Positions 1 through 64,000 of a DNA stretch of 64,000 nucleotides are shown one piece after another. The notes below the pieces were generated by a model, which was not told where the DNA came from, searched no databases, and saw nothing but the letters and a program-made list of their open reading frames with translations. The position numbers and the translations under genes were made by a program. Each line of letters opens with the position of its first letter. Position 1 is the stretch's first letter. The DNA comes from Candidatus Koribacter versatilis Ellin345 (GTDB lineage Bacteria > Acidobacteriota > Terriglobia > Terriglobales > Acidobacteriaceae), in NCBI RefSeq assembly GCF_000014005.1, contig NC_008009.1, positions 2,480,001 to 2,544,000 on the forward strand, read 5' to 3'.

Positions 1-849
1 GAAGCTCGCTTTCTGCTGCACCAACGCGCGCGCCTGACGAAAGCAGGCTACGAACGTGAGCGTGGCGTCGTCGAAACACATCTGCACGATTACTTCGGGC
101 AGATGCAACTGGCCCTTATCCGACGTGGCGACATCGCAAATTTCGTCACGAAGCGGGCGGCCGAAGTCTCGCCGGCTACGGTCGCGAAAGAGCTTGTGAC
201 GCTCAAGCATCTCTTCCGTCTTTGCGTCGAATGGGAGTTGCTGGTGCTAAATCCCGCAACCGGTGTCAAGGCCCCGAAGGTTGCGCCTGGCCGTGTGCGC
301 TGGCTGCAACCCGAAGAGCTGCGCGCCCTGTTGCAAGCCTGCCCTGATTGGTTGCGCCCGATCGCAGGTCTCGCCGCGGCTACAGGGATGCGGCGAAGCG
401 AGGTGCTCGGCGTGCGATGGTTCGACGTGGACCGCAGGAACGGGTGTCTCACGCTGCGTCAAACCAAGAACAACGAAAGCCGCATCGTGTTTCTCAATCA
501 ATCTGCGCTGCACGTCATCGACTCGCTTCGAAAGGGGAAGTCAAGCGAGAAGCTCTTCCCGAAGGTCACGCCGGAACAAGTGAGCATGGGATTCCTTCGG
601 ACCTGCCGTGAGCTTGGTATCGAGGATTTTCGATGGCACGATTTGCGGCACTGCTTCGCCTCACTACTGCGTCAGTCGGGCGCCGACTTGCAGGATGTAG
701 CCGAGTTGCTTGGTCATAAGGATCTCCGAATGACGAAGCGATACTCCCATCTCTCGCCAGCCCACCTATCAGCGGCGGCCAGGCGATTCGATGCCGTGCT
801 CGGGGAGCCCTTGTCGCTTGCTGACCCGAGCGGAGGGCGGGGAGCATAG
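1..849 (+). CDS. Tyrosine recombinase/phage-type integrase, 5' end cut by window
   Basis: The reading frame is open from base 1, so the N-terminus lies outside the window; 282 residues are visible. The C-terminal catalytic domain has the full tyrosine recombinase set. The box I Arg is in TGMRRSE (visible residue about 131), a Lys follows in the beta-hairpin (TKNNES, about 156), then HDLRH (His 213, Arg 216), GHKD (His 239) and the nucleophile Tyr in KRYSHL (about 248). The visible N-terminal part resembles a core-binding SAM-like domain. It should cut and rejoin DNA at attachment sites. The gene ends 136 bp from the 3' end of a tRNA-Glu gene, the usual arrangement for an integrase of a tRNA-targeting island. 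Function is secure; the element it belongs to lies mostly to the left of the window. Confidence 0.93.
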   Translation, partial: EARFLLHQRARLTKAGYERERGVVETHLHDYFGQMQLALIRRGDIANFVTKRAAEVSPATVAKELVTLKHLFRLCVEWELLVLNPATGVKAPKVAPGRVRWLQPEELRALLQACPDWLRPIAGLAAATGMRRSEVLGVRWFDVDRRNGCLTLRQTKNNESRIVFLNQSALHVIDSLRKGKSSEKLFPKVTPEQVSMGFLRTCRELGIEDFRWHDLRHCFASLLRQSGADLQDVAELLGHKDLRMTKRYSHLSPAHLSAAARRFDAVLGEPLSLADPSGGRGA

Positions 850-984
850 TGAAGCGATCAGGGCTTGGAAAAGGTACATTTCCGGGTCCTATCGTGACCA
901 TAGCGTTACCGCAAGGTGGAAAAGACAGCGAAACTCGCGCGGAGCGGTTGTCTGTAGACCTTTGAATTGGTGCGGGATAAGTTT

Positions 985-1062
985 TGGCGTCCCCGACGGG
1001 ATTCGAACCCGTGTTATCGCCGTGAAAGGGCGGTGTCCTAGGCCGGGCTAGACGACGGGGAC
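985..1062 (-). tRNA. tRNA-Glu (anticodon TTC), CCA encoded
   Basis: The reverse strand folds as a complete tRNA. The 7-bp acceptor stem pairs GTCCCCG (1062-1056) with CGGGGAC (995-989). The anticodon loop CTTTCAC carries TTC, and the T-arm has GGGTTCGAATCCC. The discriminator base is G and the CCA end is encoded (985-987). The 3' end points toward the integrase gene, so this tRNA is the likely integration target. The extent is read directly from the stem pairing. Confidence 0.95.
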
Positions 1063-1138
1063 GCTTACTAGGCAGGAAAAACAGCCGACGCAAATATCGT
1101 AGCAGCCGTAATTCCACTGTGTCAAAGAGCGCGGATGC

Positions 1139-2071
1139 TCACGAAGCCAACGAAGTGTTCGCGATGGTTTCCAAAACCTGCAACGGAGAGCGCTCCGGAG
1201 CGACTAATGCGCGCTGCGGAATGATGAACGTCTGCTCGAGGACGTACTGTCCTGACAGCACCGCGTGCGGGACGCCGTCGGTGTAGACCAGCCAACTGCA
1301 GCCGGGCGAAAAGTCGGTGCGAACCTTCGGCGAGTTCTGCTGGAAATTCGAATTCTCTTTCAGCCAATCGTGAAAGTGCAGCATGAAGCGGTCATAACGC
1401 GAGCGATTAGGAAAGGGCAGTCCGATGACGTGCCCGGCACGTTGCGTGGCGAAAACGAAGCGTTGGGCGAGCGACGGATTGGCAAAGTGCGGGAGCCCTG
1501 CGGGCCGCGCAAGCCCCGGGGCCATGACATGGAATGGTTCCCCGGTGGTCCACACCCGATCCACGATCGGGTTGATATTGGTGAAGACGCGCAGAATGCG
1601 CGCGCCGCGCGTGGGACGTGTAGGGAACGCGTCCACGTGGAGCAGGTCGTTGCGCTTGTGTAGGACGAGGTCGCGGCTCTTTTCTTCGAGCGGACGGAAG
1701 CTGGCGTAGTCGAGCTTGAAGTCGCGCGCGTAGGGCGCGAGAAAGCGCATCACAAAATTAACAACTTCTCTCGAATATCGGCCCATCACCTGCTGCATAC
1801 GTTCGCGGTCGGGCGAATCGTTGGCGATACCGCGAAGAATATTTTTTTCCGGCCGATAAGAAATGTTCTTGTGGAAGCGGGACGCGGCCTGCTTCTGCGA
1901 GAGGAGAAAGTCGCGGTCTTCTGAAGGAAGGTCGAAGGGCACGCCATCGAACAGGAGGATCTTTCCGCTCTCCAGTTCGCTGCACCAGTCGCGCGAGCGG
2001 TCGGCAGCGGTCCAGCCGTCGCGAGTGTAATCCGTCACCACCGAACATGCAGGCGAGGTATTCATAAGCAT
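1139..2071 (-). CDS. kdoO: Kdo hydroxylase family protein (Fe(II)/2-oxoglutarate-type dioxygenase)
   Basis: A 310-residue protein resembling the Kdo 3-hydroxylase family, which converts Kdo of lipid A/LPS inner core to the 3-hydroxylated sugar Ko. An HxD iron-binding motif is visible in LLHVDAFPTRPT (His about 145, Asp about 147), with a distal His candidate in DGVPHAVLSGQY near residue 269. The size fits the family and there is no signal peptide, consistent with a cytoplasmic or inner-membrane-associated enzyme. Start codons TTG 2074, ATG 2071 and ATG 2065 are all possible, and no strong ribosome binding site decides between them. It is divergent from a TonB-dependent receptor gene. Family assignment is from sequence resemblance; substrate is by analogy. 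Confidence 0.8.
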   Translation of the reverse strand: MLMNTSPACSVVTDYTRDGWTAADRSRDWCSELESGKILLFDGVPFDLPSEDRDFLLSQKQAASRFHKNISYRPEKNILRGIANDSPDRERMQQVMGRYSREVVNFVMRFLAPYARDFKLDYASFRPLEEKSRDLVLHKRNDLLHVDAFPTRPTRGARILRVFTNINPIVDRVWTTGEPFHVMAPGLARPAGLPHFANPSLAQRFVFATQRAGHVIGLPFPNRSRYDRFMLHFHDWLKENSNFQQNSPKVRTDFSPGCSWLVYTDGVPHAVLSGQYVLEQTFIIPQRALVAPERSPLQVLETIANTSLAS

Positions 2072-2093
2072 CAATATGCGAAACCGTGCTGTT

Positions 2094-2115
2094 GCGTGTC
2101 ACACGCATAAGCGTG
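2094..2115. promoter_or_regulatory. Overlapping inverted repeats in a divergent intergenic region
   Basis: GCGTGT-C-ACACGC (2094-2106) and CACGC-ATAA-GCGTG (2102-2115) are two perfect inverted repeats that share the CACGC arm. They lie between the divergent starts of the Kdo hydroxylase and the TonB receptor, which fits an operator for a dimeric regulator. The sequence is seen directly; a regulatory role is inferred. Confidence 0.4.
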
Positions 2116-2141
2116 GGTCTCTGTTAGTCTAACTTTTTCTT

Positions 2142-4031
2142 ATGAGAAGTTCGATTGTACTGTTATTTCTTTGCATTTCTTTAGGTGCTTTGGCGCAGCA
2201 AGGGCCTACCCCTCCGCAAACGGCAGCAGGCGGACCTCCACCCACGCAGCCGCAGCCCGACGAAGTGGTGGTCGTGACCGGAACCTGGGAGCCGATGCCG
2301 CTCGAAGATCTCCAACGCTCGGTGCAGTCCGTTGATGTGCAGGCTGCTCCGCTCTTGTTCTCGAGCACTGCGCAGTTTCTGCAACTCGATCCGTCGGTAG
2401 ATGTGCGGCAGCGCGCTCCGGGCGGTGACCAGGCAGACCTGTCGATCCGGGGCTCGGCCTTCGAGCAATCGCTGGTGCTGATTGACGGTCTCCGCGTGAA
2501 TGACGCTCAGACCGGCCACCACAACCTCGACCTCCCGATTCCGCTCGACACTATCAGCCGCATCGAAGTCCTGCATGGCGCGGGTTCGACGTTCTATGGC
2601 GCCGATGCGCTGGGCGGCGCGGTGAACTTTATCACCGCTCCGGCTGCGACCAGCGAACTACGCTTGCGTGCGGGTTTCGGCAACTTCGGCTACAACGAGC
2701 AGCGTGCCGTCGCTTCCCACGCGACGAAGAACTTCAGCGAGCAGCTCATCGGCGATCGCAGCTTCTCGACGGGCTTCATAGAAGACCGCGACTTCCGGAA
2801 CGCGGCCGTGTCGAGCGAGACCCATTTCCATACCGCGCTCGGCGACACAATGTTTCTCCTTGCGACCTCCGACCGACCCTACGGAGCGAACCAGTTTTAC
2901 GGTCCGTTCGATTCGTGGGAGCGAACCAAGGCGTGGTTCGTGGCGTGGACACAGGACCTCGGCAAGCAGACGGCTTTCGACTTTGGTTACCGCCGCCACA
3001 CCGATGAGTTTGTGCTGCTCCGCGAGGCACCCAGCGTTTATGAGAACAACCATGTGACCGATAGCTGGCAGGGTGCCCTTCGCCGTCACGACGAAATTGG
3101 CAAGGTCACGACGATTTCTTATGGCGCGGAAGGCTATCGCGATCAGATCGACAGCAACAATCTCGGATATCACGGCCGCAATCGCGGCGCAGTGTATGCC
3201 GCCGCCGATTTCCGAATGATCAAGCGCTTCTCGCTCTCCGTGGGCGCTCGCGAGGAGTCCTACAACGGGACCAAGGGACAGTTCACACCGTCGGTGAGTG
3301 CGGCGTACTGGTTCGCGCCGTCATTCAAAGTAAGGGGCGCAGTGAGCCGCGGCTTCCGTATTCCAACCTATACCGATCTTTATTACAGCGATCCCGCCAA
3401 TGCAGGAAACCCTAACCTTCGTCCGGAGTCGGCGTGGAGCTACGAAGGCGGCGTCGATTGGAATGCGGGCGGCAAGATAGCTCTGACGGCGACAGTATTC
3501 CACCGCCGCGAGCATGACGGCATTGACTACGTGAAGTGCGGCTCCGGCTTTACCTTCGACATCAATACCGGCACCTGCATCGCAAGCGGAGTACCGAACG
3601 ACGTTTGGCATGCCTACAACATCGACAGCCTGAACTTCACCGGCTTCGAGACCCTTCTTCGCTATCGTCTTACGCAGCGCCAGGAGTTCACCGTGGGTTA
3701 TACCGGCATTCACGGTTCGCAGAATGCCGCACCCCGTGTGCAGTCGCAGTACGTCTTCAACTATCCCGTGAACAATACTTACGTAGGATGGCAGGGAAGT
3801 GTGTGGCGAGGGATCATCGCGCGGACGCGTCTCGGCGTGACCCAACGCTACGCGCACGATCCCTATGCCCTTTGGGACTTCTCTGTAGCGAGGGAAGAGG
3901 GACGTATTCGGCCCTACCTGCAGTTCACAAATCTAACCAGCACGACCTATCAGGAAGTCGATGGCGTCGCGATGCCGGAGTTCGGCGTGATCGGTGGCGT
4001 AGAGATCGCGGTCTTCGGCAAGAAGCGTTAA
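2142..4031 (+). CDS. TonB-dependent outer membrane receptor (BtuB/vitamin B12 or siderophore-type)
   Basis: 629 residues. It has a signal peptide (MRSSIVLLFLCISLGALA), a TonB-box-like stretch near DEVVVVTGTW, then a plug domain (about residues 60-170). Hallmarks are SIRGSAFEQSLVLIDGLRVN and RIEVLHGAGSTFYGADALGG followed by AVNFI. A long beta-barrel region ends in a terminal strand of alternating hydrophobic residues (GVIGGVEIAVFG). It should import a large ligand such as a siderophore, cobalamin or carbohydrate across the outer membrane using TonB energy. The ligand cannot be told from sequence, and no cobalamin riboswitch fits in the 67-bp upstream gap. No ExbB/ExbD or ABC importer genes lie nearby. 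Confidence 0.93.
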   Translation: MRSSIVLLFLCISLGALAQQGPTPPQTAAGGPPPTQPQPDEVVVVTGTWEPMPLEDLQRSVQSVDVQAAPLLFSSTAQFLQLDPSVDVRQRAPGGDQADLSIRGSAFEQSLVLIDGLRVNDAQTGHHNLDLPIPLDTISRIEVLHGAGSTFYGADALGGAVNFITAPAATSELRLRAGFGNFGYNEQRAVASHATKNFSEQLIGDRSFSTGFIEDRDFRNAAVSSETHFHTALGDTMFLLATSDRPYGANQFYGPFDSWERTKAWFVAWTQDLGKQTAFDFGYRRHTDEFVLLREAPSVYENNHVTDSWQGALRRHDEIGKVTTISYGAEGYRDQIDSNNLGYHGRNRGAVYAAADFRMIKRFSLSVGAREESYNGTKGQFTPSVSAAYWFAPSFKVRGAVSRGFRIPTYTDLYYSDPANAGNPNLRPESAWSYEGGVDWNAGGKIALTATVFHRREHDGIDYVKCGSGFTFDINTGTCIASGVPNDVWHAYNIDSLNFTGFETLLRYRLTQRQEFTVGYTGIHGSQNAAPRVQSQYVFNYPVNNTYVGWQGSVWRGIIARTRLGVTQRYAHDPYALWDFSVAREEGRIRPYLQFTNLTSTTYQEVDGVAMPEFGVIGGVEIAVFGKKR

Positions 4032-4046
4032 CTCAGAAAACAGAAA

Positions 4047-4070
4047 AGGCCTTCCGTTACCGGAAGGCCT
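4047..4070 (-). terminator. Intrinsic terminator
   Basis: A perfect 10-bp stem (AGGCCTTCCG, loop TTAC, CGGAAGGCCT). On the minus strand the stem is followed by TTTTCTGTTTTC, so it terminates the beta-helix gene ending at 4085. On the plus strand it may also help end the receptor transcript, but no T-run follows there. Confidence 0.75.
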
Positions 4071-4084
4071 AATCGCGAAGAGCT

Positions 4085-4954
4085 CTAGATCTGGCTGGCG
4101 GGCGTTACGGCGCTGCCTGCGCCGACGTTCCCCGAGAGCTGGTTGTTGCCGAACGAATAGACCACACCGCCGCTGATGCTGATGGCCGTAGTGTTGTTGC
4201 TGATCTGCGTATCGGACATATACACGGTGCCGGCGGCATAAACGCCAACTGCGCTGTCCGAGGCGACCGAGTTCTGCAACGTAAGCGTCCCTCCGGCGAG
4301 TGCTCCGAAGGCTTTTTGGCTGGCATTGGAAACTGTCGTATTCGATGCCGTCACCTTGCCGTAGGCGTAGATACCGTTCGCTGAGGCGGAAATGTGAACG
4401 TTATCGATGTTGCCCGACCCACCGGTCGCCGTACGGATGCCGGCCACACCCATGCCGTCGATATTGGTATTTACGACGCTGAACTTGTTTCCGTACACGA
4501 AGTCAATCCCGGCGGTGCTGAAGTCGAAGAGGTTGCAGTGTTCGACTTTGAGGATTACACCCTGGCTGAGCACGCGGATGGCGGAGATACCGAGAGTCGT
4601 TCCCGCGCCGTTAATGCTCAGGTTGCGGATGATTACGAGCATCGGCGTGGTCGGCGTCGGGTTGGTGATGTTGATGCCATACGTTGCCGAGGCGAGAATG
4701 CTGCCCCAGTTGTTGCCATCGAGAGTGATGGACTTGGTGACGGTGACGGCGCCGAATCCGCCGGGATCGAGAGCATCGATTTCACCGCCGGCGGAGGTCT
4801 TGGAAATAGCGCCCGCGAATGTCTTGCAGGGGGCGGTACGGGAGCACGGGTTCACATCGTCTCCGACGCCCGAAATCCAGGTGCGTGTGGCTTGCCCGAA
4901 TGAAATGGCGGAGAGTGCAAGGATAAGAACGAGCGTAAGCGCAAGTTTGCGCAT
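4085..4954 (-). CDS. Secreted right-handed parallel beta-helix protein (copy 1)
   Basis: 289 residues with a clear Sec signal peptide (MRKLALTLVLILALSAISFG/QA). Two Cys lie in NPCSRTAPCKTFAGAI, followed by short repeating strand/turn units typical of a parallel beta-helix (for example GNIDNVHISASANGIYAYGK). The start is supported by GGAGG six bases before ATG. The next gene upstream (5158-6021) is a close paralog with the same motif order, the same kind of ribosome binding site and a similar terminator, so the pair is a tandem duplication. Extracellular or surface location is likely. No catalytic residues could be assigned, so the role (adhesin, polysaccharide-binding or lyase-like) is unknown. 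Confidence 0.85.
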   Translation of the reverse strand: MRKLALTLVLILALSAISFGQATRTWISGVGDDVNPCSRTAPCKTFAGAISKTSAGGEIDALDPGGFGAVTVTKSITLDGNNWGSILASATYGINITNPTPTTPMLVIIRNLSINGAGTTLGISAIRVLSQGVILKVEHCNLFDFSTAGIDFVYGNKFSVVNTNIDGMGVAGIRTATGGSGNIDNVHISASANGIYAYGKVTASNTTVSNASQKAFGALAGGTLTLQNSVASDSAVGVYAAGTVYMSDTQISNNTTAISISGGVVYSFGNNQLSGNVGAGSAVTPASQI

Positions 4955-5110
4955 GAACAGCCTCCAAATCGAAATGGTTTAAAGGGGGATATCGAGGAAC
5001 TCTCAACGATTTTTGCCATAGTATGCAGACGCCGCGCAGCCGTCAAGAAAACTATGGTCACTTGGTGCCACTGGACGACTCTCGTTGAATTGCCTCCGGT
5101 GCAAAGAAAA

Positions 5111-5134
5111 GGCTTTCCGATCGCTCGGAAGGCC
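5111..5134 (-). terminator. Intrinsic terminator
   Basis: A 10-bp stem with one G-U pair (GGCTTTCCGA, loop TCGC, TCGGAAGGCC). On the minus strand it is followed by TTTTCTTT. It ends the second beta-helix gene and closely resembles the terminator of its paralog at 4047-4070. Confidence 0.75.
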
Positions 5135-5157
5135 CTTGATGTGGGAGAAAAAGCTAG

Positions 5158-6021
5158 CTAGGTCTGGTTGGCCGGCGTAACGGCGTTGCCGTTGCCAACG
5201 TTTCCAGAGAGTTGGTTATTGCCGTAGGAGTAAACAACTCCTCCAGAGATACTGATGGCGGTGGTGTTGTTGCTGATCTCGCAATTGCTCATGTAGACGT
5301 TGCCCGTAGCAAAAACGCCGACGCCGCTATCGGAGGCGGTGGAGTTCTGCAGTGTGAGACTTGCCCCTCCCTCGCTCGCAAATGCTCGGTTGCTGGCGCC
5401 GGTCACGGTGCTGTTGGAAATGGTGACCTTGCCAAGGGCGTACACGCCATTTGTCGAGTTCGAGATGTGGGTTCCGACAATGTTCCCAGCGCCGCTGCTA
5501 GCCGATCGGATGCCGGCCACAACTGCTCCGATGATCTCTGTGTTCACGACGCTGAACTTCGTCGGGTATTGCATATCGATCCCGGCCACGGTGAAGTCGA
5601 AGACCTGAACGTGCTCAACCTTCAGCACGACACCAGCGCTGACGATCGAAATGCCTGAGATTCCGGTGTTGAGCCCGTTGATGCTGAGGTTGCGGATGAT
5701 GACTTCCATCGGAGTCGTCGGCGTGGGATTGCTGATGGCGATGCCGTTGGTGCCGGAGACGAGAACGCTGCCCCAGTTATTGCCATCCAGCGTAATGGGC
5801 TTGGTGATCGTCAAAGCGCCGAATCCGCCTGGATCAAGGGCATCGATCTCGCCGCTCGGGGCTGTCTTCGAAATGGCGCCAGCAAACGTTTTGCAAGGCG
5901 CGGTACGCGAGCAGGGATTGGCATCGTCGCCGACGCCGGAAATCCAAGTGCGGCTAGCTTGACCGAAGCTAAACACGGAAAGACCGAGCACCAGGACGGT
6001 GAAAAACAGAATTTTGCGCAT
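5158..6021 (-). CDS. Secreted right-handed parallel beta-helix protein (copy 2)
   Basis: 287 residues, paralogous along its whole length to the protein at 4085-4954 (shared TRTWISGVGDD/SRTWISGVGDD start, TAPCKTFAGAISKT, LDPGGFGA, LDGNNWGS, and a matching C-terminus ending NQLSGNVG). The signal peptide is MRKILFFTVLVLGLSVFSFG. The ATG at 6021 is chosen because GGAGG lies just upstream and the signal peptide begins there; a longer in-frame extension to 6114 is not supported. It is probably exported to the surface or periplasm. Function unknown. Confidence 0.85.
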   Translation of the reverse strand: MRKILFFTVLVLGLSVFSFGQASRTWISGVGDDANPCSRTAPCKTFAGAISKTAPSGEIDALDPGGFGALTITKPITLDGNNWGSVLVSGTNGIAISNPTPTTPMEVIIRNLSINGLNTGISGISIVSAGVVLKVEHVQVFDFTVAGIDMQYPTKFSVVNTEIIGAVVAGIRSASSGAGNIVGTHISNSTNGVYALGKVTISNSTVTGASNRAFASEGGASLTLQNSTASDSGVGVFATGNVYMSNCEISNNTTAISISGGVVYSYGNNQLSGNVGNGNAVTPANQT

Positions 6022-6223
6022 AGGCAGCCTCCGAGGTTGCACACGAAAAGGGAAAATGTCGAGGGACAGTAAATCGAGCCACGACAGCTTATGGCGGCTT
6101 TGTCTTGGCGTCAACGGAAAGGAGTGCCATTGCCGGGTTTGGGACTAACGAGGGAGCTATTGTCGCCTCTGCTATGCTTTGCACAAATCGTTACTGGTTC
6201 CTGCGGATGAAAGAGAGGCGCAT

Positions 6224-7249
6224 GTGCGCTGGTTTCGCCGGATTGGAATGCTGCTGGGCGCTGCAATCGGCTTCGTGCTCACGTTGTGGGCGGCAGCGGC
6301 GCTCTACTTCGACTTTACGTTCCCCAGGCTGCGAGTCGTGGTCGCGCTTCTGTATCTGGCGGTAATCGTCCGCGCGATAGTGTATTTGCGACGCTCCAAG
6401 CTTGTGCTTGCCGTGCCGGTGGTCGGCTTCCTGGTTGTATTGGGCTGGTGGCTCACACTCAAGGCCACGAATGACGGTGACTGGCAGCCCGACAATGCAC
6501 AGACCGCGTCGATCGACTTCAATGGCGATGCGGTGACCGTCCACAACTTCCGATTGTGCACCTACAAGACCGAGGCGGACTACACCTGCGAGTGGCAGAC
6601 CCGATCGTACGACCTGTCGAAACTTCACGCGGTGGACATTTTCATAACCTGGTGGGGCTCCCCATGGATCGCGCACCCGATTGTTAGCTTCGACTTCGGG
6701 GACCAGGGGCACATCGCGATGTCGATCGAGACGCGCGACCTTGTTGGGCAAAGTTATTCGGCGGTGCGCGGGTTTTTCCGGCAGTATGCACTGATCTACG
6801 TTGTTACCGACGAGCGCGACGTGATTCTCCTTCGCACCAACTACAGAAAAGGTGAAGAGGTACACATCTTTCGTACCAACATCAACCCGGAGACAGCCCG
6901 AAAGCTGTTTGGGGACTATGCGGCCCGCGTGAACCAATTACACAACCGTCCGGAGTGGTACAACGCGGTGACGAATAACTGCACGACAAACATTGCTGTC
7001 TCGGCAGCGCAAGCGAACAGTCGCCGCACGCGACTGGATTGGCGCGTCCTGCTCAATGGAAAATCGGACGAGATGATGTACGAACACGGTGGGATTGCGA
7101 CGGGCGGGTTGCCCATCGCCAGGTTGAGAGAGCAGGCACACATCAACTCGGTTGCGCAAAAAGTGGGAAACGATCCCGAGTTTTCCCGGTTGATCCGGGT
7201 TGGGCGGGTTGGCTTCCCGGAAGCCGGCGCTGCCGCGGGGGCGAATTAG
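6224..7249 (+). CDS. DUF4105 (Lnb N-terminal periplasmic-like) membrane protein
   Basis: About 341 residues from the GTG at 6224, which has AGAGG five bases before it; TTG 6179 and ATG 6248 are alternatives. Three hydrophobic segments near the N-terminus (around LLGAAIGFVLTLWAAAALYF, VVVALLYLAVIVRAIVY and LAVPVVGFLVVLGWWLTL) are followed by a soluble domain. That domain has DUF4105 features: HPIVSFDFGDQGHIAMSIE, and the conserved WYNAVTNNCTTNI segment whose Cys resembles a papain-like or NlpC-like nucleophile. The family is predicted to be periplasmic and hydrolase-like, but its reaction is not established. The gene is followed after 9 bp by the Nif3-like gene and may be co-transcribed with it. 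Confidence 0.75.
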   Translation: MRWFRRIGMLLGAAIGFVLTLWAAAALYFDFTFPRLRVVVALLYLAVIVRAIVYLRRSKLVLAVPVVGFLVVLGWWLTLKATNDGDWQPDNAQTASIDFNGDAVTVHNFRLCTYKTEADYTCEWQTRSYDLSKLHAVDIFITWWGSPWIAHPIVSFDFGDQGHIAMSIETRDLVGQSYSAVRGFFRQYALIYVVTDERDVILLRTNYRKGEEVHIFRTNINPETARKLFGDYAARVNQLHNRPEWYNAVTNNCTTNIAVSAAQANSRRTRLDWRVLLNGKSDEMMYEHGGIATGGLPIARLREQAHINSVAQKVGNDPEFSRLIRVGRVGFPEAGAAAGAN

Positions 7250-7258
7250 AATCTTGGC

Positions 7259-8140
7259 ATGATGAACCTGGGCGAACTACGCCGCAATATCTCTTATCTC
7301 TTCATTGCTGTCTCGATCGCCGGTTATGCGAGTGCGCAGCAGAAGCCGATCACGGCACGCGAAGTTGTTGCCGAAATCCAGAAGCATGTCGGCGTCGAAT
7401 GGCGCGCGCAAACGGTAGATACCTTCAAAGCAGGGAATCCTGATACACCCATCACCGGAATCGCGGTCACCATGATGGCGACTATGGAGGTGCTGCAGCG
7501 CGCTTCCGAGAAGGGACTGAACCTCGTCATCACCCACGAACCGACGTTCTACGCCCACCTTGACGTGCCCGAAGGGATGCAGGAGAGCGATGCGGTATGG
7601 GCAGAGAAGCGGGCATTCATTGAGAAGCACAACATGGTGGTGTGGCGCTTCCACGATCACTGGCACTTGCGCAAACCCGACGGCATTACCGCGGGAGTCG
7701 TCCACGATCTCGGCTGGGAAAAGTATCAGAACCAGGAGAACCAGAATCTTTTTGTGCATCCCGAGACGACCCTGAAGAAGCTCTCCGAAGAAGTCGCGAA
7801 GAAGCTGAATTCGCCGATCGTCCGTGTGGTCGGGGATCCGGACCTAAAGGTCACGAAGGTTGGTATGTCGCTGGGCGCGGCAGGTATCCAGCGTCACATC
7901 CCGATGCTGGAGAGCGACGATGTGCAGGTGCTGTTAATCGGCGAGGTGCCGGAATGGGAGACGATCGAGTACGTGGCCGACGCGGTCGCGCAGCATCGCC
8001 AGAAGGCGCTGGTTTTGATCGGACACATTCCAAGCGAACAGCCTGGCATGGGCGAGGCCACTCGATGGCTGAAGACCTTTGTCAGCGGTGTACCTATCGA
8101 GTTCGTGCCGACCCGCCAGCCGATGTGGGAAGCGCACTGA
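7259..8140 (+). CDS. Nif3-like dinuclear metal protein with a signal peptide
   Basis: 293 residues. The body resembles the NIF3/GTP cyclohydrolase 1 type 2 family: a first metal motif in LVITHEPTFYAHLD, a His-rich HDHWH segment, and the C-terminal VLIGHIPSEQPGM in the place of the family's GHxxSE motif. Unlike cytoplasmic family members it begins with a typical Sec signal sequence (about residues 8-27, ISYLFIAVSIAGYASAQQ). The usual THHP is THEP here. It could be an exported metal-dependent hydrolase. The start may be either of two adjacent ATGs (7259 or 7262). Family call is good; activity unknown. Confidence 0.75.
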   Translation: MMNLGELRRNISYLFIAVSIAGYASAQQKPITAREVVAEIQKHVGVEWRAQTVDTFKAGNPDTPITGIAVTMMATMEVLQRASEKGLNLVITHEPTFYAHLDVPEGMQESDAVWAEKRAFIEKHNMVVWRFHDHWHLRKPDGITAGVVHDLGWEKYQNQENQNLFVHPETTLKKLSEEVAKKLNSPIVRVVGDPDLKVTKVGMSLGAAGIQRHIPMLESDDVQVLLIGEVPEWETIEYVADAVAQHRQKALVLIGHIPSEQPGMGEATRWLKTFVSGVPIEFVPTRQPMWEAH

Positions 8141-8240
8141 AAAGGTTGCCTGGCCGTCGAAGTATTCTCCGGCAGCTTTGCCCTTCAATCCGCGCGCAAC
8201 GAAGAGTAATATCGTTGACACCAGAGTTGGGGGATTTTCC

Positions 8241-8900
8241 ATGTCATCGCCACAGCGCATCGTCTATCAGCAAGGCGACCACGTGTGCACGCTTTTCTCT
8301 TCGCCAGAAGAACAGCTGAAAGCCGCGGTGGAATACATTCAGGTCGGGCTGGCTCGTGGCGAACGCTGTCTCTACGTCTGCTGTGAACATTCAGTAGCGG
8401 TATTCCGGAATGAACTCCGGAAGGCGGGAATCGACGTCGGTGCCGAAGAAAAGCGCGGCGCTCTGATCGTTATCACGAAAGAAGACGGGCACCTTAAAGG
8501 CGGCCGGTTTGACCCCGACAAAATGATCTCCCTCCTGCACACCGCCGTACAGGGCGCGTTGGATGCGGGGTTTAGCGGCCTCTGCGCTGCCGGCGACATG
8601 AGCTGGGTGCTCGACGAGGCTCCAGGAACCGAGCGGGTGGCCGAGTACGAATCACGTCTGAACGAGTTTTACAGCTCGAACCGTGCGCTCGGACTTTGCC
8701 AATACAATCGGAACACGCTCCCTCCGGAGATGCTCGATCACTGCATGGCAACGCACGCCTATGTGCGTATCGAAGGCCCGATTCTTCTGGAGAATCCATT
8801 CTTCGAGAGTCCGGAAAAAGCGATGCATCGCGTCGCGGATATCCATAAAGTCGAGGACAAGCTCCGTCACTTCGAGACGGCGCGAAGATCCAACGCCTGA
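8241..8900 (+). CDS. MEDS-domain (DcmR-like sensory) protein
   Basis: 219 residues starting at ATG 8241, preceded by a G-rich stretch; an in-frame extension upstream is unlikely because it covers the intergenic gap. The sequence (DHVCTLFSSPEEQLKAAVEY, GERCLYVC, a FDPDKMISLL helix, SGLCAAGDMSW, LGLCQYNRNTLPP) matches the MEDS domain, a RecA/KaiC-like sensory fold found attached to histidine kinases and regulators such as DcmR. Here it stands alone, with no kinase or DNA-binding part. A partner encoded elsewhere is likely. Confidence 0.75.
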   Translation: MSSPQRIVYQQGDHVCTLFSSPEEQLKAAVEYIQVGLARGERCLYVCCEHSVAVFRNELRKAGIDVGAEEKRGALIVITKEDGHLKGGRFDPDKMISLLHTAVQGALDAGFSGLCAAGDMSWVLDEAPGTERVAEYESRLNEFYSSNRALGLCQYNRNTLPPEMLDHCMATHAYVRIEGPILLENPFFESPEKAMHRVADIHKVEDKLRHFETARRSNA

Positions 8901-8949
8901 ACGATCTCGAGACGGTCAGCTTCTGCAAGCGCGGTGATAGATTGTCGGC

Positions 8950-9363
8950 ATGAAGTTTCATACCGAGTATCTCCACTTCGAGACGAAGAAGCACCGCGCC
9001 TACGTTCACATCACCCCGCAGGTCGAAAAAATCCTTGAACGCAGCGGCGTAAGAGACGGGATGATCCTCGTGTCGGCGATGCATATTACCGCCGGAATTT
9101 ACGTGAACGATGACGAAGAAGGGCTGATCCACGACATTGACGAGTGGCTGGAGAAGCTAGCGCCCTTCAAAGAAACCTACCAGCACCACCGCACCGGCGA
9201 AGATAACGGCGACTCCCATCTGAAGGCGTTGCTCATCCATCACGAAGTAATTCTTCCAGTGACCAATGGGAAGCTCGACTTCGGCACATGGCAGCGCGTC
9301 TTCTACGCGGAGTTCGACGGTCAGCGGAAGAAACGCGTAATCGTGAAAGTGATGGGCGAGTAG
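8950..9363 (+). CDS. YjbQ/UPF0047 family protein
   Basis: 137 residues, full length for the family. Typical features are [20 protein letters not shown], the His-rich centre [19 protein letters not shown], and the C-terminal [19 protein letters not shown]. Family members show secondary thiamine-phosphate synthase activity in vitro, but the cellular role is unsettled. It begins 49 bp after the MEDS gene and could share its transcript. Confidence 0.88.
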
Positions 9364-9366
9364 ACG

Positions 9367-10383
9367 CTAGGCCAGCCCGCTCTGGCGCGCGAGCTTCAAC
9401 GCCTCAAGAGCTGCGCCACGTGCGCCGGCGGTGTCGCCGTTCGGCATCACGTAAATCGGAATATCCACTTGCTCTTCGCGCTGGTTGGGCATCCCGCGTC
9501 GGATCTCGGCGAGGAACCACGCCTGGAATTCCTTGCTCGTCTCGAGCGCACCGCCGCCCACGATGAGCGCATCGGGATCGAAGGTGTTAATCATCTCGTC
9601 GAAGAACAAGCCGATAGCGTGCGCCTGGATGCGGAATACTTCCTTACAGACCGCGTCGCCCTTGTCGGCCATACCGCGCACGAGCTTCGCCGCCTGGTGG
9701 ATGTCCATTTTGTCGAGCTCATGGGTAGGGTTTTTCTTCAGCAGGTGCGGGAGAATGTTGCGCTCAATGCCGGTCAGCGAGCACAGCGATTCGAGATCGC
9801 CGATGCGTCCGCAGTTGCACTTCGGCACCATGTCTTCGGCTCCCTTGATGCTTTGGAAGGGAAGTAGGACGTGGCCAAGCTCTCCACCGAAACCGTTCTT
9901 ACCCTTTACGACGTCGCCGCCGATGATGATGCCCCCACCATTGCCGGTGCCGATAACTGTGGAGATGGAGGTTTCGGTGCTGGTGGCGCCGAAGATGGTG
10001 TAGTGGCCCCAGAGGGCGGCGGCGTTGGCATCGTTCAAATACGACACCGGTTTGCCGAGGCGACGCGCGAGGCCTTCGCGGATATCGTAGCCGGCCCAGT
10101 CTTTGTGAACGAAATTGGTTGCGCCGCGCGTGCTGAGTTGGCCCGCTGCTGAAGCGGGTCCGGGCGTGTCGAGGCCGACGGCGACTACGTCGGAAACCGC
10201 GACACCAGCGAGTTTCAGCGCGAGGTGCAGGCCGTCTTCAATTTGTTTCAAGCAGATGTCGGGGCCTTGTTTGGAGAGGGCGGGATGCTCGAATAGTTCT
10301 TCGATGAGGAACTTTTCTTCGCGATTGACGAGGGTGTAGTTGATGGCTGTACCGCCAAGATCGACGCCGGCAACGATCTGCAT
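9367..10383 (-). CDS. ROK family sugar kinase (glucokinase-like)
   Basis: 338 residues. The N-terminal phosphate-binding motif is GVDLGGTAINY (Asp 8), followed by NDANAAALWGH, the second ATP loop TVIGTGNGGGIIIGG, the ROK signature region around GELGHVLLP, and a zinc-binding KCNCGRIGDLES cluster typical of ROK proteins. It should phosphorylate a hexose or N-acetylhexosamine in the cytoplasm. There is no helix-turn-helix domain, so it is a kinase rather than a ROK repressor. It is convergent with the yjbQ-like gene (stops 3 bp apart). Substrate not predictable. Confidence 0.9.
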   Translation of the reverse strand: MQIVAGVDLGGTAINYTLVNREEKFLIEELFEHPALSKQGPDICLKQIEDGLHLALKLAGVAVSDVVAVGLDTPGPASAAGQLSTRGATNFVHKDWAGYDIREGLARRLGKPVSYLNDANAAALWGHYTIFGATSTETSISTVIGTGNGGGIIIGGDVVKGKNGFGGELGHVLLPFQSIKGAEDMVPKCNCGRIGDLESLCSLTGIERNILPHLLKKNPTHELDKMDIHQAAKLVRGMADKGDAVCKEVFRIQAHAIGLFFDEMINTFDPDALIVGGGALETSKEFQAWFLAEIRRGMPNQREEQVDIPIYVMPNGDTAGARGAALEALKLARQSGLA

Positions 10384-10768
10384 GAGAGCTCCTTCGATAT
10401 GAAGAATGATGTTAGCAGCGGGGAGTGCAGTACGAAAATAACGGGAAGAAAAGAGGAAAACTTACGGTAAAACCCGAAGTTAGAAAGTGGTAAACAATCT
10501 TTTCCAAGTGCTTATTTACTGGTGGTTTGCGGAGTTATGCCATTTTCTGTCATCGGTCCAGCTCCCGGAATTTCTTCTCCAAACCGCGCGAAAAGCGACT
10601 CTGACCGCCGGAATTCTTCTGATTCGGCGAGTTTGCCGCAAAGGTGGTACAGGGAAATTGAAAGATTTTGATAACCGAAGGGTTAACAGCTCGGAAACCC
10701 GCGTAAATCGCGGCTGCCACAGCGGTCCCCCGACGGAGCTTGGTTTGCTCTCTGGAGAGCAAAGAAAA
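10384..10768. other. Intergenic region without a recognisable gene
   Basis: About 385 bp upstream of the ROK kinase gene and downstream of the terminator of the large secreted protein gene. It contains a short perfect hairpin (TTGCTC, loop TCTG, GAGCAA, around 10745-10760). Short frames here lack ribosome binding sites and family resemblance. I see no tRNA or riboswitch that I can support. It presumably holds the ROK promoter. Confidence 0.5.
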
Positions 10769-10808
10769 ACCCGTCCTACCGCGCTCACTTGTCGCGATTA
10801 GGACGGGT
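10769..10808 (-). terminator. Intrinsic terminator
   Basis: ACCCGTCCTA and TAGGACGGGT form a 10-bp stem, extended inward by CGCG pairing. On the minus strand it is followed by TTTTTCTTTG. It ends the gene at 10823. Confidence 0.75.
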
Positions 10809-10822
10809 CACCCGAAGCCGTT

Positions 10823-12952
10823 TTATGGGCCGGCTTCGGTGTAGGTATAGGACTCGGATTGCCACGTGCCCTGCGTGAACGAGTTGAGGCGAACGTAGAG
10901 CGTCGCGCCAGTGGTTGGAATGCTGCTCACCGTGGTGGACGTGGTGCCGGGGTTGAAGGTTCCGTAGAAGACATCGTGCGCGCCGGGTGTGGTGCCCACG
11001 TACAGCGAGTACTGCAAGACAGCCGTGCCGGCGGTCCAGGTAAACGATTGGCTGGCGCTGGAGAGCGTGCTGCCGGGAGTGGGTGTGGCGATCGTGGCTG
11101 GAGCGGTTGTGCCGCTCGCGTAGTACTTGTACGAGTTGCCGCGCCAGGTGCCCGCGATGTAGGAGTACAACGTGACGTAAACCGGCTGTGCGTTGGTGGG
11201 CAGGCCGCTTACGGTTGTGGACGTCGTGGCAGAGCCGAAGGTCTGGTACGCGATGTCGTGTGCACCGGGCGCGGTTCCCACGTAGAGCGAGAAGTTATTC
11301 GCACCAACGCCGGCGTTCCACGTGAACGACTGGCTGGTTCCCGCAAGAACAGCGCCGTTCGATGGAGTGGCCATCGTTGCGGGGACTGGCGTGCCGGATT
11401 CGATGTAGCGATAGCTGTTGGGGTGCCAGGCTCCGCTGTAATACGAGTAGAGCGTGACGTACAGGTACGCGCCGTGGGTGGGAATGCTATTCACGGTGGT
11501 GGACGTCGTAGAAGTCGGGAAGGTGGAGAAGAAGACGTCGTGGGCGCCCGGTGCGGTGCCGACGTAGAGGGAGAACTGGGTTGCGCCAGAACCCGGACTC
11601 CAATTGAACGTGGTGGAGGATCCGGAGAGGGTGCTCCCATTCGCAGGACTGGTCATGGTCGCGGAAGAGGAGGCTGTGACCGTCACATTCGCGAGGCCGG
11701 TAATTCCGGGCTGGTTGACGTCAGCGGCAGTAATACTCTGTGCCCCGAGGGTGTGGAGCGTGACTTGTATGGTGCTGACGCCGCTGGTCAGTTTGCCGTC
11801 GGCCGGCAGGGTCGAGCTGCCGTCGGAGCTCGTGTAGTGGACGGTGCCACCGTAAGCGGCCGTGGTCGCGCTGCTTGAGTTCTTAGCTGTGACGGTGACA
11901 TTGAAAGGGACACCGGCTGCGACCGTCGAAGGAGCAGAGAGGGCAAATGAAGTGGCAGAGTTTGCCGTGCTCGCGGTACAGACGCCGGCGAGATTGGAAT
12001 ACTGCTTCTGGACGGTGTAGGTTGCGCGGGCAGTATCTAGAGGGGTCTGCTGGGCATTGCAGATATCGGAGATTTCACCCTGAGATGTGTTGTACCAGGC
12101 AATGGGATAAGCGACGGTGGAAGCATATCCGACTTCCGCATCGGTAGTAGCTTCGACCAGTTCGTGCGAGGAGACACTCGTCAGATTGTCGAAATCGGTC
12201 GCGCCAGCACCGCAGCCGCCGTCGCAGCCTGGGTTGGTGAGATCGGGAAAAATTCCGTACAGAAGGTCGACACCACTCCGGTTCGCGGTGCTGTGATAGG
12301 CGCAGAACTGTACGCAACTGGTGTCCGATGCGTCGAGTTTGATGACGAAGCCTGACGGGAAATAGATCATGTAGATGGTGTTGGAGTGCCCGTTGGCGTC
12401 CACCGTAGGCTCGGGGAGGTGCCCGGCGGTGATCTGGGAATTGAGTTCGCTTTGGATCTGGGCGTCAGTACAAGTCGTTGCCGTGCATACCGTCGGCGTG
12501 ATGGTGATTTCTGTATTGAATGTGCCGCGCCCGATGGTCTGGTTTCCGGTGTGTGCACCCACGACCATCCCAGCCGTGTTGTATTCGGAGAGCATGTCCC
12601 AGTAGGTGGTATTGGTGACGTCCTGGAGGAAATTGGCCATGGTGACGCCGCCGGTTCCGACGGGCTTGCTCACCGCTCCCCAGTTGACGATGATGACGTC
12701 GGGATTGGAAATGACCGGCCCGCCGTAATAGTGCAGGAGTCCGGCCGTCTTGATGACGTTCGTCCGCGGTTGATTAGGGTTGGTGATTGGGACGATATGG
12801 ATCGGCCGTTTGGCGTTGGCGTCGAAGGCGTCGGAGTTGCTCTGGGCGGGCAAAACTCCACAGAGTGCGACGAGCGAGAGAAGAGCCCAAAGCACGTGGG
12901 TTCTGCGGCGTGAGACGTGACTGCGGCGATGGTTCGAGTGCACGGAGTGCAT
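10823..12952 (-). CDS. Large secreted protein: EXORDIUM/zincin-like domain plus three beta-sandwich repeats
   Basis: 709 residues. The signal anchor region is basic and then hydrophobic (residues 15-37, ending LPAQS). Residues about 40-330 contain SSHELVEATTDAE and later AWYNTSQGEISDICN. The HELxE...EIxDxC arrangement resembles bacterial relatives of plant EXORDIUM/phosphate-induced proteins and may be a metal site. Next comes an Ig-like segment (about 335-435) and three consecutive repeats of about 90 residues, each with SFTWNAGVGANNFSLYVGTA-type and YVTLYSY-type signatures. The start has AGGAG six bases upstream of ATG. It is probably an extracellular adhesin or hydrolase; catalytic activity is not shown by the sequence. 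Confidence 0.8.
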   Translation of the reverse strand: MHSVHSNHRRSHVSRRRTHVLWALLSLVALCGVLPAQSNSDAFDANAKRPIHIVPITNPNQPRTNVIKTAGLLHYYGGPVISNPDVIIVNWGAVSKPVGTGGVTMANFLQDVTNTTYWDMLSEYNTAGMVVGAHTGNQTIGRGTFNTEITITPTVCTATTCTDAQIQSELNSQITAGHLPEPTVDANGHSNTIYMIYFPSGFVIKLDASDTSCVQFCAYHSTANRSGVDLLYGIFPDLTNPGCDGGCGAGATDFDNLTSVSSHELVEATTDAEVGYASTVAYPIAWYNTSQGEISDICNAQQTPLDTARATYTVQKQYSNLAGVCTASTANSATSFALSAPSTVAAGVPFNVTVTAKNSSSATTAAYGGTVHYTSSDGSSTLPADGKLTSGVSTIQVTLHTLGAQSITAADVNQPGITGLANVTVTASSSATMTSPANGSTLSGSSTTFNWSPGSGATQFSLYVGTAPGAHDVFFSTFPTSTTSTTVNSIPTHGAYLYVTLYSYYSGAWHPNSYRYIESGTPVPATMATPSNGAVLAGTSQSFTWNAGVGANNFSLYVGTAPGAHDIAYQTFGSATTSTTVSGLPTNAQPVYVTLYSYIAGTWRGNSYKYYASGTTAPATIATPTPGSTLSSASQSFTWTAGTAVLQYSLYVGTTPGAHDVFYGTFNPGTTSTTVSSIPTTGATLYVRLNSFTQGTWQSESYTYTEAGP

Positions 12953-13114
12953 TAGTTTCTCCTGGATGTTCTGGGGACGACGGCGGGCGCCACGCCATGC
13001 CTGGGGAAAAGTTGCTGGATTCTACTGCACTTTGGTGACGGCTCAAAACAAAATACGAGGCAAAAATAGCAAGAGCTGGGGTGGATGGCCTATTTGATGG
13101 AGCGGGGATTGGCG

Positions 13115-13144
13115 TTGCAACTGAATGGAGATTCAGTTTATTGT
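13115..13144 (+). promoter_or_regulatory. Putative promoter with TetR operator
   Basis: A perfect 20-base inverted repeat, AACTGAAT-GGAG-ATTCAGTT, occupies 13119-13138. It starts within a -35-like TTGCAA (13115-13120) and ends at the edge of a -10-like TATTGT (13139-13144). It lies about 97 bp upstream of the TetR gene. Position and symmetry fit an autoregulatory operator blocking RNA polymerase. The palindrome is seen; the promoter boxes and the regulator match are inferred. Confidence 0.55.
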
Positions 13145-13234
13145 GTTCGGCACATGAGCCGCTGAGGATGGCGAGGCAGCGGCCGCCCTTTCAGTCTAGA
13201 GATATCCAATCCTTTAACCGAGGCAAGCGGCCCA

Positions 13235-13909
13235 GTGTCGAAACGTGAAATGCAGTCGGCTGGTCATCGTTCCGGTGCAGCGAAGAAACCTGTCCCAGCA
13301 AGTACAGCGAAAGCGGAGAACGGAACTCCGGGGGGCAAGTCCGACAAATACCAGCGCATTCTCGATGCAGCGATCGCGGTGATTGCGGAGAAGGGCTTCT
13401 TCACGGCGCGGATCTCGGACATCGCCGAACGGGCCGATGTGGCGGACGGTACGGTCTATCTCTATTTCAAAAGCAAAGAAGACATCCTGATGAAAGCCAT
13501 CAACGCGGCGTTCGATGGCTTCATGCGGCACGCCCTAACGGAGCTGGCAAAGATCGAATCGCCGGAGAAGCAGTTGCGCAGATTGGCGTATCTGCATCTT
13601 GAGGCGATGGGTTCAAATCGGAACGCGGCGAAGGTCTTTCAGATGGAACTGCGTCAGAGCACGAGATTTCTGGAAGAATTTAGTCACGACCACATGGTCG
13701 AGTATTTTGCGCTCGTACGTGAGGCGATTCGCCGCGGCCAGCATGACGGAACTTTCCGTGCCGAACTTTCAGACAAAGTAGCGGCGAATTGCTTCTTCGG
13801 CTCTCTGGATGAAATGGTGACTTCGTGGGTGCTGAGCGGAGAGGATTATCCGCTGGCACATGCGGCTGAGCACGTCTGCGATGTCATCTTAAAGGGATTG
13901 GAGAAGTAA
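13235..13909 (+). CDS. TetR/AcrR-family regulator (FadR-like) of the acyl-CoA synthetase operon
   Basis: 224 residues. After a 35-residue basic, Ala/Pro-rich extension comes the TetR DNA-binding domain (RILDAAIAVIAEKGFF, then ISDIAERADVADGTVYLYFK with the helix-turn-helix). The C-terminal ligand domain includes RLAYLHLEAM and MELRQSTRFLEEF, resembling fatty-acid-responsive TetR proteins. GTG at 13235 is used; an in-frame ATG at 13250 is an alternative. The stop is 2 bp before the acyl-CoA synthetase start, so the regulator probably senses acyl-CoA and controls this operon through the palindrome at 13119-13138. Confidence 0.88.
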   Translation: MSKREMQSAGHRSGAAKKPVPASTAKAENGTPGGKSDKYQRILDAAIAVIAEKGFFTARISDIAERADVADGTVYLYFKSKEDILMKAINAAFDGFMRHALTELAKIESPEKQLRRLAYLHLEAMGSNRNAAKVFQMELRQSTRFLEEFSHDHMVEYFALVREAIRRGQHDGTFRAELSDKVAANCFFGSLDEMVTSWVLSGEDYPLAHAAEHVCDVILKGLEK

Positions 13910-13911
13910 GC

Positions 13912-15708
13912 ATGGCGATTGAACTGAAGACCATCAACGATGTGTTCTTCGCCGTTGTGGATCGCCAACTGTCGCAGGTGATGGCGTATCGCGAAGGCGC
14001 GAATTGGAAGTACATCTCCTCGCAGGAACTTTACCGGCGTGTTGTGGCAACCGCACGGTGGTTGCAATTGCAGGGCGTGAAGAAAGGCGACCGCGTCGCC
14101 ATCCTGAGCGAGAACCGTCCGGAGTGGGCGATTGCGGATTTTGCGGTCCTGGCGATTGGCGCCGTGGTGGTGCCGATTTATGCGACGCTGACGCCGGAAC
14201 ATATCTCCTACCTGCTGAAAGATTCGGGGACGCGAGTCATTTTTCTGTCCACGCGAACCCAGTTGCAGAAGGTGCGGGCGATTGAAGCGCAAACGCCGCT
14301 GCAGCACGTGGTGATGATGGACGAGGTCATTCCTCCGGAAGCGATCTGGATGCAGACGATCACGGAGAGCGGGACCGAGGGTCGGGATGCCGGGTTCGAT
14401 GCAACAGCGAAGTCGCTACAGTCAGACGATCTTGCGACGCTGGTCTATACCTCGGGGACGACCGGGAATTCCAAGGGCGCAATCATCACGCACGGCAACA
14501 TGGCAGCGAACTTGAGTTGCTCGCTGGAAGGCTTCGCGGCGTTGAGGGAGGGCGGACATCGGCTGATTTCGTTTTTGCCGCTTTCGCATATCACGGCGCG
14601 ACACTTGGATTACCAGATGTTCCATCATGGCGTGATGCTGGCGTACTGTCCCAACGTGGACATGATCACGGCACTGATGAAAGAGATCCGGCCGACCATC
14701 TTTGTCGCGGTGCCGCGCGTGTACGAGAAGATTTCGACGACCGTGAAGATGAAGGCGGCGGAGGGAATCAAGAAGAAAATCTACGACTGGGCGATGCGCG
14801 TGGGCGCGAAACACCAGGCGACGATCCTCGTCGGCAACACGCCGACATCGCTCGACTGGAAGCTCGCCAACAAATTGCTGTTCTCGAAAGTACGTGAGGC
14901 GATGGGCGGCGAGGTGCAGTTCTTCATCTCGGGCGGCGCGCCGCTGGGCAGGGAACTGGCGGAGTGGTACGCAAGCTTTGGGATACGTATTCACGAAGGC
15001 TATGGGCTGACCGAGACCTCGCCGGTGATCGCGCTGAATAATCCGAAGAACCATCGGTTGGGGACGGTTGGACCTCTGCTCAGTAATGTTGAGGTGAAGA
15101 TCGCGAGCGACGGGGAAATCCTGGTGCGGGGACCGTCGGTGTTCAAGGGCTACTGGAACATGCCTACGGAGACAACGCAGGCATTCGAAGGTGAGTGGTT
15201 TAAGACGGGAGACATTGGGCATCTCGACGGCGAAGGATTTTTGTCTATTACGGACAGGAAGAAGGACCTGATTAAGACGTCGGGAGGGAAGTTCATTGCT
15301 CCGCAGCCGATCGAGGGATCGCTGAAAGTGCATCCGATGGTGGCAGAGGCGGCAATGGTCGGCGAAAAGCGGAGGTTCCCGGCGGTGATGATCCTGCCGA
15401 ATTTCCCGTTGCTCGAAGAATGGGCGAAGAAGAATGCGGTCAGCTTCGATGGGCGGGATCAACTTGTTACCGATCCCAAAGTCATCGAGTTGTACACGCA
15501 GATCGTGGAGCAGGTGAACGGCAAACTCGCCCAGTACGAGAAGATGAAAAAGCTGTTAATTCTTCCGACGGAGCTGAGTATCGCCGAAGGAACGATGACC
15601 GCGAGCATGAAGCTGCGGCGGCGCCAACTCGAAGCGAAGTTCCGAGACCAGATCGAAGCGATGTACGCGGTCGAGAATGGTGCGCCGGAGAGGGTCGCCG
15701 CGAATTAG
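13912..15708 (+). CDS. Long-chain fatty acid-CoA ligase (AMP-forming)
   Basis: 598 residues, typical of FadD15/long-chain acyl-CoA synthetases. The AMP-binding P-loop is LVYTSGTTGNSKGAIITHGN. Further motifs are EGYGLTETSP, then WFKTGDIGHLDGEGFLSITD and the hinge/catalytic DRKKDLIKTSGGKF with the essential Lys region. It activates fatty acids to acyl-CoA via an acyl-adenylate, in the cytoplasm or at the inner membrane face. It is co-transcribed with the TetR regulator (2-bp gap) and followed by a strong terminator. Confidence 0.93.
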   Translation: MAIELKTINDVFFAVVDRQLSQVMAYREGANWKYISSQELYRRVVATARWLQLQGVKKGDRVAILSENRPEWAIADFAVLAIGAVVVPIYATLTPEHISYLLKDSGTRVIFLSTRTQLQKVRAIEAQTPLQHVVMMDEVIPPEAIWMQTITESGTEGRDAGFDATAKSLQSDDLATLVYTSGTTGNSKGAIITHGNMAANLSCSLEGFAALREGGHRLISFLPLSHITARHLDYQMFHHGVMLAYCPNVDMITALMKEIRPTIFVAVPRVYEKISTTVKMKAAEGIKKKIYDWAMRVGAKHQATILVGNTPTSLDWKLANKLLFSKVREAMGGEVQFFISGGAPLGRELAEWYASFGIRIHEGYGLTETSPVIALNNPKNHRLGTVGPLLSNVEVKIASDGEILVRGPSVFKGYWNMPTETTQAFEGEWFKTGDIGHLDGEGFLSITDRKKDLIKTSGGKFIAPQPIEGSLKVHPMVAEAAMVGEKRRFPAVMILPNFPLLEEWAKKNAVSFDGRDQLVTDPKVIELYTQIVEQVNGKLAQYEKMKKLLILPTELSIAEGTMTASMKLRRRQLEAKFRDQIEAMYAVENGAPERVAAN

Positions 15709-15734
15709 CGGATGCTGGCAGATTGAGGGAAACG

Positions 15735-15762
15735 AAAAGCCTCTCCAAAAGGAGAGGCTTTT
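15735..15762 (+). terminator. Intrinsic terminator, symmetric
   Basis: AAAAGCCTCTCC, loop AAAA, GGAGAGGCTTTT: a 12-bp perfect stem ending in a T-run on both strands. It ends the acyl-CoA synthetase operon and may also serve the convergent minus-strand gene ending at 15784. Confidence 0.8.
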
Positions 15763-15783
15763 GCAAAATGAGTTGAAGAACGG

Positions 15784-16011
15784 CTAGTCGCTGAAGGAGG
15801 CTTCGCGACGGCTGTTCAGCGGGACGGCTGTGTCTTCTGCGACCTTCGTCGGGCCTTTACCGATGAACTGGATCAGACCGAGAAAGCGTTTCAGACACGT
15901 CATGCAGCGATAATGTCGCAGCAAAACGACCCGGGTAAGAAGGATCTCTGTCCGGGACTGGGGCCGTGAGGGGAGGCTATCCTTGCTAGAGCAATGGGGA
16001 CACCGTTTCAT
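15784..16011 (-). CDS. Small zinc-ribbon-like protein, hypothetical
   Basis: 75 residues from the ATG at 16011 (MKRCPHCSSKD). Two CxxC pairs, RCPHC near the N-terminus and YRCMTC about 35 residues later, would form a zinc ribbon, with a basic LLTRVVLLRHYR segment between them. No good ribosome binding site was seen, and a longer in-frame start to 16182 exists. It is the only gene between the fadD terminator and uppP. It could be a small nucleic-acid or membrane-associated zinc protein. No function assigned. Confidence 0.5.
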   Translation of the reverse strand: MKRCPHCSSKDSLPSRPQSRTEILLTRVVLLRHYRCMTCLKRFLGLIQFIGKGPTKVAEDTAVPLNSRREASFSD

Positions 16012-16278
16012 CGGTGAAGTAATCTTAGCAGACAGTCCTTGGATTGATGCTGACGAAAGTACACTGCCTAGGTGAAGTAATAGGACACCATACTTTCTGG
16101 GAAACGGGCTACTGACGCCCAATCCAACAACTCGGCTCGCGGTATCCGCCTTGCCACCATTCAGATCGCGCCCATTCCGCAAGGAGAGTGCTAAGAGTTA
16201 GCGTAGTTCCTCGAGCACGAACATGAGTGGGACGAATGTAGTGTAGGTACCCCGCTAGTAATCGGGTGAGCAACTCAC

Positions 16279-17139
16279 CTACCTCTTTAGAGCCCACGCC
16301 AGTACCGCAATCCCAACGACAATCCGATACACAGCGAAGGGCACAAAGCCGCGCGTGCGCACCCATTTCATGAACCAGGCGACCACAAAATAGGCGACGA
16401 TGAAGCTCACGATGAAGCCGATCGCGAGTGTGATCCAGGCATGCGCATCCATGTGAACGACGCCGAGCGCAGCACCCGCTTCGTCCTTGTGACGAAGGGT
16501 CTTGAGCAGGTCGTAGCAGGTCGCGACGACCATAGTGGGAATCGACAGGAAGAACGAGAACTCGAGGGCGGCGGCGCGGGTCATCCCGGAGAGTTGCCCG
16601 GCAGCAATCGTGGACATGGAGCGCGAGGTACCGGGGAATACGGCGGAGAGGACCTGGCAGAGGCCGATCCAGATGGCCTGGCCAACGGACATCTTGTCCA
16701 TATCGTCGGTGGCACCCTTGTCGGCGAACATTACGTCCACAATCCACATCACGATGCCACCGATGAGCAGCGCGGAGCCCATGATGATCACGCTCTCAAG
16801 GTGCTTGCCGATGATCTTGGTGAAGAGGAAGGCGGGGATGGCGGTGCAGAGGAAGGCGATGATGGTGAGCGTCAGGGGATGCGTGAGCGCGGTGTGGTTG
16901 CCGGATTTGCCCTTCGGAAATGTCGCGAAGAATTCACTGATGCGGGCACGGAAGTAAATCGGCAGGCACAGGATGGCGCCAAGTTGGATGACGATGGAGA
17001 ACATCTTCCAGAAGCCGTCGCCGAGATCAATGTGGAGCAGGGCCTCGCAGATGCGCAGGTGAGCGGTGGAACTGACAGGCAGGAATTCGGTCAGGCCTTC
17101 GACGACGCCGAGCAGGGCGGCGAGCAGGTATGCGTTCAA
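16279..17139 (-). CDS. uppP: Undecaprenyl-diphosphatase
   Basis: 286 residues, a multi-span membrane protein. The family motifs are clear: GVVEGLTEFLPVSSTAHL near the N-terminus (catalytic Glu-rich loop and SSTAH), and FPGTSRSMSTI in the second active-site loop (PGxSRS). It dephosphorylates undecaprenyl diphosphate to recycle the lipid carrier for peptidoglycan and other wall polymers, and over-expression of the family gives bacitracin resistance. A short inverted repeat, GGTGAG/CTCACC, sits right at the stop. Confidence 0.95.
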   Translation of the reverse strand: MNAYLLAALLGVVEGLTEFLPVSSTAHLRICEALLHIDLGDGFWKMFSIVIQLGAILCLPIYFRARISEFFATFPKGKSGNHTALTHPLTLTIIAFLCTAIPAFLFTKIIGKHLESVIIMGSALLIGGIVMWIVDVMFADKGATDDMDKMSVGQAIWIGLCQVLSAVFPGTSRSMSTIAAGQLSGMTRAAALEFSFFLSIPTMVVATCYDLLKTLRHKDEAGAALGVVHMDAHAWITLAIGFIVSFIVAYFVVAWFMKWVRTRGFVPFAVYRIVVGIAVLAWALKR

Positions 17140-17234
17140 CGGTCCTCCAGGACAGTGGTAACGATAGGGATGGTTCGACTGCGAATGCGGATTATTATCC
17201 GCATTCTCGACTCACCATGACAGCGCTAAAAGTG

Positions 17235-18191
17235 CTACTCGTAGTTGTTGCCGAACACCGGGATGCTGTTCTGAACCATGTATCTCAGACGCTGCGCGCG
17301 AGTGGACCAATCGGTGCTTTGAACTTGCAAGAGACGGGTTGCGATGGCGATGGCACGCTTGCCGGCGTCCGCCGATTTGTCGCCTTTTGCTTCGGTGCGA
17401 TAGATGTCAACGAGTGCCCCGTATCGATACGCAGCGTTATAAAGCGCCTCGGGCGTATCCGGTGAATTGGGATATTCTTCCGCGTACTTCTCGTAGATTT
17501 CCGCTTCCTTCAACGGGCACTTGGATAGCCCGTCCCACTCGCCGCAGATCTTGTTATCGATGAGATGAAACGCCGCCATTTCCGACCACTTGGTGTGCGG
17601 GAATTTCTTCATGACGAGTTTCATGTACTGGTCGTCGATCTGAGCGCGGAGGTTTGGGTCGGCGGCTTTGGATGAGGGACGAGAGGAAGTGTCGGCCTTG
17701 TCGACCTGCCACTCGATGTCGGCGGCGCGGTAAAGCGCTTCGCCTGCGAGGGGCGATTGCGGAAAGAGATCGTACACGCGGTAATAGAGGCGACGGGCAT
17801 CGCCAGCGGCGCCTTTCCGACCGCGGCGGCGGCTGGCCTCGGCTTCGGAATCCACCGCTTCGCCGAAGAGGAGCTTATCGCCGTCGGGAGTGGACTGGGT
17901 CACGACGTTACGCGAAAGCATCCAGCCGGAGATGTCGCGGGTGGTCTCGAGGTTTGGGTCAACGTCGACGGTCGCGAGGACGTGAATGTACTTACCGCTG
18001 CGCTCGAGAACGGCAACTTCGCGGCCACGTGCGAAGGTGGAGAGCTTCTGCGAAGTGGTATCGGGAGAAAGGTAGATCTGGCCTTCGCGGATAGTGGCGC
18101 CGTGTTCAGTGACGGGCGCGGCGTTCGCGCCGGAAGCGGTGAACAGCGCCAGCAAAGCCAGACTGCACACGCCTGCTAGAGTTCGGAACAT
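17235..18191 (-). CDS. Secreted protein with SH3-like and TPR-like parts
   Basis: 318 residues with a signal peptide (MFRTLAGVCSLALLALFTASGANA). Residues about 30-95 look like a bacterial SH3 domain (TIREGQIYLSPDTTSQKL, REVAVLERSGKYIHV, DISGWML). The rest is helical with BamD/TPR-like repeats (LYYRVYDLFPQSPLAGEALY, KYAEEYPNSPDTPEALYNAA). It is probably periplasmic, acting as a wall- or protein-binding scaffold. It lies in the same direction as the threonine ammonia-lyase gene, 28 bp after it. Enzymatic activity is not expected. Confidence 0.75.
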   Translation of the reverse strand: MFRTLAGVCSLALLALFTASGANAAPVTEHGATIREGQIYLSPDTTSQKLSTFARGREVAVLERSGKYIHVLATVDVDPNLETTRDISGWMLSRNVVTQSTPDGDKLLFGEAVDSEAEASRRRGRKGAAGDARRLYYRVYDLFPQSPLAGEALYRAADIEWQVDKADTSSRPSSKAADPNLRAQIDDQYMKLVMKKFPHTKWSEMAAFHLIDNKICGEWDGLSKCPLKEAEIYEKYAEEYPNSPDTPEALYNAAYRYGALVDIYRTEAKGDKSADAGKRAIAIATRLLQVQSTDWSTRAQRLRYMVQNSIPVFGNNYE

Positions 18192-18219
18192 TCGAAGCGT
18201 TGCTCCTCGTGCCGTCGCG

Positions 18220-19218
18220 CTAGCGCCCAGTCTGCGCGGATTGCGCGTCGGACTCGGTCATTACTTGCGCGAGCAGCGATGGTTCAATATTGCCGCCGCT
18301 CATTACGACAACCACGTTGCGGCCGGCAGGAAGCTCTTTTTCGTGGAAGAGATAAGCAGCAAATGTCACGGCGCCACTTGGTTCAACCACGAGGCGCGAC
18401 TCGCTCATCATGCGGCGCATGGCCTCGCGGATTTCGTCCTCTTCTACCGTGACGATGTCGTCTACATATTGCTTGATGATTTCGTAGTTCAAATCTCCAA
18501 CGGACTGAGTGCGGAGGCCGTCGGCAAGGGTACTCGAAACACGCTCAGCAGGGAGGGTGACGATCTTACCGGTTCGCAGCGACTGCTGGGCGTCGTTGGC
18601 CAGTTCGGGCTCGACGCCGATGATCTTCGCCCTACTGCCGCTCATCTTCAGTGCTGCGGAGACCCCGCTGATCAAACCGCCGCCGCCAATGGGGACGAGT
18701 ACGATGTCGGCCTCAGGGAGGTCTTCGTAGATTTCCATGCCGACGGTGCCTTGGCCGGAGATGATCTGTTCGTCGTCATAGGGCGGGACGATCGCGTAGC
18801 CATGCTCCTGAGCCAACGATTCCGCCTTCTTACGGCGCTCGGAGCTGGCTGGTCCTACAGTTACTATTTCGGCCCCGAGGGCCTTGGTCGCGTCCATTTT
18901 GACCTTGGGAGCGTTGCGCGGCATTACGATGCACGCCTTCACACCCATGGCGCGCGCACCATAGGCTACGCCCTGCGCATGGTTTCCGCTCGAATAGGTG
19001 ATTACACCTCTTTGACGTTCCTCGTCGGAAAGCGTTGCGATCTTGTTGTAAGCGCCGCGGAGTTTGAACGAGCCAATCGGCTGCAGCGACTCTGGCTTGA
19101 TGCGCAGAGTGCGGTCGTTGTGGGTGTGGCCGGGAGGGAAGTATTGGACCAACGGGGTTCGCGCCGCAATGCCGCGGAGACGCTCTTGAGCTTGGCGGAA
19201 AGATTCAAGGGAGACCAT
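18220..19218 (-). CDS. Threonine ammonia-lyase / serine-threonine dehydratase (PLP enzyme)
   Basis: 332 residues, fold type II PLP enzyme. The PLP-binding Lys is in PIGSFKLRGAYN; SSGNHAQGVAYGA binds the substrate carboxylate and the cofactor; VPIGGGGLISG is the phosphate-binding glycine loop. There is no C-terminal ACT domain, so it resembles catabolic TdcB or serine racemase-like forms rather than the regulated biosynthetic IlvA. ATG 19218 is preferred (AGGTG about 8 bases upstream) over GTG 19227. It makes 2-oxobutanoate from threonine, or pyruvate from serine. Confidence 0.9.
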   Translation of the reverse strand: MVSLESFRQAQERLRGIAARTPLVQYFPPGHTHNDRTLRIKPESLQPIGSFKLRGAYNKIATLSDEERQRGVITYSSGNHAQGVAYGARAMGVKACIVMPRNAPKVKMDATKALGAEIVTVGPASSERRKKAESLAQEHGYAIVPPYDDEQIISGQGTVGMEIYEDLPEADIVLVPIGGGGLISGVSAALKMSGSRAKIIGVEPELANDAQQSLRTGKIVTLPAERVSSTLADGLRTQSVGDLNYEIIKQYVDDIVTVEEDEIREAMRRMMSESRLVVEPSGAVTFAAYLFHEKELPAGRNVVVVMSGGNIEPSLLAQVMTESDAQSAQTGR

Positions 19219-19245
19219 CAGTGGCACCTGCCTGATGTTACACCG

Positions 19246-20286
19246 TCAGGCTGCTTCTCCAATGCTTCGTCCGAGAACCCGCTGGTAAACCGCGGCGTAG
19301 TCTGCGGCCATGCGGCTGGCCGAGAAGTGCTGTTCCACGCGGGCACGGCAGGCCTCGGGGCGGATGCGGCTGACGTCGGAAATAGCGCTGACCATGGCTT
19401 CGAGGGAATCGACGATGTAGCCGGTGACGCCGTCGGCAACGATCTCCGGAAGGGCTCCGCGGCGCCAGGTGATGACCGGCGTACCACAGGCCATAGCTTC
19501 CATCGCCACGAGGGAGCTGGTTTCGTCGACCTGGCTCGGGATGAGGAGAGCGGAGGCGCGGGAGAGGAGGTCGAGCTTTTCGTCGAAAGTGGGGCTGTCG
19601 ATGAATGTGATTTGATCGTCGAGGCGCGGCTGAATTTCGCGCGCAAAATACGCTTCGTGATAGGTGAAGGGATAAACCTGGCCGGCAAGGATGAGTCGGT
19701 TGCCGCTGCGTTTGGCGGCTTCGATGGCGAGGTGCGGGGCCTTCTCTTCGCAGATGCGCCCGAGCCAGAGGAGATAGTCGTCCTTCTGTTCGCGGAACTT
19801 GAATCGGTCGATGGCGATGCCGTTCTGCACCCATCCCACGAGGTTCGGCACGTCGGCGAAGGTGTGGGCCTGAGTCGCGGAGACGCAATTGACGTTGATG
19901 TTGTGGCCGAGCACGTGCCAGTTTACGCCCGGGTAAAAGCTGCGGGGAAGATGTGCGGTGGCGAGGATCGGGACGGCGACATCCGCCGCGCTGGCGAAGA
20001 AGGAGCCGCTCTTGTCGTGGATAAGATCGAAAGATTCCGATGCAAGGAGGCTGCGAATGGCGGCGTGGTGCTCGCGATTACGCTCTTCAAAAGTGTCGGA
20101 CTGAGTTGGGATATCACCGGTCGAGAAAAGCCGCCCGTTGACGCGCGAACCGGCACAAGCAGCGACTGTCGTTTCATGTCCGCGGAGGTGCATTTCTCGT
20201 TCGAGTGTCCAGAGCATTTGCTCGGCGCCGCCGGCGCTGGCGTCGGACACGTGATGAAGCGGATAAGCGACGTACAGAATGCGCAT
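19246..20286 (-). CDS. Family 4 glycosyltransferase
   Basis: 346 residues, GT-B fold. The N-terminal domain starts MRILYVAYPLHHVSDASAGG with the acceptor-side loop. The C-terminal donor domain includes YLLWLGRICEEKAPHLAIEA and the retaining GT4 signature around LIPSQVDETSSLVAMEAMAC plus GTPVI (E-x7-E). No signal peptide, so cytoplasmic. It begins 2 bp after the PIG-L deacetylase stop, so the two are translationally linked. They are likely to act in sequence, with transfer of an N-acetyl sugar followed by deacetylation. Acceptor unknown. Confidence 0.9.
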   Translation of the reverse strand: MRILYVAYPLHHVSDASAGGAEQMLWTLEREMHLRGHETTVAACAGSRVNGRLFSTGDIPTQSDTFEERNREHHAAIRSLLASESFDLIHDKSGSFFASAADVAVPILATAHLPRSFYPGVNWHVLGHNINVNCVSATQAHTFADVPNLVGWVQNGIAIDRFKFREQKDDYLLWLGRICEEKAPHLAIEAAKRSGNRLILAGQVYPFTYHEAYFAREIQPRLDDQITFIDSPTFDEKLDLLSRASALLIPSQVDETSSLVAMEAMACGTPVITWRRGALPEIVADGVTGYIVDSLEAMVSAISDVSRIRPEACRARVEQHFSASRMAADYAAVYQRVLGRSIGEAA

Positions 20287-20288
20287 AA

Positions 20289-21077
20289 CTAGCGAGCGCT
20301 CTCGGCGCGCGGGGCGCCTTGCAGATACTCCATGAATTTGTCGGCCACCTGCTGGCCCTTAATCGGCCACTGCCAGGCTTCGTAGTTCAGAACGCCATCG
20401 TGCGGCGGACGGCTGTAGTCGTAGCGCGCCATGGGCCGGAAGGTTTCACGCAGATTGTTTTCGAAGATGGCGACCGTGCCTTGCTGCGAGACGTAGGCTT
20501 CGCACATGGTGCGCTTTCGGCGCAGTTCCTCGGCTGTGGGAACGAACTCGATCTCGGTTCCGTTGGTGCTGTGAAATTCCTGGAGGAGGATGTCGTCGCC
20601 GCCTTTGCGGAAGTAGAGCGGTGCCTCCCAAGCGAGGAGGGAACATTCGTCGGCAATTTGGCGGCCGAGGAAGTTGCAGGAATCGTGGTCGGGGTGCCCA
20701 CCTTCGTAAGCGAGCGTGAGGATGACATCGGGCGTGTGCTGCCTCACGAGCTTTCGGAGAGCGTCGGCGGCAGCGGGGAGATTTCGGAAGAGACGCTGGT
20801 CCTGAAATTGACAGCCAGCGTCGTCGGCGAGCCAGAGAACTTCGCTTACGCCGACGGCGGCACACGCATCGTGAGCTTCGGCGCGCCGGATGGCGACGTA
20901 CTTCTCGCGCGAACCGTAGCGGCCCCAGAAGTACTCGTCTTGCGGGCCGCCGTCCGTGGCATAGACGACGATGGGTTCACGCACGCGTTGCAGCAATGCG
21001 CCGCACGAGATGGATTCGTCGTCAGGATGTGCGACGAGGACGAGCGTGCGATTCAAAAGGGGAGCCAGGGGATCCAT
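20289..21077 (-). CDS. PIG-L family N-deacetylase
   Basis: 262 residues from ATG 21077. The zinc-binding LmbE/PIG-L motifs are present: AHPDDE (residues 16-21) and GGHPDHDSC (His 128, His 131). These enzymes remove acetyl groups from N-acetylglucosaminyl conjugates (as in MshB, BshB and teicoplanin-type deacetylases). The start at 21077 avoids overlap with the divergent dapD gene, and a longer frame to 21152 is less likely. First gene of an operon with the GT4 gene. Confidence 0.9.
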   Translation of the reverse strand: MDPLAPLLNRTLVLVAHPDDESISCGALLQRVREPIVVYATDGGPQDEYFWGRYGSREKYVAIRRAEAHDACAAVGVSEVLWLADDAGCQFQDQRLFRNLPAAADALRKLVRQHTPDVILTLAYEGGHPDHDSCNFLGRQIADECSLLAWEAPLYFRKGGDDILLQEFHSTNGTEIEFVPTAEELRRKRTMCEAYVSQQGTVAIFENNLRETFRPMARYDYSRPPHDGVLNYEAWQWPIKGQQVADKFMEYLQGAPRAESAR

Positions 21078-21146
21078 TCCACTTCTAGGATGCAAATTCA
21101 GGGCTGCACGTTTGGAATCACGAAGGTGACAGGTATACTCGCGGCG

Positions 21147-21983
21147 ATGCATTCGTTACAGCTAGAGATCGAAAGACTTTACGGGCTGGGCGCGCAAGCG
21201 GCGCAGGAGCCAGGCGCCCGCGACACGTTTTTCAAGTTGCGCGAAGCCCTCTCACGAGGAGAAGTACGGTCCGCTGAGAAGCGCGACGGACGCTGGGTTG
21301 CGAACGCCTGGGTGAAGCAGGGAATTCTGCTTGGCTTCCGGCTGGGCGAACTGGCGGCGATGGAATCGTGTGGATCGTTCTCGTTCATTGATAAGGACAC
21401 GTACCCAGTACAGCATTTCTCGCCGGAGCAGCGGGTGCGCGTGGTACCCGGTGGGTCAACGGTTCGCGAAGGGGCGTATCTCGCGGCATCGGTTGTCTGC
21501 ATGCCGCCGATGTATGTGAACGTAGGTGCCTACGTGGACGAAGGCACGATGATCGATTCGCATGCACTCGTCGGATCCTGCGCGCAGATCGGTAAACGCG
21601 TTCACCTGAGCGCAGCCGCCCAAGTCGGTGGCGTACTGGAACCCATCAATGCGACGCCGGTGGTGATCGAAGACGATGTACTCGTTGGCGGCAACTGCGG
21701 CGTATACGAAGGAACCATCGTTCACGAACGAGCAGTGCTGGGAGCCGGGACGATCCTGACGCGATCCACGCCGCTGTTCGATATTGTGCGTGAAGAGATT
21801 TACCGATCGTCGGCCGAGGGTCCGCTGGAGGTTCCGGCGGGGGCGGTGGTGGTGCCGGGATCGCGGGCGATTACGCGAGGGAAGGCGCAGGCGTGGGGAC
21901 TGTCGCTCTATGCGCCGGTGATTGTGAAGTATCGCGATGAGAAGACCGACAAGGGAGTGGAGTTGGAGGATTTGCTGCGGTGA
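21147..21983 (+). CDS. dapD: 2,3,4,5-tetrahydropyridine-2,6-dicarboxylate N-succinyltransferase
   Basis: 278 residues, full length. An N-terminal helical domain (MHSLQLEIERLYGLG...) precedes a left-handed beta-helix of hexapeptide repeats (YVNVGAYVDEGTMIDSHALV, VVIEDDVLVGGNCGVYEG). A C-terminal extension includes KYRDEKTDKGVELEDLL. It succinylates tetrahydrodipicolinate in the lysine/meso-diaminopimelate pathway. ATG 21147 fits the family N-terminus; the frame stays open far upstream on this strand, but that part is antisense to the PIG-L gene and is not coding. Divergent from the PIG-L/GT4 operon. Confidence 0.93.
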   Translation: MHSLQLEIERLYGLGAQAAQEPGARDTFFKLREALSRGEVRSAEKRDGRWVANAWVKQGILLGFRLGELAAMESCGSFSFIDKDTYPVQHFSPEQRVRVVPGGSTVREGAYLAASVVCMPPMYVNVGAYVDEGTMIDSHALVGSCAQIGKRVHLSAAAQVGGVLEPINATPVVIEDDVLVGGNCGVYEGTIVHERAVLGAGTILTRSTPLFDIVREEIYRSSAEGPLEVPAGAVVVPGSRAITRGKAQAWGLSLYAPVIVKYRDEKTDKGVELEDLLR

Positions 21984-21998
21984 TTCGTGGAGAGGATC

Positions 21999-22051
21999 GG
22001 GGTCCTTCGACTACGCGTGCTGCGCACGCTTCGCTCAATATGACAGGGCAC
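21999..22051 (-). repeat. Dispersed repeat, family A copy 1 (reverse orientation)
   Basis: Read on the minus strand, this contains a TGTCAT...GAGCGAAGC start and a CGCAGC...GTAGTCGAAGGACCCC end. It matches the core of the copies at 46073-46144 and 50456-50529. It fills the gap between dapD and the symporter gene. Confidence 0.7.
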
Positions 22052-22059
22052 ATAGGCTC

Positions 22060-23451
22060 GTGAAACAGAAAACGCTTTATATCGCGCTAGGACTCTTTAC
22101 TCTCGCGGCGGCGCTGACGGTCGCTGACCGGTTCGTGCATTTTCCCGCTGCCGTTCTGATGACAGCGCGCTGGCTGCTGGTAGCGGCGCTGTTGGTCCAC
22201 GGATGGTTCAAGCGCTCGCTGACGACGTGGATTTTTGTTGCCATGATTGTGGGTGCAGTCGCCGGCCACGATTTCCCGCAGATTGCCGACGATCGCCACG
22301 TCAACGTCCGCGTGCTGGCGTTGATTTTCCTTCGCCTGATTAAGACGGTCATCGCTCCGCTGATCTTCGCAACTCTCGTGGTCGGTATCGCTGGGCACAG
22401 CGATATGAAGGCCGTCGGTCGCATGGGCATCAAAGCCATTGTCTTTTTCGAGGTGGTAACCACGCTTGCGCTGGTAATTGGGCTGTTCGCCATCAACGTG
22501 AGTAAGGCGGGCGTGGGAGCGCAAATTCCGGTGACCACGTCGGCGTCCGACCTCGCGGCGCAGAAGCTCACGGCTACCGACACGATCCTCCACGTCTTCC
22601 CGGAGAACATTGCCAAGTCGATTGCCGAGGGGCAGGTGCTGCAGGTCGTCGTCTTCAGCGTGCTGTTTGGGATTGGCCTCGCCGGCGTACGCGAAGAGCG
22701 TCGTAAGACGATGCTGACTTTTTGTGAGTCGCTCGCCGAGGTGATGTTCAAGTTCACCAACATCGTAATGCTGTTTGCACCGATCGGCGTCGGCGCGGCG
22801 ATTGCGTACACCGTGGGCCATACCGGGCTTGGCGTGTTAGTGAATCTCGCTAAATTGATTGCCGCGCTTTATGTGGCGCTGATCGTTTTCCTAGTCGGCG
22901 TGATGCTGCCGGTGCTGTGGTGGATGAAAGTGCCGATTCGCGCGTTTCTGAAGGCGATTGCGGAACCGGCGACCATCGCCTTCGGTACGGCGAGTTCTGA
23001 AGCGGCGCTACCGAGCGCGATGGAGTGCATGGAGGCGTTTGGCGTTCCGCGCAAAGTCGTCGCGTTCGTGATGCCGACCGGTTACAGCTTCAATCTCACG
23101 GGTAGCACGCTCTATTTATCGCTGGCGGCGATCTTTGTGGCGCAGGCGAGCGGGATCCATATGTCGATTGGCCAGCAATTGCTGCTGATGCTCACGCTCA
23201 TGCTCACGAGCAAAGGCGTCGCGGGCGTCTCGCGAGCGGCGATGGTGATCCTGCTGGCGACAGTTGGAACGTTTGGGCTACCCATTGAACCGGTGTTTGT
23301 GCTGCTGGGAATCGATCAGTTGATGGACATGGGACGCACCGCGGTGAACGTCATTGGGAACTGCGTGGCGACTGTGGTGGTGGCGAAGTGGGAAGGCGAG
23401 ATGCCGGTCGCTATTCAGGCGTCTGGCATGCGGGACGCCGTCCGCGATTAG
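22060..23451 (+). CDS. Dicarboxylate/amino acid:cation symporter (DAACS family)
   Basis: 463 residues from GTG 22060 (AGG five bases upstream; the upstream extension lies in a repeat). It is polytopic, with the DAACS/GltP signatures in order: a serine-rich re-entrant loop (AFGTASSEAALPSAMECM, HP1), PTGYSFNLTGSTLYLS (transmembrane helix 7, NMDGT-equivalent), and the KGVAGVSRAAMVIL HP2 loop. It should couple uptake of C4-dicarboxylates, glutamate or aspartate to Na+ or H+ at the inner membrane. Substrate not assignable. Confidence 0.93.
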   Translation: MKQKTLYIALGLFTLAAALTVADRFVHFPAAVLMTARWLLVAALLVHGWFKRSLTTWIFVAMIVGAVAGHDFPQIADDRHVNVRVLALIFLRLIKTVIAPLIFATLVVGIAGHSDMKAVGRMGIKAIVFFEVVTTLALVIGLFAINVSKAGVGAQIPVTTSASDLAAQKLTATDTILHVFPENIAKSIAEGQVLQVVVFSVLFGIGLAGVREERRKTMLTFCESLAEVMFKFTNIVMLFAPIGVGAAIAYTVGHTGLGVLVNLAKLIAALYVALIVFLVGVMLPVLWWMKVPIRAFLKAIAEPATIAFGTASSEAALPSAMECMEAFGVPRKVVAFVMPTGYSFNLTGSTLYLSLAAIFVAQASGIHMSIGQQLLLMLTLMLTSKGVAGVSRAAMVILLATVGTFGLPIEPVFVLLGIDQLMDMGRTAVNVIGNCVATVVVAKWEGEMPVAIQASGMRDAVRD

Positions 23452-23750
23452 GTCGCGGAGTCCTCGGGCATGACATCCGGCCACTGTTGCGCGCCGTTCA
23501 ATACACGCAATATCCGCACGCAATCAACCTCGATTCGGTACGCAACGATGAAGGGCGTAAGCTCGACTACCAGCTCTCGAGTGCCTTCAACTCGACCTTG
23601 TCGGCCGCTTTCTGGGAATTGAACCAGCATTTCGATTTGCGTCTCGATGCGATCATCAACCAGCACCGCGTTTTGCGGGCTCTCTGCTTCGATGTAATCA
23701 AAGATCGTTTCACGATCCGCCATCGCAAAGGTTGACCATTCCAACTCCAT
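23448..23750 (-). CDS. RelE/ParE-type toxin
   Basis: 100 residues. ParE/RelE-fold features: ADRETIFDYIEAESPQNA, QIEMLVQFPESGRQGRVEG with the conserved PxxGR, TRELVVELTPFIVAYRIE, then VRILRVLNGAQQWP. It starts 3 bp after the stop of the antitoxin gene, giving the usual antitoxin-first order. Predicted to inhibit gyrase (ParE) or cut ribosome-bound mRNA (RelE). The 3' end overlaps the stop of the convergent symporter gene by 4 bp. Confidence 0.88.
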   Translation of the reverse strand: MELEWSTFAMADRETIFDYIEAESPQNAVLVDDRIETQIEMLVQFPESGRQGRVEGTRELVVELTPFIVAYRIEVDCVRILRVLNGAQQWPDVMPEDSAT

Positions 23751-23753
23751 TCG

Positions 23754-24050
23754 TCAGCGGGCCTTGCGCAGCGCCGTCTGGCGTCGCTTCGCAAAATGCT
23801 TCTTCACCTGTTCATGGGGTACAGCGGCGCGGCCATCGGCCAGTGCCTCTTGCACTTTAGCGCGAAACCAGGCGTCGTGGGCGGGGCTTTCGTCCTTCAA
23901 CACGAATGGCAGTGCCCCTTCGTTTGCGATCCGGGTCAGCAAAATGCGCACTGCATCTGACACGGTGAGGCCGGACTTCTCCAACACGGCTGCCGCCCGT
24001 TCCTTCACAACAGGATCGATTCGGGTTTGTACCAGAGCGCTCGAAAGCAT
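23754..24050 (-). CDS. RelB/DinJ-type antitoxin
   Basis: 98 residues. An N-terminal ribbon-helix-helix domain (MLSSALVQTRIDPVVKERAA, LEKSGLTVSDAVRILLTRIA) matches RelB/DinJ antitoxins. The C-terminal part (AWFRAKVQEALADGRAAVPH, HFAKRR) would wrap the toxin. GAGGAG six bases before the ATG at 24050 fixes the start. It should repress its own promoter and neutralise the downstream ParE-like toxin. Confidence 0.88.
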   Translation of the reverse strand: MLSSALVQTRIDPVVKERAAAVLEKSGLTVSDAVRILLTRIANEGALPFVLKDESPAHDAWFRAKVQEALADGRAAVPHEQVKKHFAKRRQTALRKAR

Positions 24051-24115
24051 CGCAATCTCCTCTGGTTCATTGTAATGCATACGAATGACAAAGTGAACAA
24101 ACCTAAAGATCGGCT

Positions 24116-24817
24116 CTAAACGCTTGATGGCGGCAGCAAGATCGGCTGCACGGCTTGTTGGTCTTGCAGACGCATGTGCTCGCGGCGGGCGAGATGTTTT
24201 TCGCGAAAGTGCTTTGCGGCGCGTTCGCCCCAGGCGCGGACGAAGAAGTAATTCAGGCTGCCGCCGATCACAGAGCTTGCCAACGGGATGATTCGAGCGC
24301 TCCACTTCTCTACGACTTCCACGCTGGCTCGCGCGGCAATCCGCTGGATAACTTTCGGGATGAAGCGCTGCACGACCTCACGCTCCAGCAACTCGCGGCT
24401 GATGTCGACGCCGGCGGCACTGGCGGCGGCAATCCAAAGTTCGGCCATTTCGTTGTCGGTGTTGAACTCGAAGCCGTAGATCAAGCTCAGCTTCTGGATC
24501 ATGCGCATGGTGATCGCCGCCAGGATGCTGAGGTCGGGAACGATGGTAAGAAATCCGCCAAGGCCGAAGCCGGCGCCTTCGGCGGCAGCGAGCTTCATGG
24601 CGCCGCGAATGGTATCGTTCGCGGCATCGTCGAGCTGCTCCGTGGGGACGGAATAGAGACCGTGATAGCTGACGATTGGCAGATTATGCGCGGTTCGGAG
24701 GTGCGTCAGGTAGTCGTTGGGATTGACGGCAACCGTGGAATAGGCGCGCGTAAGGCCCTTCTGAATTCCGCTTTGGACGCGGCGCGCAAGCCAACCCTTC
24801 TTTACCGCTTCTGCCAT
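24116..24817 (-). CDS. EcsC family protein
   Basis: 233 residues. It resembles the EcsC family: AANDTIRGAMKLAAAEGAGF, a hydrophobic LGGFLTIVPDLSILAAITMR segment, and GVDISRELLEREVVQRF, ending with a glycine-rich membrane-like helix (IPLASSVIGGSLNYFFV) and a basic tail. The start at 24817 has AGAAGAG upstream. EcsC belongs to the Bacillus Ecs ABC-transporter operon, but its biochemical role is unknown and no transporter is adjacent here. Divergent from rnj. Confidence 0.8.
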   Translation of the reverse strand: MAEAVKKGWLARRVQSGIQKGLTRAYSTVAVNPNDYLTHLRTAHNLPIVSYHGLYSVPTEQLDDAANDTIRGAMKLAAAEGAGFGLGGFLTIVPDLSILAAITMRMIQKLSLIYGFEFNTDNEMAELWIAAASAAGVDISRELLEREVVQRFIPKVIQRIAARASVEVVEKWSARIIPLASSVIGGSLNYFFVRAWGERAAKHFREKHLARREHMRLQDQQAVQPILLPPSSV

Positions 24818-24928
24818 TTCGCTCTTCTTTAAGTATAGGCTTCGACTGCTTAGATTCCCACCGCGGCGCCGGAGATGTGAGTGCCGTGCTAGGTGCTCCG
24901 TTCTGTGTGCTAGCATCATCTCTTCGTT

Positions 24929-26599
24929 ATGCCCTCTGGAAAACTTCAGGTCATCCCGTTAGGCGGTCTCGGCGAATTCGGCATGAATTGCATGGCTGTG
25001 CGTTATGGCGACGACATCGTCGTGATTGACGCCGGCATGATGTTCCCGGAGGCTGAGCTGCTCGGGGTGGACATCGTCGTGCCCGACATCAGCTACCTTG
25101 TCGAGAACCGCGACAAAGTTCGCGCGATCCTTCTGACCCACGGGCACGAAGACCACATCGGTGCGCTGCCATGGATCCTGAGCGAGCTCAACGTCCCGAT
25201 ATATGGCACGGAGTTCACGCTCGCCTACGTGGAAGGAAAGCTCGAGGAGCATGGCCTGCTCGACGACGCGGACCTGATCGAGATCCGGCCGGGCGCGCGG
25301 TTTAAGGTTGGGATCTTTACCATCCACGCGATGCAGGTGACCCATTCGCTAGTGGATTGCGTTGCTCTCGCAGTGCATACGCCGCTCGGCGTGATCATTC
25401 ATACCGGCGACTTTAAGGTTGATCCGACGCCGACGGATAACCGGCTGTTCGATTTGCACGCCTTTGCCGAGTACGGCAAAGAAAACGTGCTGGCGCTGTT
25501 TCAGGATTCGACCAACGTTGAGCGGCGAGGTTATACGCCGAGCGAGCGCGCGGTGCGGGCACGATTTGCGGAGATTTTTCATCGTGCGCCGCGGCGGTTG
25601 TTTCTCTCGTGCTTCTCGTCTTCGATCCACCGCATCAATCTTGCGATAGAAGCTGCGTACAACAATGGCCGCAAAGTAGCGCTGGTCGGGCGCTCGATGA
25701 ACGAGTCGGTGGAGATCGCGCAGGACCTCGGCTACATCGACATGCCTGAGGGCGCGTTTATTACGCCGGGCCAGATTCGCGATTACGCGCCGGAGAAGGT
25801 CTGCGTACTGATCAGCGGTACCCAGGGTGAGCCGATGTCGGCGCTCTCGCGCGCGGCGGTGGACAACCATAAGCACGCCAAGATCGAGCCCAACGATACG
25901 GTGGTACTGTCGTCACGCATCATCCCTGGAAATGAGAAGTCCATCTACCGCGTGATTGACCACCTCTTCCGGCGCAATGCACACGTGATCTATGACGATG
26001 GCTCGACGCCTCCGGTGCACGTCAGCGGACATGCCAGCCAGGAAGAGCTCCGGCTGATCATCAACCTGGTTCGGCCGCGTTATTTCATTCCGGTCCACGG
26101 CGAGTACCGGCAGCTCAAGTTGCATGCCGAGTTGGCGCAGGCCATGCGTGGCGCTGTCGGTCAGGTACTGATGATGGAAAGCGGCGACGTGCTGGAGTTT
26201 GACGAACTCGGCGCGCGTAAGGCAGGGAAGGTGAAGGTCGGTCGCGTCTGTATCGACTCCGGCTCAATGGGTGAGGTCGTGGAAGACCTCGTCATTCGCG
26301 ACCGCAGGCACTTAAGCGAAGACGGCTTCGTGCTGCCGATCATCGCGATCAATAAACTGACAGGCCAGGTCGAGTCGGTGCCGGAGATCGTGATGCGAGG
26401 CTTTGCGCCCGGCTCGGAAGGCGACGCCTTCGTGGAGAAATCGCGTGAGACGATCATGAAGACGCTCGAAGCCTCCAGCCCCGAAGAGATCGCAGACTAC
26501 GGCGTGATCAAAGAAAAAGTGCGGCAGGACTTGAAGCGATACATCGCGAAGAGTACCCAGCGGCGTCCATTGATTATGCCGGTGATTTTGGAAATATGA
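24929..26599 (+). CDS. rnj: Ribonuclease J
   Basis: 556 residues, full length. The metallo-beta-lactamase domain has LLTHGHEDHIGALPW (His 71, His 73, Asp 75, His 76), then VDCVALAVHTPLGVIIHTGDFK. The beta-CASP insert includes FQDSTNVERRGYTPSE and VLISGTQGEPMSAL, then YFIPVHGEYRQLK and a C-terminal domain. It carries out 5'-3' exo- and endonucleolytic mRNA decay and rRNA maturation. Its stop overlaps the start of the next gene (ATGA), implying translational coupling. Confidence 0.95.
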   Translation: MPSGKLQVIPLGGLGEFGMNCMAVRYGDDIVVIDAGMMFPEAELLGVDIVVPDISYLVENRDKVRAILLTHGHEDHIGALPWILSELNVPIYGTEFTLAYVEGKLEEHGLLDDADLIEIRPGARFKVGIFTIHAMQVTHSLVDCVALAVHTPLGVIIHTGDFKVDPTPTDNRLFDLHAFAEYGKENVLALFQDSTNVERRGYTPSERAVRARFAEIFHRAPRRLFLSCFSSSIHRINLAIEAAYNNGRKVALVGRSMNESVEIAQDLGYIDMPEGAFITPGQIRDYAPEKVCVLISGTQGEPMSALSRAAVDNHKHAKIEPNDTVVLSSRIIPGNEKSIYRVIDHLFRRNAHVIYDDGSTPPVHVSGHASQEELRLIINLVRPRYFIPVHGEYRQLKLHAELAQAMRGAVGQVLMMESGDVLEFDELGARKAGKVKVGRVCIDSGSMGEVVEDLVIRDRRHLSEDGFVLPIIAINKLTGQVESVPEIVMRGFAPGSEGDAFVEKSRETIMKTLEASSPEEIADYGVIKEKVRQDLKRYIAKSTQRRPLIMPVILEI

Positions 26600-26988
26600 C
26601 GATCCTAGCGCGCTGTCTGCTCGTTCTGGTGGTCGCTGTTGCGCCGTTGGTTGTGCAGGCACAGACCGTCGACCAGAAGTGCAAAGGCAATTCCGAAGTA
26701 GTGGGCGCGTGTTACGTTGTGCATGGGCGTATGCAGTATACGAACGGAACGCCGAACCTGCGGATTTGGGTGGCAGGCACAAAACACTACCTCGGTGTTA
26801 CCGCTCGCTCTGAGGCAGATGACGCTGAAACTCCGATTGTTCCGCAATACATACGCGAGAAGAATCTTGAGTTCGATGATTATTTGCATGGTGATTTCGA
26901 GGTGTGCCCCTTCACGAAAGAGAAATCTGGCGCCATGACCATGGTTTGTGTGGAGTCGGCATCTAAGCTGGTTTTGGGGAAGAAATAG
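26596..26988 (+). CDS. Small secreted protein, hypothetical
   Basis: 130 residues. The signal peptide is MTILARCLLVLVVAVAPLVVQAQ, followed by a compact domain with four Cys (KCKGNSEVVGACYVVHGRMQY, FEVCPF, MTMVCVES) that may form two disulfides. The YVVHGRMQYTNGTPNLRIWV stretch looks like a beta-rich fold seen in small acidobacterial exported proteins. It overlaps the rnj stop by 4 bp. I do not recognise a named family. Probably real given the signal peptide and coupling. Confidence 0.75.
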   Translation: MTILARCLLVLVVAVAPLVVQAQTVDQKCKGNSEVVGACYVVHGRMQYTNGTPNLRIWVAGTKHYLGVTARSEADDAETPIVPQYIREKNLEFDDYLHGDFEVCPFTKEKSGAMTMVCVESASKLVLGKK

Positions 26989-27004
26989 CTTTCCGGAGTC
27001 GCGC

Positions 27005-27541
27005 ATGGCCTACATCGACAAAAATCTGGTTCCCGGTGAGCAGGTGGTTTACAAGACCCGGTTGCACTGGATCGTGATCTTCTGGAGTCTGTTGTTCAGC
27101 CTCGGGCTTGGGATTGCGGGGATTTGGCTGCTGGCGGGAACTCCAGGTTTAGCCGCCGCTTCAGCAGCAACGGCGCCCTCGGCGTATCGCATCGGTGGCG
27201 GTGCATTGGTTGTGGTCGCCCTTGTGCTCTTTCTGATCGCTCTCATCCGTCGCAATTCCGTCGAGATGGCTGTGACCAACCGCCGGGTAACGGTGAAGGT
27301 TGGATTGCTCAGCCGAAGGACGCAAGAGATGCTTCTGGGGCGCATTGAGAGCATCGGTGTAGACCAAACGGTAGCCGGAAGAATGCTGAATTACGGCACG
27401 GTCACGATTCGTGGTACCGGCGGCACTGCCGATCCGTTCCACAACATTTATCACCCACTCGAATTTCGGCATTATGTGCAGGATCAGTTGGAGCGGCGTG
27501 TCGGGCCCGATGCTCTGCAGCCGCCACCGCGAACAGTCTAG
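27005..27541 (+). CDS. PH domain-containing (bPH2/YdbT-like) membrane protein
   Basis: 178 residues from ATG 27005 (GGAG upstream). The N-terminus is GEQVVYKTRLHWIVIFWSLL, with two hydrophobic segments (about 24-45 and 63-80). A bacterial PH2 domain follows: EMAVTNRRVTVKVGLLSRRT, LLGRIESIGVDQTVAGRML, YGTVTIRGTGGT. This family is found in membrane proteins of unknown role. Directly downstream of the small secreted protein gene in the rnj cluster. Confidence 0.88.
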   Translation: MAYIDKNLVPGEQVVYKTRLHWIVIFWSLLFSLGLGIAGIWLLAGTPGLAAASAATAPSAYRIGGGALVVVALVLFLIALIRRNSVEMAVTNRRVTVKVGLLSRRTQEMLLGRIESIGVDQTVAGRMLNYGTVTIRGTGGTADPFHNIYHPLEFRHYVQDQLERRVGPDALQPPPRTV

Positions 27542-27584
27542 TAGTCCTACCTCGATCTCGCGACTCGCGATACCATGCAGCGAG

Positions 27585-28802
27585 ATGTCCGCACCCCGAC
27601 TGCAGGCCTATCCAAAGGCTTCGACTCCGAAACGCACTTCGCGTTGGCTGATTGTTTTATTAGTTGTTGCCACGCTGGTGGCGATTGCGTGGTATCCGGT
27701 CTACTTGCACCTGCGAGCGGTCGCGGTTCTGCTGCGGATCGAATCGTCGGAAGCGCATGGATTCTTCGCGAACCGCGGCATTCACCCGATCAAAACTGAA
27801 GAATCGACGTTCGCGGCGGATAATCGCGGGCTTCGCACGCGGCTGTACGTGCCAACGGATTTGAAGAGCGTGCCGGCGATGGTGATCGTGCATGGCGTCC
27901 ATCATCTCGGATACAACGAACCGCGGTTGGTGCGCTTTGCGAAGGCGATCTCGGGGGCAGGGATGGTCGTCTCGACGCCAGAGTTACCGGAGATAGCGGG
28001 ATACGAGATCAAGCCGGTCTCCATCGAGGAAATTGCCGCAGCTGCGGATGATCTTGCGGCACGCATGCATTCGCCGTGCGTGGGAGTGCTCGGGTTGAGC
28101 TTCGCGGGAGGGCTCGCGCTTTCGGCGGCAAGCGATCCTGCGACCTCGCGGCATATCTGTTATGTGGTGGCGATTGGCGCCCACGACGACATGTCGCGGG
28201 TGATGAAGTTCTTCGCCACCGACCGCGCCGAATATCCCGATGGCCACTCGCAGTCGATGCCCTCGCATGAGTACGGAGCGCTGGTCGCGATCTACGCCCA
28301 TCCTGAAGAATACTTTCCGGCCGCGGACGTTCCGCTGGCGCGTGAGGCGATCCGGCAGCAACTCTTCGAAGAGATCGTGAACGCGAAGGCTACGGCTGCA
28401 AAGATGTCTCCGGAAGGGCAGGCGACGATGCAGATGCTGCTGGCGCAGAACCATTCGGTGGTGAACAAGATCCTGCTGGCGAACCTCGACAAGCACCGAG
28501 ACGAAGCCGAACAGGTTTCGCCGGGTCCGGAACTCTACCGTCTGCACGTTCCTGTTTTATTGCTGCACGGCGCGGGAGACAACGTGATTCCGCCGTCGGA
28601 GACGCTATGGCTTGCTAAAGATATTCCTGCCCAGAACCTGCGGGCGGTGCTGATCAGCCCGGCGATCAGTCACGTGGAGGTTGGGAAAGGCGCCACGCTG
28701 ATGGACAAATTCCGGCTTGTCCACTTCATCGTGGTGCTGTTGGGAGAGGCCAAAGACGCGCCTTACAACACGGTTGAGCTGCAACGCGTTGGCGGCGGGT
28801 AG
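27585..28802 (+). CDS. Membrane-anchored alpha/beta hydrolase
   Basis: 405 residues from ATG 27585. A single N-terminal signal-anchor helix (about 21-40) is followed by an alpha/beta-hydrolase fold: [15 protein letters not shown] (oxyanion region), [17 protein letters not shown] as the nucleophile elbow (GLSFAGG), [13 protein letters not shown] with the acid, and SHVEVGKGA with a candidate His. It resembles dienelactone hydrolase-type enzymes. The hydrolase domain probably faces the periplasm. Substrate unknown. A longer frame upstream overlaps the PH-domain gene and is not used. Confidence 0.8.
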
Positions 28803-28995
28803 GGGACCGGCATCTTGCAATCGCACCGACATGCTTGTTACAGTGTTTGCCTGTGAACGCCCCGTTCTACGCCTGTTGCTGTTGTTGTTGACCGCCGGCG
28901 GCGGTGTGCCTGCCACCCTTTCTTGCGCAGGCGTCCCCAATCAAAATTTAGATTCGCAGCACGGTCATTTCGCATCGTGTAGCAAGGAGCTATCC

Positions 28996-29967
28996 ATGAA
29001 AATCGCCAATGACGTTACCGAATTGATCGGAAAAACGCCCCTCGTCTTCCTGCATAAGGTGATCGGCGGCAGCCAAGCGCTGATCGCGGCCAAACTTGAG
29101 GGCTTCAACCCGTGCGCGAGTGTGAAGGACCGCATCGGCGTGAGCATGATCGAAGAGGCCGAGAAGGCCGGACGCATCACGCCAGGGAAAACTGTGCTGA
29201 TCGAGCCGACCAGCGGCAATACCGGCATCGGGCTGGCGTTTGTCGCGGCAGTGAAGGGCTATCGGCTGATCATCGTTATGCCCGACACCATGAGCCAGGA
29301 GCGTCGTGTACTGCTACGCGCATTCGGAGCGGAACTCATCCTGACGCCCGGCGCGAAGGGCATGAAAGGCGCTATCGCCAAAGCCGAGCAACTCGCGAAG
29401 GAAATTCCCGACAGCTTGATACTTCAACAGTTTCGAAACCCTGCAAATCCAAAGATCCACTTCGAAACCACGGGTCCCGAGATTTGGAACGACACTGACG
29501 GCAAGGTGGACATCCTGATCTCCGGTGTTGGCACGGGCGGCACGATCACGGGCGTGTCGGAATATATCAAGCCGAAGAAGGCGTCGTTCAAGGCGATCGC
29601 CGTCGAGCCAACGGAGAGCCCTGTGCTTTCTGGCGGAGCGCCCGGGCCGCACAAGATCCAAGGGCTCGGCGCGGGCTTCATCCCCGAGGTCCTCGACACC
29701 AAGACGATTGACGAGGTCGTGCAGGTAAACAGCGAGGAATCGGTCGCCATGGCGCGGCGACTGGCGAAAGAAGAAGGCCTGCTGGTCGGTATCTCCTCGG
29801 GTGCTGCGGTGGTGGCGGCGGTGAAGGTCGGTAGTCGTCCGGAGAACGCCGGGAAGTTGATTGTCGTGGTGCTGCCCAGTTACGGCGAGCGCTACCTTAG
29901 CAGTATCCTCTTCCAGAACCTGCGCGACGAAGTTGCGGCGCAGCAGGCGGTCGAGGTGCCGGTCTAA
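28996..29967 (+). CDS. cysK: Cysteine synthase A (O-acetylserine sulfhydrylase)
   Basis: 323 residues from ATG 28996, preceded by AAGGAG. The PLP Lys is at residue 44 in [26 protein letters not shown] (71-85) is the substrate loop; [16 protein letters not shown] binds phosphate. It makes cysteine from O-acetylserine and sulfide. An upstream in-frame extension (from about 28831) is hydrophobic and lacks family resemblance, so it is excluded. cysE starts 3 bp after the stop, giving an operon for the two steps of cysteine synthesis. Confidence 0.95.
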
Positions 29968-29970
29968 TTC

Positions 29971-30747
29971 ATGGGCTTTTGGCAGGGAGTTCGGGAAGAC
30001 ATTCAGGCGATCTTCGAGCATGATCCGGCGGCAACGTCCATGCTCGCGGTGTTGCTCTGCTATCCCGGACTCCATGCCCGCACCTTTCACCGCTTCAACC
30101 ACTGGCTGTGGATCAAACGCTTTCGCCTGCTGGCGCGTTGGCTGTCGCAGGTCGTGCGCTTTTTCACCGGCATCGAGATCCATCCCGGCGCAGTCCTCGG
30201 ACGCCGCGTCTTTATCGATCACGGCATGGGAGTAGTCATCGGCGAGACTGCGTTCGTGGGCGATGACGTTACGCTCTACCAGGGTGTGACGCTCGGCGGC
30301 ACTGGCAAGGAAAAAGGGAAGCGCCACCCTACGCTACGCAGCGGCGTGTTCGTCGGGAACAATGCCAATATTCTGGGAAACATTACGATTGGGGAGAATT
30401 CGCGCGTAGGCGCCGGGTCGGTTGTATTACGAGATGTGCCGCCGAACTCGACAGTGGTCGGCGTGCCCGCGCACATCATTTACCAGGACGGCAAGCGCGT
30501 TCTCATCACCGACCCCAAGGACGTAAAAGACCCGCTCTCGGATGTGATTATCGCGCTGGCCGGCGAAGTCCGCGAATTGAAGGAGCGGCTCGGATTTAGC
30601 GAACCCGCGAGTGCCAGCGGAGATCACGCCGTACAGCATCTGCAATCCGTACGAACTCTTGCCGACGAAGACAGCGAGCGCGATGAGTATCGCTTCACGC
30701 AGCGGCCGTTTGACGAACAGTTCACTGAGATTGCATCAGGCATATAG
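29971..30747 (+). CDS. cysE: Serine O-acetyltransferase
   Basis: 258 residues. An N-terminal helical region ([18 protein letters not shown]...) is followed by a left-handed beta-helix with catalytic motifs: [20 protein letters not shown] (His-Asp), [20 protein letters not shown] and [15 protein letters not shown]. It acetylates serine with acetyl-CoA, the step before cysK. The C-terminal extension (about 60 residues, rich in acidic and basic residues) is longer than in E. coli and poorly conserved in appearance. It runs directly into the DinB gene with no gap. Confidence 0.95.
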
Positions 30748-31287
30748 ATGAGCTTCGATCTGGATAACGCAATTGCTTTGCTGGAGCGCACGCCGGCGTC
30801 GCTCAATGAGCTTCTGCGCGATTTGCCCAAGTCCTGGACGCAGACGACCGAAGGCGATGGCTCTTGGACGGTCTACGGTGTCGTGGGCCATCTGATTCAC
30901 GGAGAGCGCACCGACTGGATACCGCGCGTAAAACGCATTCTTGAGTACGGCGAGTCGAAGGCTTTCGACCCCTTCGATCGCGAGGCCCAGGACCGCGAGA
31001 GTGTCGGCAAGACTCTGCCGCAATTGTTGGACGAATTCGCCGCCGTTCGCGCCGAGAACATCGCTACATTACGAGCGCTGAACCTTCATGGCGACGATTT
31101 CGAGAAGAAGGGAACCCATCTTCGCCTCGGCACGGTGACACTCGGAAACCTGCTGGCCACCTGGGCGACGCACGATTTGACCCATCTGCACCAGATCTCC
31201 AGAATTATGGCCCACCAGCTTCGCGAAGAGGTGGGCCCGTGGACTGCGTTTCTTGGCGTGCTCAAGTGCAACGGCCACAGCGAGTAA
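30748..31287 (+). CDS. DinB superfamily protein (possible thiol S-transferase)
   Basis: 179 residues, four-helix-bundle DinB/YfiT type. Metal-ligand His candidates are in VVGHLIHGERTDW and WATHDLTHLHQISRI, the conserved HxxxH of the family. It starts at the base after the cysE stop, so it is in the cysteine operon. Some DinB proteins are bacillithiol or mycothiol S-transferases, and the location next to cysK-cysE makes a thiol-linked role plausible. The specific substrate is inference. Confidence 0.82.
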   Translation: MSFDLDNAIALLERTPASLNELLRDLPKSWTQTTEGDGSWTVYGVVGHLIHGERTDWIPRVKRILEYGESKAFDPFDREAQDRESVGKTLPQLLDEFAAVRAENIATLRALNLHGDDFEKKGTHLRLGTVTLGNLLATWATHDLTHLHQISRIMAHQLREEVGPWTAFLGVLKCNGHSE

Positions 31288-31734
31288 CTACGCCACGCCG
31301 ACCACTGCATTCAGGAACGCCACGAAATATTTCCAAACAAAGTAGTAGAGGACGATGGCGCAGGCAATGGCGATCGCAACCGCTGCGTAGGGGATCGTGA
31401 TTGCCTGGAAGTAGTCCAGCGAATTACCTCGCAGCGCGATTATGCCGAGCAGGCTGGCCGTCAACAATCCGAGCGGCGCCAATAGACATGGCAGCAATGC
31501 TCCGTGTGCGCCCAACGACCACGCATGCCGCTGGTGCACCTTCACGAAGAGCACGTTCCACACGCCCCAGAGGTTCGGCACGAAAGCCAGTGGGAAGACC
31601 AACCCCTTCTCGACCGGAAACGAGATGCGCAAGCCGAAGCGGAAGAATGCATAGGCGCACGCAATGATCATCACTACGAAGGTTGGGATCAGTGCGCCAG
31701 CCATGTACGCACGAAGATAAGGATGCGGTTTCAT
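31288..31734 (-). CDS. Membrane protein, third gene of an ECF sigma operon
   Basis: 148 residues with four predicted transmembrane segments (AGALIPTFVVMIIACAYAFF; FPLAFVPNLWGVWNVLFV; LLPCLLAPLGLLTASLLGII; ITIPYAAVAIAIACAIVLYY). Strong ribosome binding site GGAGGTG before ATG. It follows the 69-residue membrane protein by 12 bp, and sigma factor, small membrane protein and this gene appear co-transcribed. I do not recognise a named family. It may respond to, or be regulated by, the sigma factor. Confidence 0.7.
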   Translation of the reverse strand: MKPHPYLRAYMAGALIPTFVVMIIACAYAFFRFGLRISFPVEKGLVFPLAFVPNLWGVWNVLFVKVHQRHAWSLGAHGALLPCLLAPLGLLTASLLGIIALRGNSLDYFQAITIPYAAVAIAIACAIVLYYFVWKYFVAFLNAVVGVA

Positions 31735-31746
31735 AAATCACCTCCG

Positions 31747-31956
31747 TTAGAACCAGTAGAGAAGCATAGGAATTGCCGCAGGCGCAAAGGCCAGCAGCAC
31801 GAGTGCCGCGACAGCGAGCGCCCACTCGAACCAGGGAATGCTCAAACGGCGCTGCTCAAGGCGTTGCTCCATGTGCGGCCAGAGGTCGTGATCGCTCTCG
31901 GGCGGCGGCGCGAAGGCGCCCTGAAGTAGCTGCCGAAGCTCGGTGTCGTCGTTCAT
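31747..31956 (-). CDS. Small single-TM protein coupled to the ECF sigma factor (candidate anti-sigma)
   Basis: 69 residues. A cytoplasmic-looking N-terminal part (MNDDTELRQLLQGAFAPPPE, SDHDLWPHMEQRLEQRR) is followed by one long hydrophobic region at the C-terminus (WFEWALAVAALVLLAFAPAA, IPMLLYWF). The ATG overlaps the sigma factor stop (ATGA), so translation is coupled. It lacks the HxxxCxxC zinc anti-sigma motif. Position and topology (cytoplasmic head on a membrane tail) suggest an anti-sigma factor. This is an inference from context. Confidence 0.7.
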   Translation of the reverse strand: MNDDTELRQLLQGAFAPPPESDHDLWPHMEQRLEQRRLSIPWFEWALAVAALVLLAFAPAAIPMLLYWF

Positions 31957-32489
31957 GGTGTAACTCCCATCCGGGTTAATTTTTGTCGTAGAAGTTGGGT
32001 GGCGCGGAAGACTCGCGACTTCACGGCTGCCTCTGAAATTCCGAGCGCCTCCGCGATCTCGCGCTGCGGACGCTCTTCGATCAGCGCCAGCATTAAGGGC
32101 ACCCTCAACTTCACTGGCAGGGAAGCGAGCGCACTGCGAATTCGCTCCCGTTGATCTCGTTCGACTGCGGAATCGGCGTGCGTAGGTACAGGGGCATCGC
32201 TCAGTTCGACCAATGTTTTGGGTTGTCGCTTCAAATGAGCAATTGCGACGTTGGTCGCGATCCGCCGCACCCACGCCTCGAAACTACGTTTGGGATCGAA
32301 GTGGGCGTGCGCTTTGTAGACGCGCCAGAAGGTCTCGATGGTCAGATCGTCCGCCGCCGCGGAATCACGCACAATCCGCAAGATCCAACCGCGTACCGCG
32401 CGCTGATGTTCGCGGAAAAGCCACTCGAAGGCTTCGCGATCGCCTTGAGCAAACTGGACGAGCGGCGGGTTGGCGGTCGGCGCTTCCAT
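31953..32489 (-). CDS. ECF (sigma-70 family) RNA polymerase sigma factor
   Basis: 178 residues. Region 2 is REAFEWLFREHQRAVRGWIL, DLTIETFWRVYKAHAHFDPK and AWVRRIATNVAIAHLKRQPK. Region 4 is LRVPLMLALIEERPQREIAE, ALGISEAAVKSRVFRATQLL, with a helix-turn-helix. It should direct RNA polymerase to a specific promoter set, perhaps in response to an envelope signal through the coupled membrane proteins. Divergent from the TonB/ankyrin gene, with 128 bp between starts. Confidence 0.93.
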   Translation of the reverse strand: MEAPTANPPLVQFAQGDREAFEWLFREHQRAVRGWILRIVRDSAAADDLTIETFWRVYKAHAHFDPKRSFEAWVRRIATNVAIAHLKRQPKTLVELSDAPVPTHADSAVERDQRERIRSALASLPVKLRVPLMLALIEERPQREIAEALGISEAAVKSRVFRATQLLRQKLTRMGVTP

Positions 32490-32617
32490 AAATTGCTCTA
32501 TCCAGTCTTACCTCGTTGGGGAGAGGCTGGTTGCAAGAATATTTGCGATTGTGTGGTCTTAGGCGAGGGGCATCTTTTGTATCAGTTGGCAAGGACCGCC
32601 AGCCGTCCTAAGATTCG

Positions 32618-34093
32618 GTGGTGCGGCGGTTGATAGAAATCATAGTTGTTCTTGCTTGGGCATCCGTCGGCTTCGGTCAGATCGCTCATCAGCGAGTGCT
32701 GCTTTCGGCAGAGGACGTGCATTACCCGGCCCTCGCACGACAGGCGCGCATTCAAGGCGATGTTGAAATTGCATTCCACATCGGAGACGACGGTGTTCCA
32801 ATCGGCACGGAGCCGATCTCAGGTCATCCGATGTTGACCCAAGCCGCGCTCGACAATGTCGCCACCTGGAGATTCAAGCCAGTTTCTGCGCACGATGCCC
32901 ACACCTACAAAACCACGTTTCGCTTCGAGCTTGACGCGCTGAATGGGCCCTATGACTACGGCCCGAAGACAATCAGACACGGATTGGCGTTAGTGGAGGT
33001 ACAGGTTGTCTCAACTTGGATTGGGGGCGGGCCTCCGCGCGCTCTGAATTGCCCGAAAGAGAAGGTCCGAGCGCCAGCCTCGACGACCGCCGATTTTCTT
33101 GAGCTTGACGAGAGCGACTACCAAATCCGTCTTGGTGCGGATGGCTCGGTGATCTGGAGCAACACCGATGGGGAGCACGCATTCACCGTCGATTCCCGTC
33201 GTGCTCGAAAGTTGGTGGCGTCGTTCAACACCGAGCAAATCTGGAATTTGTGTGGGTTGTATGAAGGCTTTGGCAAAACCGTGCGCCTGACTCTTCATAC
33301 AGGTGTTGCAACGAAAAAAGTCGAGGACGCTGGGTATATATCCCCTCATCCATTACCGGAGTTGGAAGACGAAGTGAACTTACTTGCGCGCACGCATGAA
33401 TGGCGCCACGGCGATCCTTCCGCTGAGCCAATCTGGAACATCCGCGACGAACGCGTAAAGCCGGACTTGCCTCCTCTGGCCGCGGCGGCGCGCGACTGTA
33501 ATTCCGATCGCGTCAAACAGTTGATCGCCGCGGGAGAGAATCTCTCTGCAGCGGACGCGAGCGGATGGACGCCGTTAATGTACGCAACGCAGTGCGGAAA
33601 CGATACCGAAAAGCGTTTGCTGAAGGCCGGCGCTGATCCGAACCAATCTTCCTATCGCGGGGATACCGCGCTCATGGTCCGTGCACTCCAGGGCTATCTT
33701 GATGAGGATCTTTTGCGCGCAGGGGCTAACATCAACTTGCAAGACAACGATGGACGCACAATCCTGATGTTTCTCGCCTCGCAGGGATCAGGAGAAATCG
33801 AGTACGCAATCGAAGCTGGGGCCAATTCCACAATGAAGGATACCCGCGGATTGACGGCGTTCGACTACCTGAAGATTGCGAATTGTCGCGCGAACCCGAT
33901 GGTGCAGGGACTTGAGGCGATCCCCGCACCGGCTCCTCCCACACAAGAGGTGGATGAAAAGGATTCGTCGGAAGAGACTTCGTGCAATCCGTTTCCAGAC
34001 GAGTGGATGACCAAGGCACTGCAGCAGTTGAGCGCGCCTTACGACCCGCTACGCAGACCGCACATCCCAAAGATTCTTCGCATGAGCGAGTAA
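32618..34093 (+). CDS. Exported TonB C-terminal domain / ankyrin repeat fusion protein
   Basis: 491 residues. Signal peptide MVRRLIEIIVVLAWASVGFG, then a TonB C-terminal-type domain (about 28-110: VHYPALARQARIQGDVEIAF, GHPMLTQAALDNVATWRFKP). A middle domain of unknown type follows (about 130-270). Three to four ankyrin repeats come next (about 285-420: SGWTPLMYATQCGNDTEKRL, RGDTALMVRALQGYL, DGRTILMFLASQGSGEIEYA), and then an acidic tail. The proline-rich periplasmic spanner of true TonB is absent. It may be a periplasmic binding or scaffold protein rather than an energy transducer. GTG start (two adjacent GTGs). Confidence 0.8.
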   Translation: MVRRLIEIIVVLAWASVGFGQIAHQRVLLSAEDVHYPALARQARIQGDVEIAFHIGDDGVPIGTEPISGHPMLTQAALDNVATWRFKPVSAHDAHTYKTTFRFELDALNGPYDYGPKTIRHGLALVEVQVVSTWIGGGPPRALNCPKEKVRAPASTTADFLELDESDYQIRLGADGSVIWSNTDGEHAFTVDSRRARKLVASFNTEQIWNLCGLYEGFGKTVRLTLHTGVATKKVEDAGYISPHPLPELEDEVNLLARTHEWRHGDPSAEPIWNIRDERVKPDLPPLAAAARDCNSDRVKQLIAAGENLSAADASGWTPLMYATQCGNDTEKRLLKAGADPNQSSYRGDTALMVRALQGYLDEDLLRAGANINLQDNDGRTILMFLASQGSGEIEYAIEAGANSTMKDTRGLTAFDYLKIANCRANPMVQGLEAIPAPAPPTQEVDEKDSSEETSCNPFPDEWMTKALQQLSAPYDPLRRPHIPKILRMSE

Positions 34094-34107
34094 AATCCAG
34101 AGAACGC

Positions 34108-35646
34108 CTATCCGAAGCTCTGCACCAACTCAATAATCGATCGCACCGCAATCCCCGACGGCCCTTTCGCGAGGAACGGCACCGCTTCTTCCTGCCAGGC
34201 AACGCCGGCGATGTCGAGGTGGATCCATGGGGTTTCGCCGACGAATTCTTTCAGGAACATTGCTGCCGTGATGGCGCCGCCGTAACGGCCGCCGGTGTTC
34301 TTGATGTCGGCGATGGGCGACTTGATGAGTTCTTTGTAGTCGTCGTCGATGGGCAGCCGCCACATCTTCTCGCCCGATTTCTTCAAGGCCTCGGCGAAGC
34401 GGTTGAAGTAGTCTTCGTCGTTGGCGAAGACACCGGCGTTGATGCCGCCGAGGGCGACCATGCAGGCGCCGGTGAGGGTGGCGGCGTCGATGAGATGAGT
34501 TGCGCCGAGTTGTTTGGCGTAGTGCAGGCCGTCGGCGAGGACGAGGCGGCCCTCAGCGTCGGTGTTGATGATCTCGATGGATTTGCCGCTCATCGCGATC
34601 TGGACATCGCCGGGCTTCTGCGCTTTGCCACTGGGCATGTTCTCGGCCGCGCAAACGACGCCGATCACGCGCACATTCGGCTTGAGCAGCGCGATGGCGC
34701 GCATAGCGCCGATCATCGCGGCACCGCCGGCCATGTCGTACTTCATCTTCTCCATGCCGTCGGCGGGCTTGATGGAGATGCCGCCGGTGTCGAAGGTAAT
34801 GCCTTTACCGACGAGACCGAGAACCGGCGATTGCGGCGCGCCTGCTGGCTCGTACTTCATCACGATCAGCGCGGGCGGTTCCTCGGAACCTTGCGAGACG
34901 CTCCAGAACGCGCCCATCTTCTTTTCGTGCAGGAAGTCGGTGCTGTAGACATCGCACTGGATGCCGACTTCTTCCGCCATCTTCTTGGCGCGCTGGCCGA
35001 GGATGGTTGGCGTCATGCGGTTGCCGGGCTCGTTGACGAGATCGCGAGTGAAGTTTTGCGACTCGCCGATGACATGGCCTTCCTTCATGGCCGCTTCAAG
35101 ATCGTTGGCGTGGCCATTGGCAGGGACGAGGATGGTGAGCTCGTCGAGTTCGTAGGTCTTGCGATCGGAGTGGTAATAGTTGTAATCCGGGTTGGCAACC
35201 ACCGCGCCTTCCGCAATCGCCTTCACCGCTTCAGGTAATCCGCCGCGTTCAAACATCAACGTGCTGGTCGTGGAGGGATCGGCGGCTCCGCCCCAGTTTT
35301 CGGGGGCAACGATGGCCGCGGACTTCACGCTCTTCTTCAGTGCGCGCACGGCGGCACCTGCAGCTTTGCGCAATTCGTACGACGTAAAGCTCTTGGCTTT
35401 GCCAACCCCCACGACGATCAAGCGCTTGGCCTTCACGCCCTCGGGCTTATGCAGAGTCGCGATCTCGAGCAGCTTGCCGGTGATCTCTTTTGAGGCGATG
35501 AGGTCGGCGGCAGCTTTCGCGAATGCGTCGGACTTGGCCTGGAGTTGCGGCTTGTTGTTGTCTTTGTCGCCGCCGTCAATGGCGAGCACGATGAGAGCGT
35601 CGGTTTCCAACTGCGCGGGATCGAGGGTCGAGAGATGGATTTTCAT
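34108..35646 (-). CDS. pepA: Leucyl aminopeptidase (M17)
   Basis: 512 residues. The C-terminal catalytic domain has the M17 signature NTDAEGRLVLADGLHYAKQL, the metal Lys and Asp of VGKGITFDTGGISIKPADGM, and NMPSGKAQKPGDV. The N-terminal domain carries LIVLAIDGGDKDNNK. A di-zinc cytoplasmic aminopeptidase that releases N-terminal Leu and other residues; some homologs also bind DNA. It is convergent with the TonB/ankyrin gene, stops 14 bp apart. No clear ribosome binding site is seen at 35646. Confidence 0.95.
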   Translation of the reverse strand: MKIHLSTLDPAQLETDALIVLAIDGGDKDNNKPQLQAKSDAFAKAAADLIASKEITGKLLEIATLHKPEGVKAKRLIVVGVGKAKSFTSYELRKAAGAAVRALKKSVKSAAIVAPENWGGAADPSTTSTLMFERGGLPEAVKAIAEGAVVANPDYNYYHSDRKTYELDELTILVPANGHANDLEAAMKEGHVIGESQNFTRDLVNEPGNRMTPTILGQRAKKMAEEVGIQCDVYSTDFLHEKKMGAFWSVSQGSEEPPALIVMKYEPAGAPQSPVLGLVGKGITFDTGGISIKPADGMEKMKYDMAGGAAMIGAMRAIALLKPNVRVIGVVCAAENMPSGKAQKPGDVQIAMSGKSIEIINTDAEGRLVLADGLHYAKQLGATHLIDAATLTGACMVALGGINAGVFANDEDYFNRFAEALKKSGEKMWRLPIDDDYKELIKSPIADIKNTGGRYGGAITAAMFLKEFVGETPWIHLDIAGVAWQEEAVPFLAKGPSGIAVRSIIELVQSFG

Positions 35647-35717
35647 GGTCTGATTGGTGAACCGTCTATTGTAAAGGGCGATGGTGAAGGGAATGAAGCG
35701 CGGGCGCGAAGAAGCAG

Positions 35718-36011
35718 CTAGTCGCGGCGGGTGCTCATACTGAGCATGAGCGCTGCAGCAATGCAGATGGTCCAGATTACCGCGAGGTTAATGCCAAACG
35801 AGGCCCAATCTTTGTGCACGCCCATAACGGCGTCGAAGGTATGCGACCAGATCGGGGCGTACCCAAGGCTCTCACGCAGGTTTGGGTCGTTGGGATGGAT
35901 CCGTTCCCACGGCATCCATACGCATGCGAGCAGGCTAAAAATGATACCGGCGCAAAGCGGGCACCAGATCGCCCATGATCCCTTGCTCTCATTGACGTTA
36001 GGTTGGCCCAC
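35718..36011 (-). CDS. Small two-TM membrane protein, hypothetical
   Basis: 97 residues from a GTG at 36011. Two hydrophobic segments (WAIWCPLCAGIIFSLLACVW and FGINLAVIWTICIAAALMLS) flank a polar loop (PWERIHPNDPNLRESLGYAP). No strong ribosome binding site and no recognised family; the hydrophobic layout supports a real protein. The start is uncertain. Confidence 0.55.
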   Translation of the reverse strand: MGQPNVNESKGSWAIWCPLCAGIIFSLLACVWMPWERIHPNDPNLRESLGYAPIWSHTFDAVMGVHKDWASFGINLAVIWTICIAAALMLSMSTRRD

Positions 36012-36134
36012 GGTACTAACATGAGGGGGATGTCACTAATGTTCTATCCCACCGCAGTGGGACAGGCAAGCTCGATGGTTACATAACCTTACAACATTAA
36101 AACGGTTTAACTCGTCTTGCGATATTCGGACTAA

Positions 36135-36554
36135 CTAGACCGTCAGGCGATCGCGAAACTTCCTGGTCACGTAACCCCCGATCCCATCGGCTTCCGGATG
36201 TTCGGCGACGAATTCCACAAAGTCGCTCGCGGGAATAAACGCTACAGCCGACTGCACCAGTACGGTCGCGCTGAACTGGTACACCGTTCCACTCATCACT
36301 CCCGGTACTCCGAGGATCGCCGTGCTGCAGGCCAGTTCAAAATCGTTCAGATTCTGGTCGCGGTGAGTGACTTTCACGCCGCCGCGGCAAACGATGTAGA
36401 CGCCGTTTGCCGGTTCTCCGGCGCGGTATAGAACCTCTCCCGGTTTACAGGTGCGGAACGTCGCGGCCGCCGCCAGGCGCTCGCGCGCATTGGTGCTTAT
36501 GTGGACCAAGCCCTCAACGTCTGCGGGGATACTCAATTGATCGGTCGAAAACAT
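36135..36554 (-). CDS. Stand-alone cyclic nucleotide-binding domain protein
   Basis: 139 residues. A Crp/Fnr-type cNMP-binding beta-barrel is visible: ATFRTCKPGEVLYRAGEPAN, GVYIVCRGGVKVTHRD, and ATVLVQSAVAFIPASDFVEF near the end of the barrel. The phosphate-binding cassette is divergent: no clear RxS in the usual place, so cNMP binding is doubtful. There is no C-terminal helix-turn-helix. GGGAG lies upstream of the ATG. It is probably a small sensory protein. Confidence 0.78.
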   Translation of the reverse strand: MFSTDQLSIPADVEGLVHISTNARERLAAAATFRTCKPGEVLYRAGEPANGVYIVCRGGVKVTHRDQNLNDFELACSTAILGVPGVMSGTVYQFSATVLVQSAVAFIPASDFVEFVAEHPEADGIGGYVTRKFRDRLTV

Positions 36555-36659
36555 CCGTGTGTCTCTCCCTAAGCAAGGAGAGTGTGAGCCAATTCATCGG
36601 TAGGCGATATACCGCGATGGTGTGAGTCCGTACCCCAAACAAGTGTGCCGCTACGGATG

Positions 36660-37187
36660 CTATTTCGGTTCAGGCTCTACCCGCTCGCGGAACTTGGTGA
36701 GCAGCCTCTGGGCCGATTCCACCACGTTATCCTGGCGTGTCTTGGCTTTCATGGCGCTCTTGGGTTGCTCGGTCGCGGACCAAAGCGCGGCCTTGCTGCG
36801 CGCGTCGTAAACGATCAGCGTAATCCGTGTGATTGTCAGCTCTTTCGAAGTCGTCATGGATTGTGCGGGTGCGCCAAGATGCTGGTCGGAGCTTGTGCCT
36901 GCAGAGACGCTCACGCCGTTACTCGAGCTTGGCGCCATGACTTCGATAATGATGTCGGCTTCTGTAGGGTCCTGGACGAGCTTGTAACGACCCCATCCTT
37001 CGACGCCGTCGCTGATGACGTTGTACGGGATTTCGCTTCCGCCGGCGTTCTTCAGGTAGGCCGTTTTGGCCGCGGCCAACCGCGCGCTGGGTGACAGTAC
37101 AGGAGCTTTCGACTCGGGAGCCTGCGCGATTGCGCTGGTGAATGCGAAGAGCAGTACGGCCATAGCGAGCAAGCTGCGGCGAACCAT
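36660..37187 (-). CDS. Secreted protein, possibly lipoprotein-like, hypothetical
   Basis: 175 residues from ATG 37187, which has GGGAGGA just upstream. The signal peptide is MVRRSLLAMAVLLFAFTSAIAQ. The mature part has YKLVQDPTEADIIIEVMAPS and ITRITLIVYDARSKAALWSA, recalling DUF4136-like exported domains of acidobacteria. No catalytic motif. Periplasmic location likely. Function unknown. Confidence 0.75.
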   Translation of the reverse strand: MVRRSLLAMAVLLFAFTSAIAQAPESKAPVLSPSARLAAAKTAYLKNAGGSEIPYNVISDGVEGWGRYKLVQDPTEADIIIEVMAPSSSNGVSVSAGTSSDQHLGAPAQSMTTSKELTITRITLIVYDARSKAALWSATEQPKSAMKAKTRQDNVVESAQRLLTKFRERVEPEPK

Positions 37188-37318
37188 CAATTCCTCCCGG
37201 CGATACCTAAACGCTGGCAAGGCGAGGCATCTCCCACAAGTGACTCATATCGATGACTTGCAGAACGAAACGATTCGAGGCAGCCTGCCTATTTCAGGAC
37301 GAATTCACGTCCAATACA

Positions 37319-37340
37319 AAACCCGGCGGTTAGCCGGGTT
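37319..37340 (-). terminator. Intrinsic terminator
   Basis: AACCCGGC, loop GGTTA, GCCGGGTT: an 8-bp stem. On the minus strand it runs into TTTTGTATT. It ends the PilZ-domain gene stopping at 37362. Confidence 0.7.
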
Positions 37341-37361
37341 GTTTGATAGCGAGGTTTGCAA

Positions 37362-38069
37362 CTACTGCACAGTGACTTCCGCCCACTCCAGGGGAGGATT
37401 GAGGCAAACCAATCCGGCGCGCGTGCCCTGGTCGGTCTTTTCCGTCCACACCACGCGGAAGAAGGACCCAATCGATCCGCGAAATACGGTGATGTAGTTG
37501 CCGCGATCCAGTTTCGCCGTGGACTGCACCTTCGCGCCCACAGAACTCAGGTCCAACGTCGATCCGGTGTAGAGCGAATTCTCGGTCTGGATCTCGATTG
37601 GCAACTTGATCATCATGCGTCGCGCACGCGCCGTCATCAGTGCCGATGCCCACGAGCGGTACTGGTCAATCTCTTCGGTCGAAGTCGCCGCTGTGCTCCG
37701 CGAAAGCAACACCGACATCAATTGCCGCGCCACGGCCTGCGGGTCGCCCATCAGCGACTGTCCATTGGTTACGTAAACGTTGCCGTCACCAAGTAGTGCG
37801 AAGGGAAGCTTGCTGCCTACTGCGAGTTGGCCGTTATCAAATTCCTTTATGTGGATGGCGTGTTCGTTGAGGTCGAGCGTCGCCATGAGTGTGCGCTTTA
37901 CCGACGGGTGTTCGATGAGTACGGAGTCACAGCTCAACATCTGGCAATCGAGTTGGCTGCGTGAATCCTGCATATAGTCGTTGATGGACCAAACGCGCGA
38001 TTCAACGGCGCACAACACATCGGCCCACAACTCACGGCAGCGGATTGCCAGGTTGGAATTGTCGTACAT
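37362..38069 (-). CDS. PilZ-domain protein with an uncharacterised N-terminal part
   Basis: 235 residues from ATG 38069 (G-rich stretch upstream). The C-terminal about 95 residues look like a PilZ domain (MMIKLPIEIQTENS, GSTLDLSSVGAKVQ with the DxSxxG motif, FRVVWTEKTDQGTRAGLVC). The c-di-GMP-binding RxxxR is poorly preserved: the region before the domain reads MTARARRMMIK. The N-terminal about 130 residues (MYDNSNLAIRCRELWADVLC, LNEHAIHIKEFDNGQLAVG) match nothing I recognise. Probably a c-di-GMP-linked or PilZ-fold regulator. Confidence 0.75.
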   Translation of the reverse strand: MYDNSNLAIRCRELWADVLCAVESRVWSINDYMQDSRSQLDCQMLSCDSVLIEHPSVKRTLMATLDLNEHAIHIKEFDNGQLAVGSKLPFALLGDGNVYVTNGQSLMGDPQAVARQLMSVLLSRSTAATSTEEIDQYRSWASALMTARARRMMIKLPIEIQTENSLYTGSTLDLSSVGAKVQSTAKLDRGNYITVFRGSIGSFFRVVWTEKTDQGTRAGLVCLNPPLEWAEVTVQ

Positions 38070-38197
38070 CTTTCGACCCCCGTAGGCCCGAAAACACAGA
38101 AGACCTCGCGTGGATTGTACCTCCCCGCCGCTCAAAAGGGGTGAAAACGTACCAAAGCAGTATCGGAATTTGTGGATATAAGGTCCGCAACGGAAAA

Positions 38198-38218
38198 AGC
38201 CCGGCACGTGGCCGGGCT
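38198..38218 (-). terminator. Intrinsic terminator
   Basis: AGCCCGGC, loop ACGTG, GCCGGGCT: an 8-bp stem, followed on the minus strand by TTTTCCG. It ends the DUF1236-like gene stopping at 38238. Confidence 0.75.
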
Positions 38219-38237
38219 GGTTGATAAGGAATGTAGC

Positions 38238-38885
38238 TTAGAACAGATCGATTACGTCCACGACGAAGAACGTACTCGGGTCGTATACCAGCACGTAACC
38301 GTCAACGTAACCGTACTGGAAGCCTTCTGGAGCGGGGCCGAGATATCCGACCATTTCCACCGGAACCGGCTCAATGCGGGTCTGGACCGCCACTGGAATT
38401 ACTTCCTGGCGGACAATCGTCACATTGCGCGTGTGCGTGGTGGTTACGTTCTTGTAGTGTTCGCGCAGCTTCTCGCGGGCATCGCCCTTGAACTGATAGT
38501 GGGCGCTGCGATCGTGTTCGCTGACTTCCTTCTTGTCACCTTCGCGTTTTTCACCTTCGCGCTTCGCCTGGTCCTGGTCCGACTGCGGCATCTTCGCCTT
38601 GTCGGCATCACGCTTTTTGTCGGCGTCAGTCTTGGCTTCCGGCTTAGCTTCGGGGTTGCGGACACCAGGTTCCTGGTCGGACTGCGGCAGCTTCGACTCG
38701 CGCGCGTCGTTCTTATCGCGCTTCTCGTCGACCTTTGCCTTGTCAGGCGTGGCGGCCTTGGCCTTAGGCGCCGGTGCCTTCTCTTCAGTAGTCTTCGGGG
38801 TTTCGTCCTGCTTCTCTGGCTGTTGAGCGATGGCAGGAATTGCCAGCGCCGCGGCTAACGTGAGTGCTACGAAATGGAACTTCAT
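38238..38885 (-). CDS. Secreted, highly charged protein with DUF1236-like C-terminus
   Basis: 215 residues from ATG 38885 (GGAGGG upstream). Signal peptide MKFHFVALTLAAALAIPAIAQ, then about 110 residues of Lys/Glu/Asp/Ala-rich low-complexity sequence with two SKLPQSDQE/AKMPQSDQD repeats. A C-terminal domain follows (RQEVIPVAVQTRIEPVPVEM, FQYGYVDGYVLVYDPSTFFV) resembling DUF1236. Probably periplasmic or surface-exposed, with an extended charged linker. Function unknown. Confidence 0.75.
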   Translation of the reverse strand: MKFHFVALTLAAALAIPAIAQQPEKQDETPKTTEEKAPAPKAKAATPDKAKVDEKRDKNDARESKLPQSDQEPGVRNPEAKPEAKTDADKKRDADKAKMPQSDQDQAKREGEKREGDKKEVSEHDRSAHYQFKGDAREKLREHYKNVTTTHTRNVTIVRQEVIPVAVQTRIEPVPVEMVGYLGPAPEGFQYGYVDGYVLVYDPSTFFVVDVIDLF

Positions 38886-39050
38886 GTTTCGGTTTCCCTC
38901 CCTGAGAAAATCGGAACAGAAGTGACGTACCAAGATAGATGCAGGCTCTTTCGTGCGTGCTGTGCCGCATATCAGTGGGGAATTTGCACTGAGGAAGGGC
39001 AACCTGCTCACCTCGGAGCAGAGCGGCTGAAGCTTGTTTGGATGGCCTGC

Positions 39051-39410
39051 TTGTATCACGGCAGCGCTATCTGCGTTTCCACGCTTTGTATCAGGGCAGC
39101 GCGATCCGCGTTTGCGCGCTTTTGTATCAGGGCAGGGCGATCCGCGTTTGCACGCGTTGTATCAGGGGCAGCGCGATCCGCGTTCGCACGCCCTGAGTCA
39201 GGGCAGCGCCGACCCACGTTTGCACGCTTTGTATCAGGGGCAGCGCGATCCGCGTTCGCACGCTCTGAGTCAGGGCAGCGCCGACCCACGTTTGCGCGCT
39301 TTGTATCAGGGCAGCGCGATCCGCCGTTCGCACGCTCTGAGTCAGGGCAGCGCCGACCCACGTTTGCGCGCTTTGTATCAGGGCAGCGCTTCAGCGCTGC
39401 CGAAAAGCGC
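39051..39410. repeat. Tandem minisatellite of 35-36 bp units, about 9.5 copies
   Basis: Units begin TTGTATCAGGGCAGCGCGAT or, alternating in the second half, CTGAGTCAGGGCAGCGCCGA, making a 72-bp higher-order repeat from about 39158. The last, incomplete unit ends in the hairpin GGCAGCGCTTCAGCGCTGCC (39390-39409). The period of 36 leaves several frames open, but none has a start, ribosome binding site or signal that would make it a convincing gene. No unique spacers, so it is not CRISPR. It fills the gap between the DUF1236-like gene and murA. Confidence 0.85.
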
Positions 39411-39422
39411 CCCAAAAGAAAA

Positions 39423-39438
39423 AGGGGCTTTAGCCCCT
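39423..39438 (-). terminator. Intrinsic terminator of murA
   Basis: AGGGGC, loop TTTA, GCCCCT. On the minus strand it is followed by TTTTTCTTTT. It sits 8 bp from the murA stop and next to the tandem repeat array. Confidence 0.7.
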
Positions 39439-39445
39439 GCGACGC

Positions 39446-40747
39446 TTAACTCACCGCCACCGGCGACGCTTTCTTCGGAAACAATTCCCCGATGCGCTTG
39501 ATCTCCGCCCCGAGACCGCGCAACTTTTCTTCGATGTGCTCGTAGCCGCGATCAATGTGATACACGCGATCAATGATCGTCTCGCCCTCCGCGACAAGCG
39601 CCGCCAGCACCAGTGACGCCGAAGCTCGCAGATCGCTGGCCAGCACAGCCGCGCCACTCAACGGCGTCTTGCCACGGACAATCGCTCGCCGGCCTTCGAT
39701 CTTGATGTTCGCGCCCATGCGCACCAGTTCCTGCGCGTGCATGAAGCGGTTCTCGAATATGTTCTCGACCACCACCGATGCTCCCTCGCACTGCGTCGCC
39801 AGCGCCATGTATTGCGCCTGCATGTCGGTAGGGAAGCCGGGGTATTCTTCTGTGCTCGCGTCGCCCGGCTTCAGCGTACCCTCGCTCATCACCCGGACGG
39901 AATCGCCATTGCTGCGAATCTTCACGCCGTTTTCTTCGAGCTTGGCCAACAGCGCGCCGAGGTGCGATGGATCGCAGTTCTGCACCATCAAGTCCCCGCC
40001 CGTAAGCGCGCCGGCAATGATGAATGTGCCGGCCTCAATGCGATCGGGAATGATGCGGTGCTTCGCTCCATGGAGTTTTTCAACGCCGGTGATCTTCAGC
40101 GTCGACGTTCCAATGCCCTCGATCTTCGCGCCCATCTTTACCAGCAGGTGTGCGAGGTCCGTGACTTCGGGTTCGCGGGCGCAGTTCTCCATCACCGTCT
40201 CGCCGTCGGCGAGCGTCGCCGCCATCAGCAGGTCTTCCGTGCCTGTCACGGTGATTTTTTCGAAGACGATGTGGTTGCCCTTGAGGCGCGTGGCCTTCGC
40301 CTTGATGTAACCGTGCTCCTGCGTGATCTCGGCGCCGAGCTTCTCCAGCCCTTTGATGTGAAGATCGATGGGGCGCGCCCCAATCGCGCATCCGCCGGGC
40401 AAGGAAACGCGTGCCTCGCCGGTGCGAGCTACGAGCGGCCCGAGCACCAGCGTCGAGGCGCGCATGGTTTTCACCAGCTCGTAGGAAGCCTCAGGGTTGA
40501 CGAGATTGCGGCAGCAAAGCGTGGTGCGGTGATGCGCGCGTCCATAGCCCAGTTCGACTTCCGCGCCCATCGCTTGCAGCAGATTGCGCTCGGTGATGAT
40601 GTCGCGTACCTGCGGAATATTTTCGAGGATGACGGGTTCTTCAGTAAGCAGGGCAGCCGCCATCGCGGGCAGGGCTGCGTTTTTCGCGCCACTTACACGC
40701 ACATTGCCAAGCAGCGGAGTCCCGCCGCGAATTACGAACTTATCCAT
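39446..40747 (-). CDS. murA: UDP-N-acetylglucosamine 1-carboxyvinyltransferase
   Basis: 433 residues, EPSP synthase fold. SGAKNAALPAMAAAL (Lys 22) binds UDP-GlcNAc. The catalytic Cys 120 is in SLPGGCAIGARPIDLH, the Cys form that is fosfomycin-sensitive. DMQAQYMALATQCEGASVV lies in the C-terminal domain. First committed step of peptidoglycan synthesis, in the cytoplasm. A monocistronic unit, divergent from the Gly-rich exported protein gene. Confidence 0.95.
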   Translation of the reverse strand: MDKFVIRGGTPLLGNVRVSGAKNAALPAMAAALLTEEPVILENIPQVRDIITERNLLQAMGAEVELGYGRAHHRTTLCCRNLVNPEASYELVKTMRASTLVLGPLVARTGEARVSLPGGCAIGARPIDLHIKGLEKLGAEITQEHGYIKAKATRLKGNHIVFEKITVTGTEDLLMAATLADGETVMENCAREPEVTDLAHLLVKMGAKIEGIGTSTLKITGVEKLHGAKHRIIPDRIEAGTFIIAGALTGGDLMVQNCDPSHLGALLAKLEENGVKIRSNGDSVRVMSEGTLKPGDASTEEYPGFPTDMQAQYMALATQCEGASVVVENIFENRFMHAQELVRMGANIKIEGRRAIVRGKTPLSGAAVLASDLRASASLVLAALVAEGETIIDRVYHIDRGYEHIEEKLRGLGAEIKRIGELFPKKASPVAVS

Positions 40748-40927
40748 TGATAAAAACCGGGTCCCGGAGTGCCGGAGCAGCTCTCATTGTAATTGTTAAT
40801 TTGACGTCAGCCTTCTCAGAGCGGCACTTTTGGACTACACTCTTGCCACTTTGTAGCAGCGCTCTCCGAAGCATTCGGCCCCCCTAATCGCCTCCGGCCC
40901 TGAAAATTTCATCCTTGAGGGAGAACC

Positions 40928-43213
40928 ATGCGCAGGCATTTGCTCGCCGTTTTTTCCATTCTTGCTTTGCTGGCAGTTGGCCAAACTCAACAGTCCAGCC
41001 AAACGCCTTCTCCAATCGTTACCGTACCCAAGCTGATCCGTTTCTCCGGCCAACTGGAAAACAACGCCGCCGGAACCGTCGGGATCACGTTCACCCTGCA
41101 CAAAGGGCAGCACGACAGCGATTCGCTCTGGATCGAAACTCAGAACGTGAAACTCGACAGCAGCGGGAAGTACACCGTCCTGCTCGGCGCAACCAAGGCG
41201 GATGGTGTCCCGATGGATCTGTTTACCAGCGGCGAAGCGCAGTGGCTGGGCATTCGCATTGAGGGTCAACCGGAGCAGCGCGTCCTGCTGGTGAGCGTGC
41301 CCTACGCCATGAAGGCCGCTGAAGCCGAGACGCTCGCCGGCCACAGCGCCGCCGAGTTCGTTACCTCCGACAAACTGGCGGTCGCAGTCCGCCAGGAAGT
41401 GAAACAGCAGGCCACCGGAATTGCAGGTAGCAAGGACGCGACCACAAAGGCCAAAGACAACGTGGTTAACTCGGGCGCGACGAACTTTTCGGCTAGCACG
41501 AGCAACCAGGTTGTTCTCGTCACCCAGAGCGGAACCGGTTCGGCATTGATTGCGAATACAACTTCGGCCAATGGCGTCCTGGGCACCGCGACAACGACAT
41601 CTGGCTACGGCGTGACCGGTTCCAATAGTGCCGCGTCTGGCGCCGCCATCGGCGTGCGTGGAACGACCGTCGCTGACAACGGAATCTCCGTGTACGGCAG
41701 TGCGAGCGGCACTGCCGGAAGCGCCACGGGAGTTAAGGGAATCACCGCCGCACCCGCAGGGTATGGCGTATTCGGTCAGAACACCTCGACCACCGGCCCC
41801 GCGGTCGGCTTCCGTGGGACCACAGCTTCGACGAGCGGAATTGGCATCTACGGCACGGCCACGGCGGCGACCGGAGCATCGATCGGATTGCGCGTATCGG
41901 TGGCCAGCCCGTCCGGCACGGCGGCAGTTTTGCAAAATACAGGTAGCGGCAAACTGATCAGCGCTCAATCGAGCTTGAGTAATACGGAAGTCTTTGGCGT
42001 GGATGGCAGCGGAGGGTTGACAGCATCTGGTGGTGCATACATCACGAATTCGACCGCGGGGAGCACCGGATTGAGGACCTCCGGCGGTGCAAACTCCGCG
42101 AGCGGGGGAAGCGGTGGATACGGCATCATCGGCTACGGCGGCAATGCCACATCCGGAAGCGGCGGCTACGGTGGGGAATTCGGGGGCGGCAGCGGCTCTG
42201 ATGGTGCATCCGGGATATATGCCATCGGCGGCGGCGGAACCGGAGCCTCCGGTTACGGTGGCGACGGCGGCACGTTCTTCGCCGGTACCTCCAGCTATAG
42301 CGCTAGCGGCGAGGGCGTTTACGCACAGGGAGGCAGTTCCAATCCCTCCGACAACCACAGTTCAGCCGGATACGCATTCAATGGCTACGGCGGACAGGCT
42401 AACGGCTTGTCGCTCGAAGGGCTCGGGGGAGGGGGCGGAGTGGGCGGTACCGGCGGCGGTTCTTCGCATCCCGGCGGACATGGCGGCGCTGGCGCCTACC
42501 TCACGGGCGGATCGGTCAGTGCGGCAACAGGATCGAACAGTGCCGGCCCTGGCGTTATTGCCCAAGGTGGTTACGCTACCGCAGGCACCGCGGGAGATGG
42601 CATTGATGCCTATCCGGGCACGGGTACTTACAAGGGATACGCCGGAAACTTCCATGGCGACATCAACGTCGACGGCAAGATCTTGGCCGGAACCAAAGAC
42701 TTCAAGATTGACCATCCGCTCGACCCGGCAAACAAATATCTCTACCACGCCTCGGTCGAATCCTCGGAGATGATCAACGTCTACAGCGGCAACGTCACCA
42801 CCGACGCCACCGGCGAAGCGATTGTGCATTTGCCCAAATGGTTCGAGGCCGTGAATGGCGACTTCCGCTATCAACTCACACCCATCGGGCAGTTCGCGCA
42901 GGTGATCGTCGCGACTGAAATTTCCAACGCGCAGTTCCGCATCAAGACGGACAAGCCCAACGTGAAAGTATCGTGGCAAGTGACCGGCGTACGTCACGAT
43001 GCCTTCGCGAAGGCGAATCCTCTGAACGTCGAAGAGGACAAACCGGAGCAGGAGCGCGGCTACTACATCCACCCCGAATACTATGGCGCTTCGAATGAAA
43101 AGCAGATCGAAAACGCGCGCCATCCGAATCGCAACGTGATGGCCCCGCGACCGCGCCGCGATCCGCAGCAGCATCCAGTACCTGCAAACCTGGCCGTCAC
43201 CAAGTCCGAATAA
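40928..43213 (+). CDS. Large exported Gly-rich repetitive surface protein
   Basis: 761 residues. Signal peptide MRRHLLAVFSILALLAVGQT. The N-terminal domain (about 30-140) includes LIRFSGQLENNAAGTVGITF and GQPEQRVLLVSVPYAMKAAE, a recurrent head domain of acidobacterial exported proteins. Residues about 170-350 are TTSANGVLGTATTTSGYGVT-like repeats. Residues about 380-560 are very Gly/Ser-rich (GGYGIIGYGGNATSGSGGYG). A conserved C-terminal domain (about 600-720) has YLYHASVESSEMINVYSGNV. Probably a fibrous or tail-fibre-like surface protein. ATG has GGGAG upstream; a long stem-loop terminator follows. Confidence 0.8.
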   Translation: MRRHLLAVFSILALLAVGQTQQSSQTPSPIVTVPKLIRFSGQLENNAAGTVGITFTLHKGQHDSDSLWIETQNVKLDSSGKYTVLLGATKADGVPMDLFTSGEAQWLGIRIEGQPEQRVLLVSVPYAMKAAEAETLAGHSAAEFVTSDKLAVAVRQEVKQQATGIAGSKDATTKAKDNVVNSGATNFSASTSNQVVLVTQSGTGSALIANTTSANGVLGTATTTSGYGVTGSNSAASGAAIGVRGTTVADNGISVYGSASGTAGSATGVKGITAAPAGYGVFGQNTSTTGPAVGFRGTTASTSGIGIYGTATAATGASIGLRVSVASPSGTAAVLQNTGSGKLISAQSSLSNTEVFGVDGSGGLTASGGAYITNSTAGSTGLRTSGGANSASGGSGGYGIIGYGGNATSGSGGYGGEFGGGSGSDGASGIYAIGGGGTGASGYGGDGGTFFAGTSSYSASGEGVYAQGGSSNPSDNHSSAGYAFNGYGGQANGLSLEGLGGGGGVGGTGGGSSHPGGHGGAGAYLTGGSVSAATGSNSAGPGVIAQGGYATAGTAGDGIDAYPGTGTYKGYAGNFHGDINVDGKILAGTKDFKIDHPLDPANKYLYHASVESSEMINVYSGNVTTDATGEAIVHLPKWFEAVNGDFRYQLTPIGQFAQVIVATEISNAQFRIKTDKPNVKVSWQVTGVRHDAFAKANPLNVEEDKPEQERGYYIHPEYYGASNEKQIENARHPNRNVMAPRPRRDPQQHPVPANLAVTKSE

Positions 43214-43214
43214 A

Positions 43215-43252
43215 AGACACACGCCGGAGCCTTCAAACTCCGGCGTGTGTCT
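43215..43252. terminator. Strong bidirectional stem-loop terminator
   Basis: AGACACACGCCGGAG and CTCCGGCGTGTGTCT form a 15-bp perfect stem with an 8-base loop. It lies between the convergent surface protein and GH3 genes; the GH3 stop codon overlaps its outer edge by one base. Confidence 0.8.
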
Positions 43253-45936
43253 TATTCTACGGGCTGCTTCAGCGGCAACGCCCGCGACGACCCGCCCACG
43301 CTCAGCGTGCGCGACGCCGTCAGCGTCACCCACTTCTGGTCTTTCGTGGACCAGTACTGCAACTGCCGCTCCGGCACGTGCAGCGAGACCGTCTGCGACT
43401 TGCCCGCCCCGATCTGCACGCGATCGAACGCCACGAGTTTGCGAACCGGGAACTGCGCATCCTGCGGCCCAGACCCCGGCGCTCCGAGATAAACCTGCGG
43501 CACTTCGTCCGAGTCCACACCACCCGTGTTCTTGATGGTGAGCGACACATCCAAACCGCCGTCTGCCGCTTTCGCGATCTTCAGCCCGGAGTATTCGAAC
43601 GTCGTGTAGCTCAGTCCGTGCCCGAACGCGAAGAGCGGTTCGACGTTTTCTTTATCGAACCAACGATACCCAAGATGCACGCCCTCGCTGTAGGTCGTCT
43701 TGTGGCCCACACCTTTTTTGCTGCGCTCGGGAAAACGCGGATTCGTCGCCGCATAATCCGTCAGCTTCTTCGCCCAGGTCACTGGCAGCCGTCCGGCAGG
43801 GCTGGTCTTGCCGAGTAGGATGTTCGCCGTTGCCCAGCCGCCTTCATCGCCGGGCCACCACATTTCAAGTACAGCTTTAACTTTATCCACCCACGGCAAC
43901 GCAACCGGCTGGCTGGTATTCAGCACCACGACCGTATTTGGATTCACCGCCGCAATCTCTTCGACAAGCTTGTCCTGATCGCCAGGCAGCCCAAACACCG
44001 GTTCTAGACGCGTCCACACAAACACCACGGCGGTCTTCGCTTTCTTCGCCGCCGCGATTGCCGCATCGTGATCGGCCTGGCGCTGCTGCGGCGTGTACCA
44101 GTTCAGTCGCATCTGCACCGGCGCCTTCGACGTATCGTCCGACGTCGTGATCTCCACCTTGTGCGCACCCGCCGTCAAATCCACCGCGCGACGCACGTTG
44201 TCCAAACCATCCGGCGTAGGAATCACGTTGTCCTGGTTCGCCTGCAGGATGTCGCCATGCACGCCGCCCTGGAACGCGCCGGTCGCAGAGAGCTTCTTGC
44301 CATCGAGATTAATAACCGCATTCGCTCCCAGCGCCTGTAGATAGATCCAATAATTCCCCGCAGCCGGAACGTTGATCTCACCCGTCCACTTGACGATGGA
44401 ATTTGCCGCCAGTGCTTTGCCGTTTTTCTTCGTGAAGTCGAGTTGTGCGTCGGTTTGCTGCTTATCGCCCGTAGTACGGAGCAGGCCGGGTTTGCCATCG
44501 TGCGTAAGCATCGCCGCAGGAATCGTCGTGCCGGTCATGTCGTCGGCGACGGCGAATTGAATGTTCTTGCCGCTAATCTTCTTCATCGCTGCCAGCGGAC
44601 CAATCTGCCTCTCCGGCAATCCCACGCTGCGTTCGCCATTGATGCCGATCGCATCCACCTGGGCCGCCGTCGGCCCAATCAGCACCACGCTATCGAGGTC
44701 CTTCAGCGGCAGCGCCGCGCCATCGTTCTTCAACAGCACCGCAGAATCTTCGCCCGTCTTCTCGATGATCTTCGCGTTGGCTTCAATCGCCTGCGTAGTG
44801 ACGTCGTGCTTCGACTGTCCATCCATGTAGCCAAAGTGCACAATCTCGTACAACACGCGTCCCGCAGCGCGCGTGATTGCGGCCTCGGTTACGGTGCCAT
44901 CGGCAAGAGCTTCTTTCAGTTTCTTCGGATCCAGCTTCGTCCCAAAGTCGCCGAGATCGCCGGGCTGCTTTGCGGGCTCTTCGGGAATATGGTTGCCGAA
45001 CATGTTGTCGTTGTCTTCAATCATCGCGCTCAGCTTCGACATATCCGGCGCAGCCGGCACCGGCTTCAGATCGAAGAAGGAGGGAAGTGAGAACGGCGCA
45101 TTCTCCGCCGGCTCGCCAGGCATCTCCATATCGAGACCGGCGTTGATGAAGTTGACTGCGTGGGTCGCGCCCCAGTCGGAAGTGACAAAGCCCTTAAAGC
45201 CAATCTGGTCGCGCAGAATGGTCGTAAGCGAATCTTTGTTGCCGCACGCAAACGTCCCATTCAGCCGGTTGTACGAGCACATAATCGACGACACATCGGC
45301 CTTCACCGCCGCGTCGAATGGCGCCACATACACCTCGTGCAGCGTCTGATCGTCAATGTAGGTGCTGGTCCCGTCCGAGTCGTAGCCCACGTAGTGCTTC
45401 ACCTGCGCCATCACGTGTTGCGACTGGATGCCCTTGATCTCCGCCGCGCCCATCACGCTCGTCAAGTACGGATCTTCGCCGAAGGTGTTGTACCCGCGCC
45501 CGAACTCGAGGTCGCGGTCGATATTCACAAACGGCTGCAAGCTCACATCAATCCCCAGCGCGCGGTCCTCGCGCCCGATGACCAGCCCGTTGGCTTCCGC
45601 ATCTTTTTCGCTGAAGGTCGCAGCCACCCCCATGGTCGCCGTCTCCGCCTGCGACGGATGCCGCGTCAGCACCCCCGGCGGCCCATCGGCAAGGCGCAGC
45701 CCGGGAATCCCAAGCCGCGGCACGCCCGCCAGGTACCCAGCCTGCCCCTGGTAAACCTTGGGATCTTCCTGCGTCCCATGGATCAGCGTGATCTTCTCTT
45801 CGAGCGTCATCTGGCTCAGCAGCTTGTCCACGCGCTTGTCGCCCGTAACCACGGGCGCATCCTGCGCGACCGCAAGCGTTGCCCCCGCCAATAACGCGCA
45901 CCCAACTGCCAGTTTCCATCCCTGTGTTCGACCCAT
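43252..45936 (-). CDS. Exported GH3 beta-glucosidase with PA14 insert
   Basis: 894 residues from ATG 45936 (AGGAG upstream). Signal peptide region GWKLAVGCALLAGATLAVAQ. The GH3 N-terminal TIM-barrel has the nucleophile Asp in FVTSDWGATHAVNFIN and KHYVGYDSDGTSTYIDDQ upstream. The C-terminal GH3 domain carries a PA14-like insertion (GEINVPAAGNYWIYLQALGA). It ends in a fibronectin III-like domain (VSLTIKNTGGVDSDEVPQVY). It should hydrolyse beta-glucosides or related oligosaccharides in the periplasm or outside the cell. Confidence 0.93.
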   Translation of the reverse strand: MGRTQGWKLAVGCALLAGATLAVAQDAPVVTGDKRVDKLLSQMTLEEKITLIHGTQEDPKVYQGQAGYLAGVPRLGIPGLRLADGPPGVLTRHPSQAETATMGVAATFSEKDAEANGLVIGREDRALGIDVSLQPFVNIDRDLEFGRGYNTFGEDPYLTSVMGAAEIKGIQSQHVMAQVKHYVGYDSDGTSTYIDDQTLHEVYVAPFDAAVKADVSSIMCSYNRLNGTFACGNKDSLTTILRDQIGFKGFVTSDWGATHAVNFINAGLDMEMPGEPAENAPFSLPSFFDLKPVPAAPDMSKLSAMIEDNDNMFGNHIPEEPAKQPGDLGDFGTKLDPKKLKEALADGTVTEAAITRAAGRVLYEIVHFGYMDGQSKHDVTTQAIEANAKIIEKTGEDSAVLLKNDGAALPLKDLDSVVLIGPTAAQVDAIGINGERSVGLPERQIGPLAAMKKISGKNIQFAVADDMTGTTIPAAMLTHDGKPGLLRTTGDKQQTDAQLDFTKKNGKALAANSIVKWTGEINVPAAGNYWIYLQALGANAVINLDGKKLSATGAFQGGVHGDILQANQDNVIPTPDGLDNVRRAVDLTAGAHKVEITTSDDTSKAPVQMRLNWYTPQQRQADHDAAIAAAKKAKTAVVFVWTRLEPVFGLPGDQDKLVEEIAAVNPNTVVVLNTSQPVALPWVDKVKAVLEMWWPGDEGGWATANILLGKTSPAGRLPVTWAKKLTDYAATNPRFPERSKKGVGHKTTYSEGVHLGYRWFDKENVEPLFAFGHGLSYTTFEYSGLKIAKAADGGLDVSLTIKNTGGVDSDEVPQVYLGAPGSGPQDAQFPVRKLVAFDRVQIGAGKSQTVSLHVPERQLQYWSTKDQKWVTLTASRTLSVGGSSRALPLKQPVE

Positions 45937-46072
45937 TGTGCGACTCCTGTAAAAACCGTGGGAGAGTGTGCCGCAACTTCGCGAAACAGTGTATGCGCCT
46001 GTTGCAATTTGGTGAATCGGTTTGTGGAAAGGCAGGGAGAAGGAAGATGACGGCGCCGCTGCGCCTGAATCG

Positions 46073-46144
46073 TACATCGCGAAACGATGTAAATTCTGTC
46101 ATCCTGAGCGGAGCGTGCGAAGCGCGCGCAGTCGAAGGACCCCT
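46073..46144 (+). repeat. Dispersed repeat, family A copy 2
   Basis: About 72 bp. Starts with a small palindrome (ACATCG CGAAA CGATGT), then TGTCATCCTGAGCGGAGC and CGCGCAGTCGAAGGACCCCT. It aligns with 50456-50529 over its whole length, and with the core of 21999-22051. Confidence 0.75.
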
Positions 46145-46203
46145 ATCGCCACCCCTTTCACAGGCACCCACACTTTCGCCCTTTATTCGCCTATACTGAA
46201 TCC

Positions 46204-46482
46204 ATGGGATTAGACATCGGCGGCTACGAAACCCAACCCGACTGGCCCCGGATGGGCCCCTCATTCCTCATCGCCACCTGCCTCATCGTCGCCATCCGCA
46301 CCGCCCGCTGGTCCGCCACCGACGACTCCACCACCCGCGACCTCAACCTCGATCACGAAATCACTTTCGCCGCCACCCTCACCGCCCGCGTCTTCGCCCA
46401 CCTCCTCCGCCACCACCCCACCATCTTCCCCTCAACCCAAAAACCCTGGTACAAGCCCGACGGCGAAGACCAGCCGAAGTAA
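46204..46482 (+). CDS. Small conserved-looking protein, hypothetical
   Basis: 92 residues. MGLDIGGYETQPDWPRMGPS opens the protein, followed by a hydrophobic LIATCLIVAIRTARW segment, a polar DHEITFAATLTARVFAHLLR helix and a Pro-rich tail (PWYKPDGEDQPK). The even composition and tail resemble small acidobacterial proteins of unknown function. No strong ribosome binding site is seen. It has an unusually high C content in the third codon position compared with its neighbours. Role unknown. Confidence 0.6.
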   Translation: MGLDIGGYETQPDWPRMGPSFLIATCLIVAIRTARWSATDDSTTRDLNLDHEITFAATLTARVFAHLLRHHPTIFPSTQKPWYKPDGEDQPK

Positions 46483-46491
46483 AGTTTGCGT

Positions 46492-46521
46492 TGTATCAGG
46501 GCAGCGCTTCAGCGCTGCCGA
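46492..46521. repeat. Solitary copy of the 36-bp array end unit, with hairpin
   Basis: TTGTATCAGGGCAGCGCTTC, continuing into AGCGCTGCCGA: identical to the last unit of the tandem array at 39377-39411. It contains the 8-bp stem GGCAGCGC/GCGCTGCC with loop TTCA. It lies 10 bp downstream of the stop at 46482 and may act as a terminator or processing site. Confidence 0.75.
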
Positions 46522-46553
46522 CCTGATGTTTTCCTGGCATTTTCCTGTCACGA

Positions 46554-46856
46554 GTGTTCGTGGTGGATAAGGTGTCGCAAGAGGCAAAGGCCACGAACAA
46601 TGGCAACAGATCCTCCGAGACAAGTTCGGAGCACCACACCGCGCCGGTGGTAATGACTGCGTTTTCCCACGACTGTCCGAGCGTGACCTTTACGACCGAG
46701 AAGGAAGCGGCGGATTACATCCTACAAACGCAGGTGGGAGGATATGTTCTGGCGAGCCCTAAAGGAGATGTGCTCTACATCTCGCCTGCCAAGACGCTGA
46801 AGAACATGGTCAAAGATATGTGCAAGTACATCTCATCTGCACGAGCCCCGAAATAA
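46554..46856 (+). CDS. Small protein, hypothetical
   Basis: 100 residues from a GTG. A polar N-terminus is followed by a compact domain (CPSVTFTTEKEAADYILQTQ, VGGYVLASPKGDVLYISPAK) that looks foldable. No ribosome binding site stands out, and an ATG at 46653 is an alternative start. I do not recognise the family. Listed because composition and length look coding. Confidence 0.45.
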   Translation: MFVVDKVSQEAKATNNGNRSSETSSEHHTAPVVMTAFSHDCPSVTFTTEKEAADYILQTQVGGYVLASPKGDVLYISPAKTLKNMVKDMCKYISSARAPK

Positions 46857-46990
46857 CGAGGTAGCCTCGTCGTGGGAGAGAGAAAAGCCCTCTCTCCGGC
46901 GGGGCCAGCACTGAAAAGCGTCGGTAGATGCGGAGGGCTATAATGGGCCACCTATTCCAGACCCGGGCTGACAAGCCTTCCGCGGTCGAG

Positions 46991-47033
46991 AGTTCTCACA
47001 GTTACTTGTGATAAGGGGATTTATCGCCAACTA
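46991..47033 (-). repeat. REP-like repeat, family B copy 1
   Basis: On the minus strand, TAGTTGGCGATAAATCCCCT runs into TATCACAAGTAAC. The stop codon of the TonB-domain gene (TAG, 47033-47031) is the first three bases of the repeat. Shares sequence with 48140-48213 and, less well, 47716-47785. Confidence 0.65.
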
Positions 47034-47672
47034 ATTCGACTTCTGACTTCTTTTCAAGCGATCACACGTCGCGAACGGTTCGCGCAGTTCGTGGCCGCAC
47101 TTCCACAAGCCGAGGCACTTGGGCGACCGAACTGGGTAGTAGTAGTAGTCCTCGCCACCCCAGTGCGATCCGCAAGGCCACGCGTACAGACACTTGGGCG
47201 ACCGGACTCGAACCGAACTGAAATAGGGAATCACCAGCCGTGCATACGTCAGGATCGAAATGTTTTGCCCAGCTCGCGAGACAGTGTCTGGGTCTTGCTT
47301 GCATGGAAAATTCGGCCCCGTGGAGTCACTGGCTTGGAACGAGTATGTCAGGGTGTAATCGTTTTGGTCGCCACTACAGGCTCTACATGTATATCGCGAT
47401 TCCCTGGCACTTTTGACGGCTGCCTCGGAGAGCATTGGATGCCCTTTCACAACGTTTGTGGATATGACCGTGCCGTCTTTGTTCACCGTCACGGTAATCA
47501 CGACATCGCCGAAGACTCTGGCCTGTTTAGCTAGCGCAGGGTATGCAGGCTCGGAAAAGACGGCGATTTCCACCGCAGTTGGGTGATTCCCTGACGTCTG
47601 TTGTGCGGTTGCATTGCCATTTGCAACACCGAGAGCCAAAAGCCCGGAGAGCAGCGAGAGGTACAGTTTCAC
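47031..47672 (-). CDS. Exported TonB C-terminal domain protein with Cys-rich tail repeats
   Basis: 213 residues from GTG 47672 (GGGG five bases upstream), giving the signal peptide MKLYLSLLSGLLALGVANGN. A longer frame to 47738 has no signal at its start. The TonB C-terminal domain runs about 35-120 (PAYPALAKQARVFGDVVITV, KGHPMLSEAAVKSARESRYT), close in sequence to that of 32618-34093. The tail contains two copies of VRSPKCL...W.CG with aromatic residues between. It lacks the TonB proline spanner and membrane anchor. Probably a periplasmic binding protein. The stop lies in a dispersed repeat. Confidence 0.75.
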   Translation of the reverse strand: MKLYLSLLSGLLALGVANGNATAQQTSGNHPTAVEIAVFSEPAYPALAKQARVFGDVVITVTVNKDGTVISTNVVKGHPMLSEAAVKSARESRYTCRACSGDQNDYTLTYSFQASDSTGPNFPCKQDPDTVSRAGQNISILTYARLVIPYFSSVRVRSPKCLYAWPCGSHWGGEDYYYYPVRSPKCLGLWKCGHELREPFATCDRLKRSQKSN

Positions 47673-47715
47673 GGATACCCCATAGAACGCTTGAACGGCC
47701 ACCGCCATATTGCTG

Positions 47716-47785
47716 CTGATAACAGGGCTTACCGCCACCTATTTTGGCCCCCGCCGATTACTTGCGGTATGGCGATTTCCCGAGA
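47716..47785. repeat. REP-like repeat, family B copy 2 (degenerate)
   Basis: CTGATAACAGGGCTTACCGC, then ATTTT, then GATTACTTGCGGTATGGCGA. It aligns over about 68 bp with 48140-48213, but the palindromic end is broken (ATTTCCCG in place of ATTTATCG). Confidence 0.6.
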
Positions 47786-47805
47786 GCAACTTCGGACAAA
47801 CCCGA

Positions 47806-48075
47806 TCAGACATCGGGGTTGTGCTCTTTATTTGCTTTTCGCAGCAGATAGAAGCAACAGAGAACAACCGCTCCAACGCCAATCCAGAAGCTAGGCCCAA
47901 TCGCTCCAAGCACGCCTTGGGCTTCACCCGCCCAATGATGTTTAGCCCACGGCACCGTCACGACTAGAGACAGGAAGAATGCGGGGACGAAGGCGAGCAC
48001 ACCAATCAGAATTGCCCTCATACGTGCGAGCCACAGCCCGCGACGCGTGCTTTTAGATTCGATCAGTGTGACCAT
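47806..48075 (-). CDS. Small two-TM membrane protein, hypothetical
   Basis: 89 residues. Two hydrophobic segments (ILIGVLAFVPAFFLSLVVTV and FWIGVGAVVLCCFYLLRK) are separated by a short loop (PWAKHHWAGEAQGVLGAIGP), with basic ends consistent with an inner membrane protein. A weak GGTG lies upstream of ATG 48075. No family recognised. It is flanked on both sides by family B repeats. Confidence 0.6.
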   Translation of the reverse strand: MVTLIESKSTRRGLWLARMRAILIGVLAFVPAFFLSLVVTVPWAKHHWAGEAQGVLGAIGPSFWIGVGAVVLCCFYLLRKANKEHNPDV

Positions 48076-48139
48076 TAATTGTTTTCACCGGCAACCAATC
48101 GACTGTACCTGTTGAGGCTCGCCAGTTTCCAAATTACCG

Positions 48140-48213
48140 CTGTTAACAGGCCTTACCACTCGCTATTTTCCCACGCCGGGATTACTTGCGATACGGCGAT
48201 TTATCGCCAACTA
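48140..48213 (-). repeat. REP-like repeat, family B copy 3
   Basis: About 74 bp containing the perfect palindrome GGCGATTTATCGCC (48195-48208) and GATTACTTGCGATACGGCGA. The stop codon of the minus-strand gene at 48211 is the first triplet of the repeat, as in copy 1. Confidence 0.65.
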
Positions 48214-48783
48214 TCGAGAGACCTCAAAGAGCCACCTGCCTGAAAATTCGTTTGCGTCGAGGCTCTCCGTCTCAGGGTGCGCACGAAGTCTCAACTGCTC
48301 GCGGACGCCGATTTTCAAATTTCCCATGCCCAACGCAGCATCTCCAAGCCTCGCTTCAAATCGTCGCATTCTTCGCCCCGTGGATGAAAAGTGCATCATG
48401 ACTTCGAGTGGTTCAGCCCATTGCGTCCAAATCTTGCTAACCAGACCACAAACTGCAAAACCACGAACCGTGACGACCTGCGAGCTACTCGTCACGACCT
48501 CTCGCGGAATGATGTAGTCAACCCAGTGGTCTTGATTCCATCCCGCATGGCTCTCCATCAAACCTTCCAAGATCCAAGCTGCCCCACTACAAATTTTGCG
48601 AAGGTGCAACTGTTCGTGCGCTCGTTTTGCGGCAATTTGAGCACGCACATAGAGCTGGACTTCGATTGCAACATGTCTCCGAATATTCATTCTGAAAGCG
48701 CAGATTCCGCGCTGAATCCGCTGTTTCGTTCCGCATCCCAAGATGACTGTTGATAACATCTCTAACGAAGTCGGCTTCGTCAA
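48211..48783 (-). CDS. Hypothetical protein
   Basis: Up to 190 residues; the start is uncertain (ATGs at 48783, 48759 and 48690, none with a good ribosome binding site). The central part looks like a folded domain (SGAAWILEGLMESHAGWNQD, HWVDYIIPREVVTSSSQVVT, KIWTQWAEPLEVMMHFSSTG). No signal peptide or recognised family. Rated moderate because composition is protein-like but context gives no support; the gene ends inside a dispersed repeat. Confidence 0.45.
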   Translation of the reverse strand: MTKPTSLEMLSTVILGCGTKQRIQRGICAFRMNIRRHVAIEVQLYVRAQIAAKRAHEQLHLRKICSGAAWILEGLMESHAGWNQDHWVDYIIPREVVTSSSQVVTVRGFAVCGLVSKIWTQWAEPLEVMMHFSSTGRRMRRFEARLGDAALGMGNLKIGVREQLRLRAHPETESLDANEFSGRWLFEVSR

Positions 48784-49653
48784 CCCCTTATTAGAGAGGT
48801 TTTGATTTTACTTTGACAGACTACGGCGTGTGCGCCGTAGTCTGCGCTTTTGCGGCGGGTGGCCCGTCCTACCATTTCGAGATTTTTGGGTGCCCCATTC
48901 TAGCGATTCACGCTTTTGGTGAATCGTTAGGGTGGGGCTTTTATCAAACGCCAGAAACACGAAGCCCGTAGTCAACCGGGGCTCTAAAACGAAATCCAGC
49001 GGGGGAAAACCGGGGACAGGAAAACCGGGAAGGAAAACCAGGGGAAAACCGGGGACAGACCGGACGTTTCCTAGTTTTCGCTCCCGCATCGGTGTAGCAT
49101 GCTGGTGTTTGGCGAACTGGGTATCTACTGGTAACGCTTATGAACCCCGGGTGGCTCCCGGGGTTTAGTCATTTTGGACAAGGCCGGGCGCCCCATGTCT
49201 CGCGATTTTCGAGACGTGGGAAACCACGAACCTCCGTCCCGAACAAACACTCCCAACTCCCCATCCCCCTCCGTATCTCTGTGCCTCTGTGTTGAATAGG
49301 ATCTAATCCCAAACCACTCTCAAAATTTCACCCCCAAAACTCTAAAAAATCCCCCTCCAAACGCAGTTCCCAGCGTCTCAAACGCGTTTTATCCCCCTTT
49401 TTCCCCCAATTTTCACCCTCTAATCACACCCATCCGTGCTCCCAATCACATCCCGCTACGACCAAATCGTGTAACGTCTCTCTCGCAACACGATCTTTGA
49501 AATCCCCAACCCTCCGTGTCTCCGCGTCTCCGTGGTAGATGTAACTCCTACGGACAGAGGAATTTACCTATAACTCCTACGCCGAGAGGAATTTGCAGAG
49601 ATTGCATAGCCTAAGCTGCTGAAAACACAAGAGGGTGGGGAGGGGGTACACCC
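48784..49653. other. Long gene-free region rich in hairpins and short repeats
   Basis: No convincing gene in 870 bp. Contents: a 12-bp stem (CAGACTACGGCG/CGCCGTAGTCTG, 48817-48844); a 12-13-bp imperfect stem around 48900-48930 (CTAGCGATTCAC/GTGAATCGTTAG); four imperfect GGAAAACCGGGGA-like repeats (49003-49060); a 9-bp stem (AACCCCGGG/CCCGGGGTT, 49143-49165); two copies of a CCTCCGTGTCTCCG-type repeat (49269-49295, 49511-49537); and a 29-bp tandem duplication (49542-49599). A pyrimidine-rich stretch covers about 49230-49460. Confidence 0.6.
49542..49599. repeat. 29-bp tandem duplication
   Basis: TAACTCCTACGGACAGAGGA (from 49542) is followed by TAACTCCTACGCCGAGAGGA (from 49571), each continuing ATTT. 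About 83 percent identical by eye, head to tail, about 55 bp upstream of the gene at 49654. Confidence 0.7.
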
Positions 49654-50451
49654 ATGAAGTTCCAGGAATGTCAGCACGTTCTATCCGACGGCGATACCTG
49701 CCGCGCACCACGCCTGCGCCATGAGCAGTTCTGCTATTTCCACGTCGCCACCCGCGACCGCGTCAAGCGCCAGCAGCGCGCCGCCGCCCGCCGTCTCCCG
49801 CTCCAGGTCCCCGTCCTCGAAGATCCCTGGACCGTCCAGCTCGCCCTCGGCGACATCGTCAATGCCATGCTCAACGATCGCATCGACCACAAAAAAGCCG
49901 CGCTCGCCCTCTACGCGCTGCAAACCGCTTCCGCCAACATGAAAAACCTCAGCAATCTCGGACGCCCCCAGTCCTACGCCGAGTACACTCCCGAGCTCCA
50001 GGCCTCCATGCCCGAAGACGTGGTCGCCGAAACAATCCGCGAAGAAGTTGCATGCGAAGAGGAGCCGATCTCGCAGCCGGCCGCCGTTCAGGAACCAACT
50101 CCGGAAGCGCGCCCCGAGATGCCACACTCTCCAAGCGTCGAATCCGTCCCGAGGAAACTGCGCAAACACAAAATTCCTCCCAAGAAACCCGTCGCATCCA
50201 TCAAGCCGCCCCGCTACCGCACTCCGCTCGACCGCATCCGCGAGTTCGAAGTTGCCGCGAAAAAAGAGGAGATCTGGGCCGTCAAGCAATACACCAAGGC
50301 CTACAAGGAAGGACGCGCCGAGCCGCTCCAGTGGGCCATCGACGAAGCCCTCGAGGCCCCCAGGCAACTTCAGGAAGATCGCGACTTCGTCGATACCGAA
50401 ATGGCTGCGCTCCGGAATCGTATGAAGAACAACCGTCGCCGCCGCGCCTGA
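49654..50451 (+). CDS. Hypothetical protein with N-terminal Cys/His cluster
   Basis: 265 residues. The N-terminus has C-x8-C-x10-C-x2-H (CQHVLSDGDTCRAPRLRHEQ, FCYFH), a likely zinc knuckle. This is followed by a helical region (WTVQLALGDIVNAMLNDRID, KKAALALYALQTASANMKN), then a long low-complexity Pro/Glu/Lys linker and a basic helical C-terminus ending NRMKNNRRRRA. G-rich ribosome binding region before ATG. The zinc site and basic tail suggest nucleic-acid binding; this is inference. A family A repeat starts 5 bp after the stop. Confidence 0.75.
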   Translation: MKFQECQHVLSDGDTCRAPRLRHEQFCYFHVATRDRVKRQQRAAARRLPLQVPVLEDPWTVQLALGDIVNAMLNDRIDHKKAALALYALQTASANMKNLSNLGRPQSYAEYTPELQASMPEDVVAETIREEVACEEEPISQPAAVQEPTPEARPEMPHSPSVESVPRKLRKHKIPPKKPVASIKPPRYRTPLDRIREFEVAAKKEEIWAVKQYTKAYKEGRAEPLQWAIDEALEAPRQLQEDRDFVDTEMAALRNRMKNNRRRRA

Positions 50452-50455
50452 CGGT

Positions 50456-50529
50456 TACATCGCGATACGATATAAATCTTGTCATCCTGAGCGAAGCAGC
50501 GCGAAGCGCTGCGCAGTCGAAGGACCCCT
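50456..50529 (+). repeat. Dispersed repeat, family A copy 3
   Basis: TACATCGCGATACGATATAA, then TGTCATCCTGAGCGAAGC, an inner hairpin GCAGCGC GAA GCGCTGC, and GCAGTCGAAGGACCCCT. It lies between two convergent genes (stops at 50451 and 50555) and could act as a terminator. Confidence 0.75.
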
Positions 50530-50554
50530 GTCCTCGCGAAGAATTTTCGGAGCG

Positions 50555-52501
50555 CTACTTCACCTTCGCAAACCACTCTTCAAACCACGCAGCGGTTCGC
50601 ACCGCGTAGTCACGACGGTCCGCAGGTTTTCCGATCGCGTGCCCTTCGTTCGGATACACCACGAGCGTCGTCGGAACGTTGAACGTCTTCAGCGCATGCC
50701 ACCACTCGACCGACTGTTCCATCGGCACTTCGCCGTCGCGATCGCCGACGAGAATCAGCGTTGGCGTTTTTACTTGCTTCACGAAGTGCATGGGATCGCT
50801 CTTCAGATAAACCGCAGGATCGTCGTACACCGATGCGCCGAAGAAGGGAATCATCCACTCGTCGATATCGTTGAGACCGTAATAGCTCAGCCAGTGCGAA
50901 AGGCCTGCGCCTGAAACCGCTGCGGCGAAGCGCGTGGTTTGCGACTCTGCCCACATCGTCATGTAGCCACCGTAACTGTGTCCGGTGATGCCGACGCGCT
51001 TGGTATCAATCGGATATTCCTTGGCGAGCGCATCAATCGCGGAGACGATATCGTGATAATCGCCGCCGCCGAAATCCTTCACGTTGGCGCGGGTGAACGC
51101 TTCGCCCTGACCGTAGCTGCCGCGCGGATTCGGACAGAGAACGTAGTACCCCATCAGCGAGAGCGGCGCAGCGTAGTGCACATCCCAACTGTTCTTACAC
51201 GAGGCCGACGGACCGCCGTGAACACTGATGACCAGCGGATATTTCTCGCCCTGCTTCACTTCCTTCGGTGCGGTGAGCCAGCCCTGGATGCGCTGTGTGC
51301 CGTTCATCCAGTGCACGCTATTGCTCTTGCCCCACGTCGCTTGCGCCTCCTCGTTCACCGAGGTCAACTTGGTCCACTTGCCGATCGCGCCCACCCAGAT
51401 CTCGGGAGCTTCCGACTTGGACTGACGGACGATCGCGCTCAGTGCGCCGTCGGCTGAGAACGAGCCGCCGATGGTTCCCGAAGTGCTTGCATCCGATACT
51501 TCGTCCGGACCTTGCCACAGCTTCGCGATCTCGCCGCTGGCGTTGACGGTCCCGAAGCCCGATTCGCCGTCTACGTTCTGCCCGAAGAGAATGTGCCCGT
51601 CCTTGGTCCAGCGCAGAGAAGCAGGCGAAGTCTTGATGCCAGGCGTGAGATTGCGCGCCTCTCCGCCGCCGATTGGAACGATATAGATGTCGCCGCCGAC
51701 TACATCTTCGTCGCTCATCAGGCTCTCGATGAACACGACCGTCTTGCCGTCGGGCGAAACCCGCGGCATCGCGAGCTGGAGCTTCGGCGCATAGATCTCA
51801 TGCAGTTCGCCGGTTGCCGCATCGCCGCGGTAGAGACGCGCGATCCACCAGTTGTTGTCACCGGAGCCATGCGCCGCGATCGCCGCCCAGCCGCTGCCAT
51901 CGGGAAGCCAGTCGTACTCGTAGATGTAGACGTCTGCAGGCGTGACCTGCTTGATCGCCTTGCTCGCGACGTCGATCGTAGTAATGCGCTGCTCGTAGAC
52001 CTTCTCGTCAATCACGCCCGCTAACGGCGTCATCGGCTGCAGCGGTCCCGCCACGCGCGGCAGGTCCTCGATGAACAGGAGTGCGAGTTTGCTGCCATCG
52101 GGCGAGAAGCGCGGGGTTTGCACGTAACCCTTGAGCGAGGCAATGCTCTTTGCGGCGCCACCGTTATAGAGATAGATATCGGACTGCGGGACGTCGCTAT
52201 CGAGATCGCCGATGATGGCGAGTTGGCGGCTGTCGTTGCTCCAAGCGACTTCGCGGGCCTGCTGTTTGCTGCGCAGCGGGATCGAGCGGGAATCGCCGCC
52301 CGATGCCGACGAAACGGTAAGCTGGCCCTCGACGATGGCTGCCACCTGTTGACCGTCGGGCGAGATGGCGACCTGGTCAATGCGCTTGGTTTTAGGGATC
52401 GAGTCCACAACCGCCGCAGCGTGAGTAAGGTCTTGCTGGGCGGAAGCCGTTATGACGAACGTGGCGAGAAGGGCAGTGATGATGGCGGAACGAACGCGCA
52501 T
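50555..52501 (-). CDS. Exported S9 family prolyl oligopeptidase-type peptidase
   Basis: 648 residues from ATG 52501. Signal peptide MRVRSAIITALLATFVITASAQ. An N-terminal beta-propeller (repeated ISPDGQQVAA/FSPDGSKLALL/VSPDGKTVVF blades) precedes the alpha/beta-hydrolase catalytic domain. That domain has oxyanion VISVHGGPSAS, the catalytic Ser in VGITGHSYGGYMTMW, the Asp in LILVGDRDGEVP and the His in YPNEGHAIG. Dipeptidyl- or acylaminoacyl-peptidase activity in the periplasm is expected. The frame extends antisense over trmJ, but that part is not coding. Confidence 0.92.
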   Translation of the reverse strand: MRVRSAIITALLATFVITASAQQDLTHAAAVVDSIPKTKRIDQVAISPDGQQVAAIVEGQLTVSSASGGDSRSIPLRSKQQAREVAWSNDSRQLAIIGDLDSDVPQSDIYLYNGGAAKSIASLKGYVQTPRFSPDGSKLALLFIEDLPRVAGPLQPMTPLAGVIDEKVYEQRITTIDVASKAIKQVTPADVYIYEYDWLPDGSGWAAIAAHGSGDNNWWIARLYRGDAATGELHEIYAPKLQLAMPRVSPDGKTVVFIESLMSDEDVVGGDIYIVPIGGGEARNLTPGIKTSPASLRWTKDGHILFGQNVDGESGFGTVNASGEIAKLWQGPDEVSDASTSGTIGGSFSADGALSAIVRQSKSEAPEIWVGAIGKWTKLTSVNEEAQATWGKSNSVHWMNGTQRIQGWLTAPKEVKQGEKYPLVISVHGGPSASCKNSWDVHYAAPLSLMGYYVLCPNPRGSYGQGEAFTRANVKDFGGGDYHDIVSAIDALAKEYPIDTKRVGITGHSYGGYMTMWAESQTTRFAAAVSGAGLSHWLSYYGLNDIDEWMIPFFGASVYDDPAVYLKSDPMHFVKQVKTPTLILVGDRDGEVPMEQSVEWWHALKTFNVPTTLVVYPNEGHAIGKPADRRDYAVRTAAWFEEWFAKVK

Positions 52502-52603
52502 GTTGTTGGTGTCCCCGAAAAGCCGAGCGGTAATGCAGAGAAGGGTACCAGAAGAGGCAGGAATGTTGTTTGGCAGGCGGCAATTGTCTAGAGTGGGACG
52601 GCA

Positions 52604-53323
52604 ATGACCGCGGACATCCTCAATCGGCTCTACGTTGTGCTGGTGGCGACACGCAATCCCCTGAACATCGGGGCAGCCGCGCGGGCAATGAGCAACTTCG
52701 GCGTGATGCACCTGCGGGTGGTGAATCCGTTCGATCCATCCTTCCGCGAGGCACAATCGGCGGTTGGCGCGGAGGAACTCCTGCGTAACGCGGAGCAGTT
52801 TGGCAGCGTCGCCGAGGCCGTGGCGGATTGCTCGCTTGTAGTAGGAACGACCGCAGCGCGCGATCGGGAGTTGCAGCATCCGATGCACGCTTTGACGCAG
52901 GCGGCGCCGCTGATACGTGAGCACTCCGGCAAGGTGGCGGTACTCTTCGGCTCGGAGAAGCGGGGCCTATCGAACGAAGACCTGAGCCACTGCCATTGGC
53001 TCATGCACATACCCACGCGCACGGAACATCTGTCTATGAACCTTGGACAGGCGGTGGCGGTGTGCATGTACGAGATTGCGCGGACGAGTTCGACGATCGC
53101 TGACATGGAACAACGGCGCGCGACGGCGGGGGATTTGGAGGGGCTCACCCAAACGCTGCTGGAGACGCTCACAGCGAGTGAGTATCTCAAGGGTAGCGCG
53201 GTCGATGCCTCCGAAGAGAAGCTGCGTCGTTTGGTGCGACGCCTGAATTTGGACGAGGCAGACGCCGAGACGCTGCTCGCGATGTTACGCAAAATCAACC
53301 GGAAGCTGAAGCGCGAGACTTAG
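52604..53323 (+). CDS. trmJ: tRNA (cytidine/uridine-2'-O-)-methyltransferase, TrmJ-type
   Basis: 239 residues, SPOUT/TrmH superfamily with the trefoil knot. Motif 1 is VVLVATRNPLNIGAAARAMS, motif 2 is VAVLFGSEKRGLSNEDL, and motif 3 is IPTRTEHLSMNLGQAVAVCM. The C-terminal helical extension (EKLRRLVRRLNLDEADAETL) is typical of TrmJ. It should methylate the 2'-O of nucleotide 32 in tRNA anticodon loops. Its stop overlaps that of the convergent arginase-family gene by four bases. Confidence 0.88.
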   Translation: MTADILNRLYVVLVATRNPLNIGAAARAMSNFGVMHLRVVNPFDPSFREAQSAVGAEELLRNAEQFGSVAEAVADCSLVVGTTAARDRELQHPMHALTQAAPLIREHSGKVAVLFGSEKRGLSNEDLSHCHWLMHIPTRTEHLSMNLGQAVAVCMYEIARTSSTIADMEQRRATAGDLEGLTQTLLETLTASEYLKGSAVDASEEKLRRLVRRLNLDEADAETLLAMLRKINRKLKRET

Positions 53324-54111
53324 ATTCGATTGCGCGACATCGCAGCGGCGAGTTCCTTCACGACTTTCGCGGCGACCATGGCAGTGACATCGTTGAGGTC
53401 GCGCGTCGGGTTAAGTTCCACGACATCGGTAGCGACAATGGGCGCGTTGATCGATTGGATTGCGTTGAGGAGTTCTCGCGTCGAGAGACCGCCTGGCTCG
53501 TGATGCGACACGCCCGGCGCGAAGGCGGGATCGAGCACGTCGAGGTCGACAGAAATGTATACGGGCCCTTCGACTGCGGGGAGCTGGCTCTTCCAGTTGC
53601 GGGCTTCGTAAGTTTCAACGTTGAATTTTGCGGCTTGCTCACGTTGGTGTACGTTGGCGGTACGAATGCCGATCTGGATGAGCCGCTTGGCGTGATCGCC
53701 TTCCATGATGCGTGCGAACGGGCAGGCGTGCGAGAAGCGGTCGCCTTCGAATTCATCGTACAGATCGGGATGAGCATCGAAGTGGACGATGGTGAGCGGG
53801 CCGTGTTTCTTCGCGACGGCACTGACCGACGGAAAGCTAATGGAGTGATCGCCGCCGAGGACGAGAACTTGCGCGAATTCATCCACGCTCTTCGCGACGA
53901 AGGTCTCGATTTCGCTAATGGGATCTTTGCTGAAGCCTCGTAGATCACCGCAGTCTTCCAGCATCAGGCTCGTATCACGACCGTCTTCGGACCATGAGTT
54001 GGCGCTGTCGCTGGCGAGAGCGCGACGGATGGCGGCAGGAGCTTCGGCAGGGCCGCGCAGGAAAGAAGATTTTTCGTCGTAAGCGATGCCTAGCAGAGCG
54101 ATCGGATTCAT
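53320..54111 (-). CDS. Arginase/agmatinase family ureohydrolase
   Basis: 263 residues from ATG 54111. Di-manganese ureohydrolase motifs are intact: VLGGDHSISFPS, HFDAHPDLYDEF and ISVDLDVLDPAFAPG. It hydrolyses a guanidino compound (arginine, agmatine or formiminoglutamate) to urea or formamide; which one cannot be told. The start overlaps the 3' end of the YkgJ gene region (stop at 54119), so the two are likely one operon. Confidence 0.9.
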   Translation of the reverse strand: MNPIALLGIAYDEKSSFLRGPAEAPAAIRRALASDSANSWSEDGRDTSLMLEDCGDLRGFSKDPISEIETFVAKSVDEFAQVLVLGGDHSISFPSVSAVAKKHGPLTIVHFDAHPDLYDEFEGDRFSHACPFARIMEGDHAKRLIQIGIRTANVHQREQAAKFNVETYEARNWKSQLPAVEGPVYISVDLDVLDPAFAPGVSHHEPGGLSTRELLNAIQSINAPIVATDVVELNPTRDLNDVTAMVAAKVVKELAAAMSRNRI

Positions 54112-54118
54112 CGTTGCG

Positions 54119-54736
54119 TCAGTCCTTATTAAGAGCAAACGCGACGATTGTATAGCGGGTGGTTCCTTCTTGTTTTTCCACTTCAGCTAGCAGCTTCGTT
54201 TCGAGTCCGTCGGGGTCGGGGACCATCTCACAGCGGACAATCTCTTCTTGGGGTGCGTCCTGGAAGCAGAGTTCGCAGACGCCAAGGCCGCCGCGGTCAT
54301 CGCGGACGGGCGGACCGAAGACGCGGCAGGTCATGGGGCGGTACTCATAAAGATCGCAGGTACCGGTCGTGGGATCGAGGGCCGGGCAGGGTTCGTCATT
54401 GCCGAAGTCTTCAAACGCGGCCTCGGCCTCCTCGGTTTTGTCGAGCAGGCCAGTTTCGGGGTCGCCCGGAAATTCTGCGGATAAACGCTCAACGGCTTCG
54501 TGCGCTCGCTGTTCAACCCGCGCGGCACGCTTGGGATCGTTGACCCTTAGCTTCGCCAAGCCTTCTTGCAACCGTGCAGCGTCGAGCAGATGGATCTCGA
54601 AAACACCGTGGCAACACTGGGTGCATCCCGGGCGGCATGCCAGCCAAGGGCCACTACGCGCGCTAGCGTCGGCAAGAGCGGTGTCGACGATCTGAACCAG
54701 TTGCGTGTCGGCCGCGGGGCGAGGGACGTGGGGCAT
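54119..54736 (-). CDS. YkgJ-family Cys-cluster protein
   Basis: 205 residues. An N-terminal CRPGCTQCC (Cys 34, 38, 41, 42) and a later CPALDPTTGTCDLYEYRPMT followed by CRVFG give the zinc- or iron-sulfur-type Cys cluster of the YkgJ/FliB-like family, with further Cys in GVCELCFQDAP. The function of the family is not settled. It precedes the arginase-family gene by 7 bp on the minus strand. Confidence 0.85.
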   Translation of the reverse strand: MPHVPRPAADTQLVQIVDTALADASARSGPWLACRPGCTQCCHGVFEIHLLDAARLQEGLAKLRVNDPKRAARVEQRAHEAVERLSAEFPGDPETGLLDKTEEAEAAFEDFGNDEPCPALDPTTGTCDLYEYRPMTCRVFGPPVRDDRGGLGVCELCFQDAPQEEIVRCEMVPDPDGLETKLLAEVEKQEGTTRYTIVAFALNKD

Positions 54737-54840
54737 GAATCAACGATATACGCTGACGAGTGCCCCCGCCCACCCGGTAGCTCAGTTCTCTATAGCGCAA
54801 GTAGAAACTCGATGTAAGAATCTGGGGCAAGGAGAGTGCC

Positions 54841-56442
54841 TTGCAACAATTCAGGAAGATTCTCGCTCTTGTAGTGCTTGCGAGCGCGGCGACCTTTGTT
54901 CTCGCGCAGGATGAAAGCCTGGGCGACGCAGCGCGCAAAGTTCGCGACAACAAGAAAGATGATGTCCAGGTGAACAAGGACGACGCCAAGGAACTCTTCC
55001 AGTCGATGAACAAGATCATGACGTTTGCCAGCGCGGACAGCGGCTTCGGGCGGCGGACCGCGGTGAACCACAAGATGCTGGGGCGTCCAGACGTGGAAAA
55101 GCATTTCAACGACAGCCTGCAGGAGGAAGTGAAGAAGCAAAGGCTGGCGGAGTCGCAGGTTGTGCTGCAAAAGTTTGGTCTTTTGCCGGGCGATTTCAAC
55201 CTGGAAACTTTCCTTGAGAAGAACACAGCGAAAGCGCTCGGTGGATTTTACGATCCGCGCGACAAGACGATGTATCTCCTGAACTGGATCCCACTCGATC
55301 GGCAGAAGGACATCATGGCGCATGAGTTGACCCATGCGCTGCAGGACCAGAATTACAACATCATGAAGTTCGAGGGTTGGGACCCGAAGCAGGCGGACGC
55401 GAGCACCGTGAAGATGTCTGTGGACGACGAGGATGGTGAGCGGCAGACGACGCGGCGTGCGGTGATAGAGGGGCAAGCCGAAGTCGTACATTACGATTAC
55501 ATCCTGCAGCCCTACAGCCTGAGCTTGTCAGATGGATCCGGCGCTCTGGAATTGATCCAGGACGCGATTCGGATGAGCTACGACAACGCAGTTGTATTCA
55601 AAATCGCACCCAGGCTGCTCCGCGACACATCATTCTTTCCATATCGTGAAGGGTTCAACTTTGAACTCGAACTGTTGAAGAAGGGCGGACGAAGCATGGC
55701 CTTTTCGACCCCGTATTCGCGCCCGCCGCACGGTACGCACGAAGTGCTTCAGCCTGAGACGTACATGAGTGGAACCCATGTGGCGCCGGTGAAGATTCCA
55801 GACCTGTCGTCATATCTCGGAAGCGCGTACGAGGCCTACGACTCAGGTTCGATGGGCGAGCTCGATGTCCAAGTAATGGCGCAGGAATTCGGCATTGAGA
55901 ACGATGTCTATACGGTGGCGCGGAAGTGGAACGGAGGAGCGTACCTCGCTCTGAAGAAGACATCGCATCCCAAAGATCAGCCGATGACAACCTCGGACCT
56001 GGCGCTGGTGTACCTGTCGAAATGGGGCACTGAAAAGGCCGCCACGCGCATGGCCCAGATTTATCTCGACGCGCTCGGTAAGCGGGTGCAGATCACGGAA
56101 GCGCCGACCATCACCACGCATGATTGCGAAGCCGCCAAGTGTCCGACCGCGCTGTGGGAGGCGCACCTGAAGACGGCGGACGGGCCGGTGAACCTGGAGG
56201 TATGGCCGAAGGCGACCCTACTGATCACCGAATCGCTGGACGATGACATGGTGTCGAAGCTACGGGTTCCGCTGCTCGCGCCCCCGACGAAGAAGGGTGC
56301 GGCGGCTCAGGTTAAAACGCCTTACGGAACGGACGAGTTGGCAATGCGTCTTTACGATGACTCTCGCTTCGCAGATTTGGCAGAAAGCGTGGCCGCGGAG
56401 ATTGCAGCCCACGCCGCCGAACGGCTACAGAAAATACATTGA
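54841..56442 (+). CDS. Exported zincin-like metalloprotease, hypothetical
   Basis: 533 residues from a TTG with GGAG six bases upstream. Signal peptide RKILALVVLASAATFVLAQ. An HExxH site is in IMAHELTHALQDQNYN (His 161, Glu 162, His 165), with a candidate third ligand Glu in RRAVIEGQAEVVHYDY (Glu 210 or 214), as in Glu-zincins. The rest is a large domain rich in beta and helical segments (YREGFNFELELLKKGGRSMA, GELDVQVMAQEFGIEN). No named family was recognised with confidence. Probably a secreted protease. Confidence 0.82.
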   Translation: MQQFRKILALVVLASAATFVLAQDESLGDAARKVRDNKKDDVQVNKDDAKELFQSMNKIMTFASADSGFGRRTAVNHKMLGRPDVEKHFNDSLQEEVKKQRLAESQVVLQKFGLLPGDFNLETFLEKNTAKALGGFYDPRDKTMYLLNWIPLDRQKDIMAHELTHALQDQNYNIMKFEGWDPKQADASTVKMSVDDEDGERQTTRRAVIEGQAEVVHYDYILQPYSLSLSDGSGALELIQDAIRMSYDNAVVFKIAPRLLRDTSFFPYREGFNFELELLKKGGRSMAFSTPYSRPPHGTHEVLQPETYMSGTHVAPVKIPDLSSYLGSAYEAYDSGSMGELDVQVMAQEFGIENDVYTVARKWNGGAYLALKKTSHPKDQPMTTSDLALVYLSKWGTEKAATRMAQIYLDALGKRVQITEAPTITTHDCEAAKCPTALWEAHLKTADGPVNLEVWPKATLLITESLDDDMVSKLRVPLLAPPTKKGAAAQVKTPYGTDELAMRLYDDSRFADLAESVAAEIAAHAAERLQKIH

Positions 56443-56919
56443 TTACGGCACAGCTTTTTGGAGTTGGGCCGGTTGGTAGGTTCCGGCTTCAGCGCGGAAA
56501 GCGATAGCGAAACGGTTCCAGGAATTGATTTGGTTGATTGCATAAGTAAGGTTGACGAGCTCCTCTTCCGAAAAGAACTTGCGCGTTTCTTCGAAGACGG
56601 AGTCGGGGACGTGTCCCTGCTGGACATTGGTGACGGCCTCGGTCCAGGCGAGCGCCGCGCGTTCGCGGTCCGTGTAATACGGAGCTTCACGCCAGGCATT
56701 CAGTCCATAAAGGCGCTGCTCGGTTTCGCCGGCGGCGCGGGCGTCTTTGCTATGCATGTCGAGGCAGAAAGCGCAGCCATTCATCTGCGAAGCACGCATT
56801 TTTACGAGTTCCATTAACGACGCCTCCAGGCCGCTATGGTGCTTAAGGTAGGCCTCACTCTGGTACATCAGTCGCAGGGCATCTTTGGCGTAAGAGTCGT
56901 AGGGAAGGCGGGATTTCAT
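56443..56919 (-). CDS. Carboxymuconolactone decarboxylase/AhpD-like protein
   Basis: 158 residues. The AhpD-like active-site motif QMNGCAFCLDMHSKDA has Cys 49, Cys 52 and His 56, with the preceding LMELVKMRASQMNG and following GETEQRLYGLNAWREAPYYT. It probably acts as a thiol-disulfide peroxidase or alkylhydroperoxidase-type reductant. It is convergent and nearly abutting with the zincin gene (stops at 56442/56443). Confidence 0.9.
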   Translation of the reverse strand: MKSRLPYDSYAKDALRLMYQSEAYLKHHSGLEASLMELVKMRASQMNGCAFCLDMHSKDARAAGETEQRLYGLNAWREAPYYTDRERAALAWTEAVTNVQQGHVPDSVFEETRKFFSEEELVNLTYAINQINSWNRFAIAFRAEAGTYQPAQLQKAVP

Positions 56920-57001
56920 GGAAGAGACCTCCGAAGGGTTGGATATGTCGCGAAAGATCGAGTCGCAGATTTTTTGTCGAGGGTCGGCTCGTATTCGAAG
57001 T

Positions 57002-58276
57002 TTAATCTTTCTTTAATCCGACTGCTCCCCACAGCAGCCACGGGACGGCGATGATCAGGCCCGTGCAAAAGAGAACTGTATTCAGAGCGACTCCGCGATC
57101 GAGAGCGTACCCGGCGGCAAAGGACGTGGCCGCGAGCGTGATGGTGCAGCATGCAAGTTCGGCGGAGAAAAGACGGCCCCGGAACTTGTCTTCGCTCATC
57201 AGTTGGAGAAGCGTGGTGGAGAACACCCAGACGACCGCGCTGCCGGCGTGCGACCCAATGATTTCGAGATAAGCAATCCACGCGGTATGCGTGAAGGCCA
57301 AGGCCCAGTAACCCGCAGCTGAAGCAAGGAACCCGAGGAAGATGCCGTAGCGCAGGCGTCGGAAATTCTGTTGAGCCCATGGTGCGCCAAGTGCCGGCCC
57401 GAGGGCAGAACCGAGTCCGCGGGCGGCCATAAGCGCGCTGATCCCGGCCAGGGCTGCTTTCTCAGTCGTGAATCCGGCACGGAAGATCGGAAATACCTGC
57501 CTGCCGAGAATCGGGAAGAGCACCCAACTTGCTCCGCTCAGACCCATGCCGGCTTTCACAAGAACGGTAGTCAGCATGCGTGGCTGGCGAGCGATGTAGC
57601 GGAAGCCGTCCAACATGGGCGCAAAGTTGATCGCATCGCGTAGTCGGATGTGTTCAAGACCTTGAAGGTGCGGTTCCTGGAATTTCATCCCGGCGATTAA
57701 CCATGCTGAGACGAGGAACGTCATTACATCGAGAGTGATGGTAAGGTCCCGGCCTAGCCATACGGCCGCGATGCCACCGAGCGCGGCGCCGAGAAACAGG
57801 TTTACAGACCAGGTCGTCGAGCTGACGGTGTTGGCGACGATCACATCTTCTTCGCTCACAACATTGGGAATCACGGAATTACGCGCCGGTTCGAACAAGC
57901 CCCACATCACGGTTTCAATAAAGAGAAGGGGATAGATCATCCAGACCTGGCTGGCGGAGCGAATGAAGAGAACGCAACTAATGATCAGGAATCGCGCGAT
58001 GTCGGTGAAGACCATCACTCGTTTGCGGCTGAAGTGATCGTTGATAACGCCTGCGATGGGTCCGGTGAGCGCCTGCGGAAGCACCTGCAGTACGAACGCG
58101 ATGCCGAGGACCTCCGCGCGCCCAGTGAATTCCAGCAGCATCGCGTAAAGCGCGACCATGTAGAACCAGTCGCCGGTCTCGCTCACGACTTGCGCGATCC
58201 AGAGACGACGGAAGTTGCGGTTGTTGCGCAACAGTCGCCAGTACGACCGCATGGAGATGGACGTGGGACCGGGCAT
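57002..58276 (-). CDS. Major facilitator superfamily transporter
   Basis: 424 residues, about 12 transmembrane segments. An N-terminal basic stretch (RSYWRLLRNNRNFRRLWIAQ) leads into helix 1. The MFS loop 2-3 motif appears as GPIAGVINDHFSRKRVMVFT, and FEPARNSVIPNVVSEEDVIV follows helix 4. Resembles DHA/enterobactin-exporter-like permeases (TetA/EntS type). Inner membrane efflux is likely; substrate unknown. Confidence 0.9.
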   Translation of the reverse strand: MPGPTSISMRSYWRLLRNNRNFRRLWIAQVVSETGDWFYMVALYAMLLEFTGRAEVLGIAFVLQVLPQALTGPIAGVINDHFSRKRVMVFTDIARFLIISCVLFIRSASQVWMIYPLLFIETVMWGLFEPARNSVIPNVVSEEDVIVANTVSSTTWSVNLFLGAALGGIAAVWLGRDLTITLDVMTFLVSAWLIAGMKFQEPHLQGLEHIRLRDAINFAPMLDGFRYIARQPRMLTTVLVKAGMGLSGASWVLFPILGRQVFPIFRAGFTTEKAALAGISALMAARGLGSALGPALGAPWAQQNFRRLRYGIFLGFLASAAGYWALAFTHTAWIAYLEIIGSHAGSAVVWVFSTTLLQLMSEDKFRGRLFSAELACCTITLAATSFAAGYALDRGVALNTVLFCTGLIIAVPWLLWGAVGLKKD

Positions 58277-58367
58277 TGCGACGAATGTATCACCCGAAAG
58301 AGGCAGTTACTGCGGTCATCAGGAAAGCGTCTGTACGGCGCGAGGACTCTGGAATAAGATTCGCGGT

Positions 58368-59642
58368 ATGAACAAGGGAAAACTTACTTTCGCGACGCTG
58401 GCACTGCTGGCGTGTCTGGCGATCCCTTGCTACGCGCAGCAAACCACGCAGCAGCAAGACGACGAAGAAGAAGCCCCGCCGCCCAAGCCGCGACCTGCTC
58501 CAAAAGATGCGGGCTTTGGTGCTCCTGAAACCGTTGCTCCGACGCCGAGTTCGCATCAGCAGCAGGACACAACTTTCAACGCGCCGGAAACGGCAGGGCC
58601 GAATGGATCTCGACCTGGGGAACGGCAGACGAACTTCACTACGCCGGAGATGGTGAGTCCGGACGAACTGCCGGCCAAGCGAGGCGCGAGCGAGACGAGT
58701 TCGTCGGGGGCAAATCCGCTGATGGGTGCGGCGCGGGCACGATTGATCCAGGTGCGCAACGCGACGGACATTCGCGGCAAGAGCGCGCAGCCGTTCCGCA
58801 TGCACGCGGTCTTCAGTGGAATGAGCGATTCGGCGTTGGCTTCTGGAGGGACCTACACCGAACTCTGGCTGTCTAACACCCGTTGGCGGCGTGAGGCGGT
58901 CGTGGGCCAGGTGCACGTGATTGAATCGCGCGACGGCAATAAGTTCTATCGTCAAATTGTGGGACGCGAGTATGCGCCGCGCGTGCTCGATGACTTGCTG
59001 GACGCGCTGTATCTCACGTTTCCCGTGCTGGGAGTCTCGAGCTTTGTCGAGGCCGATTGGCAACAGGGAACAGTTTTGTACGCGGGCACTTCTGCGCTGC
59101 GAATCTCGACTGGGCTGAGTGCCGGCGGACCGTCGGCGGACGCACGCGCGTTTTGGCTCAATACCGATAGCGTCCTGATCGCCGCTTATCGTGCTGGAAC
59201 CGTTGTCGAGTATGCAGACTACGACGCGTGGAACGGAAAGCAGGTCGCGCGCCACATAAACGTGAAAGAGAACGGCGTGAAGGTCGCCGGAATTTGGATT
59301 GATCAACTCGATACAGCTCCGGCGGAAACGGGGAGCCAGTTCGCCCTCGATGGCGCAACGGCGATTCCGGTGAACGATGGCGGATACGACGGGCCGTACT
59401 TTGTGGCCCCGCATCCTGTACACCAGGTCTCACCGAAAGACCCGCCGGCAGGAACGGGGACGATCACGATTACGGTGAATCTCGATCAGCACGGCCATGT
59501 GCGCAACGCGAAGCTGAAGCAGGGAATCAACGACGCACTGGATGCCGCGGCGCTAAAAGCCGCGACGCAATGGGAGTTTTCGCCGGCACTGACAAAAGGC
59601 CGACCAACGCCGAGTGAGGCGACGGTGGAGTTTACGTTCTAA
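58368..59642 (+). CDS. Exported TonB C-terminal domain protein with N-terminal PET motifs
   Basis: 424 residues from ATG 58368. Signal peptide MNKGKLTFATLALLACLAIP. The N-terminal part is low-complexity, with three FxAPET-type repeats (GFGAPETVAPTP, TFNAPETAGP, NFTTPEMVSP). The middle domain (about 125-320) is beta-rich and of unknown type (FYRQIVGREYAPRVLDDLLD). The C-terminal TonB domain is TGTITITVNLDQHGHVRNAK followed by ATQWEFSPAL. A short Pro-rich linker but no membrane anchor. Probably periplasmic. Confidence 0.82.
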   Translation: MNKGKLTFATLALLACLAIPCYAQQTTQQQDDEEEAPPPKPRPAPKDAGFGAPETVAPTPSSHQQQDTTFNAPETAGPNGSRPGERQTNFTTPEMVSPDELPAKRGASETSSSGANPLMGAARARLIQVRNATDIRGKSAQPFRMHAVFSGMSDSALASGGTYTELWLSNTRWRREAVVGQVHVIESRDGNKFYRQIVGREYAPRVLDDLLDALYLTFPVLGVSSFVEADWQQGTVLYAGTSALRISTGLSAGGPSADARAFWLNTDSVLIAAYRAGTVVEYADYDAWNGKQVARHINVKENGVKVAGIWIDQLDTAPAETGSQFALDGATAIPVNDGGYDGPYFVAPHPVHQVSPKDPPAGTGTITITVNLDQHGHVRNAKLKQGINDALDAAALKAATQWEFSPALTKGRPTPSEATVEFTF

Positions 59643-59655
59643 GGCCGACAAGAAA

Positions 59656-59678
59656 AAGCCCCGCACGGGGCGGGGCTT
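59656..59678. terminator. Intrinsic terminator between convergent genes
   Basis: AAGCCCCGC, loop ACGGG, GCGGGGCTT. On the minus strand it is followed by TTTTCTT. It serves the gene ending at 59696 and probably also the TonB-domain gene ending at 59642. Confidence 0.75.
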
Positions 59679-59695
59679 GGATCGCGAATCGCGGT

Positions 59696-60127
59696 TTACT
59701 GGTTCGAACAGCTGCTGGAGACCATCTTCGCCGAGGTCACGTTCAGCGTTTGGTTGCCGCTCGAGCCGGAGGCGCTCGACGGAGTGGAGCTCGTGCTCGA
59801 TGTCGAACCGCTCGATGAGCCTGACGACGCCGATGCGGTCGTGCCGACTACCTGGATCTCATGGCCCACATGTGCGCTCAGAGAAGACGTCGGGCCGCTC
59901 AGGTTGTAGGTGGTGCCGGTTGCTTTGTCTTTGATGGTGTAGGCGCCGGCGGAGCCTGACAGGCAGCCGTCAACGGTGGTGGCGGCACCTGCCGAGCTGG
60001 AACTGGACGACGGAGCGCCCGCGGACTGGCCGGAAGGACTGGCTGAGGATGGTGTGCTGCTACTCTGCGCCACGGCCCACAGGCCGGAGCACATCAGGGC
60101 GACTGCAGTGAGAATCAACTTCCGCAT
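59696..60127 (-). CDS. Small secreted Ser-rich protein (DUF5818-like core)
   Basis: 143 residues from ATG 60127 (AAAGGAG upstream). Signal peptide MRKLILTAVALMCSGLWAVA. A Ser/Ala/Gly low-complexity region comes first, then a compact core with VDGCLSGSAGAYTIKDKATG, TYNLSGPTSSLSAHVGHEIQ and VVG (an OB-like fold suggested for DUF5818), then a second Ser/Thr-rich region. Cys residues near each end may pair. Exported; role unknown. Confidence 0.75.
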   Translation of the reverse strand: MRKLILTAVALMCSGLWAVAQSSSTPSSASPSGQSAGAPSSSSSSAGAATTVDGCLSGSAGAYTIKDKATGTTYNLSGPTSSLSAHVGHEIQVVGTTASASSGSSSGSTSSTSSTPSSASGSSGNQTLNVTSAKMVSSSCSNQ

Positions 60128-60261
60128 ATTTTGGCTCCTTTGAACTTTTTGCTCATGTAGCGATACGAAGTGGCGGAGTGGACTGCTCCACACATGACAA
60201 GACGGTATGAGGCGAAAGTGGGTTGTCCGCGGTAAGGTTAGGAATGAGAGCAGGATCTGCG

Positions 60262-60270
60262 TGTTATAAT
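60262..60270 (+). promoter_or_regulatory. Extended -10 promoter for yebC
   Basis: TGTTATAAT (TATAAT 60265-60270 with an upstream TGn) lies about 84 bp before the yebC start. No clear -35 is seen, as expected for an extended -10 promoter. Confidence 0.5.
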
Positions 60271-60353
60271 TCCGTTTTGGCTCCAGCGCAAAGGGCAGTG
60301 TTGTGCCTTCGCCCGCGCGGAGACCAAATCATTCATACCTAAGGGGTTCCGCC

Positions 60354-61100
60354 ATGTCTGGCCACTCTAAATGGGCCACAATCAAGCACAAGAAGGGCGC
60401 ACTTGACGCGAAGCGCGGCAAGATCTTCACGCGCCTGATCAAAGAAATTACCATGGCTGCCAAGCAGGGCGGGGATGCCGAAAAGAACCCGCGCTTGCGT
60501 AGCGCCGTCGCCGCTGCAAAAGCCGAGAACATGCCGGCCGATAACATCAAGCGCGCCATCCAGCGCGGCACCGGTGAAATCGAAGGCGTGAACTACGAAG
60601 AAATCACCTTCGAGGGCTACGGTCCTGGAGGGGTTGCGATCCTGGTGGAAGTCACAACCGATAACCGCAACCGCACGGTCAGCGAAATCCGCCACGCCTT
60701 CGGCAAGAACGGCGGGAACATGGGCGAGGCCGGTTCCGTGGCGTGGATGTTCGCGAAGAAGGGTTCCATCGTCATCGCCAAGGCTGCGGCGAAGGAAGAC
60801 GACCTGATGAACCTGGTGCTGGAAAACGGCGCCGACGATCTGAAGGACGACGGCGACAACTGGGAAATTCTCTGCGACCCGAACGCCTACGAAGGCGTGC
60901 TCGAGGCGGTGAAAAAGGCGGGCATCACGCCGGAAGTAGCCGAGATCGGGATGATTCCGCAGAACTATATCAAGCTGGAAGGAAACCAGGTCAACACCAT
61001 GGTGCGTCTGCTGGAAGCGCTGGAAGACGGCGACGACGTACAGCATGTGTACTCGAACGTGGACTTCGACCAGGCACAGCTTGAGCAGGTTGCGGGATAG
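60354..61100 (+). CDS. yebC: YebC/PmpR family transcription/translation regulator
   Basis: 248 residues from ATG 60354 (AAGGGG upstream). The start [20 protein letters not shown] is the family signature, then [19 protein letters not shown], the central [20 protein letters not shown], and a C-terminal [20 protein letters not shown]. Members act as DNA-binding regulators or translation factors easing polyproline stalls. Followed by a terminator hairpin. Confidence 0.95.
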
Positions 61101-61117
61101 CTAAAAAGCGATACTTG

Positions 61118-61139
61118 AAGGCTGCCTTCGGGCGGCCTT
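61118..61139 (+). terminator. Intrinsic terminator of yebC
   Basis: AAGGCTGCC, loop TTCG, GGCGGCCTT: a 9-bp stem with one G-U pair and a UUCG-type tetraloop, followed by TTGTTATTT. Confidence 0.8.
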
Positions 61140-61161
61140 TGTTATTTGTCCGAAGCGCAGT

Positions 61162-61188
61162 CACCACAGAGACGCAGAGGCACAGAGG
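61162..61188 (-). repeat. CCTCTGTGTCTCTGTGGT-type dispersed repeat
   Basis: Read on the minus strand: CCTCTGTGCCTCTGCGTCTC, then TGTGGTG. Two related copies lie at 49269-49295 and 49511-49537. It sits between the yebC terminator and the GNAT gene stop. Confidence 0.6.
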
Positions 61189-61189
61189 A

Positions 61190-61687
61190 TTAGGAAATCT
61201 TGAGGCAGCGTCGCTCCATCAGCACCGTGTCGCGCCAGACTCCGTTGAGGCAGCCGATCCGTTCGCGCCGCCCGACGATCCGAAAGCCGCAGCCTTCATG
61301 AAGTCGGATGCTGGCAGTGTTTTCCGGAAAGATCCCGGCTTGCAGCGTCCAGAAACCAGCAGTTTCGGATGCAGTGATCAGCGCGTGGAGAAGTTGTAGG
61401 CCGACGCCTTTGCCGCGTGCGCTCTCAGCGACGTACACGCTGACTTCGCCTACGCCCGCATAAACAGCGCGTTGCGAGACGCGGCTGAGGGCGGCCCAAC
61501 CGACAATCTCATCGCCTATGCGCGCGACCAGACGACACGACTCAACGTGTCCGGCACTCCACTTCTCCCATGTAGGCGCTTCGGTTTCGAACGTGGCGTT
61601 TCCGGTCGCGATGCCTTCTGCGTAAATCCTGCGAACCGCTGCCCAATCTGCGGAGAGCATCGGCGCGATGACGATTTCTGAGCCCAT
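61190..61687 (-). CDS. GNAT family N-acetyltransferase (phosphinothricin acetyltransferase-like)
   Basis: 165 residues from ATG 61687. GNAT fold: MLSADWAAVRRIYAEGIATG, ATFETEAPTWEKW, VGEVSVYVAESARGKGVGLQ with the acetyl-CoA P-loop (RGKGVG), and NTASIRLHEGCGFRIVGRRE. This order matches phosphinothricin/methionine sulfoximine acetyltransferases. TATAAT lies only 6 bases before the ATG, so the mRNA is probably leaderless. A longer frame to 61777 overlaps the terminator. Confidence 0.9.
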   Translation of the reverse strand: MGSEIVIAPMLSADWAAVRRIYAEGIATGNATFETEAPTWEKWSAGHVESCRLVARIGDEIVGWAALSRVSQRAVYAGVGEVSVYVAESARGKGVGLQLLHALITASETAGFWTLQAGIFPENTASIRLHEGCGFRIVGRRERIGCLNGVWRDTVLMERRCLKIS

Positions 61688-61693
61688 CTTGTG

Positions 61694-61699
61694 ATTATA
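61694..61699 (-). promoter_or_regulatory. -10 box immediately upstream of the GNAT start
   Basis: A perfect TATAAT on the minus strand, ending 6 bases before ATG 61687. A transcript starting at the normal distance would begin at or beside the start codon. The -35 region is weak (TTTTGC at 17-base spacing). Confidence 0.5.
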
Positions 61700-61715
61700 G
61701 GAAGGGAAGTCGTTA

Positions 61716-61758
61716 GGCAAAACAAGAGGCCGGAGAATATCCGGCCCGTTGTTTTGCC
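61716..61758 (-). terminator. Imperfect long hairpin, likely terminator
   Basis: GGCAAAACAA and TTGTTTTGCC arms enclose GCCGGA/TCCGGC. It lies downstream of the phosphoesterase gene ending at 61774 and upstream of the GNAT promoter. Confidence 0.6.
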
Positions 61759-61773
61759 TCTTTTCTGCGGTCG

Positions 61774-63849
61774 TCATCGTCCGCGGCCGAAGTCGAACAG
61801 CTCAAACATATCGCTGATCGCAGGACCGTTGACGGGAACGTACGGGTTGTCCCACTCAGCTTTCGGGTTGGGGAAGTTGTCGCGGCTCCGCTTCGTCACT
61901 GGCTGCAGCTTCCAGTTGCGCTCGATGAACTTGAGGATCGAGACGTGGTCGGCGTAGTCGTGAGCGATGTGGCCGCCGGTCGAATACTTCGAGACCACGA
62001 GCATTGGGATGCGGGTGCCGTCGCCAAAATAATCGAGCGGCTGGATGAAGCCGGAGTCGTAGTAGCCGCCGCCTTCATCGAAGGTGATGAAGATTGCGGT
62101 GTCCTTCCAAACCTCGGGGTTCGACTTCACTGCGTCCACAATTTTCTTGGTGAAGCCTTCAAACAAGTTCAGTTTCGACGAAGCGGGATGGCCATCTACC
62201 AGGCCGCTCGGCTTTACGAACGACACGGCCGGAAGCGAGTTGTTCTGAATGTCGTGGTAAAGGTCCGTGGTGTCCTTCATGTGTGCGTTGCGGACCTTCG
62301 CATCGGCCATGATCGAGGTGTCGTACTGGAACGGGTTGCAGATGTTGCAGTATTCGTCGGTGTTCGTGCCGATCGCGCCGTAATTCAACTGGTAAGGATC
62401 GGGCACATAGTTGTTCCACTGGTCGCCGTAATACTTCCACGAGACCTTCTTGTCGCTCATCTCGTCGCCGATGCTGCGCACCTCGGACGGCGGGATCGTG
62501 AACACCGTGTTGTTCGCGTTGGTGTCGGTGTAGGCATTGTTGCCGTTGCCGAAGTAGCCCGGGTTGTAGTTGTTCAGCAGGTAATAGTGGCCCTTCTCGC
62601 AATTTGCCTTCACCGGACGCTTAAGCGAATGAAGATAGGTCACGACTTCCGCTACGCCCGGCTGGCTGAGGTCCGCACAGTCACTATACGAGCCACCGCC
62701 GTACGATGGCGAGCCGAAGGAACCGCCGCCGTAGCCATCTTCGGTGTACCAGTTGTTGGTGCCCGGAGCCGGATTCGGGTTCTCAATTTGATCTACGATC
62801 CCCGCACTCGGAGTGCCGCTCGCGACTTCCTGGTTGTGCGGCGGTTTCGCAGCGTGCCCCTTGCCATCGCTGAAGAAGATCATGTCGCCGTGGCCAAGCA
62901 TAATGTGGTTCGCACCAGTGCCGCCCTGGACGGACTGATGGAAGTTGTCGCTCATCGCATACTGGTCAGCGAGCTTCTTGAAGTAAGGAGCATCACCTTG
63001 CAGCATGTTGTAGAAGCCCATCGCGGTCGAGCCTTCGCCCGTGGTCACCGCGCCGGGAGCATAGTCGGTGCTGAAGTTGGAAGGCTGCGCAATGCCGTTC
63101 GCGCCGGCTCCCACCGTCGTTTCCACCCACGGGAAGAGTTTCGAGTTACAGCCCGAAGGATTGGATTTTGTCGCACGCTTCGCGCTGCAATTCAGCTGCT
63201 GCCACATCTGGTAGAAGCGGTGCACTGGGCTGGCCGCGTAGGCGTTGTAGTCCAATGTGCTGCTGTTGGTGAGCTGGAACGGCCCTGGAGGAAGGTTGTT
63301 CACGTTGGTAATGCGCGTATCGGGTGTCCGCGATGTCAGTCCCGTTCCGCCGGAGATTAGGTACTGGTAATAGTCGGAGGGCAGTCCGTTCTCCGACTGC
63401 TGCGCCAGCGTGAGGCTGTCGCCCGGGATCGGAGAGTCTTTTGCGCCTCCCACGAGGGGAGCGGGCATTACATTTCCGGGGAACGAGGTTTTGGGTGGGC
63501 TCAGAAGAAAGGCATCGGGAGCAGCGTCACTGGCTGCCTTTTGCTCAGCGAGTTTGAACTTCGGTCCGGGTGTTCCGTCGGCGTTGATGATGCCTTGAGA
63601 GAGCAGGTTCCAAACACTCTCGCCGCGTTTGGGGATGTAGGTGGCAAAGACGTGATCGAAGGTACGGTTTTCACCGATGATGACGATCACATGCTTGATG
63701 GGGGTGCGCGTATCCGCATCTTTCGTCGAACGATTGTCTTCGACGACGCCTGCGAAGCTTGAGCCGACTGCGAACTGGAACATTGCGAGCGTTACAAGTC
63801 CAGTGCGCATGCTGCGCAGAGCTCGTGATGCGATCTGCTTGAGAGACAT
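61774..63849 (-). CDS. Exported phosphoesterase family protein (phospholipase C/acid phosphatase AcpA type)
   Basis: 691 residues. Start ATG 63849 has AGGAGG five bases upstream. Signal peptide about residues 15-34 (TGLVTLAMFQFAVGSSFAG). Family motifs: HVIVIIGENRTFDHVFATYI (Asn/Thr at the metal-nucleophile site), ANHIMLGHGDMIFFSDG, VSFVKPSGLVDGHPAS, AIFITFDEGGGYYDSGF and RIPMLVVSKYSTGGHIAHDY. It hydrolyses phosphoesters or phospholipids outside the cytoplasm, which suits phosphate or lipid scavenging in soil. Confidence 0.9.
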   Translation of the reverse strand: MSLKQIASRALRSMRTGLVTLAMFQFAVGSSFAGVVEDNRSTKDADTRTPIKHVIVIIGENRTFDHVFATYIPKRGESVWNLLSQGIINADGTPGPKFKLAEQKAASDAAPDAFLLSPPKTSFPGNVMPAPLVGGAKDSPIPGDSLTLAQQSENGLPSDYYQYLISGGTGLTSRTPDTRITNVNNLPPGPFQLTNSSTLDYNAYAASPVHRFYQMWQQLNCSAKRATKSNPSGCNSKLFPWVETTVGAGANGIAQPSNFSTDYAPGAVTTGEGSTAMGFYNMLQGDAPYFKKLADQYAMSDNFHQSVQGGTGANHIMLGHGDMIFFSDGKGHAAKPPHNQEVASGTPSAGIVDQIENPNPAPGTNNWYTEDGYGGGSFGSPSYGGGSYSDCADLSQPGVAEVVTYLHSLKRPVKANCEKGHYYLLNNYNPGYFGNGNNAYTDTNANNTVFTIPPSEVRSIGDEMSDKKVSWKYYGDQWNNYVPDPYQLNYGAIGTNTDEYCNICNPFQYDTSIMADAKVRNAHMKDTTDLYHDIQNNSLPAVSFVKPSGLVDGHPASSKLNLFEGFTKKIVDAVKSNPEVWKDTAIFITFDEGGGYYDSGFIQPLDYFGDGTRIPMLVVSKYSTGGHIAHDYADHVSILKFIERNWKLQPVTKRSRDNFPNPKAEWDNPYVPVNGPAISDMFELFDFGRGR

Positions 63850-64000
63850 GCCATCCTCCTAAAACTCGGGGCAGAAACCCCGGTAGAGGAGTGATAAACG
63901 CCGCTCATTGCAGTCTGGTTTCTCGTCCGTGAACGCCAGAAGAATCGCGAGTGAATATACACACGCCAAATGTAGTGGAAGGTAAACCCTTAGTACTCTG

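Follow-up and report, generated by a model that had tools for sequence, protein, structure and literature searches.

One short, putatively mobile element predicts the place, side and border of a minisatellite at about one third of its copies in a single genome, that of Candidatus Koribacter versatilis Ellin345. The element is REP-like and carries two hairpins, and we consider it plausible, at somewhat under an even chance, that a tandem array beside it is a by-product formed on its 5' side. A single contig of 5,650,368 bases makes up the genome, and the window, the whole stretch of 64,000 nucleotides analysed here, spans positions 2480001-2544000 and holds such an array next to murA. The features are numbered from the first base of the window.

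39051-39389, + strand: tandem array of 36-bp units (TRF: period 36, 9.5 copies)
39375-39384, + strand: 5' tag GTATCAGGGC of the complete terminal element, with CTTT just before it
39382-39401, + strand: hairpin 1, GGCAGCGC-TTCA-GCGCTGCC, with an 8-bp stem
39423-39438, + strand: hairpin 2, AGGGGC-TTTA-GCCCCT, followed on the - strand by TTTTCTTTTG and intrinsic-terminator-like for murA
46493-46519, + strand: solitary copy of the tag and hairpin 1, with no recognisable hairpin 2
39446-40747, - strand: murA (EPSP synthase family), the 3' neighbour of the array, given as context
38238-38888, - strand: neighbour gene with no Pfam family, found beside murA in the congener as well, given as context

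The first-pass annotation had described a 36-bp minisatellite of about 9.5 units with a 72-bp pattern, and TRF confirmed both, calling the longer period at 39074-39389 (4.4 copies, 92% matches). The two alternating unit types that it placed in the second half, TTGTATC.. and CTGAGTC.., do take turns from ~39159 onward. A unit consists of TTGTATCAGGGCAGCGC plus a spacer with a CGCTT end, and the units in the window are cut where the left stem arm ends, most of them at 15 nt. Strict tags, defined as the exact tag or one letter off, start at 39053, 39088, 39124, 39159, 39231, 39303 and 39375. The 17-mer TTGTATCAGGGCAGCGC had 9 matches in the window at ≤3 mismatches vs 0.25 expected from shuffles, and 38 exact matches in the whole genome, where the reversed pattern had none. 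As reported earlier, no base separates the last unit from the solitary copy, whose start for this comparison is 46491; its 8-bp stem is closed by a TTCA loop. That hairpin unit had been thought to close the structure, but hairpin 2 at ~39423-39438 belongs to the same element. The terminal element folds better than its shuffles (z -2.47) but two stretches inside the array do not (z 0.23 and 0.09), so the hairpin sits in the terminal copy. The window units repeat whole, with a 72-bp dimer and no unique spacers, and do not constitute a CRISPR array. Two more short tandem repeats, at 49004-49046 and 49316-49361, are unrelated to the tag.

The complete element consists of the tag GTATCAGGGC, hairpin 1, whose stem covaries between copies, a spacer of 18-24 nt and hairpin 2 (GGGGC-TTTA-GCCCC). 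A genome search that left the stem free (GTATCAGGGC-N4-CTTNAG-N4-GCC) found 135 copies at ≤2 mismatches, 67 forward and 68 reverse, vs none for the reversed-pattern control, which bears out the earlier suggestion linking the array to a dispersed hairpin element. As a short palindrome that is dispersed and in high copy number, the element is of REP type. Across six genomes, 48 distinct sequences of hairpin 1 keep the four free stem pairs in 45, 43, 46 and 47 cases, exceeding the maximum of 500 shuffles at each pair (44, 36, 40 and 38). Hairpin 2 was found 18-24 nt past hairpin 1 in 94/120 copies (≤1 mismatch), mostly as GGGGCTTTAGCCCC or GGGGCTTCAGCCCC, with an exact pattern match in 77/94. Flanks were examined over 303,073 bases around the listed copies, and 35 of the 135 places lie outside the listed set. 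The gene calls, which put 30/94 copies inside an ORF call and 6 at an ORF edge, were too crude for conclusions on how copies are oriented relative to genes. A search of a plasmid collection gave no match.

Arrays were counted from 133 copies at ≤3 mismatches, less 13 that had 2-3 mismatches and 26 that lacked hairpin 2, leaving 94. The main ratio further omits nine of these (seven in the transposase cluster and two of a 136-bp whole-element duplication) and refers to 85 copies. Among them a TRF array abuts the tag (5') side in 28/85 and the hairpin 2 (3') side in 0/85 (sign test, 7e-9). A looser abutting rule on the same 85 copies gave 37 at 5' vs 0 at 3'. Before the exclusion, the 94 copies had abutting arrays at 5' in 36 and at 3' in 6; five of the six 3'-side arrays lie in the transposase cluster and one in the 136-bp whole-element duplication. 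At random anchors ≥600 nt from any copy, arrays occurred on the two sides in 5/2000 and 8/2000 cases. The strict tag likewise recurs within 75 nt on the 5' side in 35/85 copies and on the 3' side in 2/85. Both orientations bear arrays, (+) 24/47 and (-) 21/47, and by orientation and chromosome half the counts are 12/25, 7/18, 12/22 and 14/29, with dnaA at base 408.

Array periods range from 12 to 59 nt, whole-element duplications aside, and a dimeric higher-order period like the 72-bp one of the window was found at eight loci. Because 36 is a multiple of 3, several frames are open across the window array, and one could suppose that it is a coding repeat read as protein. We regard this as very improbable: the periods of 36 arrays divide 10/14/12 among classes 0/1/2 modulo 3, strict unit lengths divide 27/40/20, with no bias to multiples of 3 in either set, and the three array-spanning frames examined match no Pfam family. 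The earlier caution that open frames here could mislead gene callers was thus well placed, and the window array should not be annotated as a gene.

Units vary by locus; all retain the tag, and the point at which the hairpin is lost varies. Of 87 units compared with their own element, 7 cease to resemble it at 7 nt, 64 at 8-21 nt and 16 at 22-40 nt, and none resembles it past 40 nt, so the units are element prefixes cut before hairpin 2, plus a spacer. Three pyrimidines precede the strict tag in 46/50 single, 29/35 outermost, 48/52 inner and 34/35 terminal cases, against a background rate of 0.118 in the DNA around the listed copies. Among 20 arrays holding ≥3 strict tags, the sequence flanking the outermost tag differs from the units in 15/20 and resembles them in 5/20, a test by which 98% of random 12-mers would also differ. 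An array whose flank differs therefore starts at a tag, as a single element does.

Another conceivable origin is serial insertion, in which new copies would repeatedly land next to an old one at the same pyrimidine site, while deletions reduce the older copies to upstream remnants of the tag. Some arrays do have units of unlike length and content, e.g. at 3731148 and 4943453, and complete elements stand in tandem at 77047-77208. However, the 12-mers before inner tags share ≥9/12 letters in 14/20 arrays, and inner units that are usually near copies of one another are not expected from independent insertions; nor was a remnant of hairpin 2 detected in any counted unit. We consider this origin unlikely.

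The genome has four matches to PF01797. One of these genes, at 1900206-1900889 on the - strand, scored 106.7 bits with NF047646 (REP_Tyr_transpos; cut-off 80), and HVH and YIAKNP stretches are seen in its translation. The gene is bracketed by an inverted element pair with tandem copies at both sides, so that a search for a REP-associated (RAYT) transposase, proposed at the outset, was successful. The copies bracket a RAYT-type gene, and the transposase belongs to the REP-associated family. It shares the Y1 transposase domain (PF01797) with IS200/IS605, which strand-specific placement of the element also fits, and differs from that group in that NF033573 (transpos_IS200) stays at 42.4 bits, under its cut-off of 55, while NF047646 is above cut-off.

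Among 20 best-homolog loci in this genome and its relatives, inverted copies (≤1 mismatch) bracket the gene in 7/20, namely in this genome and six relatives. These cover the seven best-scoring genomes except G029, where copies around the transposase match only at 4 mismatches. At the 10/20 homolog loci without element copies the homologs are weaker, with 39-50% identity where listed. A second set, independent of the first and made up of 18 named loci (≤3 mismatches), had 7 bracketed, 7 one-sided and 4 with no copies. At L229 (both sides) and L237 (one side), in genomes G026 and G013, a hairpin with the same core carries another tag, TTGAAAGGGC. The occurrence of TTGAAAGGGC hairpins at weaker homologs suggests that tag and transposase change together. 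Genome G035 holds 75 exact-pattern copies yet no transposase match at E≤0.001, which speaks against the link between the two.

The tag strand was C-rich in far flanks (500-1450 nt) at 65/72 independent loci in this genome, and the same placement was seen in the congener (26/30), G047 (19/21), G035 (10/10) and G033 (8/10); G005 had 4/10. The GC skew tracks element orientation whichever direction the neighbouring ORF runs. A replichore bias was considered as the source of this pattern and rejected, since the sign of the skew flips within one replichore, with dnaA at 408. The strand bias of the copies and the site without an element in the congener are indirect signs of mobility.

That side and border are fixed, whatever the orientation, points towards a tag-reading activity, for which the transposase is the obvious candidate. 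We propose that this HUH-type enzyme with one tyrosine would recognise the tag and hairpin 1 in single-stranded DNA and, judging from sequence patterns, cut immediately ahead of the tag. The 3' end thus freed could then be lengthened into hairpin 1 to a variable extent, or be joined to other DNA, and rejoining at the tag would leave a truncated unit upstream of the intact element. With two units present, slippage or unequal exchange might enlarge and homogenise the array, yielding dimers like the 72-bp one. That the transposase itself builds minisatellites by laying down truncated tagged units, through repeated cutting before the tag and short copying, is a more specific claim that we hold to be somewhat unlikely. 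If it is true, a large share of the intergenic minisatellites of this genome would be the products of one enzyme, with fixed direction and borders.

The main rival to the by-product reading is replication slippage at hairpin 1, where the polymerase would stall, the new strand slip to a nearby short match, and flank and left part of the element be duplicated; the repeats would expand by slippage later and the transposase merely spread the element. It would account for units that end inside hairpin 1 or soon after and never in hairpin 2, and for the five of 20 arrays that include flank. The latter also weigh against a by-product of the element, because a unit-like flank would be expected from simple duplication that breaks in the flank. 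At 4694054 one unit seems, by eye, to hold flank sequence, and slippage or unequal exchange typically produces dimeric periods. Slippage gives no reason, however, why arrays should be restricted to the tag side (28/85 vs 0/85), and both orientations bear arrays in each half of the chromosome, with the border at a tag in 15/20 arrays. Given the one orientation that the elements share relative to local GC skew, a past effect of fork polarity may nevertheless have played a part. We take slippage as the origin to be possible though doubtful, and later amplification by slippage may well have occurred under either reading.

The element pattern was present in 27/80 related genomes. The congener has 30 copies, with an abutting array at 5' in 4/30 and at 3' in 0/30. 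In relatives outside the genus, arrays abut the 5' side in 3/80 copies and the 3' side in 1/80 (also counted at 5'), counts that are to be read knowing that draft assemblies may lose arrays. Arrays are thus rare in relatives that have the transposase, as slippage would allow, and their small number where the transposase is bracketed (3/80 outside the genus; 4/30 in the congener) is a point against the by-product reading. The congener lacks a full close homolog of the transposase; of its nearest pieces, one matches at 31% and the other, of 48 residues and close to a copy, at 60%. Its murA is 91% identical and has the same neighbour gene, with no element or array in between, and the difference at this locus is a gain here or a loss in the congener. 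Other relatives (L103, L127 and the listed places of G062) have many close inverted pairs, ~107-146 nt apart and REPIN-like. This genome has mostly single copies with arrays, unlike those pairs.

Selection for the array itself, as protein-binding sites or as a transcribed repeat RNA controlling neighbouring genes, was also weighed. The tag is kept while the remaining unit varies, and hairpin 2 is terminator-like on the - strand, both of which would suit a selected function. Outside the tag, however, units are wholly different between loci, and the array is absent at the same locus of the congener. The repeat RNA suggested by the first-pass annotation gained no support: no promoter-like site was found in 38850-39500, the two internal stretches folded showed no excess over chance, and the one Rfam match was below threshold. 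We judge a selected array improbable. The murA terminator named in the same annotation is hairpin 2 of the element and in that sense part of a mobile element; the terminator-like score itself stands, and since hairpin 2 scores so on the - strand, with TTTTCTTTTG after it, it may also end murA transcripts.

The Rfam candidate was the Acido-Lenti-1 RNA (RF01687), a motif for which the portion of PMC2864571 consulted gives the name and taxa. It scored 26.4 bits over hairpin 1, below the gathering score of 37, and was rejected; at the gathering score, none of the 20 sources holding element copies had a match. Elsewhere in the genome RF01687 exceeded the gathering score in at least 11 places, with 150 of 1166 candidates scored. 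One such place, 5475883-5475928, has element copies in a tandem cluster ~110 bases away.

The origin of bacterial minisatellites is usually put down to chance slippage, and the role of the REP-associated tyrosine transposase family after domestication is still debated. The present case bears on how one transposase-linked element may seed bacterial minisatellites, and if the transposase drives array growth, its enzyme family would have a directional DNA-amplifying activity.

The terminal inverted repeats (TIRs) of ORF1552 in K. versatilis form a repeated family, according to the parts of Di Nocera et al. 2013 (PMC3733652) consulted, and by its description rather than by comparison of sequences this family is very probably the same element. 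In the same parts of that paper, TIRtrons (TIRYT) likewise have inverted copies flanking a tyrosine transposase gene, and a figure legend names double-palindromic TIRs, like our two-hairpin element; one-sided arrays of truncated units are not described in them. REP and REPIN sequences with RAYTs, as treated in the sections seen of Bertels and Rainey 2011 (PMC3116915), are alike in their short high-copy palindromes, transposase and inverted pairs. P. fluorescens SBW25 has REPs and REPINs in tandem clusters (PMC3116915), the units being, as far as those sections describe them, either REPINs that include flanks and are almost identical or REPs at even spacing. Unlike in those tandems, most of our units are hairpin-less, hold the tag only, are locus-specific and occur on a single side. 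The 5' tag also differs, being GTATCAGGGC here, where the REP system has GTAG at the stem foot; GTAG was not found directly 5' of our stem, where GTATCAG stands instead. BIMEs and the substrates of TnpAREP share a tag and hairpin beside a Y1 transposase, and the excerpts of PMC8266576 at hand do not describe a second hairpin or tag arrays. According to the same excerpts, TnpAREP cuts on the 5' or the 3' side of a REP, frequently at CT, and replication may start from the 3'-OH as a primer (PMC8266576). A literature search found no account of one-sided tag arrays in the open literature, with subscription papers largely outside its reach.

An upstream unit with ..CACAGGCTGCTGAAAAACTC.. or close variants recurs before six copies of the element in this study (L036, L044, L050, L051, L087 and L093) and looks as if it travels with the element.
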